Positions 1 through 64,000 of a stretch of DNA of 64,000 bases are shown here, in pieces. The notes beneath the pieces were generated by a model, which was not told the DNA's origin, did not search any database, and saw nothing but the letters and a program-made list of their open reading frames with translations. Each line of letters opens with the position of its first letter. Positions within the stretch are counted from its first letter, which is position 1. The stretch covers positions 124,001-188,000 of the forward strand of contig JAJGRE010000006.1 of assembly GCA_021083345.1 (NCBI GenBank), given 5' to 3'. The position numbers and the translations under genes were made by a program. The DNA comes from Calditrichales bacterium MX18-03 (lineage in GTDB: Bacteria > Bacillota > Clostridia > Lutisporales > Lutisporaceae).

Positions 1-312
1 CGGAACAACCTCGGCCACGACCCCTCCTACGATGACTTTGGCACCTGCGCTCTTCTGCTTGATGTAAGCCGCATCGCTTTTTATTGTATCGATACTATTA
101 ATGTAGCCGGATATCACGACGGCATCGTAGTCAAACCGGGCATATTTTCTTTGGAAATTCTGGCGGTCAATGCTGCCGTCATATATTTCATAGTCTGCTG
201 TTTCCTCGTTACAGACCGCCGCCAGGTATTCCAGCTCAAGGGGTTCTACATTGACAAAGCTCAGCACCCCCAAGCTGAGCCGGTTCTTGGGACGTACCAG
301 CAGAAGCTTCAA
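1..312 (-). CDS. B12-binding domain radical SAM protein, N-terminal part (cut by window edge)
   Basis: Only the first 104 codons are present; the rest lies left of the window. The protein begins with a hydrophobic strand rich in Leu/Val (KLLLVRPKNR) and continues as an alternating beta/alpha fold with the segments DYDAVVISGYI and GAKVIVGGVVAE. This is the usual start of the cobalamin-binding (Rossmann-like) domain that precedes a radical SAM core in BchE-like enzymes. The radical SAM CxxxCxxC motif is outside the window, so that part is inference. The TTG start overlaps the stop of the upstream gene (TTGA overlap) and has a GAGGTGAG ribosome binding site, so translation is probably coupled. 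It is the third gene of an operon with the two acyltransferase-like genes upstream. Confidence 0.7.
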   Translation of the reverse strand, partial: MKLLLVRPKNRLSLGVLSFVNVEPLELEYLAAVCNEETADYEIYDGSIDRQNFQRKYARFDYDAVVISGYINSIDTIKSDAAYIKQKSAGAKVIVGGVVAEVVP

Positions 313-1298
313 TTTCTCACCTCTTTGCAAACCTTAAATACGGCTTGGGGCATTTTATATGAAAAGAGTCTGCTGAACTTTTTTACAAGCCAGTTGATGA
401 CGCCATTGTCATGGTGTATATACAGATACTTCTTTTCCAGCCTGGCGCCCAGCCTGCACTTCATTTCCTCTGCTGTCTGCCCTAGATCCAGAGAGGTACA
501 ATTGTTTTCTATCGCAGTTCTTACCAGATAAAGCAGCATGTTCTGGTACAGATCGAATTCCTTATTCAGCCGGTAATCCAGACCGCCGAACAGGAAGGTC
601 ATTTTTCTACCCTCAATGACATACTGTACAAAAGCTACCGGTTCCTTATCCTTTTCGAACATGGTGACAGCCGCTTTTGCCTCCCTGAAAAAATCGATAG
701 GCAGCTTTTCCAGCTTATATTCGGACCTGTCATAGACTTGCTCATATAGGCGGTAAAGCCTTTGGTCAAATTCTCCCTCAAGGGCTTCTATGGAAAGCGC
801 CTCAGCTTTTTTAAGTGCCTTCCTGTAGCGATAGCGGTAGTGACTTCTGAGGCCAAGCAAGTAGTCCTCGAAGGAATGCCACCGGATATCCAGAACACAG
901 CCCGGCAGAGTATAGCCCTTTGTGAAGCCCAGGAATTCCAGGTTCTCCGCTGCATTTAATATCAGCTTTGCACCCTTCAAACCGGATAAATATCCCTTTA
1001 CCTCTGCGCTTGCGCTCCCGCTGATGCAATAGCCCGGCTCATCCACTGAGCATGGTATCCCCACCACTGTGACCGGCAGATAAAAATGAATCCGGCTGTA
1101 GCAGAAAATATCCAGCTTCAGGACATATTTCACCAGAATGGCATAAACCTCATCTTCTCTGAAAACAACATACTCCTGGCGGCAGGGGTTTACACGCTCC
1201 AGCAGAGCGAGATTATCCCTGTGCAGCGCGGCGTTGCTTCCTGCCGCCTTGTCCCATTCATCGGGAAGTGCGCTTGCATGCTTGAATACTTCTATCAT
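309..1298 (-). CDS. FemAB/BioF2-like GNAT-fold acyltransferase
   Basis: A 329-residue protein without signal peptide or membrane segment. The segment around residues 150-175 (LGLRSHYRYRYRKALKKAE) is the basic helix typical of FemAB-like and BioF2-like acetyltransferase proteins. The C-terminal part with VAFVQYVIEGRKMTFLFGG and LDLGQTAEEMKCRLGA resembles their second GNAT-like half. Family members transfer acyl or aminoacyl groups to cell-wall or small-molecule amines; the substrate here is unknown. Its start overlaps the upstream GNAT gene by four bases and its stop overlaps the radical SAM start, so the three proteins are probably made in fixed ratio. Family level is fairly sure, function is not. 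Confidence 0.6.
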   Translation of the reverse strand: MIEVFKHASALPDEWDKAAGSNAALHRDNLALLERVNPCRQEYVVFREDEVYAILVKYVLKLDIFCYSRIHFYLPVTVVGIPCSVDEPGYCISGSASAEVKGYLSGLKGAKLILNAAENLEFLGFTKGYTLPGCVLDIRWHSFEDYLLGLRSHYRYRYRKALKKAEALSIEALEGEFDQRLYRLYEQVYDRSEYKLEKLPIDFFREAKAAVTMFEKDKEPVAFVQYVIEGRKMTFLFGGLDYRLNKEFDLYQNMLLYLVRTAIENNCTSLDLGQTAEEMKCRLGARLEKKYLYIHHDNGVINWLVKKFSRLFSYKMPQAVFKVCKEVRN

Positions 1299-2380
1299 AG
1301 TGCCTCCAGGGGGATCTCATAGGCCACATAGTGCTTGTACTCCTTCTCCAGAAGCTTAATTCCGAAATTTCTGGACTTGTAGTTTTCTTCAAAAATCCAG
1401 CTGGTCTCGAGGGTCTCATACCTGCGGGCATTTCTCAGGTAGCACTCATGAAGCAGACCCAATATGGCGCCGCTATTCTGATACTCCGGCAGTATGGCGA
1501 TTTCAACCAGCTTCAGCTTTTTGATCCTATGGGAGAAAAGTTTGTTCTTGATAAAGGTACTGAGGCCGATGGTCTGCCCATAGCCTAAGAGTTCATTGAA
1601 ATCCGGGTACCAGAGCAGGTATCCGATGGGCTTGCCGCCGTCTTCTATGAAAATGATATTATCTTCGGTGATAAAATAGCTTAACTCCTTAAAAAGCTCA
1701 TAATCCTCTTCATGGGTTCTCTCAAAGTAAAAGGGATGGTCTTTGAAGCAGATATTGTTGATATCGGTATAGGTCTGCATTTCCTCCCGGAAACGCCTGA
1801 AATCCATGCTCCGGCAGCTGAATTTGGGCTTGATCCGCGCCAATAGCCTGCCATACTTTTTAAAGTCCAGCGTATCTGTACTGCCGCTATAAGAAACCAG
1901 CTTGTGCTGCTTCGGATTGAATTTATGAAAATAGCCGGCATAATAGGGTGGTGTAAAGCTGTTGCCGAAGCACACATCCGCATCATGCCTGTCGCACAAA
2001 AAACCGATGCCGTAATTGATATGACCGTTCAGCCCCACGGTTATCCTGCTTAAGCCTTTTTCCCCACACAGCTGCTTTGCCTTCTCCATGATCAGGTCCA
2101 CTGCTTCCTGGCAGTTTTCCAGCGCCTCAAAAAAAGCAATCTGCAATACCTGCTCATCACTTCTGGCATGGATGTATATGCAGACCGCCACAACCGAATG
2201 CCCCTTTTTTACCATGACCGGAATCATATCCAGGCTGCTGCAGAATGCCCCCCGCTTGTACAAAAACTGCTTCAGGACAGGCGTCGCACTGTCTTTATAA
2301 TTGGGATAGCTGCTGTAGATTTCTTTGACGAACTTCATATATGCTTTATAATCAGCCTTGCTACATTGATATAATTCCAT
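1295..2380 (-). CDS. GNAT family N-acetyltransferase, two-domain
   Basis: A 361-residue protein. The C-terminal half has a GNAT signature: IIFIEDGGKPIGYLLWYPD followed by KLVEIAILPEYQNSGAILGLL, where the last stretch is the acetyl-CoA-binding motif A in a degenerate form (the usual Q/RxxGxG/A is read as QNSGAI). The N-terminal half looks like a second, weaker GNAT fold. I place the start at the ATG giving MELYQCSK. A GTG three codons earlier lies inside the GAGGTG ribosome binding site. First gene of the operon with the FemAB-like and B12 radical SAM genes, which suggests joint modification of one small molecule or envelope component. Confidence 0.65.
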   Translation of the reverse strand: MELYQCSKADYKAYMKFVKEIYSSYPNYKDSATPVLKQFLYKRGAFCSSLDMIPVMVKKGHSVVAVCIYIHARSDEQVLQIAFFEALENCQEAVDLIMEKAKQLCGEKGLSRITVGLNGHINYGIGFLCDRHDADVCFGNSFTPPYYAGYFHKFNPKQHKLVSYSGSTDTLDFKKYGRLLARIKPKFSCRSMDFRRFREEMQTYTDINNICFKDHPFYFERTHEEDYELFKELSYFITEDNIIFIEDGGKPIGYLLWYPDFNELLGYGQTIGLSTFIKNKLFSHRIKKLKLVEIAILPEYQNSGAILGLLHECYLRNARRYETLETSWIFEENYKSRNFGIKLLEKEYKHYVAYEIPLEAL

Positions 2381-2529
2381 TTGATGCACCTCGTACCCGG
2401 GATTTTGCTCTGTATAACATTATTCGACTACAAATCATTTTGTCCTTCTATTTAGACGTTCCATACGTCATAATGTTCATAGGAAAAACTTGAGATGAAT
2501 AAGAACGGTATATCAAGAGAAGGGCTTCC

Positions 2530-4296
2530 TTGAATAATGTAAGAAATTATGCTTATTATAAGGATAGTGGAAATGATTGGAGGCTGATGACTCTATTGGA
2601 CTTTTTACGGAATAAAACACTGACGCACTTTAAGCCACAGGCATTCCTGACTGCTACCTTTGTAATCTTTCTCCTGCAGAACCTAATGGAGACCAATGTG
2701 CAGCTCATAACACCCGACAGCCTGAAGCCGGTTTTCGGGTTAATCGTTAATGTGCTGATATGGCCGCTCTTCCTGGGTGGTGCGCTGGCCGTTATACTGG
2801 ATTACTACAGGAATGATGAGGAAACCTTTCAGTTTGCAAAATTCATCCGCTATGCCATAAAAAATTACCTGCGCATTCTATTTATTAACCTGTTTATGAT
2901 TATAGCTGCGATCCTTATCTCGCTGCCTTTTGAGCTGATGGGATATGAGCTTAACGATATGGCATCCGATATCATTCTCATCCCAATATCTATTATTAAG
3001 CTGTTTTGGACCATTGCCATCATCCAGGAAAAAAGATTCTTCCGGAGCCTGAAAAGCAGCTTTGACATTCTCATTCGTAACAGACAGGCGCTGATCCTTT
3101 CCATTTTATACGCTGCAGCAGGCTTTGCGGACACTGCCGTACCCAGATTGTTGTCCGGTGATTTGACACAATCAACAGCAATAGTTGTTTCTGTCGTACG
3201 GGCCTTGGTATTCGGTACAGCAATATTTTACGCCTATTATGTGGGCACTGTGATCTATGGAGATTTCAAAGAGCTGCGTTCTTCTGGCATGCCGGCTCAT
3301 ACGCAGGACATTTTCATGGAAAATGAAGACGACCGGCATAAACCGGGGATGCTGCTGATAGCCGCTTCCTTCATTCCGATCGTCGGCATCATCACCTTTA
3401 TCAAAGGGATTACATCCTTGAAAAAAGTGGAGCAGTTTTCCATAAGGCCGCTTGCGGCATGCGTGCTGGGCGCTTTCTTCACCTTGGTCCATGCCTTCAT
3501 GGCCATCGGCTTGCTTTTGCCTAAGCGGGATATTCTCACTCAGCCCGGCGACAGCTTCTTGTATGAGCCTTCCCAGCTTGTTTCAGGCTTGCTGTTTATC
3601 GTTATCCTGCTGGTATTGTTTACGACCCATGAGTACGCACATGCCTACGCTGCCTGGAAACTGGGCGATGATACGCCTTTGGAAGAAGGGCGTCTGACGC
3701 TGAACCCCATCCCGCACCTGGATCTTTTCGGCTCCATCCTATTGCCCGGCATCATGATCTTTCAGCAGTCGGATTTCATCTTCGGCTGGGCAAAGCCGGT
3801 GCACGTCAATCTGGAAAATATGAAAGACCCCAAAAGAGACAATATCCGTGTCTCTATTGCAGGTCCCTCCATCAACGTCCTTATGTCCCTAGTTACCTTT
3901 ATCTTTATCCTTTTGCTGGCGCTGATTGCACGGATAGCTTTCCCCGAGGTTCAGGCACTGAACCTGGCAGAGCCCTATGCTCCAGTGTCGATTGCCGGTA
4001 CAAGTGCAAACATGCCTTTGGCCACCTTGTTCTACATCCTCAAGCAGGTATTCTACACCAGCTTGATATTGGGCTTTTTCAACCTGCTGCCTATCCCGCC
4101 ATTGGATGGATCGCACATTCTGTCCGCCATTCTGCCGGATAAGGCAATGAACTACTTTGAGCGGTTCCGAGGGATCGGATCGATCCTGTTCCTGCTGCTG
4201 GTCATCAGCCCTGTATTTGACTATATTTTAATGATACCTATGGGGATCTTTTGGGCTGTGCTGCAGTTTGCGCTTACTGCGCTGGGGATGGGGTAA
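2530..4296 (+). CDS. Site-2 protease family (M50) zinc metalloprotease with extra N-terminal membrane domain
   Basis: A 588-residue polytopic membrane protein. The C-terminal ~230 residues carry the M50 hallmarks: the zinc site HEYAH near residue 370 (TTHEYAHAYAAWKLGDD), then LTLNPIPHLDLFGSILLP, and the second motif NLLPIPPLDGSHIL with the Asp ligand. These proteases cut substrates within the membrane. The first ~330 residues form a separate domain with about six hydrophobic segments that the core S2P family lacks; it resembles bacterial multi-pass domains of the DUF4013/YciC type, a weak likeness. The TTG start at 2530 has a modest AAGGG site; an ATG at 2587 preceded by GGAGG is an alternative. 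Monocistronic, divergent from the GNAT operon. Confidence 0.85.
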   Translation: MNNVRNYAYYKDSGNDWRLMTLLDFLRNKTLTHFKPQAFLTATFVIFLLQNLMETNVQLITPDSLKPVFGLIVNVLIWPLFLGGALAVILDYYRNDEETFQFAKFIRYAIKNYLRILFINLFMIIAAILISLPFELMGYELNDMASDIILIPISIIKLFWTIAIIQEKRFFRSLKSSFDILIRNRQALILSILYAAAGFADTAVPRLLSGDLTQSTAIVVSVVRALVFGTAIFYAYYVGTVIYGDFKELRSSGMPAHTQDIFMENEDDRHKPGMLLIAASFIPIVGIITFIKGITSLKKVEQFSIRPLAACVLGAFFTLVHAFMAIGLLLPKRDILTQPGDSFLYEPSQLVSGLLFIVILLVLFTTHEYAHAYAAWKLGDDTPLEEGRLTLNPIPHLDLFGSILLPGIMIFQQSDFIFGWAKPVHVNLENMKDPKRDNIRVSIAGPSINVLMSLVTFIFILLLALIARIAFPEVQALNLAEPYAPVSIAGTSANMPLATLFYILKQVFYTSLILGFFNLLPIPPLDGSHILSAILPDKAMNYFERFRGIGSILFLLLVISPVFDYILMIPMGIFWAVLQFALTALGMG

Positions 4297-4419
4297 GTCA
4301 ATATATTTAGAAAGCCACATCAATTTGCACTTCCAAAATCTTTTTCATCTCCTCTTTCTTGCACATATTCATTCATAACTGCATATCATAATATATTGTA
4401 TAGTAAAGGGGTTATTGCT

Positions 4420-5394
4420 ATGTTCCATGGATTTTTCAGACGATTGTCCAGAAAATGGGCTTTGCCTGTTGCCGATGGCTCCTTCATTCAACTCCCGATG
4501 ACATATGAGTGGGATGACGCCAAGTGGCAGAGTGAGTTCGGTTACCTCCGGGAAGCAGGGATGAACTATCTTGTAGTGATGGGGACCAGCACGACGGACG
4601 GAAACGAAACCCAAACGACATATCCGACAAGCTTACCTAATTGCAGTATAGCCTCTCCGGCGGATGTCATCGATACATTACTGAGGAACGCCAGTAAAGC
4701 AGGTTTCAAGGTATTTCTGGGAATCGGTTTCAACAAGACCTGGTGGAAAAAGTCAGCAAACGACCCGGAATGGCTGTATTGGCAAATGCAGAGGGACAAC
4801 CGGATCGCGGAGGAGCTTTACAGGAAGTATCATCGCAAATATGCCGACGCTTTTTACGGGTGGTACTGGGCTTATGAAGTGGACAACATGAATTTTAAAA
4901 ACCAGAAGCAGCTTGAGGTCCTGTCAGAAGCTTTGAACCTGCAATTGGATTTCATGTCTGCATCAAACATCAAGCTGCCGTTTCTGCTCTCTCCCTTCAT
5001 CAATTCCAAGTATTCCAGTCCGAAGAAGTATGCCGATATATGGGCTTATGTGCTTGGCCGTACGAACTTGGTCAAAGGCGATATCTTTTGCCTGCAAGAT
5101 AGTGTAGGCGGAGGAGGGCTCAAAATAAACCAGGTCCGCAAATGGTTCAGAGCTATGCGAAAAGCGGTTGATACCAAACCCAGCCTACAATTCTGGGCAA
5201 ATACGGAATCTTTCATGTCAAATCCTTTTAGAACTGCTCCGCTCAGCAGATTTATCAAACAGATGAAGCTTGAAAATCCTTTTGTCGATAAAATCATCAC
5301 TTTTTCATACTGCCATTATTACAGTCCTAATAAAGTGCCCGAAGATTATCACAAGAGCTATCTGAATTATATCTCAACAGTCCGCAAGCATTGA
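4420..5394 (+). CDS. DUF4434 domain protein (TIM-barrel, glycosidase-like)
   Basis: A 324-residue protein without signal peptide. It matches the DUF4434 pattern: an early FIQLP strand, WQSEFGYLREAGMNYLVVM, FKVFLGIGFNKTWW, then FYGWYWAYEVDNMNF and GDIFCLQDSVGGGG. These proteins are predicted TIM barrels related to glycoside hydrolases, with no assigned reaction that I know of. The start is the ATG at 4420, eight bases after AAAGGGG; a TTG 24 bases upstream sits before that site and is unlikely. The last codons (Thr-Val-Arg-Lys-His) overlap the left arm of a dispersed hairpin repeat, so coding sequence and transcription end share bases. Confidence 0.75.
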   Translation: MFHGFFRRLSRKWALPVADGSFIQLPMTYEWDDAKWQSEFGYLREAGMNYLVVMGTSTTDGNETQTTYPTSLPNCSIASPADVIDTLLRNASKAGFKVFLGIGFNKTWWKKSANDPEWLYWQMQRDNRIAEELYRKYHRKYADAFYGWYWAYEVDNMNFKNQKQLEVLSEALNLQLDFMSASNIKLPFLLSPFINSKYSSPKKYADIWAYVLGRTNLVKGDIFCLQDSVGGGGLKINQVRKWFRAMRKAVDTKPSLQFWANTESFMSNPFRTAPLSRFIKQMKLENPFVDKIITFSYCHYYSPNKVPEDYHKSYLNYISTVRKH

Positions 5395-5463
5395 TACGTC
5401 TTGATTTCGGGCTGTTTTCCCATTTACTTTTGATACGGTTCACCATGACATCGGCAAATGATA
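5376..5463 (+). repeat. Dispersed hairpin repeat, copy R1
   Basis: About 88 bases that recur at 9546-9629 (same orientation) and, inverted, at 62172-62266, with a partial copy near 60331-60390. Shared blocks are AAGCATTGATAC, then a GGGC(T/C)GTTT arm, CATTTACTTTTGATACGGTT and an end in AAATGATA/AAGTGATA. The first half folds into a hairpin (AACAGTCC pairing with GGGCTGTT) that could end transcription of the DUF4434 gene. The repeat starts inside that gene's last codons. Confidence 0.7.
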
Positions 5464-5550
5464 AAGGGGTTTTCCCCCAATCTATCGCCAATCACCCCCA
5501 ATAAGTTGACGGGTTGACAGACTGACACCTAAACCTTCAATTTTGGACAC

Positions 5551-5583
5551 AAAAAACCGCTTCCTTTTCAGCAAACGGTTTAA
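5551..5583 (-). terminator. Rho-independent terminator of the subtilase gene
   Basis: Read on the minus strand, AAACCGTTTGC pairs with GAAGCGGTTT and is followed by a run of six T. It lies just after the stop of the S8 peptidase gene. Confidence 0.6.
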
Positions 5584-5600
5584 GCAATTATATAGTGATA

Positions 5601-8066
5601 TTAACTGGAAATTGTATTTTCCACAACAGGAGCATTTTCAATTTTAGTAACAATAGGAGTATATAAATCGGTATTTACTTCTGGTGTTTCGATTGAAACT
5701 ACAAGAGAATATCTAACTTTCTCATTATATTTTCCGAGATGTGCTCGTTCACGCCACCAACCAATAACAGGATAAATCGCAACATAATTTGCATCACACA
5801 GATTAACAGCTAAGTCATCGCAAAAATCTGAATGTATTGAGCCTACATCGCGATTGCCAACACCTAAATACCAGTCTCTGCTGTTCCCATCTCCGCTATC
5901 CTTTATATCATCACCTCGCATCTTTATGTTGACGCGTTTTTTGAAATCTTTTAATGTTTCATTAGAATTAATAACATCAAATCTAAGTCCGCATGATGGA
6001 TATCTATATTTATCTTTCCAACCAACCTCACCCGGGCCCGGCTCAATAAAGTAAGACAGAGTAACTCTAATAGTAGCCTTTGTTTCTCCCAAAGCTTGCA
6101 ATACTTCTTTTGGCCAAGGTAAATCGTGCAAATGCATTTCATTCATTTGATTTTTCTTGAAAGGTTGCAGTTCGCCTTGAATAATTAAATTCACTGAGTT
6201 ATTAGCACATTGGATTGCTTTTGACAAATCAGGAACACCATATCCACAAGTACGTAACAATTGCTTTCTGCCTTTTGTTTTTGAATCATCTTTACAAAAT
6301 TGTTTATGCATTTCTTCAGTCCATCTAGCAGAATGTACTAGCAAAGCACGTACTGTTTCCGGCCATATTCCTGGATATTCTGAATAAATTTGTGCAGCCA
6401 TCCAAGACGCTTGTGCAGTAGCTGAGCTTGTCCCACAAATGGTAGAGAATGGGCGAACTAAATGCTTATAATATGTAGTTATAAGAGATAAGTCTTCACA
6501 TTCAGTATAATCGGTACCATTTGTCGCCATGTTGCCACCATTTAAAAGAATTTCAGGTTTAATTGGCCATTTGTTGTTCCATGTGACTGACGTTGAGCTA
6601 TATGGGGATAATTGCCCGACATTTGCAACTGGCTTAAAATCCTTAAAGCTAGTATCAGCAATTTGAATATCATTTGATATTGCACCTACCGTGATCGCGT
6701 TCCAAGACTGTCCCGGATTTTCAACACCGTGAAGAATGTTCGAATTAGGATATTCGGCACTTGAGAGTTCTTCTGGAAAAACATTTCCGCCACTAATAAA
6801 AAATAATCGCTTTTCCCCATTTTCATTTGCACCAGATGTTATACTATCCACAGCAGCCGACCAAGATGTGGGGCTACCATCATCTGTGTTAAAATACGGA
6901 GAAGTCACAGCCATACACAAAACTCTATCAGCTTTAGGATTTGAAATTTCGGCTAAGGCGACGGCTTGTTCAGTGATTGCTCCATATAACCTTATGGGGT
7001 TTTCTCCCTTTGGCGGTAAAATCTTTACAGACTCAATCCCATGATTGATAACCAAACTATTTTGATCTAGCAACCTATCTTTCAAATCATTATATATGGC
7101 TATCCCAGCCATCTCAGTTCCATGTCCCATTTGGTCTGTAACTCCCCACGCTGCATTTACAGCTTGTACAGCCGTATCACCTTTTACAGTGGGGGAGATT
7201 AAAGGGTGTGAACTACTCATCCCCGTATCCAATAAACAAATATAAGAGCTAGCGTCTTCAAACTTTGTTCGATTCAATAATTCCTGCACCCACTCCAGCT
7301 GTTCAGCTGCAGACAAATTATCAAAGAAACTTGTTGGCTCCGGAGCTCTTCTAAATTCAGCTATGTATTCACAGCAACTAATTAAGCTGGATAATTGTGT
7401 CCGGTTTGCTTTTATCAAAAGAACTATTCGCTCTGGAAAAATCAATCTATTATTGTCAATCTCTATTTCTATAGTGTTACAACATTCCAATATATTAGAC
7501 AATGCATCATCAAAAGATGAATCGTCATATCTAATCCATACTTCACACCACTGAGCGGTTTCATCAGGAATATCATCTAGCTTACCAATCCAAAATGAAT
7601 CCAGCATGGCAACTCGTATATCTTCAATGCTCCGAACTAAGTCATTATTCTTAGGAATTCCTTTTTCAGTAACTTCCGAAGAATAGGCTTCAATTTTTTT
7701 AATAAAATACGATTCTTTTCCAGATGGAATATATACAGTAGCTTTAATTGTTTCCGTTTCTTCATCGGGTTTAACATTTAAAAGACGTATACCCTGAGAC
7801 CGATTTTCTAAACTTTTAATTGCCAAATCATGTTTAGCCGCACTGGAAAACTCAAGGTATACGCCTTCTTTATATCTTATGGCTGCTACTTGCTTTTGAG
7901 TTGCTGAACGCTCATAGCACTCAGTCAATTTCCTTTCAATAAATGCAGCGTGGGACTTGGTATCATCTCGTTGTGGGTAGTTCTTACCTATTGGTGTAGG
8001 GCGAGAAACATAAGGGATTGCTATGTTTGTATCACTCAAAAAAATGTTCTTTTTTTCAACCGACAA
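5601..8066 (-). CDS. S8 family subtilisin-like serine peptidase, cytoplasmic type
   Basis: An 821-residue protein with the full subtilase triad: Asp280 (CLLDTGMSSSHP), His315 (MGHGTEMAG) and Ser547 (CGTSSATAQASW), plus the oxyanion Asn428 (ISGGN). There is no signal peptide and no obvious propeptide, unusual because most subtilases are exported. Residues 1-250 form an unassigned N-terminal domain and the last ~220 residues a beta-rich domain. The TTG start is eight bases after a GGAGG that lies inside the end of the AAA gene; the nearby ATG at 8070 reads into a stop after four codons. It forms a two-gene operon with the AAA ATPase. Such pairs recur in mobile and defence-rich regions of bacteria; I infer that the ATPase controls or feeds the protease. 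The region is visibly AT-rich. Confidence 0.88.
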   Translation of the reverse strand: MSVEKKNIFLSDTNIAIPYVSRPTPIGKNYPQRDDTKSHAAFIERKLTECYERSATQKQVAAIRYKEGVYLEFSSAAKHDLAIKSLENRSQGIRLLNVKPDEETETIKATVYIPSGKESYFIKKIEAYSSEVTEKGIPKNNDLVRSIEDIRVAMLDSFWIGKLDDIPDETAQWCEVWIRYDDSSFDDALSNILECCNTIEIEIDNNRLIFPERIVLLIKANRTQLSSLISCCEYIAEFRRAPEPTSFFDNLSAAEQLEWVQELLNRTKFEDASSYICLLDTGMSSSHPLISPTVKGDTAVQAVNAAWGVTDQMGHGTEMAGIAIYNDLKDRLLDQNSLVINHGIESVKILPPKGENPIRLYGAITEQAVALAEISNPKADRVLCMAVTSPYFNTDDGSPTSWSAAVDSITSGANENGEKRLFFISGGNVFPEELSSAEYPNSNILHGVENPGQSWNAITVGAISNDIQIADTSFKDFKPVANVGQLSPYSSTSVTWNNKWPIKPEILLNGGNMATNGTDYTECEDLSLITTYYKHLVRPFSTICGTSSATAQASWMAAQIYSEYPGIWPETVRALLVHSARWTEEMHKQFCKDDSKTKGRKQLLRTCGYGVPDLSKAIQCANNSVNLIIQGELQPFKKNQMNEMHLHDLPWPKEVLQALGETKATIRVTLSYFIEPGPGEVGWKDKYRYPSCGLRFDVINSNETLKDFKKRVNIKMRGDDIKDSGDGNSRDWYLGVGNRDVGSIHSDFCDDLAVNLCDANYVAIYPVIGWWRERAHLGKYNEKVRYSLVVSIETPEVNTDLYTPIVTKIENAPVVENTISS

Positions 8067-8069
8067 TCA

Positions 8070-9035
8070 TTATGCCTCCTTTCCAGAGTATATAGTTAAT
8101 CTTTCATTAACTAAACTTAACAACTTAGATTCTGTTATTTTGCTATCATCTAATATCGAATCTTTAATTGCATCATCACATACTCTGATTATTTCAGCAT
8201 GGCTCAATACAATTGACTCTTCAATTAGCTTAATAGATGGAACAAAATTACTTTGATAAGCAGAAAGTTTATATTTGTATAACCGTTTAACTTCATTTTT
8301 AGTTGGCATAGAATAATGTAAAACATCATCAAAACGCCTAAACAGTGCTTGGTCTAATAATTTTTGGTTATTTGTTGCTGCTACGATAATACTTTCTGAG
8401 GAATCTTGTTCTATAAATTGCAGGAAAGAATTTAGTATTCTACGCATTTCTCCAACTTCGTTATCTAAACTTCTATCAGCACCGATAGCATCGAATTCAT
8501 CAAAAAAATACACACCAATTGAATTCTCAACAGAGTCGAAAATTTGTCTAAGTTTTACACTAGTCTCACCCATGAACTTTGTTACTAACTTATCCATTTG
8601 AACAGTATAGAGCGGCAATCCCGTTTCTGAAGCTATCACTGAAGCAGTAAAAGTCTTTCCTGTTCCGGGTTTTCCCTCAATGAGAATTTTGCGTCGATTA
8701 CTCATTCCATAACTCTTTAACTTATTTCTGTTCTTAAATTCATTTAAGATTCTTTTGATCCTATCGTGAATCTCATCAGATACAATTAAATCTTTTAATT
8801 TGTCAGAAGGAATGGACATTGTAAGCATAGGATTACTTTGCGTCTGATTGAAATTAAGTATATTAGCTCTAGCACTTCCTGTTTTTTCAGCGAGTTTTTT
8901 TAACTCACGGGCAAGGGTCTCGTGGTTAAGTTTTGCTTCATAAGCAGCTATCTGTAATACTACAGTCCTGAACTTTTCATTGTCATTATCAATATGAGCC
9001 TTAATTAAACTTTTAATCTGATCTGCTGTAGCCAC
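8070..9035 (-). CDS. AAA family ATPase paired with the subtilase
   Basis: A 321-residue AAA+ protein: Walker A GKPGTGKT at about 121-128, Walker B FFDEFDA with Asp179/Glu180, sensor-1 AATNN and an arginine-finger region RRFDD. Residues 1-85 are a helical N-terminal domain that may bind the partner. I choose the GTG start (MATADQIKSL) because a perfect AAGGAGGTG lies six bases ahead of it; an upstream ATG would have the ribosome site inside its own codons. Its last codons contain the ribosome binding site of the protease gene, so the two are probably translationally coupled. AT content is high (23% GC in 8221-8280). Confidence 0.88.
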   Translation of the reverse strand: MATADQIKSLIKAHIDNDNEKFRTVVLQIAAYEAKLNHETLARELKKLAEKTGSARANILNFNQTQSNPMLTMSIPSDKLKDLIVSDEIHDRIKRILNEFKNRNKLKSYGMSNRRKILIEGKPGTGKTFTASVIASETGLPLYTVQMDKLVTKFMGETSVKLRQIFDSVENSIGVYFFDEFDAIGADRSLDNEVGEMRRILNSFLQFIEQDSSESIIVAATNNQKLLDQALFRRFDDVLHYSMPTKNEVKRLYKYKLSAYQSNFVPSIKLIEESIVLSHAEIIRVCDDAIKDSILDDSKITESKLLSLVNERLTIYSGKEA

Positions 9036-9059
9036 GTAAAACACCTCCTTGCGCATAGA

Positions 9060-9186
9060 TATACATAATATATTATATGCCTTATTTTGGAAAAGGTCAA
9101 TTGGACATAGTTTCCACTAATAGCTATTTTCAAGAAATTAAAAACTGTTGCACTGTATTTCTAAAAGTTATAGCATCCAATTTCAC
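9060..9186. other. AT-rich upstream region of the AAA/subtilase pair
   Basis: No ORF with a ribosome binding site. It should hold the promoter of the AAA/S8 operon, but I see no clear -35/-10 pair. Confidence 0.3.
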
Positions 9187-9531
9187 CTTATATTACTTCA
9201 TAATGCTTTAACGCATCTTTGATGGTCTCTCCCTTTTCAGGTGTTGGGTGCTTTCGGGAGCTTTTCGATTCTTACACTGCATTAGGAGCATCATACATAG
9301 ACAACCCTAAAGACCTTTTTACTTCCGTAATGTAAGCGGTGTGTACTTAATCCCTTATCTTTTTTTTGTTACTCTTTCGCTTGGTTTATATTCTCTCACT
9401 ATCTCAGCGATTTTCTACAAGCGGATTTTTCTGTCACCCTCGCCAAACTCCACCGTTACGTTGATATGTGTATCTGCATTTTTGTAGGAAAGGAGTACTA
9501 TAGCCTCACAATGCACCGCATGTGGAAATAC
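9187..9531 (-). pseudogene. rlmD: 3' remnant of a 23S rRNA uracil-5-methyltransferase gene (rlmD/rumA type)
   Basis: One minus-strand frame can be read for about 115 codons but is broken by three in-frame stops before its natural end. The pieces read FPHAVHCEAIVLLSYKNA, THINVTVEFGEGDRKIRL (stop), KIAEIVREYKPSERVT, AYITEVKRSLGLSMYDAPNA (stop) and KGETIKDALKHYEVI (end). The first piece is the TrmA/RlmD C-terminal signature (FPxTxHxExxVLLS); the rest fits the extra C-terminal tail that clostridial RlmD-like proteins carry. The catalytic domain is missing. The 3' end of rumA/rlmD is a known insertion site of integrative elements, so the fragment may mark an old integration event that brought the neighbouring AAA/subtilase pair; that link is inference. 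Confidence 0.65.
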
Positions 9532-9545
9532 TCATCTCATAACTA

Positions 9546-9629
9546 AACAGCCCAGAAGCATTGATACATCTCGCTTCCGGGCCGTTTCCGCCTTTACTTG
9601 TGATTCGGTTCACCTTATCGCAAGTGATA
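9546..9629 (+). repeat. Dispersed hairpin repeat, copy R2
   Basis: Second full copy of the repeat seen at 5376-5463, in the same orientation. It has the AAGCATTGATACATCT block, the CCGGGCCGTTT arm and a CTTGTGATTCGGTTCACC block. In the minus direction the hairpin (GGCCCGGAAGC with GCTTCTGGGC, then TTTAG) can terminate the RadC-helicase-MazG operon. Together R1 and R2 bracket the AAA/subtilase cassette and the rlmD fragment. Confidence 0.7.
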
Positions 9630-9638
9630 TTGTAGTAC

Positions 9639-9968
9639 TCATCTACTAACAACTTCCTTCAACAACAGCCTTTTCCTGAACGCCCCCCGCTCATCTACCT
9701 TGTCGAGCCTAATCTTCTCAAACTGCTCCAGCTGGACCCCTTTGATGTCCAGCAATGCATATATTACTTCAACCAGATCCGCCAACTCCTCAACACTTCC
9801 GCTTTCCTGATACTCCTTAAGCTCCTCTATAAGCTTCAAATTCAGATACTCCATGAAACGCTCATCATCAAGAACTTCTACGATAGCCTTGCTGCCCTTG
9901 GCTTCTACAACCTCGGGTATTTTATCCCGGATGAGCTTATCATATTTAATTGAACTTTTCTCTGTCAT
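9639..9968 (-). CDS. MazG-like nucleotide pyrophosphohydrolase
   Basis: A 109-residue all-helical protein. KYDKLIRDKIPEVVEAKG at the N-terminus and LIEELKEYQES followed by EELADLVEVIYALL give the ExxE(12-28)ExxD metal site of the MazG/PRA-PH superfamily. Members hydrolyse NTPs to NMP and pyrophosphate, often as house-cleaning enzymes for damaged nucleotides. GGGAGGG precedes the ATG at good distance. It is the last gene of the RadC-helicase operon, 12 bases after the helicase stop, fitting a role in DNA maintenance or defence. Confidence 0.8.
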   Translation of the reverse strand: MTEKSSIKYDKLIRDKIPEVVEAKGSKAIVEVLDDERFMEYLNLKLIEELKEYQESGSVEELADLVEVIYALLDIKGVQLEQFEKIRLDKVDERGAFRKRLLLKEVVSR

Positions 9969-9980
9969 GCATATCCCTCC

Positions 9981-12900
9981 CTACACTAGCCAGTCATTTG
10001 AGTCCAAAATCCCAATTAACGCTTTTTTCATTGAAACGAATTCTTTTTCACCAATAACCGGCTGCTCAATTTCAACGGTTACTTCCTCATTTAATCCAAA
10101 TAGATAATTTCGTCCTTTACGTCCCTTTTCAAGTAGTGTTTTCGAAACAGGTTGTGCCAGCTTGTATACCCTAAATATCACAAGATATCCGGTTTCACAT
10201 CTGTCAAAATACTTCAGTGGCGCTTCCGGATTCCATATTGAGAAAAAGCCCTCTTCATGCAATTGGTTGAATAGTTCCGGGCTGATTCTCACTTCTATCT
10301 GGTCCTCAATTCTTGCAACATATTCATTCTTATACTCTTCACTTTTGCGATTTGTCAATGTTGACTCGTATACCTTGCCAGTATTAGAAAGCTCATAAGC
10401 AGAAGTAGATTTTTTAGCATCCAAGAGAAATAAACCGTTTTCGTTAGATATTGGTGTTTTCTTGCAGGTGATAAACTGGTAGCTGTACTTGGCTTCCACC
10501 CCGCCCCTGGTCATTGCCATTACATTTACATATTCATCTCTCAACGCAAAACGCACTGTGCTCTCATTCTCTGCATGATTGATCTCTTCTCTATCAACCA
10601 ATCGTTGTTCAAGCCTTTCTTTATAAAATCTTTTGGTTCTATACTCAATAATATCCCGAAAGTGCTCGATAAAGGCCGGATTGCTCAAAAACTCATTTAA
10701 TGATGGAGAAAGATAAAATTTGTTTCCCTTTTCATAGAAAAACTCGGAAGATGTCTTTAATAAGAAGTGCATAGGATTCCTTTTTGCCAATCGCACAAAT
10801 TCTCTTTTACCCCAATCTCTAAATTTGCTGGTGCTATTATTCTTCAAAAGGTCAATTGCATTAGAACCGTATGAGTAAAATGCCTTAAAGCTTGCATATA
10901 TGTCATCCTCATTGATTGAATTTTTCATCTCGCCGTTATTATTGAACGCAGCCAATAACGGCATTTTATATAGCTTACTCATACTGGTAGTTTCTATCTC
11001 TTTGAGGAAGTCATGTGCCTTTGTTCCGACCAGCGCCCTTTCATCATCAGTAAGCTCTTCGATTTTATTAAGGAATGATAAATAGTCCTTGAAGATGTTT
11101 AGCTCGTTCCTAGTCCGAAGCGCATAACGGATGCCTTCGTCCACGTGGGTATACATGGAAAGTCTCAATGGCTTGTCTCCCTGTTCTTCTTTGATTCTGA
11201 AATACTCTTCCTTAATTTTTTCGAACAGTTCCTTCTGATCCGCTGCCATCCGTTTGAAAAGATCAATCAGCATTAAGTCATAGTCTACTAGACAATCTTC
11301 GGGATAATCCTCTTCGTCCGGCAAATAGGCTTTTCCTTTTTGTTTAGCAATGTACTTTGCTTCACCTGTGAGAAGAAATGGTACAAGATTCGCTTTTTTA
11401 TAATTTCCGATAAAATCCAAAACATTGACATACTTTTTATTGCCTTTTTTTCTTAACCCTCTCCCCAACTGCTGCAAAAATACAGTTGGAGACTCTGTAG
11501 GTCTGAGGAATAAAACCAGGTCTACTTCCGGAACATCAAGACCTTCATTGAATAAATCAACGGAGAAAATGACATTGATCTCTTCTCTTCTAAGTCTTTC
11601 TATTGCAGATTTCCGTTCGGATATACAGGATACGTGCTGGTTGTTTTGGGGGTCATCCCCCTTTGCAGGAACAGTACCACTTATAACGGCACATGCTTTA
11701 ACTCCATTTTCTGCGAAGTATTTCGCCATATAGACCGCATGGCTTCTACTGGAGCAGAACCCCAAGGCTCTTCTGCTATCGTACTTAAGATAATGCCTCA
11801 ATACAAGGTTTGCACGCTTTTCCACACTAAGCGCCCATTCCAACTGTTTTTCATCGTACTTGCCCTTGTCAAAGCTGATCTTACTGTAATCTGTTATGTC
11901 ATCAAAAACCCCATAATATCTGAAAGGTACGAGCCAGCCTTTGTTGATAGCCTCCTTGAGCCTGACCTCGTAGACGGTATTGTAGTCGCACAAAGCAAAC
12001 ACATCCTGATTATCAAGCCTTTCAGGTGTTGCCGTAAGCCCGAGTAAATACTTCGGCCTGAAGTATTCTATTAGACCTTTGTAGCTCTCAGCAACGGCGT
12101 GGTGAAACTCATCGATTACAATGTAATCAAACTCATACCGGGAAAAGTTCTCAGCATTCAGGTTTTCTTTTCGGCCTATTGTCTGTATCGTAGCAAACAG
12201 AATATCTCCATCCTTATCCTTTTGGTCCCCGCTAAAAAAGCCTATTTTCTTATCAGGGCTAACACTTTGGAAGGTTTGTGCTGCTTGAAACAGAATTTCC
12301 TCCCTGTGGGCAACAAAGAGAACCTTCTCGAATTTTCTTGAGTCAAAAGCTGCCAGAAAGGTCTTCCCTACACCGGTAGCAGCCACGATTATCCCTTTGT
12401 CCCACCCTTCACGCCTTGATATATTTAACTCATATAAAGCTTCTATTTGGGCACCTATAGGACAAGGATATTCGATTACTTTGCATTCTTCCTGTTCTAC
12501 TGCATCATTCGTATACACGGGATCAGGCTCAGCCGCTTTTGCATATTTATTTCTTCCACCTTCTTCGATGCCATCCTCCAGCCTTTCCAGATCCTGAAAC
12601 AACTTCGGCCTCTTCCAGCTTTTTGAATACCTTCGCATCTCATTGTCGTCTACAATAATGGTTTGATTCAGAAAAAGGTTCTCAAATGTTTGCTTAAAGT
12701 GCTGATAGTCCTCAGGGGCTGCATCAGAGCTGATCCTATAGTTCCACTCGATTCCATCCGTCAGAGCGGAACGGGATACATTGGAGGACCCAACGAATAT
12801 TTCCCCGCCATCCGCATATTCGAACATGTATGCCTTCGGGTGAAAGGATTTATTGGGGACATTGTAAAAACGCAAATCAACCCTGTCTTCCAGTGCGCTT

Positions 12901-13154
12901 TTAAGGAGATAGAGCGCTTGCGGCTGTGTTATATTGAGGTAATTCCCGCACAGTATTCTTAAAGATACACCCCGGTCCACGGCTTCTTTAAAATCGTTCT
13001 CTAAAAGCCTGACTCCCGATTCCATAAGGAAAGCGACAATAATGTCTATTCTTTTTGCTTTCGTAATGGACTCTTTCAACCGAGTGTACAGCTGATCCTG
13101 ATCCCCCGTTATGCAATTGGGATTAATACTATTTAATATAGAATACTGCACCAT
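9981..13154 (-). CDS. Phospholipase D-like/DEAD-box helicase with DUF3427 C-terminal region
   Basis: A 1057-residue multidomain protein. Residues 1-170 form a PLD-like nuclease domain with one HxK motif (His105, Lys107; SFHPKAYMFE) followed by GSSNVSRSAL. Residues ~225-620 are a superfamily 2 helicase: Walker A ATGVGKT (259-265), DEFHH (348-352), TATPER (374-379), and motif VI QQLGRGLRKKG. The remaining ~430 residues match the DUF3427-type tail of this architecture. Such proteins act on DNA and are common in accessory and defence-rich regions. AGGAGA precedes the ATG. It sits four bases after radC and 12 bases before the MazG-like gene, so the three are one transcription unit. Confidence 0.88.
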   Translation of the reverse strand: MVQYSILNSINPNCITGDQDQLYTRLKESITKAKRIDIIVAFLMESGVRLLENDFKEAVDRGVSLRILCGNYLNITQPQALYLLKSALEDRVDLRFYNVPNKSFHPKAYMFEYADGGEIFVGSSNVSRSALTDGIEWNYRISSDAAPEDYQHFKQTFENLFLNQTIIVDDNEMRRYSKSWKRPKLFQDLERLEDGIEEGGRNKYAKAAEPDPVYTNDAVEQEECKVIEYPCPIGAQIEALYELNISRREGWDKGIIVAATGVGKTFLAAFDSRKFEKVLFVAHREEILFQAAQTFQSVSPDKKIGFFSGDQKDKDGDILFATIQTIGRKENLNAENFSRYEFDYIVIDEFHHAVAESYKGLIEYFRPKYLLGLTATPERLDNQDVFALCDYNTVYEVRLKEAINKGWLVPFRYYGVFDDITDYSKISFDKGKYDEKQLEWALSVEKRANLVLRHYLKYDSRRALGFCSSRSHAVYMAKYFAENGVKACAVISGTVPAKGDDPQNNQHVSCISERKSAIERLRREEINVIFSVDLFNEGLDVPEVDLVLFLRPTESPTVFLQQLGRGLRKKGNKKYVNVLDFIGNYKKANLVPFLLTGEAKYIAKQKGKAYLPDEEDYPEDCLVDYDLMLIDLFKRMAADQKELFEKIKEEYFRIKEEQGDKPLRLSMYTHVDEGIRYALRTRNELNIFKDYLSFLNKIEELTDDERALVGTKAHDFLKEIETTSMSKLYKMPLLAAFNNNGEMKNSINEDDIYASFKAFYSYGSNAIDLLKNNSTSKFRDWGKREFVRLAKRNPMHFLLKTSSEFFYEKGNKFYLSPSLNEFLSNPAFIEHFRDIIEYRTKRFYKERLEQRLVDREEINHAENESTVRFALRDEYVNVMAMTRGGVEAKYSYQFITCKKTPISNENGLFLLDAKKSTSAYELSNTGKVYESTLTNRKSEEYKNEYVARIEDQIEVRISPELFNQLHEEGFFSIWNPEAPLKYFDRCETGYLVIFRVYKLAQPVSKTLLEKGRKGRNYLFGLNEEVTVEIEQPVIGEKEFVSMKKALIGILDSNDWLV

Positions 13155-13158
13155 CTAT

Positions 13159-13842
13159 CTATCTCCTAATCAGTCCTTTTTCCGTAAAGCTAAGATATTT
13201 GTCTCCAGCCACAATAATATGGTCAACAACGCATATTGAAATTGCTTCCAGGGCAGCTATTATCTTTCTGGTGATATCTATATCGGCGTTTGACGGCTGC
13301 AGGTTGCCGCTTGGGTGATTATGCGCCAGTATGACGGTATTAGCTTGATGCCTTAATGCTGTCTCCACGATCAGTCTCGGATAAACCGGTGCCTCATTGA
13401 TAGTCCCCTCATGTACCAGATCAGCATAATTCACCCTATTCTGTGCATCCAGGCAGATAACATAGAAGACTTCATATGTCCTCCCTGCAAAGAGAGACAC
13501 TGAATATTCGCCAGCCTTTGAAGAGCTGTTCAGAACCGGCTTGTCCCCCCATTTTCCCTTAAAATACCGCCTTGACAGAGACGGGATCAGGGAGATGAGG
13601 ATTGCCGTGTTTTCGCTTACACCGCACCGTCTGCTGATATCCTTCGGGTCTGCTTCGAACAGGCCCACCAAGGTTCCGAACTCACGGATCATTTTATGCG
13701 CCAGCTCATTGGTATCCTTCATGGGAATGCAAAAGAACAGGAGCATTTCCAACACCTGGTGATCCTCAAATGCATCCAGCCCTTCCGATAAATATCGTGC
13801 TTTTACCCTTTGACGGTGTCCTTCGTGCAATTTTTTATCCAT
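13159..13842 (-). CDS. radC: RadC/MPN-domain (JAMM) protein
   Basis: A 227-residue RadC family protein. The N-terminal helix-hairpin-helix-like region (ISRRCGVSENTAILI) precedes the MPN domain with the JAMM metal motif HNHPSGN...SNADIDIT (His, His, Ser, Asp). RadC was named as a DNA repair gene but its biochemical role is not settled; many homologues ride on mobile elements. I choose the ATG giving MDKKLHEGHRQ, which has GAGGG five bases upstream; an in-frame start 15 codons earlier has no such site. First gene of the operon with the PLD/DEAD helicase and the MazG-like enzyme. Confidence 0.88.
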   Translation of the reverse strand: MDKKLHEGHRQRVKARYLSEGLDAFEDHQVLEMLLFFCIPMKDTNELAHKMIREFGTLVGLFEADPKDISRRCGVSENTAILISLIPSLSRRYFKGKWGDKPVLNSSSKAGEYSVSLFAGRTYEVFYVICLDAQNRVNYADLVHEGTINEAPVYPRLIVETALRHQANTVILAHNHPSGNLQPSNADIDITRKIIAALEAISICVVDHIIVAGDKYLSFTEKGLIRR

Positions 13843-14047
13843 AAATCCCTCGTTAATAAGCATTTTATATACAATATCTATAACCATTATATGGTATTCT
13901 ACATAATCCGCCCGATTTCCTTCCTACTGCCGCATTGTTGCCTTGCAATCATTACAGGATTATCACATTACTCTCCAAAAAGGCTATTGGCTAATTTTCA
14001 AACAATAATATATAATATTTGATAAGTAGAATGTTTGGAGGATATAA

Positions 14048-14902
14048 ATGGAAGCTCAAGATAAAAAAAGGCTATTGGAAACAATCAAAGCACGGTATTC
14101 GGTGCGGACCTATGAAAACAAGCCCATTGAAAAAGCGGTGCTGGAGAAGCTCAGCAGCTTCCTGGACGCCAATACCCAAGGTCCCTTCGGAAATAAGGTC
14201 CGGTTCAGGATCGTCGACGCATCCCAGGCTGCTGTAAGCGAGCTGAAAAAATACGGCTCCTACGGATTGATAAAAGGGGCGCAGGTCTTTATGGCCGGTA
14301 CGGTTGTAAAGGGCGAAAAGGACATGGAGGATTACGGCTACTGCATGGAAAAGAACGTCCTCATGGCCACATCGCTTGGGCTCGGCACCGTATGGCTGGG
14401 CGGTATGCTGAACCGCAGCACCTTTGCAGCAAAGATGGACGCTTCGGAAAACGAAGTTATTCCCGCTATCACACCGATAGGTTATCCTGCTGACAAAAGA
14501 TCCATGCTGGACAGGTTTGTCCGTACGGCATCCGGCGGCAAGAATAGAAAAGCTTTCGGAGAGCTCTTTTTCGACGGAAATACCTTCGCTTCCCTTGATA
14601 AGGCGGTCTGCGGGAAATATGCCGAGGTCTTGGAGGCTGTAAGATGGGCGCCTTCCGCATCCAACAAACAGCCCTGGCGGATCGTCAAAGAAAAGAACAC
14701 CAACAACTATCATTTTTATATGAGCGAGCACTCCACCAACAGCATGATGAAGGATATAAGGATTCAGAATAACGACATGGGGATTGCCATGAGCCATTTT
14801 GAGCTGGCTGCCCGGGAGCTGGGGCTGGAAGGCTCCTGGCAGGTGGAAAAGCCCGGTATGGAAGCCGGAAAGCTTATCTATATCGTCAGTTGGAAGGGGT
14901 AG
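14048..14902 (+). CDS. Nitroreductase family protein
   Basis: A 284-residue protein starting with the FMN-binding signature ARYSVRTYENKPIEK, in which the SVRxY Arg contacts FMN phosphate. A second family motif WAPSASNKQPWRIV occurs near residue 200. The GLGTVWLGG segment and the length fit the larger 'TM nitroreductase' subfamily, which reduces quinone- or nitro-type substrates with NAD(P)H; no substrate can be assigned. GGAGG is six bases before the ATG. It is followed by a terminator and is probably monocistronic. Confidence 0.82.
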   Translation: MEAQDKKRLLETIKARYSVRTYENKPIEKAVLEKLSSFLDANTQGPFGNKVRFRIVDASQAAVSELKKYGSYGLIKGAQVFMAGTVVKGEKDMEDYGYCMEKNVLMATSLGLGTVWLGGMLNRSTFAAKMDASENEVIPAITPIGYPADKRSMLDRFVRTASGGKNRKAFGELFFDGNTFASLDKAVCGKYAEVLEAVRWAPSASNKQPWRIVKEKNTNNYHFYMSEHSTNSMMKDIRIQNNDMGIAMSHFELAARELGLEGSWQVEKPGMEAGKLIYIVSWKG

Positions 14903-14952
14903 CCACGAAGAAAATACCCATTATTCCCTTTTTCCATTTCGTGCATAAGACA

Positions 14953-14995
14953 AGCGGATCTGAAAACAAGTTTTTGGGTCCGCCTTCTTTTTTTG
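14953..14995 (+). terminator. Terminator after the nitroreductase gene
   Basis: GCGGATC pairs with GGTCCGC (one G-T pair) around an A-rich loop and is followed by CTTCTTTTTTT. Confidence 0.7.
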
Positions 14996-15003
14996 CAAAT
15001 CTT

Positions 15004-15031
15004 TGTAATGGAAAAGAAGGTTTTGCGTATT
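15004..15031 (+). promoter_or_regulatory. Putative ECF-sigma autoregulatory promoter
   Basis: TGTAAT, exactly 16 bases, then CGTATT, placed 48 bases before the sigma gene start. Group IV sigma factors typically recognise a TG(T/A)AAC-like -35 and a CGT-like -10 with a 16-base gap and often drive their own operon. The match is by eye only. Confidence 0.45.
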
Positions 15032-15078
15032 AACAGATGAAATACTTAGCTAAGTAAGAAAGATTGGAAGGGGGGATT

Positions 15079-15672
15079 ATGAACATGCAGGAGCATGCTT
15101 TGCTTAATCCTTCAGTGGGAAAAGACATGCAAGAAAAAGCGGCCGCAGAAAGAGAATTCTCATCTATTTTCGAAACCTACTACAAAAGAGTCTTTAACTA
15201 TATATACTACCGTGTATGCTGCCGTTATGCGGCAGAGGACCTGACCAGCCAGGTTTTTGAAAAAGCCATGCTGAAGATTGATTCATATAAGAAAGCCCTG
15301 TCGCCTTTTGCGGTGTGGCTGCTTGCGATAGCCCGAAATGTTGTAAACGATCATTTCCGGAACCAGAAAAAGCACAGGCTGTTTTCTCTTGATACCATTC
15401 AAGAGCTGGTCTCCAATAAAAAGGACCCGGAGGGTATCGTCATCCAAGGGGAAACCAATGATACGCTCTTAAAGGCTTTGCACACTTTGGATGCAAAGGA
15501 GCGGCACCTTGTGGCGCTTAAATTCGGCGGAAACCTGAAAAATACGGAAATCGCGGTGCTTTTGGATATGAGCGAAAGTAATGTAGGCGTGTCCCTTTAC
15601 CGTACAATGAAAAAGTTAAGAAATGAAATGGAAGAGAGGGATAGTCATGAGCAAAGAAAATATGGAAAATAA
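15079..15672 (+). CDS. ECF (group IV) RNA polymerase sigma factor
   Basis: A 197-residue sigma-70 family protein. Region 2 spans about residues 20-100 with YYKRVFNYIYYRVC, AEDLTSQVFEKAM and FAVWLLAIARNVVNDHFR. Region 4 spans 125-185 with LDAKERHLVALKFGG and a helix-turn-helix NTEIAVLLDMSESNVGVSLY. It lacks region 1.1 and most of region 3, as ECF factors do. The ATG at 15079 follows GGAAGGGGGG; an upstream in-frame TTG lies within that site. Its 3' end overlaps the next gene by 26 bases, the standard arrangement for an ECF factor and its membrane anti-sigma. Confidence 0.88.
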   Translation: MNMQEHALLNPSVGKDMQEKAAAEREFSSIFETYYKRVFNYIYYRVCCRYAAEDLTSQVFEKAMLKIDSYKKALSPFAVWLLAIARNVVNDHFRNQKKHRLFSLDTIQELVSNKKDPEGIVIQGETNDTLLKALHTLDAKERHLVALKFGGNLKNTEIAVLLDMSESNVGVSLYRTMKKLRNEMEERDSHEQRKYGK

Positions 15673-16519
15673 ATTCTCTGCCGATTTGGATCGTTATCTA
15701 AGCAGCAATGAAATATGCTATGAGTCGGAGACTGAAGAAACAGCTGAGCTTTTGAAGCTTGGCAAGGCTTTAGCCGGCATGGATTTTAGCAGGAGCAGCG
15801 ATAAAGAAGCCGTACGCCGGAGAGTGCAGAAAAATATGAATAGCGCGAAAGGAAATATCTCTATGAGAAAACCGGATAGAATCAAACGCTTTGCTGTTGC
15901 AGCAGCATCACTTGTTGTGGTATGCGCCATGAGTATTTCATTCATGCAGACAGCATTTGCACAGGAACTATATGTAAAAATATTAAATTCTATTTCTCTG
16001 GGACATATAACTGTTTTGCAGATGGAGCCTTCTAAGACAAACGAATCCCCTGCTCCAGCCGAACCGGAACATAAAACGAATAGTGAAATTACTACGAAGG
16101 CTCAAAAGGAAAAAGAGCAAACAGATAGCTTATTCATCACTAAAAATATCGATGAACTAAACAAGTATACCTGCTTTAACGTCATTCTTCCGGACTATTT
16201 GCCTGAAGGCTATAAGTTTAACAGGGCTGAGTTCTATAAGGATGAAAAAGGGAACATAAGCCCTAAGTATATCGGCTTGTTTTTCACCAACGAGAATGCA
16301 GGTAAGCAGTTTTATATGCAGCAGCGTTTTGCAGATGACGAAACAGCACTTACAGCCGGAACAGAGGGAGCAATTGAACAAATAAAAATCAACGGCTCGG
16401 ATGCTGTGCTATATGATAATGCAAATGTCCACTGGGAAGCCAACAATGTGCTTTACCTGCTGCTGGGAAGGGATTTGGATAAAACCGAACTGATAGCAAT
16501 AGCAGAGTCAATTAAATAA
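15647..16519 (+). CDS. Anti-sigma-like membrane protein with extracellular DUF4367-type domain
   Basis: A 290-residue protein: a cytoplasmic N-terminal ~80 residues, one membrane helix (FAVAAASLVVVCAMSISFM, residues ~83-105), a Pro/Glu/Thr-rich linker, and a C-terminal domain with NVILPDYLPEGYKF and INGSDAVLYDN, typical of DUF4367 proteins. The overlap with the ECF sigma gene and the topology argue that the N-terminus binds and inhibits the sigma factor while the outer domain senses envelope state. The N-terminal stretch is not a clear zinc anti-sigma motif. The start is the ATG after GAGAGGGA; an upstream in-frame ATG lies deeper in the sigma gene without a site. Confidence 0.75.
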   Translation: MSKENMENKFSADLDRYLSSNEICYESETEETAELLKLGKALAGMDFSRSSDKEAVRRRVQKNMNSAKGNISMRKPDRIKRFAVAAASLVVVCAMSISFMQTAFAQELYVKILNSISLGHITVLQMEPSKTNESPAPAEPEHKTNSEITTKAQKEKEQTDSLFITKNIDELNKYTCFNVILPDYLPEGYKFNRAEFYKDEKGNISPKYIGLFFTNENAGKQFYMQQRFADDETALTAGTEGAIEQIKINGSDAVLYDNANVHWEANNVLYLLLGRDLDKTELIAIAESIK

Positions 16520-16521
16520 GC

Positions 16522-16536
16522 AAGTGCCAGGCACTT
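16522..16536. repeat. Perfect palindrome of the GTGCCAGGCAC type
   Basis: AAGTGCCAGGCACTT is an inverted repeat immediately after the anti-sigma stop. Related stretches containing GTGCCAGG occur near 60395 and 62124. Short GTGCC(A/T)GGCAC palindromes are scattered in many clostridial genomes. Confidence 0.5.
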
Positions 16537-16547
16537 TTGAGTCACAA

Positions 16548-16598
16548 ATAGCAAATCACATAAGTCAAAGGACTTTAGTGATTTGCTATCCGTTTTTT
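16548..16598 (+). terminator. Terminator of the sigma/anti-sigma operon
   Basis: ATAGCAAATCAC pairs perfectly with GTGATTTGCTAT, followed by CCGTTTTTT. The loop itself contains a small inverted repeat (AAGTC...GACTT). Confidence 0.8.
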
Positions 16599-16650
16599 CA
16601 AATGACTTTTGCGTTCGCAGTTATCTCCCTATCCTGCTTAGGTCTATAGG

Positions 16651-16680
16651 TTGTACAGACGTAATAGCATGTGGTAAAAT
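16651..16680 (+). promoter_or_regulatory. Putative sigma-A promoter of the TPR protein gene
   Basis: TTGTAC, 18 bases, TAAAAT. Transcription would start near 16687, which argues against using the TTG at 16690 as the start codon. Confidence 0.4.
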
Positions 16681-16713
16681 AAGGAAAGGTTGTGTGAAAG
16701 TGAGTTGTTGTAC

Positions 16714-19092
16714 TTGAGTAAAAAAATAGCATCCTGTATTATCCTTTTTCTGATTTTATCTTTTTGCATGCTGTATGCGGATGACATACCCAAGGCACTG
16801 GATGACTACGTGACCCAAAGCTTTGTCTTTATGAATGAAGGGAAACTGGCAGAAGCTTTAGAGTGTATTGACAAGGCGCTTGCATTGGATAGCCGACATG
16901 CGGACAGTCATTACATTAAAGCCAATATTCTTACCATCCTGAAAAGACACAACGAAGCTCTGCCCCTCATTAACAAAGCGATCGAGCTGAACCCCAAGGC
17001 AGCATTCTATCATAAGGCCAAGGGTGAAATACTCGTCTTGCAGCAAAAATATCAGGAATCAATCAGCGCGTTTGATGAGGCCATCAAGCTGGATCCTAAC
17101 CTGGCCGAAGCTTATAGTTTTTTGGCCAATATCTACTACTACCGATTAAAAAACAGTGACGCTGCTTTACGGAATGCTGACAAAGCAATTGAATTGAAAA
17201 AATACATTTTAAATACTTATGAAGTCAAATTCGAAATCCTGAAGGACAAAGGAGATGACGCCAACGCTCTGAAAAACCTGGCTATTGCATTCAGGAATAT
17301 CGCTTTCCATCATTTTTCCTACGGGAATTATGATGAAGCGGTGGCAAACCTGGAAAAATCCATTGCTTTGAACCCTTCGGATGCCGAAGCTTATTACTTC
17401 GAAGGAAACCTGTATGAGCATCAAAGTAAACTTGAGTTGGCGCTTTCTTATTATGACAAGGCTCTTTCACTGGACTCCAAAATGATAGCTGCCCATAATG
17501 ACAAGGGCTATGTGCTCAGGCAGCTCAACCGGTTTACTGAGGCCATCGCAAGCTTTGACAAGTCCATTGAAATAAACGGCAATAGCCATAACCCCTATTT
17601 TCAAAAAGGCATTTGCCTGCAAAACCTCAACCGTTTCGAAGAAGCATTGGTATGCCTAGATAAAGCTTTACAGCTTAATCCGAAAGATATAGGCATCTAT
17701 AACAGTAAAGCGGATGTACTAACGAGTATCGGAAGAATAGACGAGGCGCAAAAGTGCCTGGAAACCGGTGCCGCTTTGGAAGCAGTCAATTTTTATGATT
17801 ATAATAATAAAGGCAATGTATTATCTCGTCTGGGAAGGAATACGGAAGCTCTGGAAGCTTATGACGCGTCGATTAAGCTTCAGCCAAATGACGCTAATGT
17901 GCATAACAATAAGGGAATCGTACTGAATGACATGGGCAGTTATGTTGAGGCCATTGCGTGCTTCGATAAGGCAATCAGCTTGAATCCAACCTATACTTAT
18001 GCATACATTAACAAAGCACGCGCCTTACGGGGTTTGGAAGAATACAGCGAAGCATTGGTTGCCTGTAATAAGGCAATAGGGCTGAGTTCTACGTATTATT
18101 CGTCCTATGTGGAAAAAGGCCTGACACTTTTGGACCTGAATCAAAACGAGGATGCCGTTGCTGTTTTCAAAAAGGTGCTGGAGTTGAACCCTAGGGACGA
18201 AGATTCACATTATAACCTGACACTTGCACTTAAGAATTCCAAAAAATATGAGGAAGCCTTGATATTTGCCGACAAATGCCTTGCCTTCAAAAAGAATTTT
18301 GCTGATTATCATATTATTAAAGGCGACATTTTGGTCGCGCTTCGAAGGTTCGATGCGGCAATGAGCTGCTTTGAGGAAGCCGCAAAGCTTGATCCCTTTG
18401 AGGATGATATATTGGAGGTTAAAGGCGGCGAGTTGATTGAGCTTAAGGAGTATGACTGGGCAATAAAGTATTATGACCTTGCCATGCAGTACAGTCTGTA
18501 TAAGGAAGACCCCTATATAGGGAAAGGAAATGCACTCTATTGGCTTGGAAAAACCAATGATGCTGAGAGCTGCTATAAAATTGCTTTTGGGCTTGCAGAA
18601 TATAAGGAAGATGTCTGTGTCGATAAGGGAGATATTTTATCCGAAATTGGCCGGTATGATGAAGCCTTTAAGGCATATGACGATGCCCTGAAAATTGATC
18701 CTGAATATGAATATGCAATCAGTAAAAAAGGAGACCTGTACTATAAGCTGGGGAAATCTCAGGAAGCGTTGCAGCAGTATGAAAAAGCGCTTGCTATAGA
18801 GGAAGACTACTTTGACTATGTTGATATCGGAAGAGTAATGAATCAACTGAAAAAATTCGACGAGGCACTAAAACTTTTTGATAAAGCGCTTGTGCTGAAA
18901 GAATTATCCGATTCAGCCTACTACAACAAAGCAATCACCTATGCAAAAATGAATAATGCTCAGGCAGCATACACAAACCTCAAGAAGGCAATCGAGCTGG
19001 ATCCGGAATATAAACTGGAAGCAAAAACGGAAGCAGGCTTCTCCAATATATCGAATACGGCAGAGTTCAAAAAGCTTCTCGATATTCAATAA
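16714..19092 (+). CDS. Long tetratricopeptide-repeat protein with N-terminal membrane anchor or signal
   Basis: About 792 residues. After a short basic N-terminus comes a hydrophobic stretch (IASCIILFLILSFCMLYA), either a signal peptide or an uncleaved anchor, so the protein is probably exported or membrane-tethered. The rest is a nearly unbroken solenoid of roughly twenty 34-residue TPR units with the usual pattern (A at 8 and 20, P at 32; e.g. EAIASFDKSIEIN and EALVCLDKALQLNP). TPR arrays are protein-binding scaffolds; no catalytic domain is visible. The start is uncertain: in-frame TTG codons at 16690, 16705, 16708 and 16714 compete and none has an ideal ribosome site. Flanked by terminators, so monocistronic. 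Confidence 0.85.
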   Translation: MSKKIASCIILFLILSFCMLYADDIPKALDDYVTQSFVFMNEGKLAEALECIDKALALDSRHADSHYIKANILTILKRHNEALPLINKAIELNPKAAFYHKAKGEILVLQQKYQESISAFDEAIKLDPNLAEAYSFLANIYYYRLKNSDAALRNADKAIELKKYILNTYEVKFEILKDKGDDANALKNLAIAFRNIAFHHFSYGNYDEAVANLEKSIALNPSDAEAYYFEGNLYEHQSKLELALSYYDKALSLDSKMIAAHNDKGYVLRQLNRFTEAIASFDKSIEINGNSHNPYFQKGICLQNLNRFEEALVCLDKALQLNPKDIGIYNSKADVLTSIGRIDEAQKCLETGAALEAVNFYDYNNKGNVLSRLGRNTEALEAYDASIKLQPNDANVHNNKGIVLNDMGSYVEAIACFDKAISLNPTYTYAYINKARALRGLEEYSEALVACNKAIGLSSTYYSSYVEKGLTLLDLNQNEDAVAVFKKVLELNPRDEDSHYNLTLALKNSKKYEEALIFADKCLAFKKNFADYHIIKGDILVALRRFDAAMSCFEEAAKLDPFEDDILEVKGGELIELKEYDWAIKYYDLAMQYSLYKEDPYIGKGNALYWLGKTNDAESCYKIAFGLAEYKEDVCVDKGDILSEIGRYDEAFKAYDDALKIDPEYEYAISKKGDLYYKLGKSQEALQQYEKALAIEEDYFDYVDIGRVMNQLKKFDEALKLFDKALVLKELSDSAYYNKAITYAKMNNAQAAYTNLKKAIELDPEYKLEAKTEAGFSNISNTAEFKKLLDIQ

Positions 19093-19111
19093 TTAAATCA
19101 AGCTGATTAGC

Positions 19112-19150
19112 AGGCACCGGGAGATCACTTTATATCTCCAGGTGCTTTTA
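19112..19150 (+). terminator. Terminator of the TPR gene
   Basis: GCACCGGGAGAT pairs with ATCTCCAGGTGC (one mismatch) and is followed by TTTTA. Confidence 0.7.
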
Positions 19151-19414
19151 TCTTGCTCAAATTGCTCACTTGAAAAAAGCTAGGATGCGACACCAAAAAA
19201 TTACAAATTATCTTTCTCCTCCGCGCATATATATGAGATAAGCACTACATGCTTGTATTCAATTGATACAGTATCGGGGTTACTGTATGGAAAAGGGGTG
19301 GGGTGAAGATTCATGTCGATGTAGCATGGCTTCAGAAAGGGGGATGAGGTGAAGCATCATCGGGATTTATCCTGTCGAAGTAGAGTGTGCCCTTTATATT
19401 AAGGAGGCGTAAGA
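19151..19414 (+). other. Long leader region upstream of the InhA-like protease
   Basis: About 260 bases without an ORF. The last ~125 hold two imperfect, related segments: GGGGTGAAGATTCATGTCGA (from about 19301) and GAGGTGAAGCATCATCGGGA (from about 19347), each later followed by a TGTCGA(T/A)GTAG-like stretch. GCTTCA and TGAAGC between them could pair. It may be a structured 5' UTR, but it does not match a riboswitch class I recognise. Confidence 0.35.
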
Positions 19415-21799
19415 ATGAAAAGATTGTTGGCGATTGTGTTAGTCCTTTGCATGCTTTCTGCAACAGCTGTCTTTGCTGCTCCGTCAGTAAATGCTGCTGG
19501 TACAACGGAAGAGTTCTCAAAAAACAGTACCCCTCCCAATGAAATCGGGATTACCAGGATGCTGAAGCAAAACGGTGTGATTGATAGCGACGCAACTCAG
19601 GAGGCTATCGAGAAGGCAGTCAAGAGCTACATCCAGGAAAAGCTGGTAAAAAACCAGCCCAAAGCAAAGGATAAGGAACTTCTGCTGAAAGCGCTGAACG
19701 AGAATGGCGCCAGCGGAATTGAATATGGGAACCTGCTGCATGGCAGAAAGCTGGGAAAAGAAACATCGGATGTCCAGAGCATCGAAAAAAGGGATTGGGA
19801 CGGCGATGTCAGGACGGCAAAAATGCTCATACTGCTGGCAGAGTTTGGAGAAAAAGGCCCATTACATAATGAAATTGAAAGACCGGATGAAAGCCTTGAC
19901 AGCGACCTCTGGGTCGAGGATTTCAGCACCGAGCATTATCAGCAGATGCTGTTTACCGAGGGTGGCTACGATGCAATCGATCACAGGGGAGAAACCCTGC
20001 ATCTGGACAGCATGGTTGACTACTATCTGGAGCAGTCCTGCGGAAGCTACAAGGTAGAGGGCGATGTATTCGGCTGGTATGAGCTGCCTCACTCGGAAGC
20101 CTATTACGGGGATGATGATGTGGAAAATGGCGGTCATGACAACTTGAAGCCCGGCACGGCTGGAGATCTGGTAAGGGATTTGCTGAAAGTTGCTGTGGCA
20201 AATGGCGTGCCCTTCGAGGATTACGACTTGGAAGACCCCTTTGATCTGGATGGGGATGAAAACTTTGATGAGGCCGACGGTATTATCGACCATCTTGTCA
20301 TCGTACATGCGGGTATGGACCAAAGCGGCGGCGGCGGTGCCCAAGGGGACGATGCTATCTGGGCGCACAGCTCATCCGTATTTGAAGAGTTACCCTGCGA
20401 CAATCCGACTGTTGATTACTGGGATGGCAACATGATCGCTTACAACTATATCATACAGGGAGAGGACGGCGGAATCGGTGTTTTCTGCCACGAGTTCGGT
20501 CATGATATCGGGTTGCCGGATGAGTATGATACCATCTACAGCGGCAATGGAGAACCGGTAGGCTTTTATTCTCTGATGTCAAGCGGCAGCTGGACAGGAA
20601 AACCCTTGGGGACAAAGCCGGCACCCATGAGCCCTTGGGCCAGGTGGACGCTGGGTCAGCTCTGGGGTGGCCAGTGGATACAGCCAACTGTCGTTAACTC
20701 TAAGAATATTTCCAAGGACGGTATGACCTTTGAGCTGGATGAGACAACAAGCTTGGGCGGTAACCATCAGGCTGTCAAAGTAAACCTTCCGAAGAAAACA
20801 AAGTATTTGACGACGCCTTATGAAGGAAGCTACGAATGGTATGGCGGCAAGGGTGATGAAATTGATAATACTATCGCTGTGAGCCTGTCGCTGCCGGCTG
20901 CTTCCGAGATTGTACTGGACTTTCAGACCTGGTACGACATTGAAGAGGATTGGGATTTCGGCTTTGCCCAGGTATCCACGGATGGTGGACTCACATGGGC
21001 TTCTCTTGTGTCAGGAAGAACGACGGATTCAATCGTATCAGACGGATACCCTGCTATCAAACCTAATATGCCGGGTTATACCGGAAGCAGCGACGGCTGG
21101 GTAAATGAAGTCATTGACCTGACAGCCTATGCAGGGCAGGATATCATGCTGCAGTTCAGATACATGACGGACTGGGGAACCAGCCTGGCCGGATTCTATG
21201 TAGATGATATCAAAGTCATAGCAGACGGCAATACCGTATTCGCAGATAATGCAGAAAACGGCGGGGGTCAATGGACCAATAAAGGCTGGAGCCTTTCCGA
21301 AGGCTTTGAAAAAAAGGACCATTACTATTTACTGGAGTGGCGTAACCACAACAACACCGACGAAGCACTGACCTTCGGCTATAACTGGAACGGCGATATT
21401 GCGGAGTACTTCCAGCATGACCCGGGAATGCTGGTATGGTACAGGGACACTTCCTATGACGACAACTGGGTTGGCGAGCATCCTGGTCAGGGCTTCCTGG
21501 GAATCGTGGATGCGCATCCGCAGCCATTGGTTGAGATGGGTACTGCCATCAGGACCCGGATCCAGATCCATGATGCAGCTTTCAGCCTGGACCGGAGCGA
21601 AGACAAAGAATTTACCTTCTATGGCAGGACTCAGACTGTTCAGACAAAGCAGGCTGTTCCGGAGTTTAACGATGCCCACAGCTACTGGATCAAAAAAGCA
21701 CCGCACAGCGGCATCAAGGTACCGGATTACGGCTTGAAGTTCAAAGTTATCGGTAACTCTGACGATTATACGGTAGGAGAAATCGCGATTTATAAGTAG
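19415..21799 (+). CDS. Secreted immune inhibitor A-type metalloprotease (M6 family)
   Basis: A 794-residue precursor with a clear Sec signal peptide (MKRLLAIVLVLCMLSATAVFA). The catalytic zinc site is HEFGHDIGLPDEYD with the first His at residue 359, typical of the M6/InhA peptidases; a Met-containing turn follows (FYSLMSSGSW). The region after ~480 is beta-rich with jelly-roll-like segments (VSLSLPAASEIVLDFQTWY, AGFYVDDIKVIAD), as in InhA and related clostridial proteases. Residues ~30-130 are probably an inhibitory propeptide. AAGGAGG lies six bases before the ATG. InhA-like enzymes degrade host or environmental proteins, which fits the peptide and amino-acid catabolism elsewhere in the window. 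Confidence 0.9.
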   Translation: MKRLLAIVLVLCMLSATAVFAAPSVNAAGTTEEFSKNSTPPNEIGITRMLKQNGVIDSDATQEAIEKAVKSYIQEKLVKNQPKAKDKELLLKALNENGASGIEYGNLLHGRKLGKETSDVQSIEKRDWDGDVRTAKMLILLAEFGEKGPLHNEIERPDESLDSDLWVEDFSTEHYQQMLFTEGGYDAIDHRGETLHLDSMVDYYLEQSCGSYKVEGDVFGWYELPHSEAYYGDDDVENGGHDNLKPGTAGDLVRDLLKVAVANGVPFEDYDLEDPFDLDGDENFDEADGIIDHLVIVHAGMDQSGGGGAQGDDAIWAHSSSVFEELPCDNPTVDYWDGNMIAYNYIIQGEDGGIGVFCHEFGHDIGLPDEYDTIYSGNGEPVGFYSLMSSGSWTGKPLGTKPAPMSPWARWTLGQLWGGQWIQPTVVNSKNISKDGMTFELDETTSLGGNHQAVKVNLPKKTKYLTTPYEGSYEWYGGKGDEIDNTIAVSLSLPAASEIVLDFQTWYDIEEDWDFGFAQVSTDGGLTWASLVSGRTTDSIVSDGYPAIKPNMPGYTGSSDGWVNEVIDLTAYAGQDIMLQFRYMTDWGTSLAGFYVDDIKVIADGNTVFADNAENGGGQWTNKGWSLSEGFEKKDHYYLLEWRNHNNTDEALTFGYNWNGDIAEYFQHDPGMLVWYRDTSYDDNWVGEHPGQGFLGIVDAHPQPLVEMGTAIRTRIQIHDAAFSLDRSEDKEFTFYGRTQTVQTKQAVPEFNDAHSYWIKKAPHSGIKVPDYGLKFKVIGNSDDYTVGEIAIYK

Positions 21800-21830
21800 G
21801 CAGCACCCCGCATGAGAAATGAATAGGCCG

Positions 21831-21870
21831 GCCCTAAATCAGCAAAGGCTGATTTAGGGCTTCTTTCTTT
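21831..21870 (+). terminator. Terminator of the InhA-like protease gene
   Basis: A 13-base perfect stem, GCCCTAAATCAGC with GCTGATTTAGGGC, four-base loop, then TTCTTTCTTT. Confidence 0.9.
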
Positions 21871-21883
21871 CGCTGCGAAATAG

Positions 21884-22783
21884 CTACCGCTGTCCGCAGA
21901 CTATACCAAGTTTTTCCTTCACATACGCACCTAAAGCCTGCAAAGCCTGCTTGGATTCCGGTACAATCGCTGCCTGCATGTGGAATATGTGCCACATCTT
22001 GCGCCACACCTTGAACTCCACGCTTACACCCGCATTCCTTACTGCATCTGCCATCCTTTCCGCATCGCTCAGGAACACATCATAATCCGCGCCGTGAATC
22101 AGCATCGGCGGCAGACCTTCCAGCTCGCCATACAAAGGCGATAACATGGGAGATGCCGGATTGTTTGCTCCAACATAAACCTTTGCAATACCAAGGGGAT
22201 CCTTCAGTTTGAACGGGTCCTTTTCCTGCCGCGTCTTGTAGCTTTCACCTCTGCCTGCAAGGTCAAATACCGGCGTGATAAAGGCCATTGCCCCAGGCAT
22301 TGCTTCGCCCCCCTGCTTAAGCGTCAGCAGTGCGGATACTGCTAATGCACAGCCTGATGAGTCCCCCGTCACAACGATATCTTTTGGCGCATATCCCTTC
22401 AGGATGAGTCCCTTGTAGACAGCGACCCCATCTTCCAGGGCTGCCGGGAAAGGGTTCTCGGGCGCAAGCCGGTAATCCGGCATATAGGCGGCTGCACCGG
22501 CCTCCTTAGCCAGCTCTGCGACAAACGCACGGTTTGCTTGATAAATTCCGAGACAAAAGCCGCCGCCATGAAAGTATAATATGGCTTTTCCTTGAGCCGC
22601 ATTCCGCGGAACCAACTGCTCACAGGCAACCCCATTTATAACCTCGGTTGACGCTTCTACGCCTTCAGGCATGCCTTGAGCCTTAAGCTTTTCCATGTTT
22701 TTTCTGATTTGGGGCAGCGGCTTGTTCCACAGGTTTGACCGCTTCAGCAAAAACCGGATCAATACACTCTGTATGCTGGACAT
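21884..22783 (-). CDS. Alpha/beta hydrolase, hormone-sensitive lipase family esterase
   Basis: A 299-residue enzyme of the HSL/family IV esterases. The oxyanion motif HGGGF lies near residue 90, the nucleophile in GDSSGCAL near 145, the acid Asp in the HGADYDVFLSDAE region and the His in MWHIFHM near 265. Such enzymes hydrolyse short acyl esters; the natural substrate is unknown. I choose the ATG at 22783, eight bases after AAGGAG; the GTG and TTG just upstream fall inside the spacer. Confidence 0.85.
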   Translation of the reverse strand: MSSIQSVLIRFLLKRSNLWNKPLPQIRKNMEKLKAQGMPEGVEASTEVINGVACEQLVPRNAAQGKAILYFHGGGFCLGIYQANRAFVAELAKEAGAAAYMPDYRLAPENPFPAALEDGVAVYKGLILKGYAPKDIVVTGDSSGCALAVSALLTLKQGGEAMPGAMAFITPVFDLAGRGESYKTRQEKDPFKLKDPLGIAKVYVGANNPASPMLSPLYGELEGLPPMLIHGADYDVFLSDAERMADAVRNAGVSVEFKVWRKMWHIFHMQAAIVPESKQALQALGAYVKEKLGIVCGQR

Positions 22784-22802
22784 TTTCAACACTCCTTAGA
22801 AT

Positions 22803-22838
22803 AAAAATACCGAAGGTTCTTTTCCCTTCGGTTTTATT
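22803..22838 (-). terminator. Terminator after the AraC regulator gene
   Basis: ACCGAAGG pairs with CCTTCGGT, with a T-rich tail in the minus direction (ATTTTTATT). It separates the AraC gene from the esterase gene. Confidence 0.7.
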
Positions 22839-22879
22839 CTAGTCCGTTCCAGCCTATGCCGCATGATTTTTCTTGCTGA

Positions 22880-23746
22880 CTACACCGGCTTTTTCACCGG
22901 AACCAGGATCTTTACGGCATTGTTTTCCGGGTAATTGTTGCTATAGATATTCAGCATGCCTATTCCATTGGGATTCAGCTCCGCTTCCTTTACCATGATC
23001 CATTTATATAGGTCATCCACGAAAGCTTCCCGGATGTCAAACATGTCACCGTGATAATCAAAGCTTACATACCAGCCTCCGGGTATAACCCATGTCTGAG
23101 CGTCCCCCGCAACCATACCGGCAATAGGTTTTTTTCCGCAGAACACCGTGTATTCCCCGTCGTCATTTCCGCTGCAACTGACTGCCGTATAGAACTTGTC
23201 GTGCTCAAGACCTGCGTTTTCTACCGCTTTAACAAGGAATCCCTCGGTCTTTTCCTTCAAGCTCTGCTGAAAATCATCAGCATTTGTATTCGTCGTGACA
23301 GCTATACCTCTTAATGTCAGTTCGTCAAGCAGCAAGCACTTTCCTTTTAGTGCAAGCGTCCCTTGATAGTTGATAATGTCCCTCTCCACGATGCATGCCC
23401 TGGGAACCACTTCGACCAAAGGGCTGCTCTCCCGGAAATAGGCCGGCGACACGCCGAACTGCTTCTTGAAAGCCCTGCTGAAAACCTCAGGATACTCAAA
23501 TCCCAGATCTAAAGCAATGTCGATGATGGGCCGGTTCGTCGATTTCAGCTGTTCCATTGCTTTGGAAAGCTTCCGACCCAGAATATACTGCTTGAGGGTT
23601 ACGCCTGACACCGTCTTGAACATGCGGTTGAAGTGAAAATGGGAAATGGCGAACCGGGCGGCCACTTCCACAAGCGACAGCTTTTCGCCTATATTATCTT
23701 CGATATAATCCACCGCTTCATTTATGACACCCACATAAAAGTTCAT
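22880..23746 (-). CDS. AraC family transcriptional regulator with GyrI-like effector domain
   Basis: A 288-residue regulator. Residues 1-105 hold two helix-turn-helix motifs (LSLVEVAARFAISHFHFNRMF and IDIALDLGFEYPEVFSRAFKKQFGVSP), the AraC/XylS DNA-binding domain placed at the N-terminus. The C-terminal ~160 residues (ERDIINYQGTLALKG ... WVIPGGWYVSFDYHG) look like a GyrI-like/effector-binding domain, giving the Rob/SoxS-type layout that binds small hydrophobic ligands. It lies 25 bases downstream of the diguanylate cyclase gene and is probably the last gene of that transcription unit. Confidence 0.87.
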   Translation of the reverse strand: MNFYVGVINEAVDYIEDNIGEKLSLVEVAARFAISHFHFNRMFKTVSGVTLKQYILGRKLSKAMEQLKSTNRPIIDIALDLGFEYPEVFSRAFKKQFGVSPAYFRESSPLVEVVPRACIVERDIINYQGTLALKGKCLLLDELTLRGIAVTTNTNADDFQQSLKEKTEGFLVKAVENAGLEHDKFYTAVSCSGNDDGEYTVFCGKKPIAGMVAGDAQTWVIPGGWYVSFDYHGDMFDIREAFVDDLYKWIMVKEAELNPNGIGMLNIYSNNYPENNAVKILVPVKKPV

Positions 23747-23771
23747 CGAAGCTCACCACACTCTATCAGAT

Positions 23772-25295
23772 TCATTGAAAGACGCTCACTTGGTTTCTTC
23801 CGCTGCTTTTTGCAGTATACAGCGCTTTATCCGCCTCGTTGACCAGCTCTTGCAGCGTTATCTGCCCATGCCTGTCCGCCACAGACGTTACGCCGATACT
23901 GATAGTTACTTTGATGCTTGAGGCCTCGAACCGGATGATGATCTCGGCAATCCGCTTTCGGATTTCTTCTGCAACGATCCTGGCATTCTCCCTGTCCGTT
24001 TCGGGCAGTATGACTGCAAATTCCTCACCGCCGTATCTCCCGATGATGTCGGTGCGCCGCAGCCGCTCTCGGCAGCTTTGTGCAACATAGTGTATCACCT
24101 TGTCTCCGGCCAAATGACCATACCCATCGTTGACCTGCTTAAAGCGGTCTATGTCGATCATGAGGATTGAGATATCACCGCCATAGCGTACCGCTCTACT
24201 CAGCTCTTTTTCGGCTTCTTCCAACAGCTTCCTGCGGTTGAATATGCTGCTTAGGCCATCATGAGTCGCCATATGGTTCAGCTCATCCATCACTTGCTTT
24301 TGCTTTGAGATATCCTGAAAAATATAGATGCTGCCTACCATGCGGCTCTTTTCCTTTAAAGCCGTGACACGGAATTCAAAAAACTTCCGGCGTCCCTCCC
24401 TGGATATTTCCAACTCGAAGCTGCTTTCTGCATTTCCTCTGATCTCCCGACCTTCGTCAAAGCTGAATATGCTTTTTCCGATGTTGTAGGCATTGAGCCA
24501 GTTGAAGGTTTTTTGTCCTGCATTGTTGTAGTCAATGATCCGGTCATCTTCATCAACGACAATGATGCCTTCATTGATCTGCCCGAAGGCGTGTCCCCGC
24601 ACAATCTCCTTAAGCTCCAGGAAGTCATACTTGAACAGCGCAATAAAATAGGCAATTGCCAGTGTCAGAAAAGCAAAAGCAGTCAGGTCAAGCTCGCTGG
24701 GTATGACCTTAAGCAGATAGATAAAATTGACCAAAGCCGGCAAAACGGATCCCAGCAGCATCCAAAAGGACTGGGTCCTGAAACTGTAAGAAGCCTGCCG
24801 CCATGACATGAAAAAAACGAAAGTGCCAAACAGCAATGCAATATAGGAATAGACGGCAAAGACGTAGTACCAGGGACCTCGTGTCAATTGCGCAAGCAAA
24901 TACCTGCCCTGCTCAACCACAGTAATATCCGCATAATACAAATGATGATACTCATTGGTAGATGTAATCAGCAGTGTCAAAGCCGGGATAACGAAGATGA
25001 GCACACGCATACCAAAGGGGCAGGGCTTGTTATAGCGAAACTTGTAAGACAGCAAGAGCCAAAACGCAGGGAACACGGATGCCCCGAAATACTCTACCTT
25101 CAGAAAAAACTTGATCTGCTCCAAATCTGCAGAAGTTAATTCGAATCCATAACCCAGCACATAGACCGCTATAGCCAGACACATCAGGGAGAACATGGGG
25201 GCGAGGCGGTTCCTGAGCTTGAAAAGCGAATAAAAAAACAAAGCCATAAGAATAAAGCCGATTGTAAACAGTATCTGAGGCAAATAGTCATACAC
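23772..25295 (-). CDS. Membrane-bound diguanylate cyclase (7TM-type sensor, PAS, GGDEF)
   Basis: A 507-residue protein. Residues 1-215 hold seven hydrophobic segments in the layout of the N-terminal 7TM region of histidine kinases and cyclases. Residues ~220-330 form a PAS domain (GIIVVDEDDRIIDYNNAG). The C-terminal domain has the active-site motif GGEEF (RYGGEEFAVILPE), a valid GGDEF variant, so it should make c-di-GMP. The inhibitory I-site RRTD stands exactly five residues before it, predicting product inhibition. The GTG start follows GAGGAG that overlaps the stop of the HAD-GNAT gene. It is a likely source of the c-di-GMP sensed by the riboswitch at 36275. Confidence 0.92.
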   Translation of the reverse strand: MYDYLPQILFTIGFILMALFFYSLFKLRNRLAPMFSLMCLAIAVYVLGYGFELTSADLEQIKFFLKVEYFGASVFPAFWLLLSYKFRYNKPCPFGMRVLIFVIPALTLLITSTNEYHHLYYADITVVEQGRYLLAQLTRGPWYYVFAVYSYIALLFGTFVFFMSWRQASYSFRTQSFWMLLGSVLPALVNFIYLLKVIPSELDLTAFAFLTLAIAYFIALFKYDFLELKEIVRGHAFGQINEGIIVVDEDDRIIDYNNAGQKTFNWLNAYNIGKSIFSFDEGREIRGNAESSFELEISREGRRKFFEFRVTALKEKSRMVGSIYIFQDISKQKQVMDELNHMATHDGLSSIFNRRKLLEEAEKELSRAVRYGGDISILMIDIDRFKQVNDGYGHLAGDKVIHYVAQSCRERLRRTDIIGRYGGEEFAVILPETDRENARIVAEEIRKRIAEIIIRFEASSIKVTISIGVTSVADRHGQITLQELVNEADKALYTAKSSGRNQVSVFQ

Positions 25296-25301
25296 TGCTG
25301 C

Positions 25302-26363
25302 TTACTCCTCTCTTCGCATCATTTTACAGATATTGCTGTTATACCACGCTTCTTGCAGGTAATCATCCCTGTCTCGGAGCCATTCATGGTGCAGGATGCT
25401 CATTTGCACTTGGCCCTTGTGCGTACGCCGTCTAAGGCTCTCTTCACGGCAGCGTCCCTCCTCTGCAAAGCCCAGCTTCCTGTAACAGGCAATAGCCCGC
25501 TCATTGTACTCCAGTACTCTCAGCCAGATTTGGTGGAAGCCGTGTTCCTGAAACCCGATGTGAAGAAGCTTCCGTATCGCTTCACTGCCGTAGCCCATTC
25601 CCCGGTATCCGGGCTTGAGGGTGATGCTGAGCTCCGCGCGCCTATTCTTCCATGAAATATTAAAAAGCTCCGAGATACCGATGAAGCCGCCCTTTTCATC
25701 CAGTACGGCATAGCCAAGCGCGTCCTTGCCCCGGTAATCTTCTATGGACGGCATTCCTACGATTCCCAGCATCTCCTTGGCTTCCTCGTCCTGGAACATC
25801 CAGTAGATGTCCTTCAGATGCGCCGCCTGAACCGGTATAAGGCTTACCCTGGACGGCACTTGCAGTCTCTGATTTTCTTCACAGCTGCTTTTCGCCCGGC
25901 TGTTTATGCTTTGGATAATCTGATAAACATCCAACGGCGTGTCTGCTGTATAATCTGCCTGATCGCACTCGCTGCAGCCGTATCCGTACGTGACCCCGAT
26001 GGACAGGCAGCCTGCCTCCTGTGCTGCTTCAAAGTCGATCAGCCGGTCTCCAACTACGATAGCACTGCAGCTCATACTCTCATCCAGTATCTGCTTGATC
26101 AGTTGGTATTTTTTCAGCCATTCCACCCGGGACTTGATGATGGCAAAACGGTCCGTGAGCCCGAAGGTCCGGAGCACATTGTCAATGTGCTGCCGGCTGG
26201 CATTGGAACAGATGCATAAGGTATATCCCTCTTCCTTCAGCTTGTCCAATAGTCCGGCAACCTCCCGTGCCTCGCAAACCTCCCTGATCGAGTCTGCATA
26301 GACCGTATCGGTCTTGAACAAGGTTCCGTCCATATCAAAAATGATGGCTTTGTAAGTGTACAT
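25302..26363 (-). CDS. HAD phosphatase fused to GNAT acetyltransferase
   Basis: A 353-residue fusion. Residues 1-165 are a HAD hydrolase of the phosphoglycolate phosphatase type: DMDGT with nucleophile Asp10 and acid Asp12, ICSNAS (motif II), and VGDRLIDFEAAQEAGC (motif IV). Residues ~180-335 are a RimJ/RimL-like GNAT with LSITLKPGYRGMGYGSEAI (acetyl-CoA loop) and ERAIACYRKLGF. The joining of a small-molecule phosphatase and an acetyltransferase suggests two steps on one metabolite or a damage-control role. AGAGGGG precedes the ATG. It follows the GH127 gene by 23 bases and the diguanylate cyclase gene follows six bases later. Confidence 0.85.
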   Translation of the reverse strand: MYTYKAIIFDMDGTLFKTDTVYADSIREVCEAREVAGLLDKLKEEGYTLCICSNASRQHIDNVLRTFGLTDRFAIIKSRVEWLKKYQLIKQILDESMSCSAIVVGDRLIDFEAAQEAGCLSIGVTYGYGCSECDQADYTADTPLDVYQIIQSINSRAKSSCEENQRLQVPSRVSLIPVQAAHLKDIYWMFQDEEAKEMLGIVGMPSIEDYRGKDALGYAVLDEKGGFIGISELFNISWKNRRAELSITLKPGYRGMGYGSEAIRKLLHIGFQEHGFHQIWLRVLEYNERAIACYRKLGFAEEGRCREESLRRRTHKGQVQMSILHHEWLRDRDDYLQEAWYNSNICKMMRREE

Positions 26364-26386
26364 TTAAAAACCCCTCTGCTTTAGCT

Positions 26387-28345
26387 TTAGCATTCGCGGA
26401 TCCAAACAAGCATTTCACCAGGCTTTCGGTTAGCCCAGACATAGTAAGGTACTGCCTTTACGGCAGCAGGTACAGTGCCATACCCTGCCTTACTGTACAA
26501 CTTTCCTTCCCATTCTGACATATCTGTCCTTACTCCTGTCGTCTTAATGACGGTCACACCGCCGCAAAGGCTGCTGTCATACTCTGTTTCCAGACGGCAG
26601 TTCCCGGGAAGGCGAATATCAGCCAGCACCGGACCATTGTCGATCTCTTCAAGGCAATAGACTACCGGCCCTCTTTGAAGGGCAATCCTTCCTGCATTCC
26701 TGCGGACCTTGGGATTCGACTGAATCCTTTCAGCCGGCATCGGCATCGCCAGCTCGATCTTGTCTCCGCTTTGCCAGACCCGGCGGATCTCTGCATAGCC
26801 CTTTACTATAGCCGCATCCGGATCCACCAGTTTGCCATTCACCTTTATCGTTGCGCCGGAGCACCACCCCGGAATTCTCAAAGCAATCGTACAGTCCGTC
26901 GGCTCGTCAACCGCTGTGGTCAGTTTTATATTACCGTCCCACGGATAGTTTGACACCTGCTTCAACCGGAGCACCCTGCCGCCCAGATCGATTTTAGCCT
27001 CGCTTCCGATATAAAGATGCACATATAGCTTATCCCCGCTATGTGAGTAGACATATTTGCCTATTGAGGTGATCAGCCTGGCAATATTAGGCGGACAGCA
27101 GGCACAGCCGAACCACTTCTGCCGCTCCGGCTCCACATGCATCAGGTCATGGCGGTTCCTGCAGGCCTCCGGCCAGACCTCCAGCGGATTGACATAGAAA
27201 AAGCTTTTGCCGTCAAGAGACATCCCGCTGATGGTTCCATTGTACAACACCTTTTCCATGATGTCCGCATACTTGCTATCCGGGTCTATCCCAAACATCT
27301 GGCGTGCCCAGAATACCAATCCGATAGCGGCACAGGTCTCTGCATAGGCCGTATCGTTGGGCAGGTCATAATCAAAGGTAAAGTCCTCTCCGAACTCGGA
27401 CGAACCCACTGCACCGGTTATGTACATCCGGCGCTCCGTCACATTCTCCCACAATATCTTGCAGGCCTCCGACAAGGTTTTGTCCTGTGTCTCTGCAGCC
27501 AGTCCGGCCATAGCGGCATACATATACATGGCCCTTACCGCATGACCCACAGCCTTCTGCTGCTGTCTGACAGGCAGATGCGCCTGCATGTACTCGTAGC
27601 CGTTTTTCACCAGCTTGTAGTAAGGCTCCTGCAGTACGGTTTCCCATCCCAGCTTTTCCGCCCGCTTCTGCGCTTCCAGGTTAAAATAGTTGGGCTCCTG
27701 GCCCCGTTCATCTATAAAGTACTTGCTGAGTTTTAAATAGGACTCATTTCCTTTAGCCCGGTATAGCCTCAGCAAGGCAAGCTCGATTTCCTGATGTCCC
27801 GGATAGCCGTGGAGCTTCCCCTCTTCTCCGCCAAAAACGCTGTCAATATAATCAGCAAGCCGACATGCGATATCCAGCAGCTTCTCCTTGCCGGTGGCTT
27901 CATAATACGCCACTGCCGCTTCGATCAAGTGCCCGGCACAGTAAAGCTCATGCTTTGCCAGCTCGTTGGTCCAGCGGTCCTGCTGCTCCTTGACAATATA
28001 GTAGGTGTCCAGATAGCCGTCAGGCTGCTGCGCCTTTCCGATCAAATCAACAGCCTCATCGACTGTCCTTTCCAGCTCCGGGTCCGGGAAAGCAGCCAGC
28101 CTATAAGAAGCCGCCTCGATCCATTTATAAAGATCGGTGTCTTGAAAGGCATAGCCTTTAAAAGCCCCGGCCTCATCCCCTGCTGCAATCCTGAAATTTC
28201 GGATGCAATGGCTGGGTTCCGCCCCGTCCACGCGGTCATTCAGCGCTTCCCACTGATAGGGGATCACGACATCCTTGACCAGGTTTATATAGGTGGTCCA
28301 GAAGCCGTCGCTTATATGGATGTCCTTCAGCGGTATGTCCTTCAT
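26387..28345 (-). CDS. Glycoside hydrolase family 127 (beta-L-arabinofuranosidase-like)
   Basis: A 652-residue enzyme matching GH127 throughout. The key residues of the characterised HypBA1 enzyme can be placed: Glu320 in SSEFGEDF (acid/base), zinc ligands Glu336 and Cys338 in AYAETCAA, and the pair Cys416 (nucleophile) and Cys417 (zinc) in GCACCPPN. The family removes beta-L-arabinofuranosyl groups from hydroxyproline-rich plant glycans, though members differ in substrate. No signal peptide, so it acts on imported oligosaccharides. The start is the ATG after GAGAGGAAGGGG; an in-frame extension of 47 codons overlaps the promoter and is not coding. Confidence 0.92.
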   Translation of the reverse strand: MKDIPLKDIHISDGFWTTYINLVKDVVIPYQWEALNDRVDGAEPSHCIRNFRIAAGDEAGAFKGYAFQDTDLYKWIEAASYRLAAFPDPELERTVDEAVDLIGKAQQPDGYLDTYYIVKEQQDRWTNELAKHELYCAGHLIEAAVAYYEATGKEKLLDIACRLADYIDSVFGGEEGKLHGYPGHQEIELALLRLYRAKGNESYLKLSKYFIDERGQEPNYFNLEAQKRAEKLGWETVLQEPYYKLVKNGYEYMQAHLPVRQQQKAVGHAVRAMYMYAAMAGLAAETQDKTLSEACKILWENVTERRMYITGAVGSSEFGEDFTFDYDLPNDTAYAETCAAIGLVFWARQMFGIDPDSKYADIMEKVLYNGTISGMSLDGKSFFYVNPLEVWPEACRNRHDLMHVEPERQKWFGCACCPPNIARLITSIGKYVYSHSGDKLYVHLYIGSEAKIDLGGRVLRLKQVSNYPWDGNIKLTTAVDEPTDCTIALRIPGWCSGATIKVNGKLVDPDAAIVKGYAEIRRVWQSGDKIELAMPMPAERIQSNPKVRRNAGRIALQRGPVVYCLEEIDNGPVLADIRLPGNCRLETEYDSSLCGGVTVIKTTGVRTDMSEWEGKLYSKAGYGTVPAAVKAVPYYVWANRKPGEMLVWIREC

Positions 28346-28388
28346 TTTGTATACCCCTTCCTCTCCGGCCAATATAAAATCTGATTCT

Positions 28389-28417
28389 ACTTTAGTCGAT
28401 ATGGATGATTTTGTCAA
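28389..28417 (-). promoter_or_regulatory. Sigma-A promoter of the GH127 gene
   Basis: On the minus strand TTGACA, 17 bases, TAAAGT, ending 43 bases before the GH127 start codon. Confidence 0.65.
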
Positions 28418-28428
28418 ATGACAGGCAA

Positions 28429-29316
28429 TTATTTCAAGATATCTTTCGTTATCTCGATAAATGCTTTCAGGGCAGGCGAGATCCACTTATCCTTGTGCCA
28501 GGCAAGCTGCGTTACGATGGGAAAACGAGGCCCCTTCCAAGGCAGGACTGCAATCTGACCCCGTGCGATCTCTTTTGCTATGGCCATTTCCGGGAGGACG
28601 GCGATGCCCAGTCCCGCTATGACGCACTGCTTGATGCCTTCGATACTGGCAAATTCGATCTTGGTGCCGGTATGAACCCCATTGGAAGCCAGCATCTGCT
28701 CAAAAATCTGCCGGTAATTACAGCCTTGCTCGGTGGTCAGAATGGTCTCGCCGTTCAGGTCAGCAGGCAGGACCTGCGCTGCTTTGACCAGAGGGTGATC
28801 GGGATGGGCTATGACCAGGATCGGCTCTTCGATCAGCGGTTCGATGAGCAGCCCCTGCATATTGACCGGCGGGCTCAGCAGGAAAGCCGCATCCAGAAGG
28901 CCTTGGCCAATCAGCGCCCGTATGCATTCGTCCGATACGATAGGCCGAAATATCAGCTGCACCTGGGGATAGCACATACGGAACCGCTGCAGGACCTGGG
29001 TCAGACGGTAGGCACACTGGCTTTCATGGGCTCCGATTGTCAGGGTTCCCGACGGCATCTCACAGCCCGGTACCGTTTTTTTCATCTCCTCTAAACAGGC
29101 GATGATCTTTTCTGTAGCCAGAACCATCCTTTGCCCAGCCTCGGTAAGCACCACCTGCTTGCCCAAACGCTCAAAAAGCGGCATTCCGAACTCATCCTCC
29201 AGTGCCTGTATGTGCGCCGATACGCTGGACTGCGAATAGTTCAGCACACTGGCTGCTTTTGTAAAGCTGCGCTCTTTTGCAACCACGCGAAAGGTATAAA
29301 AGTACTTGAGCTCCAT
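28429..29316 (-). CDS. LysR family transcriptional regulator
   Basis: A 295-residue LysR-type regulator. The winged helix-turn-helix occupies residues 1-60 (FTKAASVLNYSQSSVSAHIQALEDEFG). The rest is the two-lobed periplasmic-binding-protein-like effector domain (TLTIGAHESQCAYRLTQVL). The start is the ATG eight bases after GGAGG; an ATG five codons upstream contains the ribosome site in its codons. It is divergent from gatE, with 230 bases between the starts, the classic arrangement for a LysR gene and its target, but it also reads toward GH127, so either could be regulated. Confidence 0.9.
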   Translation of the reverse strand: MELKYFYTFRVVAKERSFTKAASVLNYSQSSVSAHIQALEDEFGMPLFERLGKQVVLTEAGQRMVLATEKIIACLEEMKKTVPGCEMPSGTLTIGAHESQCAYRLTQVLQRFRMCYPQVQLIFRPIVSDECIRALIGQGLLDAAFLLSPPVNMQGLLIEPLIEEPILVIAHPDHPLVKAAQVLPADLNGETILTTEQGCNYRQIFEQMLASNGVHTGTKIEFASIEGIKQCVIAGLGIAVLPEMAIAKEIARGQIAVLPWKGPRFPIVTQLAWHKDKWISPALKAFIEITKDILK

Positions 29317-29447
29317 CCCATTAACCTCCATCGACTATACCGATTGTTTCTGCAGTTATCATCTATTATTCTAATTATATCATGCAGTCTGACGGCGGGA
29401 AATGTGGTGATGGTGAAAAACCGATTATTTGCATCATGATATCCGAT

Positions 29448-29476
29448 TTGACATGGCAGGGGGTTCATGTTATAAA
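29448..29476 (+). promoter_or_regulatory. Sigma-A promoter of gatE-gatD
   Basis: TTGACA at 29448, a 17-base spacer and TATAAA at 29471. It lies about 70 bases before the gatE start codon and rules out in-frame starts further upstream. Confidence 0.75.
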
Positions 29477-29546
29477 GTTGGTAAAACAGCATGAAGGACG
29501 GAATAGTGAGGCTTATGACTTATGGGAAGGGGAGGTTCTGTATTCT

Positions 29547-31526
29547 ATGAAACGAAACTTTGACCCAAAAACGAACTTCGAAGAAACCCGGATACGCATC
29601 GGCTATACCCCCCGCAAACAGACACTTCCGGAGGTCTACCACAATCTGGGCTTTATGTGCGGCTTGGAGGTCCATCAGCAGCTCAAAACGGACAAAAAGC
29701 TCTTTTGCCACTGCCCTGCCGGCGTCTTTCAGAAGGATGGCCGATATGACGCTGAAGTGGTCCGGCACATGAGGCCTACACTCAGCGAGATGGGTGGTTA
29801 TGACGGCACAGCCCTGATGGAGTTCAAAACAAAAAAGACCGTTATCTACCGCATCGCCAATGTGACCACGTGCACCTACGACGTAGACGACACCCCACCT
29901 TTCAAAATCAACCCCCAGGCGCTTGAAATCGCTATGGAAGTTGCCCTGCTCCTAAAAACCAACATCGTAGGCGAATTTCACATCACACGCAAGCAGTATC
30001 TGGACGGAAGCATTCCTACCGGTTTTCAAAGAACCGGCATCATCAGCATCGAGGGTCAAATCCCCCTGAAAAACAAGACGGTACGCATTATCCAGCTCAG
30101 CATAGAGGAAGATTCCTGCCGGGAGGTCTCGGACGTGGGGCATGTACGTGTCTACACCACCGACCGTCTGGGCATGCCGCTGATCGAGACCGTGACGTAT
30201 CCGGATATGAAAACGCCCGAAGAGTCGGCGGAAGCCGCCCACTACATCCGCTTCCTGTGCCGCAGTACCGGAAAGGTGCGCACAGGTATCGGCGCAGCCA
30301 GGGAGGATGTGAATGTGAGCATTCGTGGGGGCACCCGCGTGGAGATCAAGGGCGTGTCACGCATCCATCTGATTCCGGAGTTGGTTCACAATGAGGCATT
30401 TCGCCAGAAAAGCCTGCTGGAGATCCGGGATGCGCTGCTGGCTAAGATTCCTGATTGGGATGGCTGGAGAATACGCCATGCAATCCTTGATGCAGAAAAG
30501 CTCATTACGCTGTCCAGCCGGGCAAGGGAAGCCCTGGACAGAGAATATAGCCTTGCGGCAGTCAACTTGCCGGGCTTTCAAAGCCTCCTCTCATTTTTTA
30601 CCCAGCCGGGCCGTCCCTTTGCCGAAGAGATCAGCGACCGCCTGAAGGTCATTGCCTGCATTGAGAAACCCAATATGACACATTCTGAGGAATGGCGGGA
30701 GGCGTATCAGGGCGAGGACTGGCAAGCAATCCGTGAGGCACTGGGTGCAGCAGAAGGCGATGCCCAGATCCTGGTCTGGGGGCCTGAAGCGGATATCCCT
30801 ACTGCATTGGAAACCATCGAAGAACGCTGCCGGATGGCTTTTGCCGGTGTTCCCGGTGAAACCCGCAAGTCCTTTCAGGATGGTACCACCATGTTTGAAC
30901 GCGTCCTTCCGGGAGCCGACCGGATGTATCCCGATACCGACTCCGCACCGATCTCCATCAGCGAGGCTTTCATAGACCGCGTACGCAGCCGGCTGCCGGT
31001 AGAGGTTGACAAAAGAGTGGCACAACTCAAGAGCTGCAGCGTCCCTGAGGATACCTTCACTTATCTTCTGCGGTACAACCTGGTTCCACTGATTGAACGG
31101 ATTTCAATGGATTTTGAAGTGGAGCCCCGTTTTGTCGCCACGCTGCTAGCCCATCGGCTCAAGCCTCTCCAGGGCAAGCTGGAGCCGGATTCGCCCTTTA
31201 GCTTTGAACGGGTCTATGACCTTTTTGCCTTTATTCAGGCACAGAAGCTGCACCGTGATCTTATCTTTGAGCTGCTTCCCGTCATCTATCAGCATCCGCA
31301 GATGGATATGGAAGCGGCATTGGCTACTATCGGATATTCCCGCCATGACCATGTCAACGTCTCGTCCCTCATCCCGCTTCTGCGTGAGAAATTTGAGAAA
31401 ATCAGAATTTCCAAGGAAGAGGGTGCCGAAGTGCGCTGGATCATGGGGGCGCTGAAAAAAGCGGCTGTGGGCAGGATCCCGATGCGGGAGCTGGCCGATA
31501 TCATCCGGGAAGGGGGGACACGATGA
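29547..31526 (+). CDS. gatE: Glu-tRNA(Gln) amidotransferase subunit E (archaeal type)
   Basis: A 659-residue protein of the GatB/GatE family. MCGLEVHQQLKTDKKLFCHCP, RHMRPTLSEMGGYD, DVDDTPPF and RKQYLDGSIPTGFQRTG are the GatE (not GatB) forms of the kinase-domain motifs. The middle part carries the AspRS-like GAD insertion seen only in GatE (AGVPGETRKSFQDGTT ... PGADRMYPDTDSAP), and a YqeY-like tail ends the protein. GatE phosphorylates Glu-tRNA(Gln) and, with GatD, amidates it to Gln-tRNA(Gln). The pair is considered characteristic of Archaea. The start follows GGGGAGG and a promoter at 29448. It overlaps gatD by four bases (ATGA), in the order E-D. Base composition is GC-rich (62% in 30301-30360), unlike the flanks. 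A ~30-residue N-terminal extension precedes the usual start. Confidence 0.9.
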   Translation: MKRNFDPKTNFEETRIRIGYTPRKQTLPEVYHNLGFMCGLEVHQQLKTDKKLFCHCPAGVFQKDGRYDAEVVRHMRPTLSEMGGYDGTALMEFKTKKTVIYRIANVTTCTYDVDDTPPFKINPQALEIAMEVALLLKTNIVGEFHITRKQYLDGSIPTGFQRTGIISIEGQIPLKNKTVRIIQLSIEEDSCREVSDVGHVRVYTTDRLGMPLIETVTYPDMKTPEESAEAAHYIRFLCRSTGKVRTGIGAAREDVNVSIRGGTRVEIKGVSRIHLIPELVHNEAFRQKSLLEIRDALLAKIPDWDGWRIRHAILDAEKLITLSSRAREALDREYSLAAVNLPGFQSLLSFFTQPGRPFAEEISDRLKVIACIEKPNMTHSEEWREAYQGEDWQAIREALGAAEGDAQILVWGPEADIPTALETIEERCRMAFAGVPGETRKSFQDGTTMFERVLPGADRMYPDTDSAPISISEAFIDRVRSRLPVEVDKRVAQLKSCSVPEDTFTYLLRYNLVPLIERISMDFEVEPRFVATLLAHRLKPLQGKLEPDSPFSFERVYDLFAFIQAQKLHRDLIFELLPVIYQHPQMDMEAALATIGYSRHDHVNVSSLIPLLREKFEKIRISKEEGAEVRWIMGALKKAAVGRIPMRELADIIREGGTR

Positions 31527-32911
31527 TGAGCGATGCAACGTTGAAGGGTTACAAAGGCCGTGCGCTGGAGGTACTGAAGCGCTTCAGCATGCGGGTCTGG
31601 AGCGAAGCCGTGGTCAAGACCACCCGCGGCGACTTCAAGGGCGTCATCCTGCCCCGGGCTGAAAATGATGATGACCGGCACATCGTGCTGAAGCTGGCCA
31701 CCGGCTACAATATCGGCATCGAAGTGGATACCGTCCAGGATATGCAGGAAACCAATTTCAAGGAAATTCACTATAAAATACCGGAGCGGGAATTCCCCAC
31801 CTCCCCGGAAAAACGCAGCGTCAAGCTGCTGGGCACCGGCGGCACCATCGCCTCCCGGCTGGATTACCGCACGGGTGCGGTTATCCCGGCCTTTTCACCG
31901 GGAGAGCTATACGGTGCGGTGCCTGAGCTGGCCGATATCTGCAACCTCAGCACCGAGAAGCTTTTTGCCGTCTTCTCCGAGAACATGGGCCCGGAGCAGT
32001 ATAAAGTGCTGGCCCAGGCCATCGGAGAAGAGATCAAAAAGGGCACTCACGGCATCGTCATCGGCCACGGCACCGACACCATGCACCATACCGCCGCTGC
32101 GCTGACCTTCATGGTGCAGAACTCGCCCATCCCTATCGTCATGGTGGGCTCCCAGCGCTCTTCGGACCGGCCGTCCTCCGACGCGGCCCTCAATTTGATC
32201 CATGCCACCAAGACCGCTGCCGAGTCGGACATCGCGGAGGTCATGGTATGCATGTTCGGGCCCACATCCGATGAGTACGGCCTGCTGCATCGCGGCACCC
32301 GGGTGCGCAAGATGCACTCCTCCTACCGCTCCACCTTCCGCACCATCGGGGATATCCCCCTGGCGATGGTTAACCGCCGGGAGATCACACCCCTGCGGCA
32401 GGATTACAACCGGCGGCGGGACGACCGCAATGTGACGGTTACGCCGGTATTTGAAGAGCGGGTAACGATCCTGTACTACTACCCCAACATGAACCCCGAT
32501 ATCATCGACGCCATGGTGGACCTGGGCTACAAAGGGATCGTCATAGCCGGCACCGGCCTGGGACACGTCAACAAGCTGGTGTACCCCGCCATCAAGCGCG
32601 CCGTAGCAAAGGGCGTTGCCATCTACATGACGGTGCAGACCTTGTGGGGCTATGTCCACATGTTTGTGTACGACACCGGCCGGGATCTGATGAATATGGG
32701 CATCATCCCTGCAGAGAACATGCTGCCGGAGGTTGCCTACATCAAGCTGGGCTGGGCATTGGGACAGACCTCGGACCTGGACAAGGTCAAGGAGATCATG
32801 CTGACCCCCGTCAACGGCGAGATCACCGAGCGGGAACCTTACAACGGCTACCTGGTCTACCAGGGCGGCATTCCCGAAGTAGAGGAGTTTATCAAGACTT
32901 TCCATAAGTAA
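31523..32911 (+). CDS. gatD: Glu-tRNA(Gln) amidotransferase subunit D (archaeal type)
   Basis: A 462-residue protein. Residues ~20-75 form the small SH3-like domain peculiar to GatD (VVKTTRGDFKGVILPR ... HIVLKLATGYNIGIEVD). Residues 95-460 form an L-asparaginase fold with the catalytic Thr108 in LGTGGTIAS and Thr184-Asp185 in GHGTDTM; a downstream Lys in HATKTAA can complete the site. GatD frees ammonia from Gln or Asn and channels it to GatE. The N-terminal domain and full length separate it from the plain asparaginase at 57939. Very GC-rich (68% in 32041-32100). The start overlaps the gatE stop, so translation is coupled. Confidence 0.92.
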   Translation: MMSDATLKGYKGRALEVLKRFSMRVWSEAVVKTTRGDFKGVILPRAENDDDRHIVLKLATGYNIGIEVDTVQDMQETNFKEIHYKIPEREFPTSPEKRSVKLLGTGGTIASRLDYRTGAVIPAFSPGELYGAVPELADICNLSTEKLFAVFSENMGPEQYKVLAQAIGEEIKKGTHGIVIGHGTDTMHHTAAALTFMVQNSPIPIVMVGSQRSSDRPSSDAALNLIHATKTAAESDIAEVMVCMFGPTSDEYGLLHRGTRVRKMHSSYRSTFRTIGDIPLAMVNRREITPLRQDYNRRRDDRNVTVTPVFEERVTILYYYPNMNPDIIDAMVDLGYKGIVIAGTGLGHVNKLVYPAIKRAVAKGVAIYMTVQTLWGYVHMFVYDTGRDLMNMGIIPAENMLPEVAYIKLGWALGQTSDLDKVKEIMLTPVNGEITEREPYNGYLVYQGGIPEVEEFIKTFHK

Positions 32912-32914
32912 TGA

Positions 32915-32953
32915 AGAACCGGACGCAGCATCACGCTTCGCCCGGTTCTTTTC
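32915..32953 (+). terminator. Terminator after gatD
   Basis: AGAACCGG pairs with CCGGTTCT, followed by TTTCT. It also lies between convergent genes. Confidence 0.7.
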
Positions 32954-32959
32954 TATTGC

Positions 32960-33853
32960 TCATTGTGTATCGTTATCCAGTAAATAATCCTTTACACCCT
33001 TCCATAAATATCCCTTCGCCAGGGATTCAACCTCTGCAGGTCCCACGCCGGATGTACGCCCTTCAAAATCTCTCAGATCGTATCCGCTTTTCACAACGAT
33101 GAATTTTGCGGTGCCCGGTGCCAAAGCCTTGTTGGGGCATCCATAGATGCACTTGAGGCATAGCAGGCATTCTCCGCCAAAAACAGGCCTGTCGTCTTTT
33201 AGCCGGATATTGCCGCCGGGGCAGCTCCTTTCGCACCAGCCGCAGCCGTTGCAGGCTTCGTTGACCTTTATTTTCCGCCCGAACATGCGGCCTCCCGATT
33301 TCTCCAGCTCGCCTATCCAAGAGAAAACGCGGTCTATCCATACAGGCTTGGTCCGATGCCTTTTCCCTGTCAGAAGCGCGCCAACCGCCTGCTCCACCTT
33401 GACCGGCAGCACTTCCAGCAGCCTGACTGCCAAGGGTTCTACTGTCGGCACGATCCAGTTGGACGGCATCACCAACATCCTTTCATAGACCACTTCGTAC
33501 CCCTTTTTCTCCAGCATGCGGATGCAGCTTACCCGGCAGGCCGTGTTCGGCGGAATCTCGCCGCCGCCTGAAACAGAAATGACCGCCGCCGGCATCCCCT
33601 TCACCTTCTGAAGGGAGCTGATCCATTCATAAACCGGCTCCGGCGCGTTGCAGGCATGGACAGCATACAAGACCACCAGAAGGTCTTCTTTTCCCTCCGA
33701 AGGCCTTTGTCCTCTCCTCAGTTGGCATTTTGCAACTGCAACACCATGTGCTTCAAAGACCTTTTCAAAGCAATCCGCTGCTTTTGCTGTACCGCCTGTC
33801 CCGGAAAAGTAGACCATCTTTACTTGCTTAATCGCTTTTCCCTTGCTGTCCAT
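32960..33853 (-). CDS. EFR1 family protein (flavodoxin-like domain plus two 4Fe-4S clusters)
   Basis: A 297-residue redox protein. The N-terminal ~170 residues are flavodoxin-like, with the FMN phosphate loop FSGTGGTAK. The C-terminal part carries two ferredoxin motifs: CNGCGWCERSCP and CLLCLKCIYGCP. This architecture is the EFR1 family, common in anaerobic Firmicutes and involved in electron transfer with unknown partners. GGGGG lies eight bases before the ATG. It is 40 bases downstream of the DegV-like gene, probably in the same operon. Confidence 0.9.
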   Translation of the reverse strand: MDSKGKAIKQVKMVYFSGTGGTAKAADCFEKVFEAHGVAVAKCQLRRGQRPSEGKEDLLVVLYAVHACNAPEPVYEWISSLQKVKGMPAAVISVSGGGEIPPNTACRVSCIRMLEKKGYEVVYERMLVMPSNWIVPTVEPLAVRLLEVLPVKVEQAVGALLTGKRHRTKPVWIDRVFSWIGELEKSGGRMFGRKIKVNEACNGCGWCERSCPGGNIRLKDDRPVFGGECLLCLKCIYGCPNKALAPGTAKFIVVKSGYDLRDFEGRTSGVGPAEVESLAKGYLWKGVKDYLLDNDTQ

Positions 33854-33893
33854 TTTCTCAACCCCCTATGCATTGACCTGGGCGCAACATGCT

Positions 33894-34757
33894 TTATCTC
33901 ATATCCCTTTGGGTATAGTAAGCGATGGCTACCGTTCCGGGGCCTACATGCAGCCCGATGACCGGTCCGATATCCGCTATCCCGATGTTGACCCTCAGCA
34001 TTTCTTTTATCTTGCTTGCCAGCTCCTTCGCTTCGTCCAGACAGTTGATATGCTGCACGACCACTTCACCCAGGCCGCAGTTGTCGATGTCCTGCTGCAT
34101 CCTCTCAATCATGGCCGATACAGCGTTTTTCTTCGTTCTGACCTTAGACAGCACCGCGGTCTTGCCGTTCTCCACCGTCAGGATCGGGATGATCTTGAAG
34201 ATCGTTCCAAGCAATGCGCTGGCACCGCCGATCCTGCCGCCTTTTTTCAGATACTCCAGGGTGTCCGGTATGAAAAGGAACCGGCTTCTATTTATGTTTT
34301 CCTGTGCCGCCGCTTTTACTTGCTCCAGTGTCTTTCCCTCTTTCGCCGCCCGTGCAGCCTGGATGACGGCAAAACCCAGCTGCATACAGTTGGACTTACT
34401 GTCCACGATCTCGATCTGCGCCGCTTCATGCTTTTCCAATACCATATCCCTTGCCATCCGGGCAGTCGATAGGGTTCCGCTCATTTCTGCGGAAATGAAG
34501 ATACCGCAAAGACTGTCTCCAGACTCAACGATGTGCAGCATTTCGTGATACAGCTCGCCTATGGCAGGTTGTGAGGATGTGGGGATGCCTCTCTCGGCCA
34601 TCATCTGATAGAAACTGCCGTTGTCGATATCCATCTCCCTCATGCTGTCATTGCCAAAGGATAGGTTCAATGAAACCATACTGATGTCCAGCTCTTTCCG
34701 GGTCTCCTCGCCCAAATAGCTGGTGCTGTCCGTTAAAACCCTAACTGCCATCTCCAT
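33894..34757 (-). CDS. DegV family fatty acid-binding protein
   Basis: A 287-residue protein with the DegV opening VRVLTDSTSYL, the lipid-contacting segments GIPTSSQPAIGE and GIFISAEMSGTLSTA, and the C-terminal IGPVIGLHVGPGTVAIAYY. In Gram-positive bacteria some DegV proteins (FakB) present fatty acids to the FakA kinase; no fakA is in the window. The exact start (first or third codon, both ATG) is uncertain because the upstream site is a weak AGAGAGAGA. Confidence 0.9.
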   Translation of the reverse strand: MEMAVRVLTDSTSYLGEETRKELDISMVSLNLSFGNDSMREMDIDNGSFYQMMAERGIPTSSQPAIGELYHEMLHIVESGDSLCGIFISAEMSGTLSTARMARDMVLEKHEAAQIEIVDSKSNCMQLGFAVIQAARAAKEGKTLEQVKAAAQENINRSRFLFIPDTLEYLKKGGRIGGASALLGTIFKIIPILTVENGKTAVLSKVRTKKNAVSAMIERMQQDIDNCGLGEVVVQHINCLDEAKELASKIKEMLRVNIGIADIGPVIGLHVGPGTVAIAYYTQRDMR

Positions 34758-34992
34758 TCTCTCTCTTTCATATCATATTCCGTTTAGTCTTCGTCCAATG
34801 TAATATCGTCTATTCATATCATTCATTATACCATATTGTTCCACAGACAAACGACTTTATGTCAGGGCACCGCAAGCACCGGCTGCGTGAAGCTTCGACT
34901 TGTCGTTTTTTTCACGATATAGCCTGAATCCGTTTACACAGGGACGCCGGTTAGCTATACTTGATGTATAATTATAGAATTGGGGGATAAAT

Positions 34993-35253
34993 GTGGGAAT
35001 CATGCATCCGTGGAATTTTTACAAACATTTTCTGTTTTCTTTGACAATGACATCCGTTGCATATCTGATAAAGCAGCTTCTGCCACTTAGAGAATCAGCT
35101 GCTATCGGCATAATCGGAGGTGCCGACGGACCTACTGCCATATTCGTATCGGCTAAATTTCTTTCCCTTAATCTGTTTTGTGCCGCATTTTTTACCATCG
35201 CTCTGCTTTTATATAAGCCGGTGAAGCTTTTGATTGACAGGCTCCGTCTTTAA
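34993..35253 (+). CDS. Small membrane protein with an OadB-like GGADGPT motif
   Basis: An 86-residue protein with two or three hydrophobic segments. In the middle it has IGIIGGADGPTAIFVSA, essentially the signature of the beta subunit of sodium-translocating decarboxylases (OadB/GcdB/MmdB), where this loop binds Na+. The remaining ~350 residues of a beta subunit are absent. Similar short proteins are seen in Clostridia and are often automatically named decarboxylase subunit. It could be a stand-alone small protein or a relic. The GTG start has GGGGG six bases upstream. It precedes the EamA transporter gene by 32 bases. Confidence 0.6.
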   Translation: MGIMHPWNFYKHFLFSLTMTSVAYLIKQLLPLRESAAIGIIGGADGPTAIFVSAKFLSLNLFCAAFFTIALLLYKPVKLLIDRLRL

Positions 35254-35285
35254 CAAGGCACAGTTATCCAAGGAGGAATACAACT

Positions 35286-36146
35286 TTGACAGGATTCGCT
35301 TTAATTTTAATTCTGCTGGCAGCCTTTTGTCACGCAGCCTGGAATTATGTATCCAAAAAGGCATGCGGCGGAACGGTGTTTATCTGGCTTTTTTCCGCCA
35401 TGTCGTCGCTGCTCTATCTGCCCTTTGTGCTGTGGATATTGCTTTTCAACAGACCCGAATTCCAGCTGCAGCACTTGGCCTTCATCTTATTGAGCGCTGT
35501 TCTTCACTCGGTCTACTTCATCCTTTTGGACAAGGGTTACCGGATAGGCGATCTCTCAGTGATTTATCCCTTGGCGCGGGGAACCGGTCCTCTGCTTTCT
35601 ACCTTCACTGCCATATTGTTTCTTGGAGAAAAACCTACCCCTCTGGCATTAACGGGGGTGCTTTTCATTTTCATCGGCATCCTGACCATTACCGGGAATC
35701 CGCTTCGGGCTTCAGATTCCAATTCCCGCAAATCCCTTGCCTTTGCCCTTTTGTGCGGAATGACCATTGCCGCATATACTGTATTTGATAAAATTGCTGT
35801 CAGTATGCTGCTTTTGCCTCCCATCATAATGGATTGGTGCACCAACCTCGGCAGAGCCTCACTGCTGACGCCTTATGCGCTTAAGAATTGGAGCGGAGTC
35901 TGTGGGCAATGGCGTATACATAAAAAAGAGATTTTTATCGTCGCCATTCTTTCACCCCTGGCTTACATACTGGTATTGACAGCCATGGTGTTCAGCCCGG
36001 TGAGCTATGTGGCACCGGCAAGAGAAATCAGCATTTTGATTGGGACGGTCATGGGCGCAAAGCTCCTGTCCGAGGGTAATTACAAGACCCGCCTGACCGG
36101 GGCATGCAGCATGCTGGTGGGCTTGACGGCACTGGCTTTAGGGTAA
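35286..36146 (+). CDS. EamA/DMT family transporter
   Basis: A 286-residue protein with about ten membrane helices in two EamA repeats. The repeat signatures are DLSVIYPLARGTGPLLSTFTA (end of repeat one) and SYVAPAREISILIGTVMG (end of repeat two). Relatives export amino acids, nucleobases or other small metabolites. Start is a TTG nine bases after AAGGAGG. Probably co-transcribed with the small GGADGPT protein upstream. A long overlapping frame at 35234-35788 is a shadow. Confidence 0.87.
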   Translation: MTGFALILILLAAFCHAAWNYVSKKACGGTVFIWLFSAMSSLLYLPFVLWILLFNRPEFQLQHLAFILLSAVLHSVYFILLDKGYRIGDLSVIYPLARGTGPLLSTFTAILFLGEKPTPLALTGVLFIFIGILTITGNPLRASDSNSRKSLAFALLCGMTIAAYTVFDKIAVSMLLLPPIIMDWCTNLGRASLLTPYALKNWSGVCGQWRIHKKEIFIVAILSPLAYILVLTAMVFSPVSYVAPAREISILIGTVMGAKLLSEGNYKTRLTGACSMLVGLTALALG

Positions 36147-36274
36147 TGGACTTTTCCAAAAAAAGTATAAATTTTTTCCAAAGCGCGAATGCAATTTGAA
36201 GGATATTGGCAAATAATGTCGAATATAGTACTTTGGTTCCAATCTGGGACTTTATCACTATAAAACTAAATCAG

Positions 36275-36375
36275 CATCGCGATAATAGCACACCTATTGA
36301 AAAGTAGGGCCGCAAAGCCGTGGGTCTAAGGAGAATTCTCTATGACTGCCAGGTTGCCGAACAATGTATGACATA
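36275..36375 (+). promoter_or_regulatory. Cyclic di-GMP-I (GEMM) riboswitch
   Basis: The core elements of GEMM-I are present in order: CAC, then a hairpin CCTATT-GAAA-AGTAGG (36293-36308) whose GAAA tetraloop docks into the receptor GCAAAGCC (36312-36319), GGGTCTA, a second hairpin and TGCCAGGTTGCCGAA (36347-36361). This is a c-di-GMP aptamer. A terminator hairpin follows directly, so ligand binding probably switches transcription of the small gene at 36453. A diguanylate cyclase (23772) and an HD-GYP protein (54025) lie in the same window. Confidence 0.85.
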
Positions 36376-36382
36376 TTTATGC

Positions 36383-36416
36383 GGCACCTGTATTTTACAG
36401 GCGCCTTTTGTTTTTT
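36383..36416 (+). terminator. Expression-platform terminator of the c-di-GMP riboswitch
   Basis: GGCACCTGTA pairs with TACAGGCGCC (one mismatch) followed by TTTTGTTTTTT. It is between the aptamer and the small ORF. Confidence 0.75.
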
Positions 36417-36452
36417 GCGGGGGTTTATCCTGATAGAAAGGAGTATTTCAGA

Positions 36453-36698
36453 TTGTTTAGTAAAGACCTGATAAATATGTGCGCATTGGAATCGATCCTT
36501 ACCGACTATCTGGGAAAAGATAGGCTTTCAAGCAGAATGCGGGCTGTGGTCATCCGGGATATTCATTCCCAGATCACCATGTCGGCCTATGATATCATGC
36601 GGGATTATGCATGTGACCTGAACAACCCTTTGCAAAATGGGAGCAGCTGCAATGTTCAGAATGTCTTGCCGGATGTTATGCTGGAAATGGATGAATAG
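36453..36698 (+). CDS. Small protein controlled by the c-di-GMP riboswitch
   Basis: An 81-residue soluble protein, predicted mostly helical, with three Cys and no signal peptide or membrane segment. I do not recognise the family. The TTG start (MFSKDLINMC) is nine bases after AAAGGAG; an in-frame start at 36408 would lie inside the terminator hairpin. Its position directly behind a c-di-GMP-I aptamer and terminator means it is made in response to c-di-GMP, so motility, adhesion or surface functions are plausible but not shown. Confidence 0.65.
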   Translation: MFSKDLINMCALESILTDYLGKDRLSSRMRAVVIRDIHSQITMSAYDIMRDYACDLNNPLQNGSSCNVQNVLPDVMLEMDE

Positions 36699-36744
36699 GA
36701 AGGATATTCCTGCTCCGCGTCGAATACTATTATAAAATACATCC

Positions 36745-36950
36745 AGTACTCTGTTAACCCAAAACTATGTATTACTCGGCGAGGAAAATTTTCGTAGGAT
36801 ACCCGCAAACCAAGGCGGAGGAGTGAGTAATACTTTATGTATTGCGAGTGATCACAAAAAATACCAACCATGTTGGCATTTTATGTGCCAACGCAGTACT
36901 ACGGAAATTTAACCGGCGATAATACATAGAATTAGGGTTAACAGAGTACT
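36745..36950. mobile_element. MITE-like element with ~36-bp terminal inverted repeats
   Basis: The ends are AGTACTCTGTTAACCC and its exact complement, and the similarity continues inward (CTATGTATTACTCGGCG against CTATGTATTATCGCCG read from the other end). The 206-base interior has no ORF and contains a self-complementary stretch GGAAAATTTTC. Size and structure fit a non-autonomous miniature inverted-repeat element. No clear target duplication is visible. Confidence 0.65.
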
Positions 36951-36970
36951 AGTATGAAGGAGGATGCGAT

Positions 36971-37273
36971 ATGAGCTTTTTGAAAAACCTGGGGGAAAAA
37001 GCCGCCAGCGCCGCTCAGACCATCGGCAGCAAATCACAGGAACTGATGGAAATCGGAAGGCTGAAGCTTCAGATCACACAGACCGAAAGCGATATCAAAA
37101 GGCTGAAGCAGGAGCTTGGCGAAGTGGTTTATAACGCTTATTCCAAGGATGAAGAGTTCCCGGTAGAGCAGATTGCAAAAATAGGCAGCGACATCACCGG
37201 CAAGTATGCAGAAATTGAAGAAACCAAAGCCAAGATACAGGACATACAGGAAAAATCAGGCCAGACAGAATAG
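36971..37273 (+). CDS. Small coiled-coil protein
   Basis: A 100-residue protein. The first ~25 residues are amphipathic (FLKNLGEKAASAAQTIGSK) and the rest is a long helical hairpin with heptad-like spacing (LKLQITQTESDIKRLKQELGEVVY ends a first helix, the second begins at PVEQIAKIG). Similar small helical proteins are common in Clostridia, sometimes attached to a zinc ribbon, which is missing here. Function unknown. GGAGG lies seven bases before the ATG; that region directly abuts the right end of the MITE-like element, which may supply part of the 5' UTR. Confidence 0.7.
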   Translation: MSFLKNLGEKAASAAQTIGSKSQELMEIGRLKLQITQTESDIKRLKQELGEVVYNAYSKDEEFPVEQIAKIGSDITGKYAEIEETKAKIQDIQEKSGQTE

Positions 37274-37276
37274 TGA

Positions 37277-37322
37277 AAACCGCCGGTATCCTTTGTTTGA
37301 TCAAAGGACCGGCGGTTTTTTT
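37277..37322. terminator. Bidirectional terminator between the coiled-coil gene and the 42-codon ORF
   Basis: A strong stem AACCGCCGGT...CCTTTG with CAAAGG...CGGCGGTT followed by T7. A-rich bases on the other side let it serve the minus strand too. Confidence 0.8.
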
Positions 37323-37325
37323 CAT

Positions 37326-37454
37326 TTATCTGTAATGCAATTCGTTCGTACAGTACTGGCCAATTTCTCCGGTAGCTCTATTGCATACATCGTATACCGT
37401 TTTGTTATTCTTCCTACTGAATATCTTTGATATTCTTTCTAACAGCTTTTTCAT
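37326..37454 (-). CDS. Small ORF of 42 codons behind a consensus promoter
   Basis: A short ORF (MKKLLERISKIFSRKN... ending in CTNELHYR) with an ideal ribosome site, GGAGGTG six bases before the ATG, and a textbook promoter upstream. The peptide has a basic amphipathic N-terminal helix and two Cys (about residues 26 and 36) in a polar tail. It has no signal peptide cleavage site that I can see. I do not recognise it. It could be a regulatory peptide, a toxin or a small assembly factor. The combination of start signals makes it very probably translated. Confidence 0.65.
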   Translation of the reverse strand: MKKLLERISKIFSRKNNKTVYDVCNRATGEIGQYCTNELHYR

Positions 37455-37517
37455 GATTGACACCTCCATTGATCTGGATGTATATGCTTTATACTGTCAA
37501 TTCCTTTATTTGTCTTT

Positions 37518-37546
37518 ATTATACCATCCTATGCAGATTGTGTCAA
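37518..37546 (-). promoter_or_regulatory. Perfect-consensus sigma-A promoter of the 42-codon ORF
   Basis: On the minus strand TTGACA, 17 bases, TATAAT: a full match to both hexamers with the optimal spacer. The surrounding DNA is very AT-rich, as in strong promoters with an UP element. A second TTGACAG-TATAAA-like stretch lies downstream in the leader. Confidence 0.85.
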
Positions 37547-37603
37547 TAATAATTATTAATTAATATTAATTTCTTATATGATTCATTTCATCTGTCCGGA
37601 GCC

Positions 37604-38590
37604 CTAGAAGCCGAACTGGTCCCTCTTTGGGAACAAACCGTATAAACCCCCTGTATGGATAAAGAGGATGTTTTGATGTGCTGCAAAGGTCCCTTTTCTG
37701 ATTTCCTGCACCAGTCCGTACATGGCCTTGCCGGTATAAACAGGATCCAGAATGATGCCTTCCATCCCTGCCAGCTCCCGGATAAAAGCCAATTCCTCGG
37801 GGCGGCTCAGCGCATATCCTTCACCCACATAACCATCCACAATGAGGATATCGTCACTGGTGAAGGGAATCTCAGCCTGGGTATAACGGAAGCTGTCTTT
37901 CAGGATCTTGCTGACCTCGCTCTTGAAATGCGCTGCATCATCACAAATGTTGAAACCGTATACCTTTGCTTCGTTCTCCTTCGCTTTGTTGGCATAAAAC
38001 AGGCCGGAGTATGTTCCGCCGGAGCCGACCGCCAGCACAATGGCATCGAACTTGACGCCCATTTGTTTCTCCTGTGCCAGAATCTCTTCCATGGCCTTGA
38101 AATAGCCGAAGGTTCCGATGCCGTTGGAGGCACCCTCCGGAATGATGTACGCCTTATGTCCCTCTGCTGCCAATATATCACGGATCTCCTCCATGATGGT
38201 CATCCGCTTCTCCCGGTATTCTTCCCGGGTTATGAGACGGATCCTCGCACCCAGCAGCTTATCCATGAAATAGTTCCCTTCCAGCGGTTCATCCCCGCTG
38301 CTTCGAAGCACCAGGAACGCTCCCATTCCCAGCCTGGCAGCTACGGCAGCCGTAGACCGTGCATGGTTGGATTGGATCCCGCCGCAGGTGATGAGGTAAT
38401 CACAACCTTGGTTCATAGCTTCCTTGACGGCAAATTCCAGCTTCCTGACCTTGTTGCCGGATATCTCGGTTCCGGTCTGGTCATCCCGTTTGATATAGAT
38501 TTCTTTATTCAGGCTTTTTGAAAGCCTTTCCAGCTTTTCGATCCGGGTAGGCAGATTGGCCAGGCTGATTGACTCGGGCAATCGCAACAA
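37604..38590 (-). CDS. dcyD: D-cysteine desulfhydrase / ACC deaminase family PLP enzyme
   Basis: A 328-residue fold-type II PLP enzyme. The PLP lysine lies in ISGNKVRKLEF, with KRDDQTG before it and CGGIQSNHARSTAA after it, the signature of D-cysteine desulfhydrase and 1-aminocyclopropane-1-carboxylate deaminase. AVGSGGTYSGL holds the phosphate. These enzymes turn D-Cys or similar amino acids into pyruvate, ammonia and sulfide. Placed last behind a branched-chain-type importer and a PatB-type C-S lyase, sulfur amino-acid breakdown is the likely role. TTG start after GAAAGGA. Confidence 0.85.
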   Translation of the reverse strand: MLRLPESISLANLPTRIEKLERLSKSLNKEIYIKRDDQTGTEISGNKVRKLEFAVKEAMNQGCDYLITCGGIQSNHARSTAAVAARLGMGAFLVLRSSGDEPLEGNYFMDKLLGARIRLITREEYREKRMTIMEEIRDILAAEGHKAYIIPEGASNGIGTFGYFKAMEEILAQEKQMGVKFDAIVLAVGSGGTYSGLFYANKAKENEAKVYGFNICDDAAHFKSEVSKILKDSFRYTQAEIPFTSDDILIVDGYVGEGYALSRPEELAFIRELAGMEGIILDPVYTGKAMYGLVQEIRKGTFAAHQNILFIHTGGLYGLFPKRDQFGF

Positions 38591-38610
38591 TTTTGCTCAT
38601 CCTTTCTTTT

Positions 38611-39318
38611 CTAATGAGATATCCCCAGGTATGCCTTCCGCACCAGCGGGTCATTCAGCAGATCCTTTCCTGATCCCGAGACGATGATCCGTCCCGTTTC
38701 CAGTACAAAGGCCTCGTCTGACATGTCCAGCGCCTGAAAGGCATTTTGCTCAGCCAGCAGAATGGTAACACCCTGAGCACTGATTTCCTTGATGGCTCTG
38801 AACATATTTTCCACCATGATGGGCGCTAAGCCAAGGGAGGGCTCATCCAGTAGCAGCAGCTTGGGACGGGACATCAGTCCCCTTGCAATAGCCACCATCT
38901 GCTGCTCACCGCCGGAAAGCGTCCCCGCATATTGACCCAGCCGTTCTTTTATAATTGGGAAAAGCTGATACATACGCTCCATATCGCCTGCGATACCTTC
39001 CTTGTCTTTGCGGAGGTATGCACCCATCAGGAGATTCTCCTTGACCGTCAGGTTGGCATAGAGCCGCCGCCGCTCCGGCACCAGGCAGATGCCCAGTCCC
39101 ACGATTTTGTAAGCAGCCTTGGGCAAGGGCTTTCCTTCGTAGGTGATTTCTCCGTCCGATGGTGTCAGGAGCCCTGCCAGGGTCATCATCAATGTCGTTT
39201 TCCCCGCACCGTTGGCCCCTACCACGGCGACCACCCGACCGGTATCCACCTTGAGGCTGACATCGTGCAGCGCATGGATCTGTCCGTATTTTACATTCAG
39301 CTTATTAATTTCCAGCAC
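38611..39318 (-). CDS. livF: ABC transporter ATP-binding protein, LivF type
   Basis: A 235-residue ABC ATPase: Walker A GANGAGKTT, Q-loop region VPERRRLYANLTVKENL, signature LSGGEQQMVAIARGL, Walker B LLLLDEPSLGL. The PERRRLY-type motif and the short length are typical of LivF. It forms the importer with LivG, LivM, LivH and LivK. The GTG start is eight bases after GGGAGGG; it overlaps livG by 14 bases. Confidence 0.92.
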   Translation of the reverse strand: MLEINKLNVKYGQIHALHDVSLKVDTGRVVAVVGANGAGKTTLMMTLAGLLTPSDGEITYEGKPLPKAAYKIVGLGICLVPERRRLYANLTVKENLLMGAYLRKDKEGIAGDMERMYQLFPIIKERLGQYAGTLSGGEQQMVAIARGLMSRPKLLLLDEPSLGLAPIMVENMFRAIKEISAQGVTILLAEQNAFQALDMSDEAFVLETGRIIVSGSGKDLLNDPLVRKAYLGISH

Positions 39319-40084
39319 GTTTATATCCCTCCCCAAGATAGGCTTTCAACACCTCCGGATTTGTCTGGATCTCCTCTGCCGTCCCCTCGGCCAGCTTTTC
39401 TCCGAAGTTCATGACAAAAATACGGTCACAAAGCGTCATGATGACATCCATGTGGTGCTCAATCAGCAAGGTGGTCAGGCTGAACTTCTCATGAAGCTGC
39501 CTGATAAGCTTTGAAAGCTCCAGCGATTCCTCCGGATTCATACCGGCAGCCGGTTCGTCCAGAAGCAGCAGCTTGGGCTTCAGCGCCAATGCCCTGGCTA
39601 TTTCCAGCTTGCGCTGCAGGCCGTAAGGCAGGGAATCCGCCCTGAGTGACGCTTTTTCCTCCAGCCCTACCACTGCCAGGTATTCCATGGCATGCTCCCG
39701 GATGGCCTTTTCCTTCCGTATGACCGAAGGCAGGCGGAAAAGCGCCGGGGCCAAGGGGTAGGTCTCATGGCGGTCCACGGCAATACAGACATTGTCAAGG
39801 ACGCTGAGGTTGCGGAAAAGGCGGATGTTCTGAAAGGTTCGGGATATGCCGCCATAGACGATCTGATCCGGTCTTTTTCCGGTGATGGGTTTACCCTCAT
39901 AGTGAATGGTGCCCTCCGTCACATCATAAACGCCGGTAATCAGATTGAAGGCCGTCGTTTTACCCGCACCGTTGGGCCCGATAAGACCCATGATCTGCCC
40001 CTGGTTGATGCTGAGGCTGATATCCTTACAGGCCGTGATACCGCCGAATTTTTTGGTTACTCCGTTCAACTCCAAAACCTTCAT
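39305..40084 (-). CDS. livG: ABC transporter ATP-binding protein, LivG type
   Basis: A 259-residue ABC ATPase: Walker A GPNGAGKTT, RTFQNIRLFRNLSVLDNV after the Q-loop, signature LPYGLQRKLEIARAL, Walker B LLLLDEPAAGMNPEE. The LPYGxQR signature and the C-terminal tail PEVLKAYLG are LivG hallmarks. Two ATG codons in a row overlap the livM stop; GGGGAG stands six bases before the second, which I use. Confidence 0.92.
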   Translation of the reverse strand: MKVLELNGVTKKFGGITACKDISLSINQGQIMGLIGPNGAGKTTAFNLITGVYDVTEGTIHYEGKPITGKRPDQIVYGGISRTFQNIRLFRNLSVLDNVCIAVDRHETYPLAPALFRLPSVIRKEKAIREHAMEYLAVVGLEEKASLRADSLPYGLQRKLEIARALALKPKLLLLDEPAAGMNPEESLELSKLIRQLHEKFSLTTLLIEHHMDVIMTLCDRIFVMNFGEKLAEGTAEEIQTNPEVLKAYLGEGYKRAGN

Positions 40085-40965
40085 CATTTTCTCCCCTTAG
40101 CTCTCATCAATGTATTTTCACGCAGATACTTCCAGCTGCGTCCCAGTGACAGCTCCCGGTAGCCGAAAAGTCCCTGCGGACGGAAGGTCATGATCAGCAC
40201 CAGCAGGAGGCCGTAGGCCACCAGACGCCAGATACTGGCCACCCGCAGTATTTCCGGTATGGCTATGAAGATGATGGTTGCCAGCACCGTTCCTGTGATG
40301 CTGCCCATCCCGCCGGCTACAACACTGGCGGTCATCTGTGTAGACAGATAAGACGTAAACATGGATGGCTGAATAAAGCTGATATAGTGTGCAAAAAGTC
40401 CCCCGGCGATACCGCCGCAAACAGCGCTGAAAATCAGCGAGCGCAGGCGCACAGCAAAAATATTGATGCCCATCATTTCTGCAGCGACAAAATCCTCACG
40501 GACGGCAATGGCTTCCCTGCCCTGCCTGGAATGTGTGAAGTTAACAGCAATCCAGACCGTTATCACCGTGATGGCTGCAACCACCGGCAAGGTAGCGTAG
40601 TTGGCGATGCCGGGCAAGCCTCTGGCACCCTGGGTGATGCTGAGGTTTTCCAGAAGCACCCGGATGGCTTCACCGAAGCCCAGCGTGGCAATAGCGAAAT
40701 AGTCGCTCCGCAGCTTGGCCCTCAGCGTGGGATAACCGATGACCAGGGCCACCAGCCCACTCATCAAGCCGCCTGCCAGCAGTGCCAGATAAAAGTTCAC
40801 ATTATAGAAGTAAGTCAGGATTGCGGCCGTATAAGCGCCTACGGCAAAAAATGCGGCATGTCCCAGGGAAAACAATCCGGTAAAGCCGGTAAAAACAGAC
40901 AGTCCGACGTTGCTGATGACATAGATCAGGCAAATTGTTAGAATTCCGCTAATATAGTACCCCAT
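40084..40965 (-). CDS. livM: Branched-chain amino acid-type ABC permease, LivM type
   Basis: A 293-residue membrane protein with about eight to nine helices. GLFSLGHAAFFAVGAYTAAIL near the N-terminus, YPTLRAKLRSDYFAIATLGFGEAI and REDFVAAEMMGINIFAVRL (coupling helix) are the LivM signatures. The stop overlaps the livG start and it lies five bases after livH. Confidence 0.92.
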   Translation of the reverse strand: MGYYISGILTICLIYVISNVGLSVFTGFTGLFSLGHAAFFAVGAYTAAILTYFYNVNFYLALLAGGLMSGLVALVIGYPTLRAKLRSDYFAIATLGFGEAIRVLLENLSITQGARGLPGIANYATLPVVAAITVITVWIAVNFTHSRQGREAIAVREDFVAAEMMGINIFAVRLRSLIFSAVCGGIAGGLFAHYISFIQPSMFTSYLSTQMTASVVAGGMGSITGTVLATIIFIAIPEILRVASIWRLVAYGLLLVLIMTFRPQGLFGYRELSLGRSWKYLRENTLMRAKGRK

Positions 40966-40970
40966 AACGC

Positions 40971-41843
40971 TTACACCTTTTCCTCTAAATATTTGCCAAA
41001 CAATCCCGTCGGCATGAACATGAGCAGGACAACCAGGAGCGAAAAGCTGAAGACGTCGCGGACAACCGAGGATACGTAGGCAGAAACAAAAGTCTCAAGA
41101 ACGCCCAGTATAACGCCTCCCACCACCGCACCGGGCAGACTTCCCAGACCCCCGATGACGGCTGCGATATAGGCTTTGCTGGTGATCCATCCCATGGTGG
41201 GGTATACCATATACCGCATTCCCAGGAACATGCCGGAAATGCCGGCCAATCCGCCTGCCAGAACGAATACCAGCCCGATCAGCCTGGTATTGTTGACACC
41301 GTTCAGCTCGCATACCTGTATATCATAGGATGCGGCACGGATAGCGATCCCCGTTCTGCTGTTCTGCAGAAAATAGTGAAGGCCGTAAATGGCAACGAAA
41401 GCAAAGATGATGGCGAACAGATCCAGCATGCCGATGGAGGTGCCCATGAACTCAAAATTGGTTCCGGTAAACTCCTGGGGAAAAGCATAGAATCTTGCCC
41501 CAATGGTGGCATATACCAGATTCTCAAGAAATATGGATGTACCCATGGCACTAATCATGAAATAGAGAGCAGAGGCCTTCCGCTTTCTGAGGGGGCTGTA
41601 CGCCAGCCTTTCATTCAAAAGGCAGAGTGCGGCAGAGCCCAGGATGGACAGCACAAGGGCCACTCCCATGGGCATTCCCAGCTTCACGAAAGAAAAGTAT
41701 GCGATATACGCGCCCAGCATGATGATGGAGCCGTATGCAAAATTACTGAAGTTCAGAATGCTGAAAACCAGAGAATATCCCACCGCCATAAGCGCATAAA
41801 TGCCGCCGATGGATAAACCGGTGATCAAAGTTTGAATAAACAA
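40971..41843 (-). CDS. livH: Branched-chain amino acid-type ABC permease, LivH type
   Basis: A 290-residue membrane protein with eight or so helices: GLSIGGIYALMAVGYSLVF and LNFSNFAYGSIIMLGAY are the LivH N-terminal signature, and GGLGSLPGAVVGGVILG the conserved C-terminal loop. I use the TTG start six bases after GGGAGG (giving MFIQTLITG); an in-frame extension of 25 codons upstream contains that ribosome site. It lies 100 bases downstream of livK. Confidence 0.9.
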   Translation of the reverse strand: MFIQTLITGLSIGGIYALMAVGYSLVFSILNFSNFAYGSIIMLGAYIAYFSFVKLGMPMGVALVLSILGSAALCLLNERLAYSPLRKRKASALYFMISAMGTSIFLENLVYATIGARFYAFPQEFTGTNFEFMGTSIGMLDLFAIIFAFVAIYGLHYFLQNSRTGIAIRAASYDIQVCELNGVNNTRLIGLVFVLAGGLAGISGMFLGMRYMVYPTMGWITSKAYIAAVIGGLGSLPGAVVGGVILGVLETFVSAYVSSVVRDVFSFSLLVVLLMFMPTGLFGKYLEEKV

Positions 41844-41943
41844 AGGCTCCCCTCCCAACAATGATTTCAGCTCAAAACCGGAAAAAAAGGTGGCAGGCGG
41901 ATTCATCCACGCTACCACCTTTGTGGAACAACTTAACCGGGTC

Positions 41944-43107
41944 TTACTCCGTTACGTATTTCTTGAACAGGATGAAGTTTCCGCCTTCAACCTTCTGAAT
42001 GATAGCCGGCTTGTTCAACGGATTATGCGTAGCCGGGTCGATGGTCAGCTTGCCGGATAGCACCTGCAGGTCCTTGGTCTTTTCAAGCTGCTCAGCGATC
42101 TTTACAGGATCGGTGCCGTTGGTCTGCTTGATGGCATCAATGATCGCATATAACGCGTCAATAGCCATTACGGGGTTCGGCATGACCGGATCGGCTTTGT
42201 ATTTTTCCTTGTATTCCTTGACAAAACCCTGGATATCGGGGTCTTCAAGACTTGCTACATTGACAAAATAGGAACCTTCAACCGCAGGACCGCCCAGGGT
42301 TACCAGATCGGGGCTGGCCCAGCCGTCGCCGCCGATATACTGTGTCTTGATACCCAGGTCGGCAGACTGCTTGATGATCAGCGAAGCTTCCTTCTGCATA
42401 GTGGGAATAAAGAGGATTTCAGGCTGTGTTTCTTTTATTTTTCCCAATACGGCACGGAAATCCAGCTCACCGGAACGGAATGCTTCGTTTGCAACGATCT
42501 TTCCGCCCTGTTTTTCAAATTCTTCAATAAAGTATTTGCCCAGCCAGGAGGAGTAGTCGGAGCCAACATCATAAATAACGGCTGCTGTCTTGAGCTTCAG
42601 GTCCTTGGCTGCAAATTGCGCTGCTACCGTACCCTGGAACGGGTCGATAAAGCATGTGCGGAAGGAGAACTTGCGCACCTGGCCGGTTTTTTCATCCACT
42701 GTAACCTTGGGGTTTGTAGCGGATGTGGCAATGAAGGGCACTTTGCCCGGTTCCGTTACGGAGCTCATGGCAATTGCAACGCCGCTCTGTCCCGGTCCTA
42801 TAATGGCGCATACGCCGTCACTGATCAAACGTTTTGTTACATTGACGCCTTCTGTGGCATCCCCACGGGTATCATACGCAATCAGCTGGAGCTGCTTGCC
42901 CATGACGCCGCCATTGGCGTTGATCTTTGCGATCTCCATCTCCAGTGCGTTCTTCTCCGGCTGTCCCCAAGCCGAGTTGTCGCCGGTCAAGGCTACCGCT
43001 TCACCGATTTTGATGACGTCACCTTTTCCTGCAGCCGGGCTGCAGCCGGACAACATTAGGCAAAATATGGAAACCGCCATCAGGACCGCCAACCACTTCT
43101 TTCTCAT
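41944..43107 (-). CDS. livK: Amino-acid ABC transporter substrate-binding lipoprotein, LivK type
   Basis: A 387-residue lipoprotein precursor: a short signal peptide with lipobox LSGC (Cys22), then a type I periplasmic-binding fold with IKIGEAVALTGDNSAWG, GVCAIIGPGQSGVAIA and PFIATSATNPKVT, the standard layout of the HAAT family that binds branched-chain or other hydrophobic amino acids. Ligand cannot be read from sequence; the operon points to a sulfur-containing or related amino acid. AAGGAGG stands seven bases before the ATG. Confidence 0.9.
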   Translation of the reverse strand: MRKKWLAVLMAVSIFCLMLSGCSPAAGKGDVIKIGEAVALTGDNSAWGQPEKNALEMEIAKINANGGVMGKQLQLIAYDTRGDATEGVNVTKRLISDGVCAIIGPGQSGVAIAMSSVTEPGKVPFIATSATNPKVTVDEKTGQVRKFSFRTCFIDPFQGTVAAQFAAKDLKLKTAAVIYDVGSDYSSWLGKYFIEEFEKQGGKIVANEAFRSGELDFRAVLGKIKETQPEILFIPTMQKEASLIIKQSADLGIKTQYIGGDGWASPDLVTLGGPAVEGSYFVNVASLEDPDIQGFVKEYKEKYKADPVMPNPVMAIDALYAIIDAIKQTNGTDPVKIAEQLEKTKDLQVLSGKLTIDPATHNPLNKPAIIQKVEGGNFILFKKYVTE

Positions 43108-43251
43108 ACTCCATCCTCCTTCATTTTTTACACTTATTTATTGATATGGAACGTCCACGGGTTTTAGATATCAATTCTTTGGAACACATATCAATTCCTG
43201 CTGTGCTTCCCAATCAGCGCAAATATTTTTACAGCGCTGTGCCCTGAGCGG

Positions 43252-44436
43252 CTATTGACCGCCATACAACTCGTTAACAGCCTTTTCGATCCTTTCCAGA
43301 CCTTCTTTGATCATCGCCCTGGGGGAAGCTACGTTCATCCGTATGAAGCCGCTTCCCTCTGCACCGAACCAGGTGCCTCCATCAAGCGCTACCTTGGCCC
43401 TTTCCAGCATCAGGTCGTTCAGGGCCTTATCGTCCAGTCCCAACTCCCTGCAATCCAGCCAAACCAGATACGTCCCTTGGGGTTTGTTGGGCTTGATCCG
43501 GGGAATGTGCCTGCTGCAATAGTCCGCAACATAGTCGATATTGTCCTTCAGGTAGATCAGCAGCTGGTCAAGCCACTCTTCGCCTTCCCGGTATGCGGCT
43601 TCCACCGCTACCAGGCTGAAGCAGTTGTTGCGCCGGATGTCCAGAATGCCCATCAGCTTTTCGAATCTTTCATAGTCCTTCCGCTCGGGAAGAATTGCAA
43701 AGGACGCCTGGAGCCCGGCCAGATTGAAGGGCTTGGTGGCAGAAAAGCAGGTGATGGAATGCTTTGCAAATTCCTCACTGATGGATGCAAAGGGGATGTA
43801 TCTGTGCTCACCGGTAATAATATCTCCATGAATCTCATCGGACAGTATTTTGATCTGATGCTTGAGACAGATGTCTCCAAGCCTGGTCAGCTCTTCCTTG
43901 GTCCAGACCCGTCCGACCGGATTATGGGGATTGCTGAGGATCAGAAATTTCACTTTGTCATCAATTTTCTTTTCCAGATCTTCATAGTCCATAACATATT
44001 CATCGCCCACCCTTTTCAAGGGGTTCAGCACCAACTCCCGACCGTTATCCCGCACCAGGTCGAAGAAAGGGTAGTATACGGGGGGCTGTATGATGATCTT
44101 GTCTCCCGGCTGGGTGAACTCTCTCATGATAACGCTGATGGTGGTGCAGACTCCTGGGCTGTGGAGAATCCATTCCTTCTTAATGTCCCAATTGTGCCTT
44201 CTTTTGTACCAGCTGCACATTTCCTTGAAATAGGAATCGTGCCGTGTGGTATAACCGAAAACACCCTGGTCCGCCCGCCTTGCTATCGCGTCCAGAATGG
44301 GCTGCGCCGACTTGAAGTCCATATCCGCAACCCACATCGGCAGCAAATCCGCCCTGCCGAATTTGGTCTCCAACTCGTCATACTTGGCTGCATCATTCAG
44401 GCTTCTATCTATGACGGTATCAAAATCATATTTCAT
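43252..44436 (-). CDS. patB: PatB/MalY-type C-S lyase (cystathionine beta-lyase-like aminotransferase)
   Basis: A 394-residue fold-type I PLP enzyme. MWVADMDFKSAQPILDAI, GVFGYTTRHDSYFKEM and HSPGVCTTISVIM are MalY/PatB signatures; the PLP Lys is in SATKPFNLAGLQ, and LSNPHNPVGRVW and LSDEIHGDII hold the cofactor Asn and Asp. PatB-type enzymes cleave C-S bonds in cystathionine and cysteine conjugates to pyruvate, ammonia and a thiol. The ATG after GAGGAGG is used, not the upstream in-frame ATG, which overlaps the leader. It is the first gene after the sigma-54 promoter and leads the operon patB-livK-H-M-G-F-dcyD. Confidence 0.88.
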   Translation of the reverse strand: MKYDFDTVIDRSLNDAAKYDELETKFGRADLLPMWVADMDFKSAQPILDAIARRADQGVFGYTTRHDSYFKEMCSWYKRRHNWDIKKEWILHSPGVCTTISVIMREFTQPGDKIIIQPPVYYPFFDLVRDNGRELVLNPLKRVGDEYVMDYEDLEKKIDDKVKFLILSNPHNPVGRVWTKEELTRLGDICLKHQIKILSDEIHGDIITGEHRYIPFASISEEFAKHSITCFSATKPFNLAGLQASFAILPERKDYERFEKLMGILDIRRNNCFSLVAVEAAYREGEEWLDQLLIYLKDNIDYVADYCSRHIPRIKPNKPQGTYLVWLDCRELGLDDKALNDLMLERAKVALDGGTWFGAEGSGFIRMNVASPRAMIKEGLERIEKAVNELYGGQ

Positions 44437-44480
44437 TGTATCCTCCTCTCCCATAAAACCTTTATTCTTCATATATAGTT

Positions 44481-44498
44481 AAGCAATGGTTGTGCCAA
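44481..44498 (-). promoter_or_regulatory. Sigma-54 (-24/-12) promoter of patB-liv-dcyD
   Basis: On the minus strand TTGGCACAACCATTGCTT, a full match to TGGCAC-N5-TTGCT with the invariant GG and GC in register. It lies about 45 bases before the patB start codon and directly downstream of an enhancer-binding protein gene. Repeated TGCCAA boxes a few tens of bases upstream could be the activator site. Confidence 0.9.
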
Positions 44499-44589
44499 CT
44501 CAAAACCACCTTGGCATCAGGCCTTTTGGCACTTTCTCCTTCTTTTTCGGAGGCAAACCGGGTTGTATGGGTTAATTATATCACCCGTT

Positions 44590-46650
44590 TCACCCGATTG
44601 ACAATGCTTCCAGTACGCTTATGCCTAACTCGGTGATTTGCGTCCCGCCTCTGCCGTTTGACAGGCTTATCAGTCCGTAGGCCTTCAGCAGGTTCAGCAT
44701 TCCCCTTACTTCATTTTCAGATAAAAAAGTTCCTCTTTCCTCCGCCAGTGCCACAAGACTTCTTCTTCCCACCCTGTGCCTGAGCCTCATGCTGTTTTCC
44801 AGGCATTCCAAAAGAAGCATATACTTCTTTTCCTGGGGTCGGATCTCGGCCCATAACCTGTTGATCAAGTCCCACTCCGAATCCTTCAATTTTCTTGGCT
44901 CGTGCAACTCCTGGCCCATAAAGGGAATATCCCCGATGTCAATGACCTTCTTGCCGAGGTGTGCCAGAAATTCCACGCAGTTGCGGAGTTCCCTCACATT
45001 GCCTTCCCAACTGCAGCTTTCAAATGCCCTCATAGCGTCCTGCGTCAGAGTATAATCAACTTCCAGCTCCTTTTTTATCCGTTCAGCCAGTAGAAGGATA
45101 TCTTCCCGTCTGTTTCTCAGCGGAATGGTTCTCAGGGGAAGCACATTGAGCCGGTAGTAAAGGTCCTTTCTGAATTTCCCTTGCTCCGCCAGCTTCTTCA
45201 GATCATTGTTTGTGGAGGTGATGATCCGGATATCGATTTTGATGACCCGGTCTCCTCCGATCCGCATGACCTCCCGCTCCTGTATCACGCGGAGCAGCCT
45301 GGCCTGAAGATTCAGCGCCATTTCTCCGATCTCGTCCAGGAACAGTGTTCCTTGATGAGCCAGCTCAAACAGGCCGATTTTGCCGCCCTTCCTGGCACCG
45401 GTAAAGGAGCCTTCCTCATAGCCGAAAAGCTCGCTTTCCAGCAGGCTTTCAGGCAGTGCGGCGCAATTCACGGCTACGAACTGAAAATCCTTCCGCCGCG
45501 ACGCATTGTGTATGGCCTGGGCAAAAAGCTCCTTGCCGGTCCCGCTTTCCCCGCTGATCAGCACGGAGGAATCGGATCTGGCCATTCTGGCTGCAATGTT
45601 TTTCAGCTCCACCATTTCCGGGCTTTTTCCTGCGATATCCTCGAACCGGTATCTGGCTTTATGCCCTTTTCCGATATACTGCAGCCTGAGCTTGTGCTGG
45701 TTCCGCTCCTGCTCTGTGAACTCGTTGATGATGGCCAATGCTCCGGTGGTTTTTCTGGAAACCATGACCGGCACCACAGTGGTAGACACGTCGCTATCGT
45801 TGATCTTGACCAGCGTTGCTTTAACCGGCTCCCCTGTTTCCAATACCTGACCAAAGGGTATCTGCGGAAGGATCTCCTCTATGTTTTTTCCCAGCACCTC
45901 TTCCTTTTCATAACCGGTAATACTCTCCGCCCTCTTATTGAATGCATGGACCGAGCCCCCTGCGTCCACTCCGATGATCCCGTCATCCAGCACATTGAGC
46001 AGGCTGTCCATTTCGCTCTCCAGGGTATTGGTCCGCCCCAGCAGCGCCTGCAGCCCCGACCGGTGGGACTTGAGGCTTTCCAAATGATCGATGAAATGCT
46101 CCTCCTGCAATAAATGCTCCATATTCAGCTTCACGGCCATATCCACCAGCGTGCCGGTATCCAGCACCCGATGCCCTATGTCGATAACCCGTCTCACAAA
46201 TTCAGGCACGTACTGCGTTTCACCGGGTGTAACGGCGTACTCGGCATGCGGAAAGTCTGCAAGGCCGGGATAAACCGGAAAAAACTCCACGTGGTTGATG
46301 TCCAGTTGGTTGAACAGCGCGATGGTTTCCATGGTCATTTCGCTGCTGTAGTTAACTACCATGACCTTCTCCCCGGCAGGGATACTCATGATCTGCGCAT
46401 ACTGCAGCTCATTGATGGTAGGGTTGATGATGACTACCTTGCTGTGTGGTGTAATGAACTTCTTTATGTTGATATAGACAGAATATAAGGATATCAATAT
46501 CAGATCCGCTTCAATGGTCCTATCGATCCTATCCGCATCAAAGGAGTAGGTGACAATATTGATTTTCTCTCCGAACAGCTTCTTTAGCTGCTTTGCATGT
46601 GCCTGGGCCACACCGGACCACAGCGTCACAACGGCCACTTTCTTGTGCAC
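44590..46650 (-). CDS. Sigma-54-dependent enhancer-binding protein (EBP1)
   Basis: A 686-residue activator. Residues 1-200 form an unrecognised sensor domain shared with the EBP at 47724 (shared pattern: AVTPG...FVPE...VIDIGxR). Residues ~215-320 are a PAS domain (GIIGVDAGGSVHAFNKRAESITG). The AAA+ domain follows: Walker A GESGTGKE, ESELFGYEEGSFTGARKGG with the sigma-54-contacting GSFTGA loop, FLDEIGEM and NVRELRNCVE. The C-terminus is not a Fis helix-turn-helix but a winged-helix-like stretch (RRSLVALAEERGTFLSENEVRGMLNLL is the core region, at residues ~620-650). GTG start after GGGGGTGG. It most likely activates the adjacent -24/-12 promoter of the patB-liv operon in response to an amino acid. 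Confidence 0.9.
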   Translation of the reverse strand: MHKKVAVVTLWSGVAQAHAKQLKKLFGEKINIVTYSFDADRIDRTIEADLILISLYSVYINIKKFITPHSKVVIINPTINELQYAQIMSIPAGEKVMVVNYSSEMTMETIALFNQLDINHVEFFPVYPGLADFPHAEYAVTPGETQYVPEFVRRVIDIGHRVLDTGTLVDMAVKLNMEHLLQEEHFIDHLESLKSHRSGLQALLGRTNTLESEMDSLLNVLDDGIIGVDAGGSVHAFNKRAESITGYEKEEVLGKNIEEILPQIPFGQVLETGEPVKATLVKINDSDVSTTVVPVMVSRKTTGALAIINEFTEQERNQHKLRLQYIGKGHKARYRFEDIAGKSPEMVELKNIAARMARSDSSVLISGESGTGKELFAQAIHNASRRKDFQFVAVNCAALPESLLESELFGYEEGSFTGARKGGKIGLFELAHQGTLFLDEIGEMALNLQARLLRVIQEREVMRIGGDRVIKIDIRIITSTNNDLKKLAEQGKFRKDLYYRLNVLPLRTIPLRNRREDILLLAERIKKELEVDYTLTQDAMRAFESCSWEGNVRELRNCVEFLAHLGKKVIDIGDIPFMGQELHEPRKLKDSEWDLINRLWAEIRPQEKKYMLLLECLENSMRLRHRVGRRSLVALAEERGTFLSENEVRGMLNLLKAYGLISLSNGRGGTQITELGISVLEALSIG

Positions 46651-46668
46651 TTCAAGCCACCCCCCTCA

Positions 46669-47553
46669 TTATTTACCGGAATAAAAGAGCAGATAGTCTT
46701 CTGTGTTAGCTTTCCAATACGCATCCTTGTGCTCCCCCGGCATAAAGTGGTATTCCACCGCCACTTTCTTTTCCTTCAAGATCCTGAAGAGCATTTCACT
46801 TCCGTCATAAAAGCCATATTGGTCTTTGTCGCCGCAATCCAGATAGACCTTCAAAGCCGTCAGGTCCTTATCCCGAGCGATCAGGAGCGGGTCTCTGTCC
46901 CTTCTGACACTTTCGTTGGGATAGATCATATTCCTGACAACTGCAACCTCCGGTGTCCCTTCCAGCAATATGCCCGGACTGTGGCCGCCGACCCTGCTGA
47001 ACATGTCCACATGGGTAAAGGCAGTATACAGCGCAATATAGCCACCCATGGACAACCCGCCTATGTACCTTTTTTCTCTTGAGGCGTCAGTACTGAAATG
47101 TATATCAATGTAAGGAACCACCTCTCTGGTGAGGTAGTCCCGGTATCGCCCTTTATTCAGGCTGTTGTGAGGCGGTGTGCCCAATACTGCCGGAAACTCG
47201 GAGGAGTTCACACCCCAGCCGTTGTCCACCTGCGGCGCGACAATGATCAAAGGTTCTATCCTCCCGCTGTCAATGAGCCTATCCGCAGCCTTGCCAAGCT
47301 CCAGATTCACCATCCAGGCATCCTCATTCTGACCATAGCCGTGGATCATATAAAGCACCGGGTACTTGGTTCTGCTGCTGTACCCCTTTGGTAAATACAC
47401 ATTCAGATTCATTTCCTTCTGAAGGTATTTGCTTTCCATGGTCACTTTCTTGACCACCGAGGGTATATTAGCCGCACCACCGACGCATCCGTTTATTGCA
47501 AGGAGCATCATGCATGTCAGTGCGATACTAAGAATATGCTTTATTATCTGCAT
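46669..47553 (-). CDS. Esterase D/feruloyl esterase-like lipoprotein
   Basis: A 294-residue alpha/beta hydrolase of the 'putative esterase' family. The N-terminus is a signal peptide with lipobox INGC (Cys23), so it should be anchored outside the membrane. VYLPKGYSSRTKYPVLYMIHGYG, the nucleophile GLSMGGYIALYTA and a final His in PGEHKDAYW are the family's core. Substrate is an ester, possibly a feruloyl or acetyl-carbohydrate, not defined. AAGGAGG is eight bases before the ATG. EBP1 follows 18 bases after its stop, so the two may be co-transcribed. Confidence 0.82.
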   Translation of the reverse strand: MQIIKHILSIALTCMMLLAINGCVGGAANIPSVVKKVTMESKYLQKEMNLNVYLPKGYSSRTKYPVLYMIHGYGQNEDAWMVNLELGKAADRLIDSGRIEPLIIVAPQVDNGWGVNSSEFPAVLGTPPHNSLNKGRYRDYLTREVVPYIDIHFSTDASREKRYIGGLSMGGYIALYTAFTHVDMFSRVGGHSPGILLEGTPEVAVVRNMIYPNESVRRDRDPLLIARDKDLTALKVYLDCGDKDQYGFYDGSEMLFRILKEKKVAVEYHFMPGEHKDAYWKANTEDYLLFYSGK

Positions 47554-47723
47554 GAGCGCTTCCTCCTTTGCTGTTTTACCCTATTATATAGAAATTTCTT
47601 ATAGGTTTCAAGTTGGTGGGACGCAAGGGTTCTAAAGGTTGGGGCAATATGCAGTAAATGTAATTTACGGATTGTTATTCTTGCTGCTTTGTAATATCAT
47701 GAAGGAAATAACGCAGGGAGCTG

Positions 47724-49733
47724 ATGCCGCCTATGAAAAAGATTATTGTCATTGCAATCGAAAAAAAAGCCGCTGAGAAGTATGTGGAAAACCTGAAATA
47801 TTTTTTCCAGGAATATGCCCGCGTTGAAGGCATCAGCATCAAGGAAAGCAGCATAACCAAAAAGGTGGATGCCGATGTTATCGTCATTTCCAACCAGACC
47901 ATCCTCAATTATGCCAAGGATTATATGCCGGACAATTCCCAAGTCGTTTACGTAGACATCTCCTTTTACAAGCACGATATTGAACAGCTTAACGGCATTC
48001 CCAAGGAAACAAGGGTTCTGCTGGTTGATTATAAGGAATATATGGCCATATCGCTGGCCGCCCTAATTAACGAATTCGGAATACAGCATATAGATTTCAT
48101 CCCTTATGCACCTGGCATGCGTATCAAAAACATGGAAGGGGTGGATCTGGCGGTCACTCCCGGTCTGCATGAGTTTGTGCCGGAGGGTATCAACGGTGTT
48201 ATCGATATCGGATACCGGAAAATCGATGTGGCCACTATCAACAGCATCGCTGCCAAGCTGGGAATCAACAATGCCCGGCTGAATGAAAAAATGATCGAGT
48301 ATGCAGAAGATTTGTGCCATAAGAGCCACGGTATCACAGGCATCCTCAAGAACCTGAAGGAGGACCAGATCCATATCGATACCGTCCTGGAAAGTATTGA
48401 TGACGGGGTCATCATAACAGATAAGCAAAACAACATCCTGCACTGCAGCAAATACATTTGCAAGCTTCTGAGCAAAAGCGGCTGCCGCGACCATACCTGC
48501 CCTCCCAATATACACCCCATCTGTATGAAGCTCTTGAAAATGGGCAAGGCGGAAAACCAGATCCTGAAATTGGACGAGGGACGCCTGCATGTCAATGTGC
48601 TGGTAACCAAAAAGGTGCTGAAGCTCTATGACCGCACAGAAAGCGCCATCATCATCATAAAAGATGCCGAAAAAATCCAAAAGATGGAGATTGGCATCCG
48701 AAAAAGCCTCCTGGAAAAAGGGTATGCCGCAAAATTCACATTTGACCACATCGTACACCAGGGTACCGCCATGTCAAAAGTGATCGAGCGGGCGAAAAGA
48801 ATTGCTTTGATCGACGCAACCACCCTTATCGTCGGAGATACGGGCACGGGCAAGGAATTGCTTGCTCACGCCATCCATAACAGCTCCAACCGCAAGAACA
48901 ACCCTTTTGTCGCCATCAACTGTGCAGCCATATCGGAAAACCTGTTGGAAAGCGAGTTGTTCGGTTATGAGGAAGGCTCCTTCACCGGTGCAAGGAAAGG
49001 CGGAAAAAAAGGCTTGTTCGAATTGGCCCACAGCGGGACCATCTTCCTGGATGAGCTGGGCAACATACCTCAAACGATGCAGGTGAAGCTGCTGCGCGTG
49101 CTGCAGGAAAAGGAAGTCATGCGGATCGGAGGGGTGAGCCTTGTCCCAGTGAACGTGCGGGTCATTGCCGCCACCAACGAAAACCTGGAGGAGCTGGTGG
49201 CAAAAGGCGTCTTCAGGAAGGACCTGTACTACCGGATCAACAATTTCATCATCAGCCTGCCTTCTCTCAAGACCCGTAAGGATGATATCCCGGTCATCAT
49301 AAAATCCATCATGGATGAGCATCGTTGCGACAAACAAATTGATGATGCGCTGATGGACTTTCTGGTTCATTTTGAGTGGAAAGGGAACATACGGGAGCTG
49401 AGAAACTGCGTAGAGTATTTGGTTTTTATGGGTGGAAAGAGACTTTCACTGGAGGATCTGCCGGCCTATATGAGGCAGAATGAAGATAAACCGGTCGGAT
49501 CGGGGGTGCAAGTCTTTGATGAATTGTTCGAAGCCGAGCAAGTGGTGGCAAGAAAGATACTGGAAATATGCAAGTACCGGAAAATCGGCAGAAGAGGCTT
49601 GCAGAAAATGATCCTTGAGCAGGGCTACGATATATCCGAATATAAGCTGAGACGGCTGCTGGAATATCTCAAAGCCAGAAAGCTTATCCGCTTCGGACAG
49701 GGTAGAGAGGGCATCACATTGATTCACCCCTAA
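47724..49733 (+). CDS. Sigma-54-dependent enhancer-binding protein (EBP2)
   Basis: A 669-residue paralogue of EBP1 with the same layout: an unrecognised N-terminal domain (residues 1-190, with DLAVTPGLHEFVPEG and VIDIGYRKIDV), a PAS-like domain (GVIITDKQNNILHCSKYI) that contains extra Cys residues, the AAA+ domain (GDTGTGKELLAHAIH, GSFTGARKGGKKGL, FLDELGNI, GNIRELRNCVEYL) and a winged-helix-like C-terminus (GRRGLQKMILEQGYDIS). It should activate the -24/-12 promoter at 49949 just downstream. The PAS Cys cluster (CKLLSKSGCRDHTCPP with a further Cys) hints at redox or metal sensing. Two possible ATG starts, codons 1 and 4. Confidence 0.9.
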   Translation: MPPMKKIIVIAIEKKAAEKYVENLKYFFQEYARVEGISIKESSITKKVDADVIVISNQTILNYAKDYMPDNSQVVYVDISFYKHDIEQLNGIPKETRVLLVDYKEYMAISLAALINEFGIQHIDFIPYAPGMRIKNMEGVDLAVTPGLHEFVPEGINGVIDIGYRKIDVATINSIAAKLGINNARLNEKMIEYAEDLCHKSHGITGILKNLKEDQIHIDTVLESIDDGVIITDKQNNILHCSKYICKLLSKSGCRDHTCPPNIHPICMKLLKMGKAENQILKLDEGRLHVNVLVTKKVLKLYDRTESAIIIIKDAEKIQKMEIGIRKSLLEKGYAAKFTFDHIVHQGTAMSKVIERAKRIALIDATTLIVGDTGTGKELLAHAIHNSSNRKNNPFVAINCAAISENLLESELFGYEEGSFTGARKGGKKGLFELAHSGTIFLDELGNIPQTMQVKLLRVLQEKEVMRIGGVSLVPVNVRVIAATNENLEELVAKGVFRKDLYYRINNFIISLPSLKTRKDDIPVIIKSIMDEHRCDKQIDDALMDFLVHFEWKGNIRELRNCVEYLVFMGGKRLSLEDLPAYMRQNEDKPVGSGVQVFDELFEAEQVVARKILEICKYRKIGRRGLQKMILEQGYDISEYKLRRLLEYLKARKLIRFGQGREGITLIHP

Positions 49734-49772
49734 CCTCATATACATATTTCATACGCTACAACGGGATGTTTT

Positions 49773-49822
49773 GCGGGATGATTTACGGGATATTGCATCC
49801 TGTAAATCATCCCGTTTATTTT
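49773..49822 (+). terminator. Terminator of EBP2
   Basis: A long stem, CGGGATGATTTACGGGAT with ATCCTGTAAATCATCCCG, then TTTATTTT. The left arm repeats a CGGGATG motif already present 15 bases earlier. Confidence 0.85.
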
Positions 49823-49948
49823 GTATCTATCGCCATGCCTCTGTTCTCACCGGTCTACTTCTTTCGTTCAGTCTGATAAACCCGCACTGTACCGCCCTAG
49901 TCCTTCTGCAGCAGCAAGTAAAAGAAAAAAATATAAACAATCAGAATA

Positions 49949-49965
49949 TTGGCACAGCCTTTGCA
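49949..49965 (+). promoter_or_regulatory. Sigma-54 (-24/-12) promoter of the desuccinylase-DUF5058-M20 operon
   Basis: TTGGCACAGCCTTTGCA matches TGGCAC-N5-TTGC exactly. It lies about 72 bases before the first start codon. A palindrome ACTGTACAGT at about 49981 sits between promoter and gene. Confidence 0.9.
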
Positions 49966-50036
49966 CTATTAATATAACATACTGTACAGTTATCGTTGCG
50001 CAATCCATTTCAGATGCTGTAAGGAGGCAAAACATC

Positions 50037-51023
50037 ATGCAGAAGAAAATCGTGTTGGACGACATCGTAAACGTCCGCGGGAACAGGACGGACGGGTTTA
50101 TCAACTTCGGGCTCAAGCCAGACGGCTCGAAATTCCGGATTCCTGTTACCATTATCGAAGGTGAGCGGGAAGGTCCCACCCTCCTGGTGGATGCTTGCAC
50201 CCATGGGGATGAATATGAAGGTGCAGAAGCCATCATCAAGCTGTCAAAGGATCTGGAAGCTGCGTCGTTTTCCGGCACCTTTGTCGGCGTACCCGCACTG
50301 AACTTTGAAGCCTTCAGCTTCATCAGCCGGTCTTCCGTCACCGACGATATCAACCTCAACCGGATTTTCCCGGGAAACAGTGAGACTTATATCACCCAGC
50401 GTCTGGCTAACATCTACATGGAACGGGTCGTGAAGCACGTGGATTTTGTCATCACCTTCCACGGCGGCGGCGATGTCCTGCATCTGGAGCCCATCATCGG
50501 CTACCTGCCGGGGGACGATGCACTAGGCAGGCAGGCTTACGAAGCGGCTAAAGCCTTCAATGTGAAGTATACCTGGCGGATGCAGAATCTTCCTTTTGAC
50601 GGTGTTACCTCAATGGCTTACAAGAACATACTGGGCATTCCCGCCATCCTGCCCGAAGTGGGATCCCATTGCAGCCGTCTCTATGACAGGGAGAAAAATG
50701 TGAAGCTATGCTATGACGGGTTGCTCAATGTGATGCGTTATCTCAAGATGCAGGAGGGTGAAGCCCCGGAGCAAGTGGAGCAGATGGACGTAGAGCTGCA
50801 CTATTTACACGCTTCCAACGGCGGCATTCAGAGGCTTTGCAAAAAAGAAAATGAGATCGTCGGGGAAGGAGCGGTATTGGGCGAAATCACCGATATTTTC
50901 GGAAACAAGATAGAGGAACTGAAAGCACCCTATCCGGGGGTGGTCATCGGCTTTTGGAGCGTGCCGGTCATCCGGCCCGGAGATTGGTGGTTCCTGTATG
51001 CTAAGATCCTGGACCGGCAATAG
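50037..51023 (+). CDS. Succinylglutamate desuccinylase/aspartoacylase family zinc hydrolase
   Basis: A 328-residue M14-related enzyme. The zinc ligands are His56 and Glu59 in DACTHGDEYEG and His142 in ITFHGGGD; the substrate-binding motif INLNRIFPG replaces the usual DLNRxFPG. The C-terminal ~85 residues form the beta-barrel tail of AstE/ASPA-like proteins. Such enzymes remove an acyl group from N-acyl amino acids. The ATG is nine bases after AAGGAGG. First gene of a sigma-54 operon with two membrane proteins and an M20 amidohydrolase, so an imported N-acylated or conjugated amino acid is the probable substrate. Confidence 0.85.
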   Translation: MQKKIVLDDIVNVRGNRTDGFINFGLKPDGSKFRIPVTIIEGEREGPTLLVDACTHGDEYEGAEAIIKLSKDLEAASFSGTFVGVPALNFEAFSFISRSSVTDDINLNRIFPGNSETYITQRLANIYMERVVKHVDFVITFHGGGDVLHLEPIIGYLPGDDALGRQAYEAAKAFNVKYTWRMQNLPFDGVTSMAYKNILGIPAILPEVGSHCSRLYDREKNVKLCYDGLLNVMRYLKMQEGEAPEQVEQMDVELHYLHASNGGIQRLCKKENEIVGEGAVLGEITDIFGNKIEELKAPYPGVVIGFWSVPVIRPGDWWFLYAKILDRQ

Positions 51024-51096
51024 CACCACGCCCAGTGGTGTTAATATATAAAAGTGAAAAAATCTCCATTCAAAAAGAGAGGGGGCTAATTAGATT

Positions 51097-51792
51097 ATGG
51101 ATTACTTAGCAATTGCCAACAGCCCGTTAATGTGGATTTCCTGCGGGCTTTGTGTGGGCCTCGTATTGCTCCAGTCGGCATTATTTGTACAACGGTCTTT
51201 TTCCGTCGGTAAAAAAATGGAAATTACAGATGCACAGTTCAAAAGTGCGATCAAGAGCAGCTTTACTGCTTCTCTCGGACCTTCCCTTGCCATCCTGGCA
51301 GGTATGGTGTCGCTTCTGGTCGCCATGGGCGGACCGGTTTCCTGGTTCCGGTTGTCATATATCGGCTCGGTCGCTTATGAACTGATGGCAGCTGGCTTCG
51401 GCGCCAAAGCCGTAGGCGTCACCTTAGGCGGACCCGACATGAATGCCACCGCCTTTGCCTGCGGAATCTGGACCATGACCCTGGGCTCCATCGGCTGGGT
51501 TTTGTTTACGGCTTTGGCAACGCCTAAGCTGGATAAATTCAGACACGTCCTGGCAGGCGGCAAAAAGGCAGCTCTTCCCATCATATCCGCGGGCGCAATG
51601 TGCGGTGCCTTCGCTTATTTAAGTCTGGACAGAGTATTCCGTTTCGATAAGCAGACCACAGCCGCTATCGTAGGATTCGCTGTCATGGCAGCATTTATGA
51701 TCTACAACAAGAAGCACCAGAAGCAGTGGATCAAGGAGTGGGCCTTTACCATCTCCATGTTTGTGGGTATGTTTGTATCCGTTATGATATAG
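51097..51792 (+). CDS. DUF5058 family membrane protein
   Basis: A 231-residue protein with about six membrane helices. It begins with MDYLAIANSPLMWISCGLCVG and contains a conserved-looking GAKAVGVTLGGPDMNATAFA loop and FSVGKKMEITDAQFKSAI. I recognise it as DUF5058, for which I know no assigned function. It is followed 21 bases later by a second membrane protein of similar size, and together they are flanked by two hydrolases. I infer a two-component secondary transporter for the substrate of those hydrolases; no ATPase or binding protein is in the operon. Confidence 0.75.
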   Translation: MDYLAIANSPLMWISCGLCVGLVLLQSALFVQRSFSVGKKMEITDAQFKSAIKSSFTASLGPSLAILAGMVSLLVAMGGPVSWFRLSYIGSVAYELMAAGFGAKAVGVTLGGPDMNATAFACGIWTMTLGSIGWVLFTALATPKLDKFRHVLAGGKKAALPIISAGAMCGAFAYLSLDRVFRFDKQTTAAIVGFAVMAAFMIYNKKHQKQWIKEWAFTISMFVGMFVSVMI

Positions 51793-51813
51793 GAAAGAAA
51801 GGAGAGAAATAGC

Positions 51814-52557
51814 ATGAGCAACCATGTTGAAAATACAGGCACAACCGTATTTGATCAGGAATATTTACCCTATATCATCAAGTGGGGTAGAGCTACCAAC
51901 TTGCTGGGCATCCTGCTGTCCTTGGGACCGGGCTTGATCTGTACCTTCGTGTTTGGCCTGCGTCCGGGTCTGGGCGCGATTATGGCAGGCTTCGTCATGC
52001 AAGCCAGCGTCAGCGGCGTTTTCTGGTTTGTCGAGCCGATTTCCTATTTTCCGGTTCTAGGCGTACCCGGTACTTATATGTCCTTTCTTTCAGGCAATAT
52101 AGGAAACCTGCGTTTGCCGGCATCTGTAGCGGCACAGGAAGCTGCAAATGTTCAACCCGGCACTGAAAAAGGCACCATCATCGCGACCATCGGTGTTGCC
52201 GTATCCATCGCCGTCAATATCATCATTCTGACGATAGGTGTTATTTTGGGATCCTCCGTTCTCAGCCAACTGCCTGCAAATGTCATTGCAGCCTTAAATA
52301 ACATTTTACCCGCTTTATTCGGTGCCATGCTGGCGCAGCAATTCGTAGCCAATCCCAAAATAGGTTCTGTTGCAGTTGTTCTGGCTGGCGGCATGATTGG
52401 GCTGAACAAGCTCAAATTGCTGTCCTTCCTGCCCGGCAATCCGGCCTATGCCATCATCATCGTAGCGGTATTCGGAAGCATCTATATTGGAAGGTATATG
52501 CACAACAAGAGCACAGCTGACAACAAGCCTTCAGCTGACAAAACAGTGAGCAAATAA
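51814..52557 (+). CDS. Membrane protein, probable partner of DUF5058
   Basis: A 247-residue protein with about six hydrophobic segments (ATNLLGILLSLGPGLICTFVFG, then FVMQASVSGVFWFVEPISYF, and others) and a polar C-terminal tail rich in Lys, Ser and Asp. The central motif PVLGVPGTYMSFLSGNIGNLRLP looks conserved and could form a pore or binding loop. I do not recognise the family. Its spacing and size next to DUF5058 suggest a heteromeric transporter. GGAGAG precedes the ATG. Confidence 0.7.
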   Translation: MSNHVENTGTTVFDQEYLPYIIKWGRATNLLGILLSLGPGLICTFVFGLRPGLGAIMAGFVMQASVSGVFWFVEPISYFPVLGVPGTYMSFLSGNIGNLRLPASVAAQEAANVQPGTEKGTIIATIGVAVSIAVNIIILTIGVILGSSVLSQLPANVIAALNNILPALFGAMLAQQFVANPKIGSVAVVLAGGMIGLNKLKLLSFLPGNPAYAIIIVAVFGSIYIGRYMHNKSTADNKPSADKTVSK

Positions 52558-52573
52558 GAGAGGAGAGGCAGGT

Positions 52574-53953
52574 ATGGACAAAAAAGCACTTTTCGATCTT
52601 ATAGACCGGAACGAGAAGACCTTGAAAGAAATGGCGACGGCCATCTGGCAATTCGCCGAAGGGCCTTTCAAAGAGACGGCCTCTTCCAAGCTGCAGAAGG
52701 AATATCTGGCAGGTCAGGGCTTCAGGATCAGGGAAGTCCCAGGCGTTGAGACGGCTTTCATCGCTGAGTATGGCGAAGGCAAGCCGGTCCTTGGTATCCT
52801 GGGTGAGTATGACGCATTGCCCGGTATGTCCCAGAAGGTGTCCGCAGCACGTGAGAGCCTGGACGATCAGAGTTATGGCCACGGATGCGGTCATAATCTG
52901 CTGGGGACTAGCGGCGTAGGCGCTGTTGCAGCACTCAAGGAGATTATGGCAGCAGAGGGTCTGCCAGGCACCATTCGTTATTACGGCTGTCCGGCGGAAG
53001 AAATCCTGGCAGGTAAAGTGGTCATGGCAAAAGAAAAAGTTTTTGATGACGCGGATGCCTGTATCAGTTGGCACCCGGCAAGCATGAATGTGGTATGGGG
53101 CTGCAGCTTCCTGGCTATGAATTCCATGAAGTTCAGGTTCAAGGGCATCCCTGCCCATGCAGCTGCCGCACCGCAAGCCGGCAGAAGTGCTTTGGACGCT
53201 GTGGAGCTGATGAATGTTGGCGCCAACTATCTTCGTGAGCATGTCAGCGAGAAGGCGAGAATCCACTACGTCATCACCAACGGCGGAATGGCGCCCAATA
53301 TTGTGCCGGAGGATGCCGAGGTGTGGTATTATGTCAGAGCGCCCAAGCGGGCGGAGGTCAGGGAAATCAGTGAGCGTCTTTTCAAGATTGCCGAAGGCGC
53401 CGCCCTGATGACGGAAACCACTATGAAGCATGAACTGGTAGCCGGCTGCTACGATGTGGTATCAAACGATACTCTGGGAAAGCTGATGCATGCAAACATG
53501 GTGGAAGCTGGACCCCCCAAGTATACCGAGGAGGACTTTGAATTCGGTAAAAAGCTGTCAGCACTGAGTACCCGTGAAGATAAAAAGAAGGTCATGTCTA
53601 CCTATTTCGCCCCTGACCATGTATTGGATAAGATTCTTTGCGACGAGATCATAGAGGTCAATGATAAGGGGGCTGTCCTGGCAGGCTCAGTAGACTCGGG
53701 AGACGTAAGCTATATTGCGCCTTTTGCGCAGGTTACGGCCGCTACATGGCCTGTAGGCACAGCAGCCCATACTTGGGTTGCTACGGCAGCTTCCGGGTCT
53801 GGCATCGGCTTAAACGCAATGATCTTCGCTGCAAAAACGATGGCAGGTACAGTATATGATCTGCTGAAGGATCATGCTTTAGTGGCGGCAGCACAGGATG
53901 AGTTTAAGAAGAGTTTGAACGGCTTCAAGTATATATCCCCTTATGAGGAGTAA
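52574..53953 (+). CDS. M20 family amidohydrolase, AbgB-like
   Basis: A 459-residue metalloenzyme of the M20D family. ILGEYDALPGM, GHGCGHNLLGTSGVGA (metal His/Asp region), YGCPAEEILAGK (catalytic Glu pair), SWHPAS and a late His region (VGTAAHTWVA) follow the p-aminobenzoyl-glutamate hydrolase subunit B pattern. The lid domain begins near residue 190 (FKGIPAHAAAAPQAGRSALD). Such enzymes cleave amide bonds of conjugated or N-acyl amino acids. Last gene of the sigma-54 operon; GAGAGG precedes the ATG. No abgA homologue is next to it. Confidence 0.88.
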   Translation: MDKKALFDLIDRNEKTLKEMATAIWQFAEGPFKETASSKLQKEYLAGQGFRIREVPGVETAFIAEYGEGKPVLGILGEYDALPGMSQKVSAARESLDDQSYGHGCGHNLLGTSGVGAVAALKEIMAAEGLPGTIRYYGCPAEEILAGKVVMAKEKVFDDADACISWHPASMNVVWGCSFLAMNSMKFRFKGIPAHAAAAPQAGRSALDAVELMNVGANYLREHVSEKARIHYVITNGGMAPNIVPEDAEVWYYVRAPKRAEVREISERLFKIAEGAALMTETTMKHELVAGCYDVVSNDTLGKLMHANMVEAGPPKYTEEDFEFGKKLSALSTREDKKKVMSTYFAPDHVLDKILCDEIIEVNDKGAVLAGSVDSGDVSYIAPFAQVTAATWPVGTAAHTWVATAASGSGIGLNAMIFAAKTMAGTVYDLLKDHALVAAAQDEFKKSLNGFKYISPYEE

Positions 53954-53969
53954 ACCCTCTGCCCCACAA

Positions 53970-54008
53970 AAACAGGACACACCGGCTTTCATCGGTGTGT
54001 CCTGTTTG
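53970..54008. terminator. Bidirectional terminator between the M20 and HD-GYP genes
   Basis: ACAGGACACACCG pairs perfectly with CGGTGTGTCCTGT. T-rich flanks exist on the minus side (TTTTTGT), so it mainly ends the HD-GYP transcript but can serve both. Confidence 0.8.
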
Positions 54009-54024
54009 CAATTCCTGTATATGA

Positions 54025-55500
54025 TCATTCTTCCAGCAGATACGCTTTTTCCGCTATAAACAGCTCCACCAGCTCAGGATCAAGACTGTTTCTTGCAGCT
54101 TCATCCCTTAATATGCCCAATGACTTATCTATGGGCAGAGCGGGTTTATACGGCCTGTCACGCGCGGTCAAGGCATCATATATATCCGCAATGGCCAGTA
54201 TCTTTGCGCAGAGATCTATCTCCTCACTCTTCAATCCGAAGGGGTATCCCATACCATTGAGCTTTTCATGGTGGCTTCCGGCGATTTTCGGCACCTTGGA
54301 CAGCGCCTTGGTCCAGCTTATTTCTTTCAGCATGTTGTAGGAGTGCCTGACATGGCTGTTGATCTCATCCCTTTCACGCTCGGTCAGGTTTCCTCTCTGA
54401 ACGCCCAGGTTCTCATATTCCTTATCATTGATCAGCTTATACACCTTTCCGTCAAGATCCTTAAAAGTAATGCTGTTGATCCTCTCCAGGCTCGACTTCA
54501 TCTCTTCACTGAGAAATCCGGATTTATTGATATTTTCGATGTCCTCCAGGTGCTTGCTTATTTCTTCTAGTAGGACCGCTTCAGCCTCATCGATAGTCTT
54601 CCTCTCCTGCTTGAGCAGCAGCATGGATTCCACCCATCTGATCCTGGACCTGACTGCATCCAGGTTATCATCGGTAAGCTTGCTCCTTTTCATGAGTACA
54701 TTTTCCCTGACCCCGATCTTCCCCACATCGTGCAGCAGACAGGCTATATTCAGCTCCTTAAGCTGCTCCTCGGAAAGACTGCCGCAGCCTGAACGGTTAA
54801 TGGCCTCTCCCAGCCGCAAGGCATATTTGGTCACTCGCTTGGAATGACCCGCCGTAATGGGATCTCTGGAATCCAGCGCTGCCACCATGGCCTCGATGAC
54901 AGAATGCAGCAGGTTTTCAATATCCTTGAAAAGCATATTCCGCTTAATCAGTATCGCAGCCTGTGACGCCAGGGCCGAAATGATCCGCTCATCCTGCTCG
55001 TCGAAAGCGGTGACGTACTGGGAGAAGTTCTTTGAGTACGGCTCAAACCGCATTCCTTTCTCTACCTTCTTGTTTATAAGCTGCAGCACGCCGATGATCT
55101 CGTTGGAGAAATTCTTAAGCGGTATGACCAGCATGTTGCAGGTTTCATAGCCATAGCTCTCATCAAAGCTTTTATTGTGCTGGATGCCCAGCAGGCACTG
55201 CGTATCCTCCATGGTCTTGAAGTTGAATATCTGTCCGGTACAGGCACATGCGCCTGAAATGCTTTTGTTGTTGATAGGCAGCTCGAATTCCTTGAATGGG
55301 AAGCTCATGGACTGGTTTTTTGTGTATTTGAAAACCAGCTTCCTGATATCCTCTGCTTCCTGTACAATATAGATGCTTCCCGCATCGCATCCGGTTATGT
55401 CAATGGATTCGTTCAGAATCAGCTCCAATAGCTTGTGGACATCCTTCTCAGCAGTCAGCCTTATGCTGATATCGCTGAGCTTCTCTATGACATCATTCAA
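54025..55500 (-). CDS. GAF/HD-GYP cyclic di-GMP phosphodiesterase-like protein
   Basis: About 491 residues. Residues ~15-190 form a GAF domain (LLELILNESIDITGCDAGSIYI). The HD-GYP domain starts at DPITAGHSKRVTKYALRLGE, has HDVGKIGV (HD metal pair) and ends with GSHHEKLNGMGYP, in which HHE...GYP is complete, and a later KILAIADIYDALTARDRPY. Between HDVGKIG and HHE there is an extra helical insertion of roughly 80 residues (around ERKTIDEAEAVLLEEISKHL), longer than in standard HD-GYP domains. It should hydrolyse c-di-GMP. The TTG giving MNDVIEKL has GGAGG eight bases upstream; an in-frame ATG nine codons earlier has none. Confidence 0.87.
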   Translation of the reverse strand: MNDVIEKLSDISIRLTAEKDVHKLLELILNESIDITGCDAGSIYIVQEAEDIRKLVFKYTKNQSMSFPFKEFELPINNKSISGACACTGQIFNFKTMEDTQCLLGIQHNKSFDESYGYETCNMLVIPLKNFSNEIIGVLQLINKKVEKGMRFEPYSKNFSQYVTAFDEQDERIISALASQAAILIKRNMLFKDIENLLHSVIEAMVAALDSRDPITAGHSKRVTKYALRLGEAINRSGCGSLSEEQLKELNIACLLHDVGKIGVRENVLMKRSKLTDDNLDAVRSRIRWVESMLLLKQERKTIDEAEAVLLEEISKHLEDIENINKSGFLSEEMKSSLERINSITFKDLDGKVYKLINDKEYENLGVQRGNLTERERDEINSHVRHSYNMLKEISWTKALSKVPKIAGSHHEKLNGMGYPFGLKSEEIDLCAKILAIADIYDALTARDRPYKPALPIDKSLGILRDEAARNSLDPELVELFIAEKAYLLEE

Positions 55501-55620
55501 TTGCAGCACCTCCGGATTTTGGGTCATTCTATGATGAAGATATTAGTAAATTCCTACTATATTGTAACATTTTCTCTGAATTTCCGCCACCATGTCCCAG
55601 CATATACCCTTTCCGGCAGA

Positions 55621-57249
55621 TCAGAGCTTCCCTTTCCAAGATGAAGCATATCCCTCCAGTATCCGGTGAAGCACTTGTCCGATAGTCGCATATGCCTCAT
55701 CCTTCAAATTGGCAAGGGATATCCGGATAGACCACTGCGGGCCATGGAATCCGCCGCCGCTCAAAAGCACGATAGCTGCTTCTTCAGCCAGCCGCAAAAG
55801 GACATCAACCGGCTTGTAATTGCTTTGCAGATAGTCGGCAAAAGACTCTCCATAGTTGCAGCGTGCCCATTCTAGCAAATCGAACTGCGTATAGTATGCT
55901 GCGTCGTAGGGATCCTCGTTCTGGGGCAGTCCCAAGCCTTCAAACAGGCGTTTTTTACGGCGCCTGCATATATCCTTTGTCAGTTGCTTATACCGGTTAT
56001 CCCTGTCAAGCAGAGCAAATAGTGAGAAAAATGTCATTTGTACCTGTTGGGGCGTAGATAATCCCGCCGTGTGGTTCAATGCGACCTGGCGGCTGTCTGC
56101 AACGATCCTGTCGATAAAAGGTATGCTTTCGGGATTGGTGGATAATGCGGCATAGCGCCTACGGGCCCTTTCTTTTTTATCCGCATCCAATTCCCCGAGA
56201 AGCTTGTCAAACACATTGTCTTTATGAAGGGCAATGGTTCCCAGACGCCAGCCCGTTACACCGAAATATTTTGAAAACGAATAGACGCCGATGGTATTAT
56301 AAGGCATGTCCGCCAAAAGTGAGCGGAAGCCGTCTACAAAGGTGCCATAGACATCGTCGGAAATAATCATGAGGTTTGGATTGTGCTTCTGCACGATGGC
56401 CTGAAGCTGCCTGACTGTCTCCTGCTTCATTGCTACCGATGGCGGATTGCTTGGGTTAACGATGAATAAGGCCTTTATGGATGGGTCACAAAGCTTTTCC
56501 ATTTCCGAAGCCGGATATTGCCATGTCCGGGTTCCGTCTTCCGCTGCTTCGTCCGCCAAGATCTCTACTACCTCGAAGCTGTATCGGGGCAGGTGGGGAA
56601 TTTCCAAGTACGGCGTGAAGATCGGTGCCATAAGTGCGATCTTATCTCCTCTGGAGAATATGTTGTTGGCAATCAGAGTATCGAAAATATAACACATGCC
56701 GGCGGTGGCCCCTTCTACTGCAAAAATGCTGAGGCTGCCGGGAACCGAGCTGCTGTAACCCAGATCCTGAATCAAGTATTCTCTGACTGCCTTCTCTGCA
56801 TGTCTCAGCATTCTATCCGGTTGAGGATAGCTGTCTCCGATGATTCCGTCAGCCAGCTCATGGACCCAATCATCCGGATCAAAACCCATTACAGCTGTAC
56901 CGTAATCTACCATCTTCTGCAAAAGCTCCGCTCCCGGATAATCACCATTCGCTTTGATATAAGCCTCCAGACGCCCTGCGATCCCTTCCTTTTTCGGCAT
57001 ACCGGCCAGGTCATTGTCATTCCATACCCGTCTCGCTTCTTCGACGGCAAAATGACCAAAGGTGAAAAAGGCTTCCCTGGGCGTTGCCGCAATCCAGTTT
57101 GGATTTCCTCTTCCGGCATCCAGCAGCGAGTGGACACCGCTTTCCACGGCTTCTTCAGCCAGACTTATCAGTCTGTCCTTAAGCTCAAAAGGACTTATTT
57201 TCCCATATATCTTTTCAATTTCTTGACGCTGTACGCTTTGACTTTCCAT
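55621..57249 (-). CDS. asdA: Bifunctional aspartate aminotransferase / aspartate 4-decarboxylase
   Basis: A 542-residue PLP enzyme, the length of AsdA and ~130 residues longer than plain aminotransferases. LISLAEEAVESGVHSLLDAGRGNPNW at the N-terminus, FIVNPSNPPSVAM and the PLP Lys in YSFSKYFGVTGWRLG are AsdA signatures. It converts L-aspartate to L-alanine and CO2. Elsewhere an aspT antiporter often sits alongside; none is seen here. A near-palindrome TTCATATATGTAATGAA at 57369-57385 upstream could be an operator for the Lrp-type regulator next door. The ATG after GAGGAGGG (seven bases) is used. Confidence 0.92.
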   Translation of the reverse strand: MESQSVQRQEIEKIYGKISPFELKDRLISLAEEAVESGVHSLLDAGRGNPNWIAATPREAFFTFGHFAVEEARRVWNDNDLAGMPKKEGIAGRLEAYIKANGDYPGAELLQKMVDYGTAVMGFDPDDWVHELADGIIGDSYPQPDRMLRHAEKAVREYLIQDLGYSSSVPGSLSIFAVEGATAGMCYIFDTLIANNIFSRGDKIALMAPIFTPYLEIPHLPRYSFEVVEILADEAAEDGTRTWQYPASEMEKLCDPSIKALFIVNPSNPPSVAMKQETVRQLQAIVQKHNPNLMIISDDVYGTFVDGFRSLLADMPYNTIGVYSFSKYFGVTGWRLGTIALHKDNVFDKLLGELDADKKERARRRYAALSTNPESIPFIDRIVADSRQVALNHTAGLSTPQQVQMTFFSLFALLDRDNRYKQLTKDICRRRKKRLFEGLGLPQNEDPYDAAYYTQFDLLEWARCNYGESFADYLQSNYKPVDVLLRLAEEAAIVLLSGGGFHGPQWSIRISLANLKDEAYATIGQVLHRILEGYASSWKGKL

Positions 57250-57441
57250 ATTCATACCCTCCTCATGTTTGTACCCTCATTGTACTGCCGCATACCATTT
57301 GAGTACATGCAGCAAGTAAGGATATGCATGGATTTCACCTTACATTCCAATATGCTTTCGGCTTTCACTTCATATATGTAATGAACAATCGGTTATTACT
57401 TAATATATAAAAGCGCGGATGGCATCAGCTTTTCATTATTA

Positions 57442-57864
57442 CTACATACTGTCTTTTATAACCGAGGAAAGAATAATATAGGTCTCTGTGTTTCCGAAAA
57501 TCTGTATCTTCCCGATAAGCTTTTCCAGACCGGACATGTTGTCCAACCTGGCCTTTACAATCTTGCTGTAAGGACCTGTAACATGATGGCATTCTACGAT
57601 TGCTTCTTCAGTCTTAATAAAATCCATGAACTTTTCCGACCTCTGAACATTCATATCGACGTTGATCAGCACGTTGATGTTCTTGCCCAGCTTCTCGTAG
57701 TTTATTACGGCTTTGTATCCTTCAATGACCCCTGCCTCCTCAAGCCGCTTGACCCTTTCAGCAGCTGCAGGCGGACTGAGTGCCACCTTTTGCGCCAGTT
57801 CCTTCATGGGTATCCTTCCTTCTTCTAAAAGTACCTTAACTATTTTGTAATCGGTAGAATCCAT
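57442..57864 (-). CDS. Lrp/AsnC family transcriptional regulator
   Basis: A 140-residue regulator. Residues 1-55 form the helix-turn-helix domain (GRIPMKELAQKVALSPPAAAERVKRLEEAGVI) and residues 65-140 the RAM ligand-binding domain (NVLINVDMNVQRSEKF ... ECHHVTGPYSKIVKARL). Lrp-type proteins sense amino acids; here the neighbours are asparaginase upstream and aspartate decarboxylase downstream, so Asn, Asp or Ala are the obvious candidates. GGGGAGG precedes two adjacent ATG codons; the second is at the better distance. In-frame sequence upstream overlaps the asparaginase end and is not needed. Confidence 0.9.
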   Translation of the reverse strand: MDSTDYKIVKVLLEEGRIPMKELAQKVALSPPAAAERVKRLEEAGVIEGYKAVINYEKLGKNINVLINVDMNVQRSEKFMDFIKTEEAIVECHHVTGPYSKIVKARLDNMSGLEKLIGKIQIFGNTETYIILSSVIKDSM

Positions 57865-57938
57865 CATAATCCTCCCCGTATTCTTTCTTTTCTTCCAGCA
57901 GTTACCTTTATTATAACACCAAAACCCGATATCCCCTA

Positions 57939-58922
57939 TCAATAGTAGTTTTTCTCAAAGATGTCCTTGATTTGTGACAGGTCTTTAGTGAGTCCCAATG
58001 CCACCATCAGCTTGATCCTGGCCTTCTGCCCCGGAAGGTTGTCCCCAAGGATTACGCCCCTTGCGGTCAGCTCTCTGCCGGCCCCTTCATAGCCATAGTC
58101 ATCCAGCACCTTACCGGCAAGACATCTGGAAACCAGCACGACCGGAATTCCCTTATTGAGTGCATAATCCACACCCGGAACCATTTTGGGAGGGATATTA
58201 CCCCTTCCCATGCCCTCAATGACGATGCCGTGGGCACCGGAGTCCACACAGAAACGGAGAAGGCGGTCATCCATCCCGCAGCCACATTTGATAAGGTCTA
58301 CGCTGCTGTCGGCATCTTGTGCAGGAAGGTGCTGCCTTTTGGTATAACTGTAGTAAAAATATACTTTATTGTTGTCGACAAAGCCGATAGGTCCGAAGTC
58401 CATGCTCTTGAAAGTATCCAGCGTATGTGTGTTGGTCTTGGTTACCTGTGAAGCCGAGTGGACCTCGTTGTTCATAACAACCAGCACACCTCTGTTGCAG
58501 GCTTCATCAGATATGGCCGTATGGACGGCATCAATCAGGTTGACAGGCCCGTCCCATCCCAGCTCCGAGCTGTTTTTCATGGAGCCTACGAAGATAACCG
58601 GCTTGGAACCGCCGTAGGTCAAGTCTACAAAGTATGCCGTCTCCTCAAGGGAGTCCGTTCCGTGGGTCACGACCACGCCGTCAAAGCCATCCTGCTCCAC
58701 TTTTTTCCTGATCAATCCGGAAAGCTCTTGCATCTTCTCGGGCGTCATGTGTGGACCCGGCATCATGCCAAAATCCAAAAAATGTATATCTGCGATTCTC
58801 TCAATTCCCGGAGTAAGCCTCAATATCTCCTCTCCGCTCATTGCCGGCACCGCTGCGTTTGTTTCCTTGTCTGCCTTCATGGAGATCGTTCCGCCGGTAA
58901 ATATTAATATGATTTTTTTCAT
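57939..58922 (-). CDS. ansA: L-asparaginase
   Basis: A 327-residue cytoplasmic asparaginase. The two catalytic threonines are in IFTGGTISM (residue ~10) and VVTHGTDSLEETA (Thr-Asp pair near 86); FVGSMKNSSELGWDG and NEVHSA follow the family pattern. It hydrolyses asparagine to aspartate and ammonia. No signal peptide. It starts at the ATG seven bases after GGAAAGGAAG. With the Lrp regulator and AsdA downstream it forms an Asn-Asp-Ala module. It lacks the SH3-like N-domain of GatD. Confidence 0.92.
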   Translation of the reverse strand: MKKIILIFTGGTISMKADKETNAAVPAMSGEEILRLTPGIERIADIHFLDFGMMPGPHMTPEKMQELSGLIRKKVEQDGFDGVVVTHGTDSLEETAYFVDLTYGGSKPVIFVGSMKNSSELGWDGPVNLIDAVHTAISDEACNRGVLVVMNNEVHSASQVTKTNTHTLDTFKSMDFGPIGFVDNNKVYFYYSYTKRQHLPAQDADSSVDLIKCGCGMDDRLLRFCVDSGAHGIVIEGMGRGNIPPKMVPGVDYALNKGIPVVLVSRCLAGKVLDDYGYEGAGRELTARGVILGDNLPGQKARIKLMVALGLTKDLSQIKDIFEKNYY

Positions 58923-59338
58923 TATGCTGCTTCCTTTCCTGAATCTAAGTATTCCCATCGTATCATCATGCTTTTGGAGTGTACATGCATTAAGAAATGA
59001 TAAGGAGTCGATTCTCCTAATTAATATAGCCATTTTCAGAAATTATCATATTTCGATAGGTGGTATTGCGATTTTTAAGCATTTTGTAAAGTTATAGTAA
59101 TTGGAATTTGCTTTGCCTTGCCTATTTCTGAGTATTCCATAAGCAGCTGCAAATTCCGACTCTATTTCTCAGATACTCCGCAGCCAGGAGTATGATTCTA
59201 AAAAGTAAGATAATGCTTCATATGTTGTGGTATAATTAACCTAAAGCTGCTAAGCAGAGAAGTAAAATATGATTTTTGATACGTTGGCTAAGTAATATCT
59301 TATTGAAATCAAGCTATCAAGAGAGGGAACAAAATACT
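58923..59338. other. Intergenic region between asparaginase and GNAT genes
   Basis: No credible ORF. It contains an imperfect direct repeat, CTATTTCTGAGTATTCC and CTATTTCTCAGATACTCC (about 59121 and 59160), and an extended -10 promoter TGGTATAAT ending at 59236 that can serve the plus-strand GNAT gene. Confidence 0.4.
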
Positions 59339-60292
59339 ATGCAGAATTGGTCAAACCAAATAAATCGTTATGAGCTGTCAAATGAATATTCAATCACAAG
59401 AGCCAATTCAAATGAATTTGCAATATACGAATCGGTTTATGGGGACAAAACCTTTAACAGATTTGCCGTTAAGCATTGGGATTTAAGGGTAATGATAAGC
59501 CTTGATAATCCTTTTGCAAAGCATGAAAGCCTTTACTGGATAAAAAGTGGCGAAAACACAATTGGTGGGGTATTGCTAGAACCAAATGTATTATCAAGAT
59601 TCTTCATTATTCCGCCCTTTGAGAATCCATATAAAATATTGAAATTGTTAAATAGGTTATTGGTTAAATGGTCCGATCGGAGCAAAGCTATTTGTGCTTA
59701 TCAGATTCATCCGGAGCAATATCACTATTTTGATATGCTAGGGTTCTGGTCTGATAAAAGTAGGCGGTGGATGCTGAGACCAACTGAAGTTTATGAATTC
59801 AACTGGGATAACTCTATATCCGTTAGGACTCCCGAGCCTTGTAATAAAGAAGCGATTGCCAGGTTATTTTATGAAAGCTTTCACGGGAATATAGATTCAA
59901 TGTATGCCATAAGACATAATGGTCAGGAATGCACATATGAGGAATACTTGGATGAAGTAAATGAATATTTCAATGATTGCACAGAAAGCATACTGCTTGA
60001 AGCATCTACGCTGGTATTTGACAAGACAGAAAAAAAGCTTATTGGGGTCTGTCTGGTATCATGTCTTGAAGAATGGCCTTTAATACATACTATCGCTGTC
60101 GATCCTTCTTATAGGGGCATGAAACTGGCAAAAACAATGCTGAAAAAAGCGCTGACTGTTCTAAATAGGGAGTACCCCATATTGCGTTTATTTGTAACAG
60201 TTGGAAATGCTGCGGAATCGGTTTATTATGATCTTGGATTTATTCCAGGCCTTGAATTCAAAAGGTTTTACCTACCACCATCCGCAGAGTAA
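59339..60292 (+). CDS. GNAT family N-acetyltransferase, tandem
   Basis: A 317-residue protein. The C-terminal half carries a standard GNAT core: LIGVCLVSCLEEWPLIHTIAV, DPSYRGMKLAKTMLKKAL (acetyl-CoA loop in the form RGMKLA) and VTVGNAAESVYYDLGF. The N-terminal half (NTIGGVLLEPNVLSRFFI) looks like a second, degenerate GNAT fold. Substrate unknown. The ATG follows GAGAGGGA; a longer in-frame start at 59276 lacks a site. Composition is more AT-rich than the asparaginase region before it, as is the lipid kinase gene that follows. Confidence 0.82.
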   Translation: MQNWSNQINRYELSNEYSITRANSNEFAIYESVYGDKTFNRFAVKHWDLRVMISLDNPFAKHESLYWIKSGENTIGGVLLEPNVLSRFFIIPPFENPYKILKLLNRLLVKWSDRSKAICAYQIHPEQYHYFDMLGFWSDKSRRWMLRPTEVYEFNWDNSISVRTPEPCNKEAIARLFYESFHGNIDSMYAIRHNGQECTYEEYLDEVNEYFNDCTESILLEASTLVFDKTEKKLIGVCLVSCLEEWPLIHTIAVDPSYRGMKLAKTMLKKALTVLNREYPILRLFVTVGNAAESVYYDLGFIPGLEFKRFYLPPSAE

Positions 60293-60330
60293 GTGCTGTG
60301 CAGGGCAGGGGCAAAAAACGCGCTAATAAA

Positions 60331-60390
60331 TTTTCGCATTTGACGGTGCTATGCTGAACCGTATCACAGATAAAGGCAATTCTTGTGCCA
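60331..60390 (-). repeat. Partial copy R4 of the dispersed repeat
   Basis: Read on the minus strand, GCCTTTATCTGTGATACGGTTC and CGTCAAATGCGAAAA match the second half of the repeat at 5376, 9546 and 62172. The hairpin half is missing. Confidence 0.5.
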
Positions 60391-60492
60391 GGTACAGAAC
60401 ATAAGAACATCGTGATCCAGCGTTAATAAGTTCTAAAGCGCTAGACCTGATATTAGTCCTAGAGAACACACCAAAATTTTAAGGAGTAAGAA

Positions 60493-62151
60493 ATGAGAAT
60501 TCTTCTAATTTATAACCCGAAATCAGGCAATGGAACCTTTATAAACCATTTTGACAGTATCATGGAAGCGGTTCAGAAAAAAGGATATTATTTAGTACCA
60601 TATAGAATAAGCTCCAGGGACTCTTTGGAGAAGATGCTCTCAACTATTGATGTGAACGGTTTTAACAGGATATGGATTGCTGGGGGTGACGGGACTATCC
60701 ATCAGGTAATCAATTTACTGCTTCGCTTGGAATGCAAAGTTCCGGTCGGAATATATCCTGTAGGGACAGCGAATGATTTTGCCCGCTACTTCAATCTCCC
60801 CGATTCCATCGAAGAAATGACAGAAATTCTGCTTAGAGACAATTATACCAATAGTGACTTGGGTGTTGCAAACGGTCATTATTTCTTGAATGTTGCAAGC
60901 CTTGGTTTCCTTATAGATGTCAGCCAAAAGACAGACCGAAATGCTATAAACAGTCTAGGCGTTCTAGCATATTATTTGAAGGGTGCAGAAGAATTGTCCA
61001 ATCTGAAACCTGTAAAAGTGAGCATTCGAAGCAAAGAAGCCGACAGTGATGATGAGGTCTATTTTATCCTGATCATGAATGGCAAATCAGCGGGCGGATT
61101 TAAGAAGATAGCACCTCTTGCATCACTAAGCGATGGCCTGTTGGATGTCTATGTATTTAAAAAATGTCCCATAATTGAGCTCATACCCCTCATAATAAAG
61201 GTTGCAAACGGAGAGCACGCAGAGAGTCCATATGTTGATTATTTTCAAACGGCAGAGCTGATGATAGACTGTAATGAACCGGTTGGAACCGATATGGACG
61301 GTGAAAAGGGCTTCGATTTTCCACTGAAGGTTTCGGTGGCTTCCGAGAAGCTTAAAGTAATAACCAGGAACAATCAGGAAGAAGGTTATTCTGATAAACA
61401 GAGCTTCAGCTTTCATGATGTGAAAAAAGCAGTTGAGATGATCTCAAACGGGCTGATTAATGAGGCAGTAAGGCCGATTAACAAAATACTTACAGACCGC
61501 AATACAGTCATGGATATGCTTTCATTAGCCACTAACATGACACGGCATAATGCTCTGAATTATGTAAATAAAAATTCTTTGAACGAAAGATATTTTAAGA
61601 TTGCCGAGAAGTCATTGGACAATGGGTATCTTTACATCATATTATCCAGTACAGGCAGTGCTGCAGGGGAACTTATCAGGAAGGTGACAAAAAAGGAATA
61701 TGCCCATGCATCAATTGCATTTGATGAGGAGCTTGAGACCGTAGTCAGCTATAACGGAGGAGAAAATATCTATGCACCTGGCTTGAACCAGGAGATAATA
61801 GAGTTCTTTAACAAAAAGGATGATGCCAATATCATCATTTATAAGATTAAGGCGGACAAAGAGCAAAAACAAAAAGTTCTTGATGAAGTAAGAAGAATCA
61901 ATGAAAAAGGCAGCTCATACAATTTACTGGGACTTTTCGTTCCATATTCACACATGGAGAATATAATGTTCTGCTCGCAATTTGTATATTGCATGCTCAA
62001 AGCAGCTGGGTTGGACTATTTTAAGAAGAAGCCGGAAGAAGTAAAGCCGACAGATTTTGTAGAGCTGGATTACAAGAGGAACTTGGAATATCATGGGCAG
62101 GTTTTTGTGAAGGAGTATATATGGTGCCAGGCGCCGAACATAAGAAAATAA
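60493..62151 (+). CDS. Lipid kinase (YegS/DAGK type) fused to a permuted papain-like domain
   Basis: A 552-residue fusion. Residues 1-300 are a diacylglycerol kinase-type lipid kinase with IYNPKSGNG, GGDGT (64-68), YPVGTANDFARYF (91-98) and LSDGLLDVYVF. Residues ~370-545 form a different domain with His405 (KEYAHASIAFD) and Cys494 (NIMFCSQFVYCML). The order His then Cys is that of circularly permuted NlpC/P60 (YiiX/LRAT-like) cysteine enzymes, several of which act on acyl-lipid bonds. A ~70-residue helical linker joins them. AAGGAG is six bases before the ATG. The last codons run into GTGCCAGG-type repeat sequence, so the original C-terminus may have been altered. Confidence 0.82.
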   Translation: MRILLIYNPKSGNGTFINHFDSIMEAVQKKGYYLVPYRISSRDSLEKMLSTIDVNGFNRIWIAGGDGTIHQVINLLLRLECKVPVGIYPVGTANDFARYFNLPDSIEEMTEILLRDNYTNSDLGVANGHYFLNVASLGFLIDVSQKTDRNAINSLGVLAYYLKGAEELSNLKPVKVSIRSKEADSDDEVYFILIMNGKSAGGFKKIAPLASLSDGLLDVYVFKKCPIIELIPLIIKVANGEHAESPYVDYFQTAELMIDCNEPVGTDMDGEKGFDFPLKVSVASEKLKVITRNNQEEGYSDKQSFSFHDVKKAVEMISNGLINEAVRPINKILTDRNTVMDMLSLATNMTRHNALNYVNKNSLNERYFKIAEKSLDNGYLYIILSSTGSAAGELIRKVTKKEYAHASIAFDEELETVVSYNGGENIYAPGLNQEIIEFFNKKDDANIIIYKIKADKEQKQKVLDEVRRINEKGSSYNLLGLFVPYSHMENIMFCSQFVYCMLKAAGLDYFKKKPEEVKPTDFVELDYKRNLEYHGQVFVKEYIWCQAPNIRK

Positions 62152-62171
62152 GAACTTGTTATGAAAAACTC

Positions 62172-62266
62172 TATCACTTGTCAATGACACGCAGAACCGT
62201 ATCATAAGTAAATGCGAAAACAGGCTTGAAGTAAGATGTATCAGTATCAATGCTTCCAGCCTGTTT
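62172..62266 (-). repeat. Dispersed hairpin repeat, copy R3
   Basis: Inverted relative to R1 and R2. The plus-strand hairpin ACAGGCTTGAAG with CTTCCAGCCTGT, followed by TTTATTT, can terminate the lipid kinase transcript. The other half carries AACCGTATCATAAGTAAATG, the complement of the CATTTACTTTTGATACGGTT block in R1. Confidence 0.7.
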
Positions 62267-62342
62267 TATTTAATCAGGTGGAGTTGAGATTCATAAAAGA
62301 ATATGGTGATAAATTGACAGCCTGACACGCAATGGAATCGTG

Positions 62343-63713
62343 GTGTCTGGAAGATAACGTATAATAAATTGCGCACATTTTAAAACAAAAAAGTTGCACG
62401 GATATAACTCCAAGTGTAAATTTAAGTTGCGAGACAAAAATCCAACACTAAAGGAGGAATATCCGTGTCTGACAACATTATACACCTGAATGAGAATCTG
62501 TTAAAGAACCAACTTAGCGAATTGGTGCGCGGCACCGTAGAGGAAACCCTGAATAACCTGCTCGACCAGGAGGCGGACAGGCTTACCAATGCCAGTCGCT
62601 ATGAGCATACCGAAGCCCGAAAAGACACGAGAGCCGGCTACTACAATCGTAAGCTCCTAACTAAAGCAGGAGAGGTTGATCTTAAAGTGCCAAAGCTGCG
62701 GCATCTTCCCTTCGAAACTGCCATCATCGAGCGCTATAAACGTCGTGAAAGCAGTATCGAAGAAGCATTGATAGAAATGTACCTTGCCGGCGTTTCAGTC
62801 CGTAGAGTCGAAGATATTACCGAAGCTCTATGGGGGACCAAGGTATCCCCTGGCACTATCAGCGAGCTTAATAAGAAAGCATATAGTCATATTGAAGCCT
62901 GGCGAAACAGACCGCTATTGGCTACTTATCCTTATGTCTATCTGGATGGCATCTTCCTGAAGAGATGCTGGGGCGGCGAAGTAGAAAACGTTTCTATTCT
63001 CGTAGCTATTGCTGTTGATAATGAGGGCTTCAGAGAGATCATTGGTGCTGCCGAAGGCGGTCGTGAGGATAAAGCCAGCTGGCTTCAATTTCTTAGAAAC
63101 CTTAAAGAGCGAGGCCTTTCCGGTACTCAGCTCTTTGTCGGTGACAAATGTATTGGTTTGGTTGAAACCATCGGCGAAGTATTTCCGGCAGCCAAATATC
63201 AGCGCTGCATCGTCCATTTCTATCGGAATGTATTTTCCGTCGTCCCTCATGGTAAAATGCGGGATGTAGCAGCAATGCTTAAGGCAATCCATGCCCAAGA
63301 AGACTTGGAAAGTGCGCGGGAAAAAGCTGCGGCAGTTGCAGAAAAGTTACGCAGTATGAAGCTGGCTGAGGCTGCAAAGAAGGTTGAAAATAGCATAGAA
63401 GAAACCCTTACCTATATGCATTTCCCTAATGAGCATTGGATCAGGATCCGGACGAACAATGGAATTGAACGGATCATGAAAGAGATCCGCCGCCGGACCC
63501 GCGTCGTCGGAAGCTTTCCTGATGGAAACTCTGCGCTCATGCTTGTCTGTGCCCGTCTGCGTCATGTAGCCTCAAGTAATTGGGGCACAAAGCGTTATCT
63601 TAATATGAACCTACTAATAGGCGGAAATCTGGCTGCCGATCAGCACGATGTCGGATAATGAGCCGGAAGTTACTTGGAGATATCCGTAAAAATGTGCGAA
63701 AGATTCTTGACAC
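62343..63713 (+). mobile_element. IS256-family insertion sequence
   Basis: An insertion sequence of about 1.37 kb. The ends begin GTGTC and end GACAC, and the inner parts match again (GCGCACATTTT on the left, AAAATGTGCGAAAG complement on the right; then ACGGATAT...CTCCAAG on both sides). The left end carries about 15 extra bases between the conserved blocks, so boundaries are approximate. I see no clear 8-9 bp target duplication. Confidence 0.7.
62465..63658 (+). CDS. IS256 family transposase
   Basis: A 397-residue, apparently intact transposase. YEHTEARKDTRAGYYNRKL and KVPKLRHLPFETAIIERYKRRE are the N-terminal IS256 signature. The DDE triad can be placed in YLDGIFLK (Asp), VGDKCIGL (Asp) and NNGIERIMKEIRRRTRVVGSF (Glu). 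GTG start seven bases after AAAGGAGG. The reading frame has no disruption, so the element may still be active. Confidence 0.95.
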   Translation: MSDNIIHLNENLLKNQLSELVRGTVEETLNNLLDQEADRLTNASRYEHTEARKDTRAGYYNRKLLTKAGEVDLKVPKLRHLPFETAIIERYKRRESSIEEALIEMYLAGVSVRRVEDITEALWGTKVSPGTISELNKKAYSHIEAWRNRPLLATYPYVYLDGIFLKRCWGGEVENVSILVAIAVDNEGFREIIGAAEGGREDKASWLQFLRNLKERGLSGTQLFVGDKCIGLVETIGEVFPAAKYQRCIVHFYRNVFSVVPHGKMRDVAAMLKAIHAQEDLESAREKAAAVAEKLRSMKLAEAAKKVENSIEETLTYMHFPNEHWIRIRTNNGIERIMKEIRRRTRVVGSFPDGNSALMLVCARLRHVASSNWGTKRYLNMNLLIGGNLAADQHDVG

Positions 63714-63770
63714 TACCAGAACGTTTCAAAATCAGTATATATTTTGATGTTCGTAATTTGTTTGCAAAAA

Positions 63771-63800
63771 GTAAAAAACACTTACTTTTCAGTAAGTGTT
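63771..63800 (-). terminator. Terminator of the tRNA-Ser gene
   Basis: On the minus strand AACACTTAC pairs with GTAAGTGTT, followed by TTTTTAC. Confidence 0.75.
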
Positions 63801-63812
63801 AATACTTCATAG

Positions 63813-63904
63813 TGGCGGAAAGAGAGGGATTCGAACCCTCGGTGGGGTATTAGCCCACACACGATTTCCAGTCGTGCGCCTTAGACCAGCTCAGCCATCT
63901 TTCC
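63813..63904 (-). tRNA. tRNA-Ser (anticodon GGA)
   Basis: A 92-base class II tRNA: acceptor GGAAAGA with TCTTTCC, D arm GCTGAGCTGGTCTAAGGC, anticodon arm CACGA-CTGGAAA-TCGTG with anticodon GGA, a long variable arm TGTGGGCTAATACCCCACC, T arm GAGGG-TTCGAAT-CCCTC, and an encoded CCA end. The long variable arm and anticodon identify serine (UCC/UCU codons). Confidence 0.97.
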
Positions 63905-64000
63905 GTAAACCGAGTCTCGCTCGTACTTAAGTATTATACTAAATCTACATCAAGATTTCAACAGGTATTTTTGTGACGAAACAGTTGAAAATTTCATAGC

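Follow-up and report, generated by a model that had tools for sequence, protein, structure and literature searches.

Reviews describe the tRNA-dependent amidotransferase GatDE as exclusively archaeal (PMC9499178, PMC8007984). Archaea lack GlnRS and their GatDE reportedly reads A1:U72 (PMC9499178), while the helical/tail part of archaeal GatE contacts the tRNA elbow (PMC4810234). In bacteria, a survey found GlnRS in 254 of 547 genera (46%) and knows of no bacterium with both routes to Gln-tRNA (PMC4206432). Deinococcus, Thermus and Bdellovibrio carry a surplus amidotransferase beside direct synthetases, but this enzyme is GatCAB and supplies Asn (PMC4206432). A further survey reports GlnRS as almost general in Bacteroidota and infers a discriminating GluRS from the presence of GlnRS and the absence of gatCAB; GatDE stands outside its classification (PMC3927822).

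Here we describe a gatE–gatD pair in a clostridial genome. The pair is a true GatDE by family, fold and active-site residues. It lies in a window of 64,000 nucleotides, the whole stretch of DNA that was analysed, with the following features:

28429 to 29331, minus strand: LysR-type regulator, divergent, upstream of gatE, with Pfam LysR domains.
29527 to 29535, plus strand: probable ribosome-binding site AAGGGGAGG of gatE, 11 bases before the ATG at 29547, read in the sequence.
29547 to 31526, plus strand: gatE, 659 amino acids, with the GatB/GatE cradle, a GAD-like insertion and a helical/tail part; over the TIGR00134 and NF003107 cut-offs.
29547 to 29636, plus strand: N-terminal extension of GatE, about 30 residues, common to the bacterial clade in the alignment and absent from the sequences of two archaeal structures.
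30528 to 30800, plus strand: GAD-like insertion of GatE, at 21.0 bits just under the Pfam GAD cut-off.
30957 to 31523, plus strand: helical and tail part of GatE, all-helical in the AlphaFold model, corresponding to the part which binds the tRNA elbow in archaeal GatDE.
31523 to 32911, plus strand: gatD, 462 amino acids, with GatD_N and an asparaginase-type glutaminase; over the TIGR02153 and NF003217 cut-offs.
32855 to 32908, plus strand: C-terminal extension of GatD, about 18 residues, conserved in the bacterial clade; archaeal GatD proteins stop before it.

The longest open reading frame at the gatE site spans 29382 to 31526 on the plus strand. A start at 29547, as given by the sequence-only reading, is supported since bacterial GatE homologues align from the residue encoded there and AAGGGGAGG lies 11 bases upstream. 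The 4-base overlap which it described is real, the gatD start lying on the gatE stop (31523 to 31526), and so is the N-terminal extension of GatE, which proved common to the bacterial clade. Directly downstream of gatD, an EFR1-family ferredoxin gene (32960 to 33853, minus strand) is found in convergent orientation.

Both proteins exceed the cut-offs of curated equivalog models. GatE scores 437 bits against TIGR00134 (cut-off 320) and 487 against NF003107 (456), and GatD scores 518 bits against TIGR02153 (324) and 514 against NF003217 (310). The GatE profiles matched over their full length. Pfam recognizes GatB_N, GatD_N (47.0 bits, cut-off 25.7), Asparaginase and Asparaginase_C in the pair; the GAD insertion proposed earlier is seen in GatE, but its Pfam score stays below threshold (21.0 bits, cut-off 23.4). 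Among relatives with solved structures, the GatDE enzymes of Methanothermobacter (2d6f) and Pyrococcus (1zq1) rank best, with phmmer E-values of 7e-101 for GatE against Methanothermobacter GatE and 3e-119 for GatD against Pyrococcus GatD. The AlphaFold model of GatE (pLDDT 84) retains the helical/tail part and finds the GatE subunits of 2d6f and 1zq1 ahead of GatB as its top PDB matches. For the GatD model (pLDDT 78), archaeal GatD is the best match.

Active-site residues are kept throughout. The GatE motifs GLE-H, EED, R-D-N and E-K, which GatB and archaeal GatE also carry, show no variation in 55/55 sequences, with E41, H43, E187, E188, D189, D254, N256, E266 and K268 as invariant residues. 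In GatD, T105 and the asparaginase-type catalytic residues T108, Y115, T184, D185 and K263 are invariant among 52 sequences. The GatE and GatD signatures noticed in the sequence-only reading are thus borne out by equivalog scores, active-site residues and models which match the archaeal subunits.

Two other identities were considered and rejected. The cradle and active-site motifs of GatE also occur in GatB of bacterial GatCAB, but GatB models give only 132 bits (cut-off 338) and 119 bits (cut-off 315), no GatA-type amidase or GatC accompanies the pair, and gatCAB lies elsewhere in the genome. GatD shares fold and catalytic residues with L-asparaginases (type I/II) and also passes the type I model TIGR00519 (386 bits, cut-off 260), but GatD models score higher, the GatD_N domain is present and the tree, with one asparaginase as outgroup, places it with GatD. 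The trees thus place the pair outside both GatB and the plain asparaginases; nesting there would have spoken against the original assignment. A second asparaginase-fold gene in the window (57945 to 58931, minus strand) is a plain asparaginase, under all full-protein cut-offs including those of GatD; it shares no more than 29% identity with any GatD of the tree and has no adjacent gatE.

A GatE-core query run against GTDB genomes yielded at least 588 stretches, at least 568 of which encode relatives, and the best 80 were kept. All of these best 80 loci are bacterial; in the query, archaeal rows had been given the window's residues at selected motifs, which favours the window's relatives over archaea. 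Most belong to Bacteroidota, the others including Aminicenantes, Zixibacteria, Cloacimonadota, an Acidobacteria bin, Calditrichota, Neomarinimicrobiota and two Clostridiaceae, namely Oceanirhabdus (complete chromosome) and Clostridium tagluense. Four of the best 80 loci are uninformative about linkage, their contigs ending after gatE. At 71 of the remaining 76, gatD lies just downstream of gatE, mostly with gaps of −3 to 500 bases, whereas at five Bacteroidota loci (L145, L156, L162, L165, L194) other genes follow gatE and gatD is unlinked or missing.

Identity to the window's proteins is 54–70% for GatE and 70–87% for GatD within the bacterial clade; in archaea it is only 32–37% and about 46%, although both subunits, the domain make-up, the active-site residues and the fold are the same as in 2d6f and 1zq1. 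In the GatE tree, the sampled bacterial sequences fall on one side of a supported branch (99/98) and GatB and the three archaeal sequences on the other. Bacterial GatD sequences likewise stand apart (SH-aLRT 99). The window's GatD groups with the two Clostridiaceae copies (support 97), and its GatE with these and the Neomarinimicrobiota copies (97/97). The phylogeny suggested by the sequence-only reading therefore separates a bacterial clade from archaea, with archaeal sampling for the deeper origin of the clade thin at three GatE sequences. Two copies labelled Aminicenantes deviate, by transfer or binning error: L126 has a long GatD branch and an ordinary GatE, and L164 groups with Bacteroidota copies.

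Further traits set the bacterial proteins apart from the archaeal ones, besides the adjacency of the genes in the order E-D. In the N-terminal extension of GatE, N10, G19 and Y20 are at least 90% conserved, and the alignment with archaeal sequences begins only at residue 31; in the C-terminal extension of GatD, Y443, Q447 and F456 are conserved. Cysteines 54, 56, 109, 191 and 371 of GatE are invariant across the clade, and archaeal sequences lack some of them. The mean majority frequency in GatE falls from 0.85–0.92 (cradle) through 0.68 (GAD region) to its lowest value, 0.55, in the helical/tail part. GatD is unusually conserved because GlnRS identity is only 59–66% for the same genome pairs in which GatD reaches 70–87%; from this comparison the L134 pair was discarded, an antisense reading frame having been taken.

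The surroundings of the pair vary. Among the best 80 of at least 568 loci, no conserved neighbour besides gatD was found: large clusters proved to be antisense reading frames and none of the rest occurred at more than 17 loci. A connection with Asn/Asp/Cys catabolism, as envisaged in the sequence-only reading, is unsupported because the neighbouring genes are not conserved at related loci. The divergent LysR-type gene is a possible local regulator of the pair; no LysR cluster was found among related loci. At 50 loci, the only tRNA genes near gatDE were those for Leu and Gly, at one contig end.

Near home, the pair is rare. In partly overlapping samples of 61 relatives, 391 class genomes, 399 phylum genomes and 22 family genomes, only the host's own genome carries a GatE over the cut-off, in agreement with the earlier remark that the pair is unusual for Clostridia. 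The plasmid collection holds no GatDE pair, its matches being GatB, asparaginases and one halophile GatE piece, and no GatDE was found in the viral contigs searched. A recent direct transfer of the archaeal Gln-tRNA pathway into this clostridium would account for the absence of GatE from the 21 other family genomes, which calls for a gain or for wide loss nearby. It is nevertheless very improbable, as the nearest relatives are bacterial (67–70% for GatE, 87% for GatD) and a supported branch separates their clade from archaea. The direct archaeal origin raised by the sequence-only reading is accordingly unsupported, and transfer of a complete pathway need not be invoked, since the host and every one of the 50 GatDE genomes tested have GlnRS. 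The assembly's contamination estimate of 3.35% and the local GC richness of the pair could point to contamination or a misassembled contig. The stretch from 28001 to 34000 has the highest GC content of the window (0.565, elsewhere 0.37–0.54), with 81% GC at the third codon positions of gatD; this richness is compatible with acquired DNA. However, the pair lies inside a 265-kb contig, and Clostridium tagluense and the complete Oceanirhabdus chromosome carry the same pair, which leaves an artefact scarcely credible. The simplest reading of the sequence comparisons is gene movement between bacteria, and not a fresh archaeal gift.

The host has other means of making Gln-tRNA and Asn-tRNA. The genome checks proposed earlier recovered both a full-length GlnRS (757 bits) and, in a separate operon elsewhere, gatCAB, with GatB and GatA over their cut-offs and GatC also present. 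The operon (L270; contig C7, 1645500–1652500) has the order ND-AspRS-gatC-gatA-gatB. Its AspRS is of the non-discriminating type (aspartate--tRNA(Asn) ligase, 575 bits against 353), and since it directly adjoins gatCAB upstream, host GatCAB looks like an Asn route. With AsnRS (642 bits), Asn-tRNA would have two sources in the host apart from GatDE. The demands that tRNA amidation usually serves are thus already covered. In this respect the host resembles Deinococcus, Thermus and Bdellovibrio, but its GatDE is a second, different amidotransferase.

The same holds across the clade for GlnRS, which was found in 50/50 tested GatDE genomes (48 over the cut-off, two as fragments). AsnRS is over the cut-off in 46/50, a set including the host's own genome, and in fragments in two more. 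GatB exceeds its cut-off in only five of the 50 (L127, L171, L174, L189 and L197, four labelled Zixibacteria/GN15 and one Bacteroidetes). While 33 of the 50 carriers are labelled Bacteroidota, GlnRS is also present in 17/17 of the others; against the surveyed 46%, the naive probability of this is 2e-6, a figure which is indicative only, given shared ancestry and sampling by similarity. In no tested bacterial carrier is GatDE the only visible way to Gln-tRNA, in contrast to archaea. The absence of GlnRS is a habit of archaeal GatDE members, not a trait of the enzyme as such.

Two tRNA-Gln genes were found in the host, with anticodons TTG (TGGGGTGTCGCCAAGC...; L224:1244-1318) and CTG (TCCCGGTTTGTGTAACGG...; L241:92-165), both on contig C7 and both U1:A72. 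Their sequences are very unlike, and comparison with plasmids gave distant matches only. The two genes may differ in origin, and perhaps also in the enzyme that charges their products. One Zixibacteria carrier has a single tRNA-Gln among 21 tRNA genes read. At the GluRS position matching T. thermophilus Arg358, 24/25 GatDE genomes have Arg, as does Borrelia GluRS. The GluRS of the host and of C. tagluense (L201, L202) is a long form, with open frames of 591 and 557 codons compared with mostly about 480–520, and its extra residues lie near the anticodon-binding position.

What, then, might the enzyme do? From the sequence evidence, we regard as evenly poised the proposal that it acts as a tRNA-dependent amidotransferase which repairs or backs up Glu-tRNA(Gln). 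GatD would hydrolyze glutamine and hand the ammonia to GatE, which with ATP would activate the side-chain carboxylate of misacylated Glu-tRNA for amidation. Glu-tRNA(Gln) made in error by GluRS or GlnRS would thereby be turned into the correct product. The role would be auxiliary, as quality control or back-up amidation, because a host with GlnRS and with gatCAB in an operon with ND-AspRS should not depend on GatDE as its main source of Gln-tRNA(Gln). This reaction in the host, its substrate and the repair role are the most likely assignments. They are favoured by family and fold, the invariant catalytic residues, the strong purifying conservation of GatD across phyla and the retained helical/tail part, as well as by the pair's persistence at 71/76 loci, GlnRS in 50/50 and GatB in only 5/50 genomes, and the host's ND-AspRS-gatCAB and AsnRS. 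Several observations count against repair: the helical/tail part is the least conserved, the host tRNA-Gln genes have U1:A72 instead of the A1:U72 read by archaeal GatDE, and gatD is unlinked or missing at the five Bacteroidota loci. The GluRS Arg in 24/25 genomes would fit little Glu-tRNA(Gln) being made, with the limit that Borrelia also has Arg.

The weak conservation of the elbow-binding part would also suit a changed substrate, either another aminoacyl-tRNA or a non-tRNA carboxylate, amidated through an unchanged ammonia relay; recruitment for another amidation was also an alternative of the sequence-only reading. Since nearly all carriers can form Gln-tRNA and Asn-tRNA directly, the classical substrate is dispensable, and the clade-specific extensions on both subunits and the invariant GatE cysteines leave room for a new one. 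Yet all GatE domains are kept, including the GAD-like region and the helical tail, both proteins still exceed the GatD/GatE equivalog cut-offs, and no conserved neighbour indicates another pathway; a new substrate is possible, if doubtful. It is improbable that, as in archaea, one or more tRNA-Gln depend mainly on GatDE while GlnRS charges the other isoacceptor or is not required. The two very unlike host tRNA-Gln might indeed be charged differently, but GlnRS is full-length in the host and present in every tested carrier, 45/50 carriers lack GatB and the Zixibacteria carrier showed only one tRNA-Gln among the tRNA genes read.

Since 55/55 aligned GatE sequences match the NCBIfam GatE models, annotation pipelines probably name such genes GatE already, and single records may exist unnoticed. 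The inference of discriminating GluRS needs re-examination in these phyla because GatDE lies outside the classification on which it was based (PMC3927822). Quite possibly, though we propose it tentatively, the multi-phylum bacterial GatDE branch is a translation quality-control enzyme, or one with a new substrate, in GlnRS-bearing cells. If so, its carriers would be the first bacteria recognized with both the direct and the amidation route to Gln-tRNA, or would hold a GatDE with a changed task. Should bacterial GatDE repair Glu-tRNA(Gln), amidation would be a form of proofreading; otherwise the GatDE family would have a further substrate.
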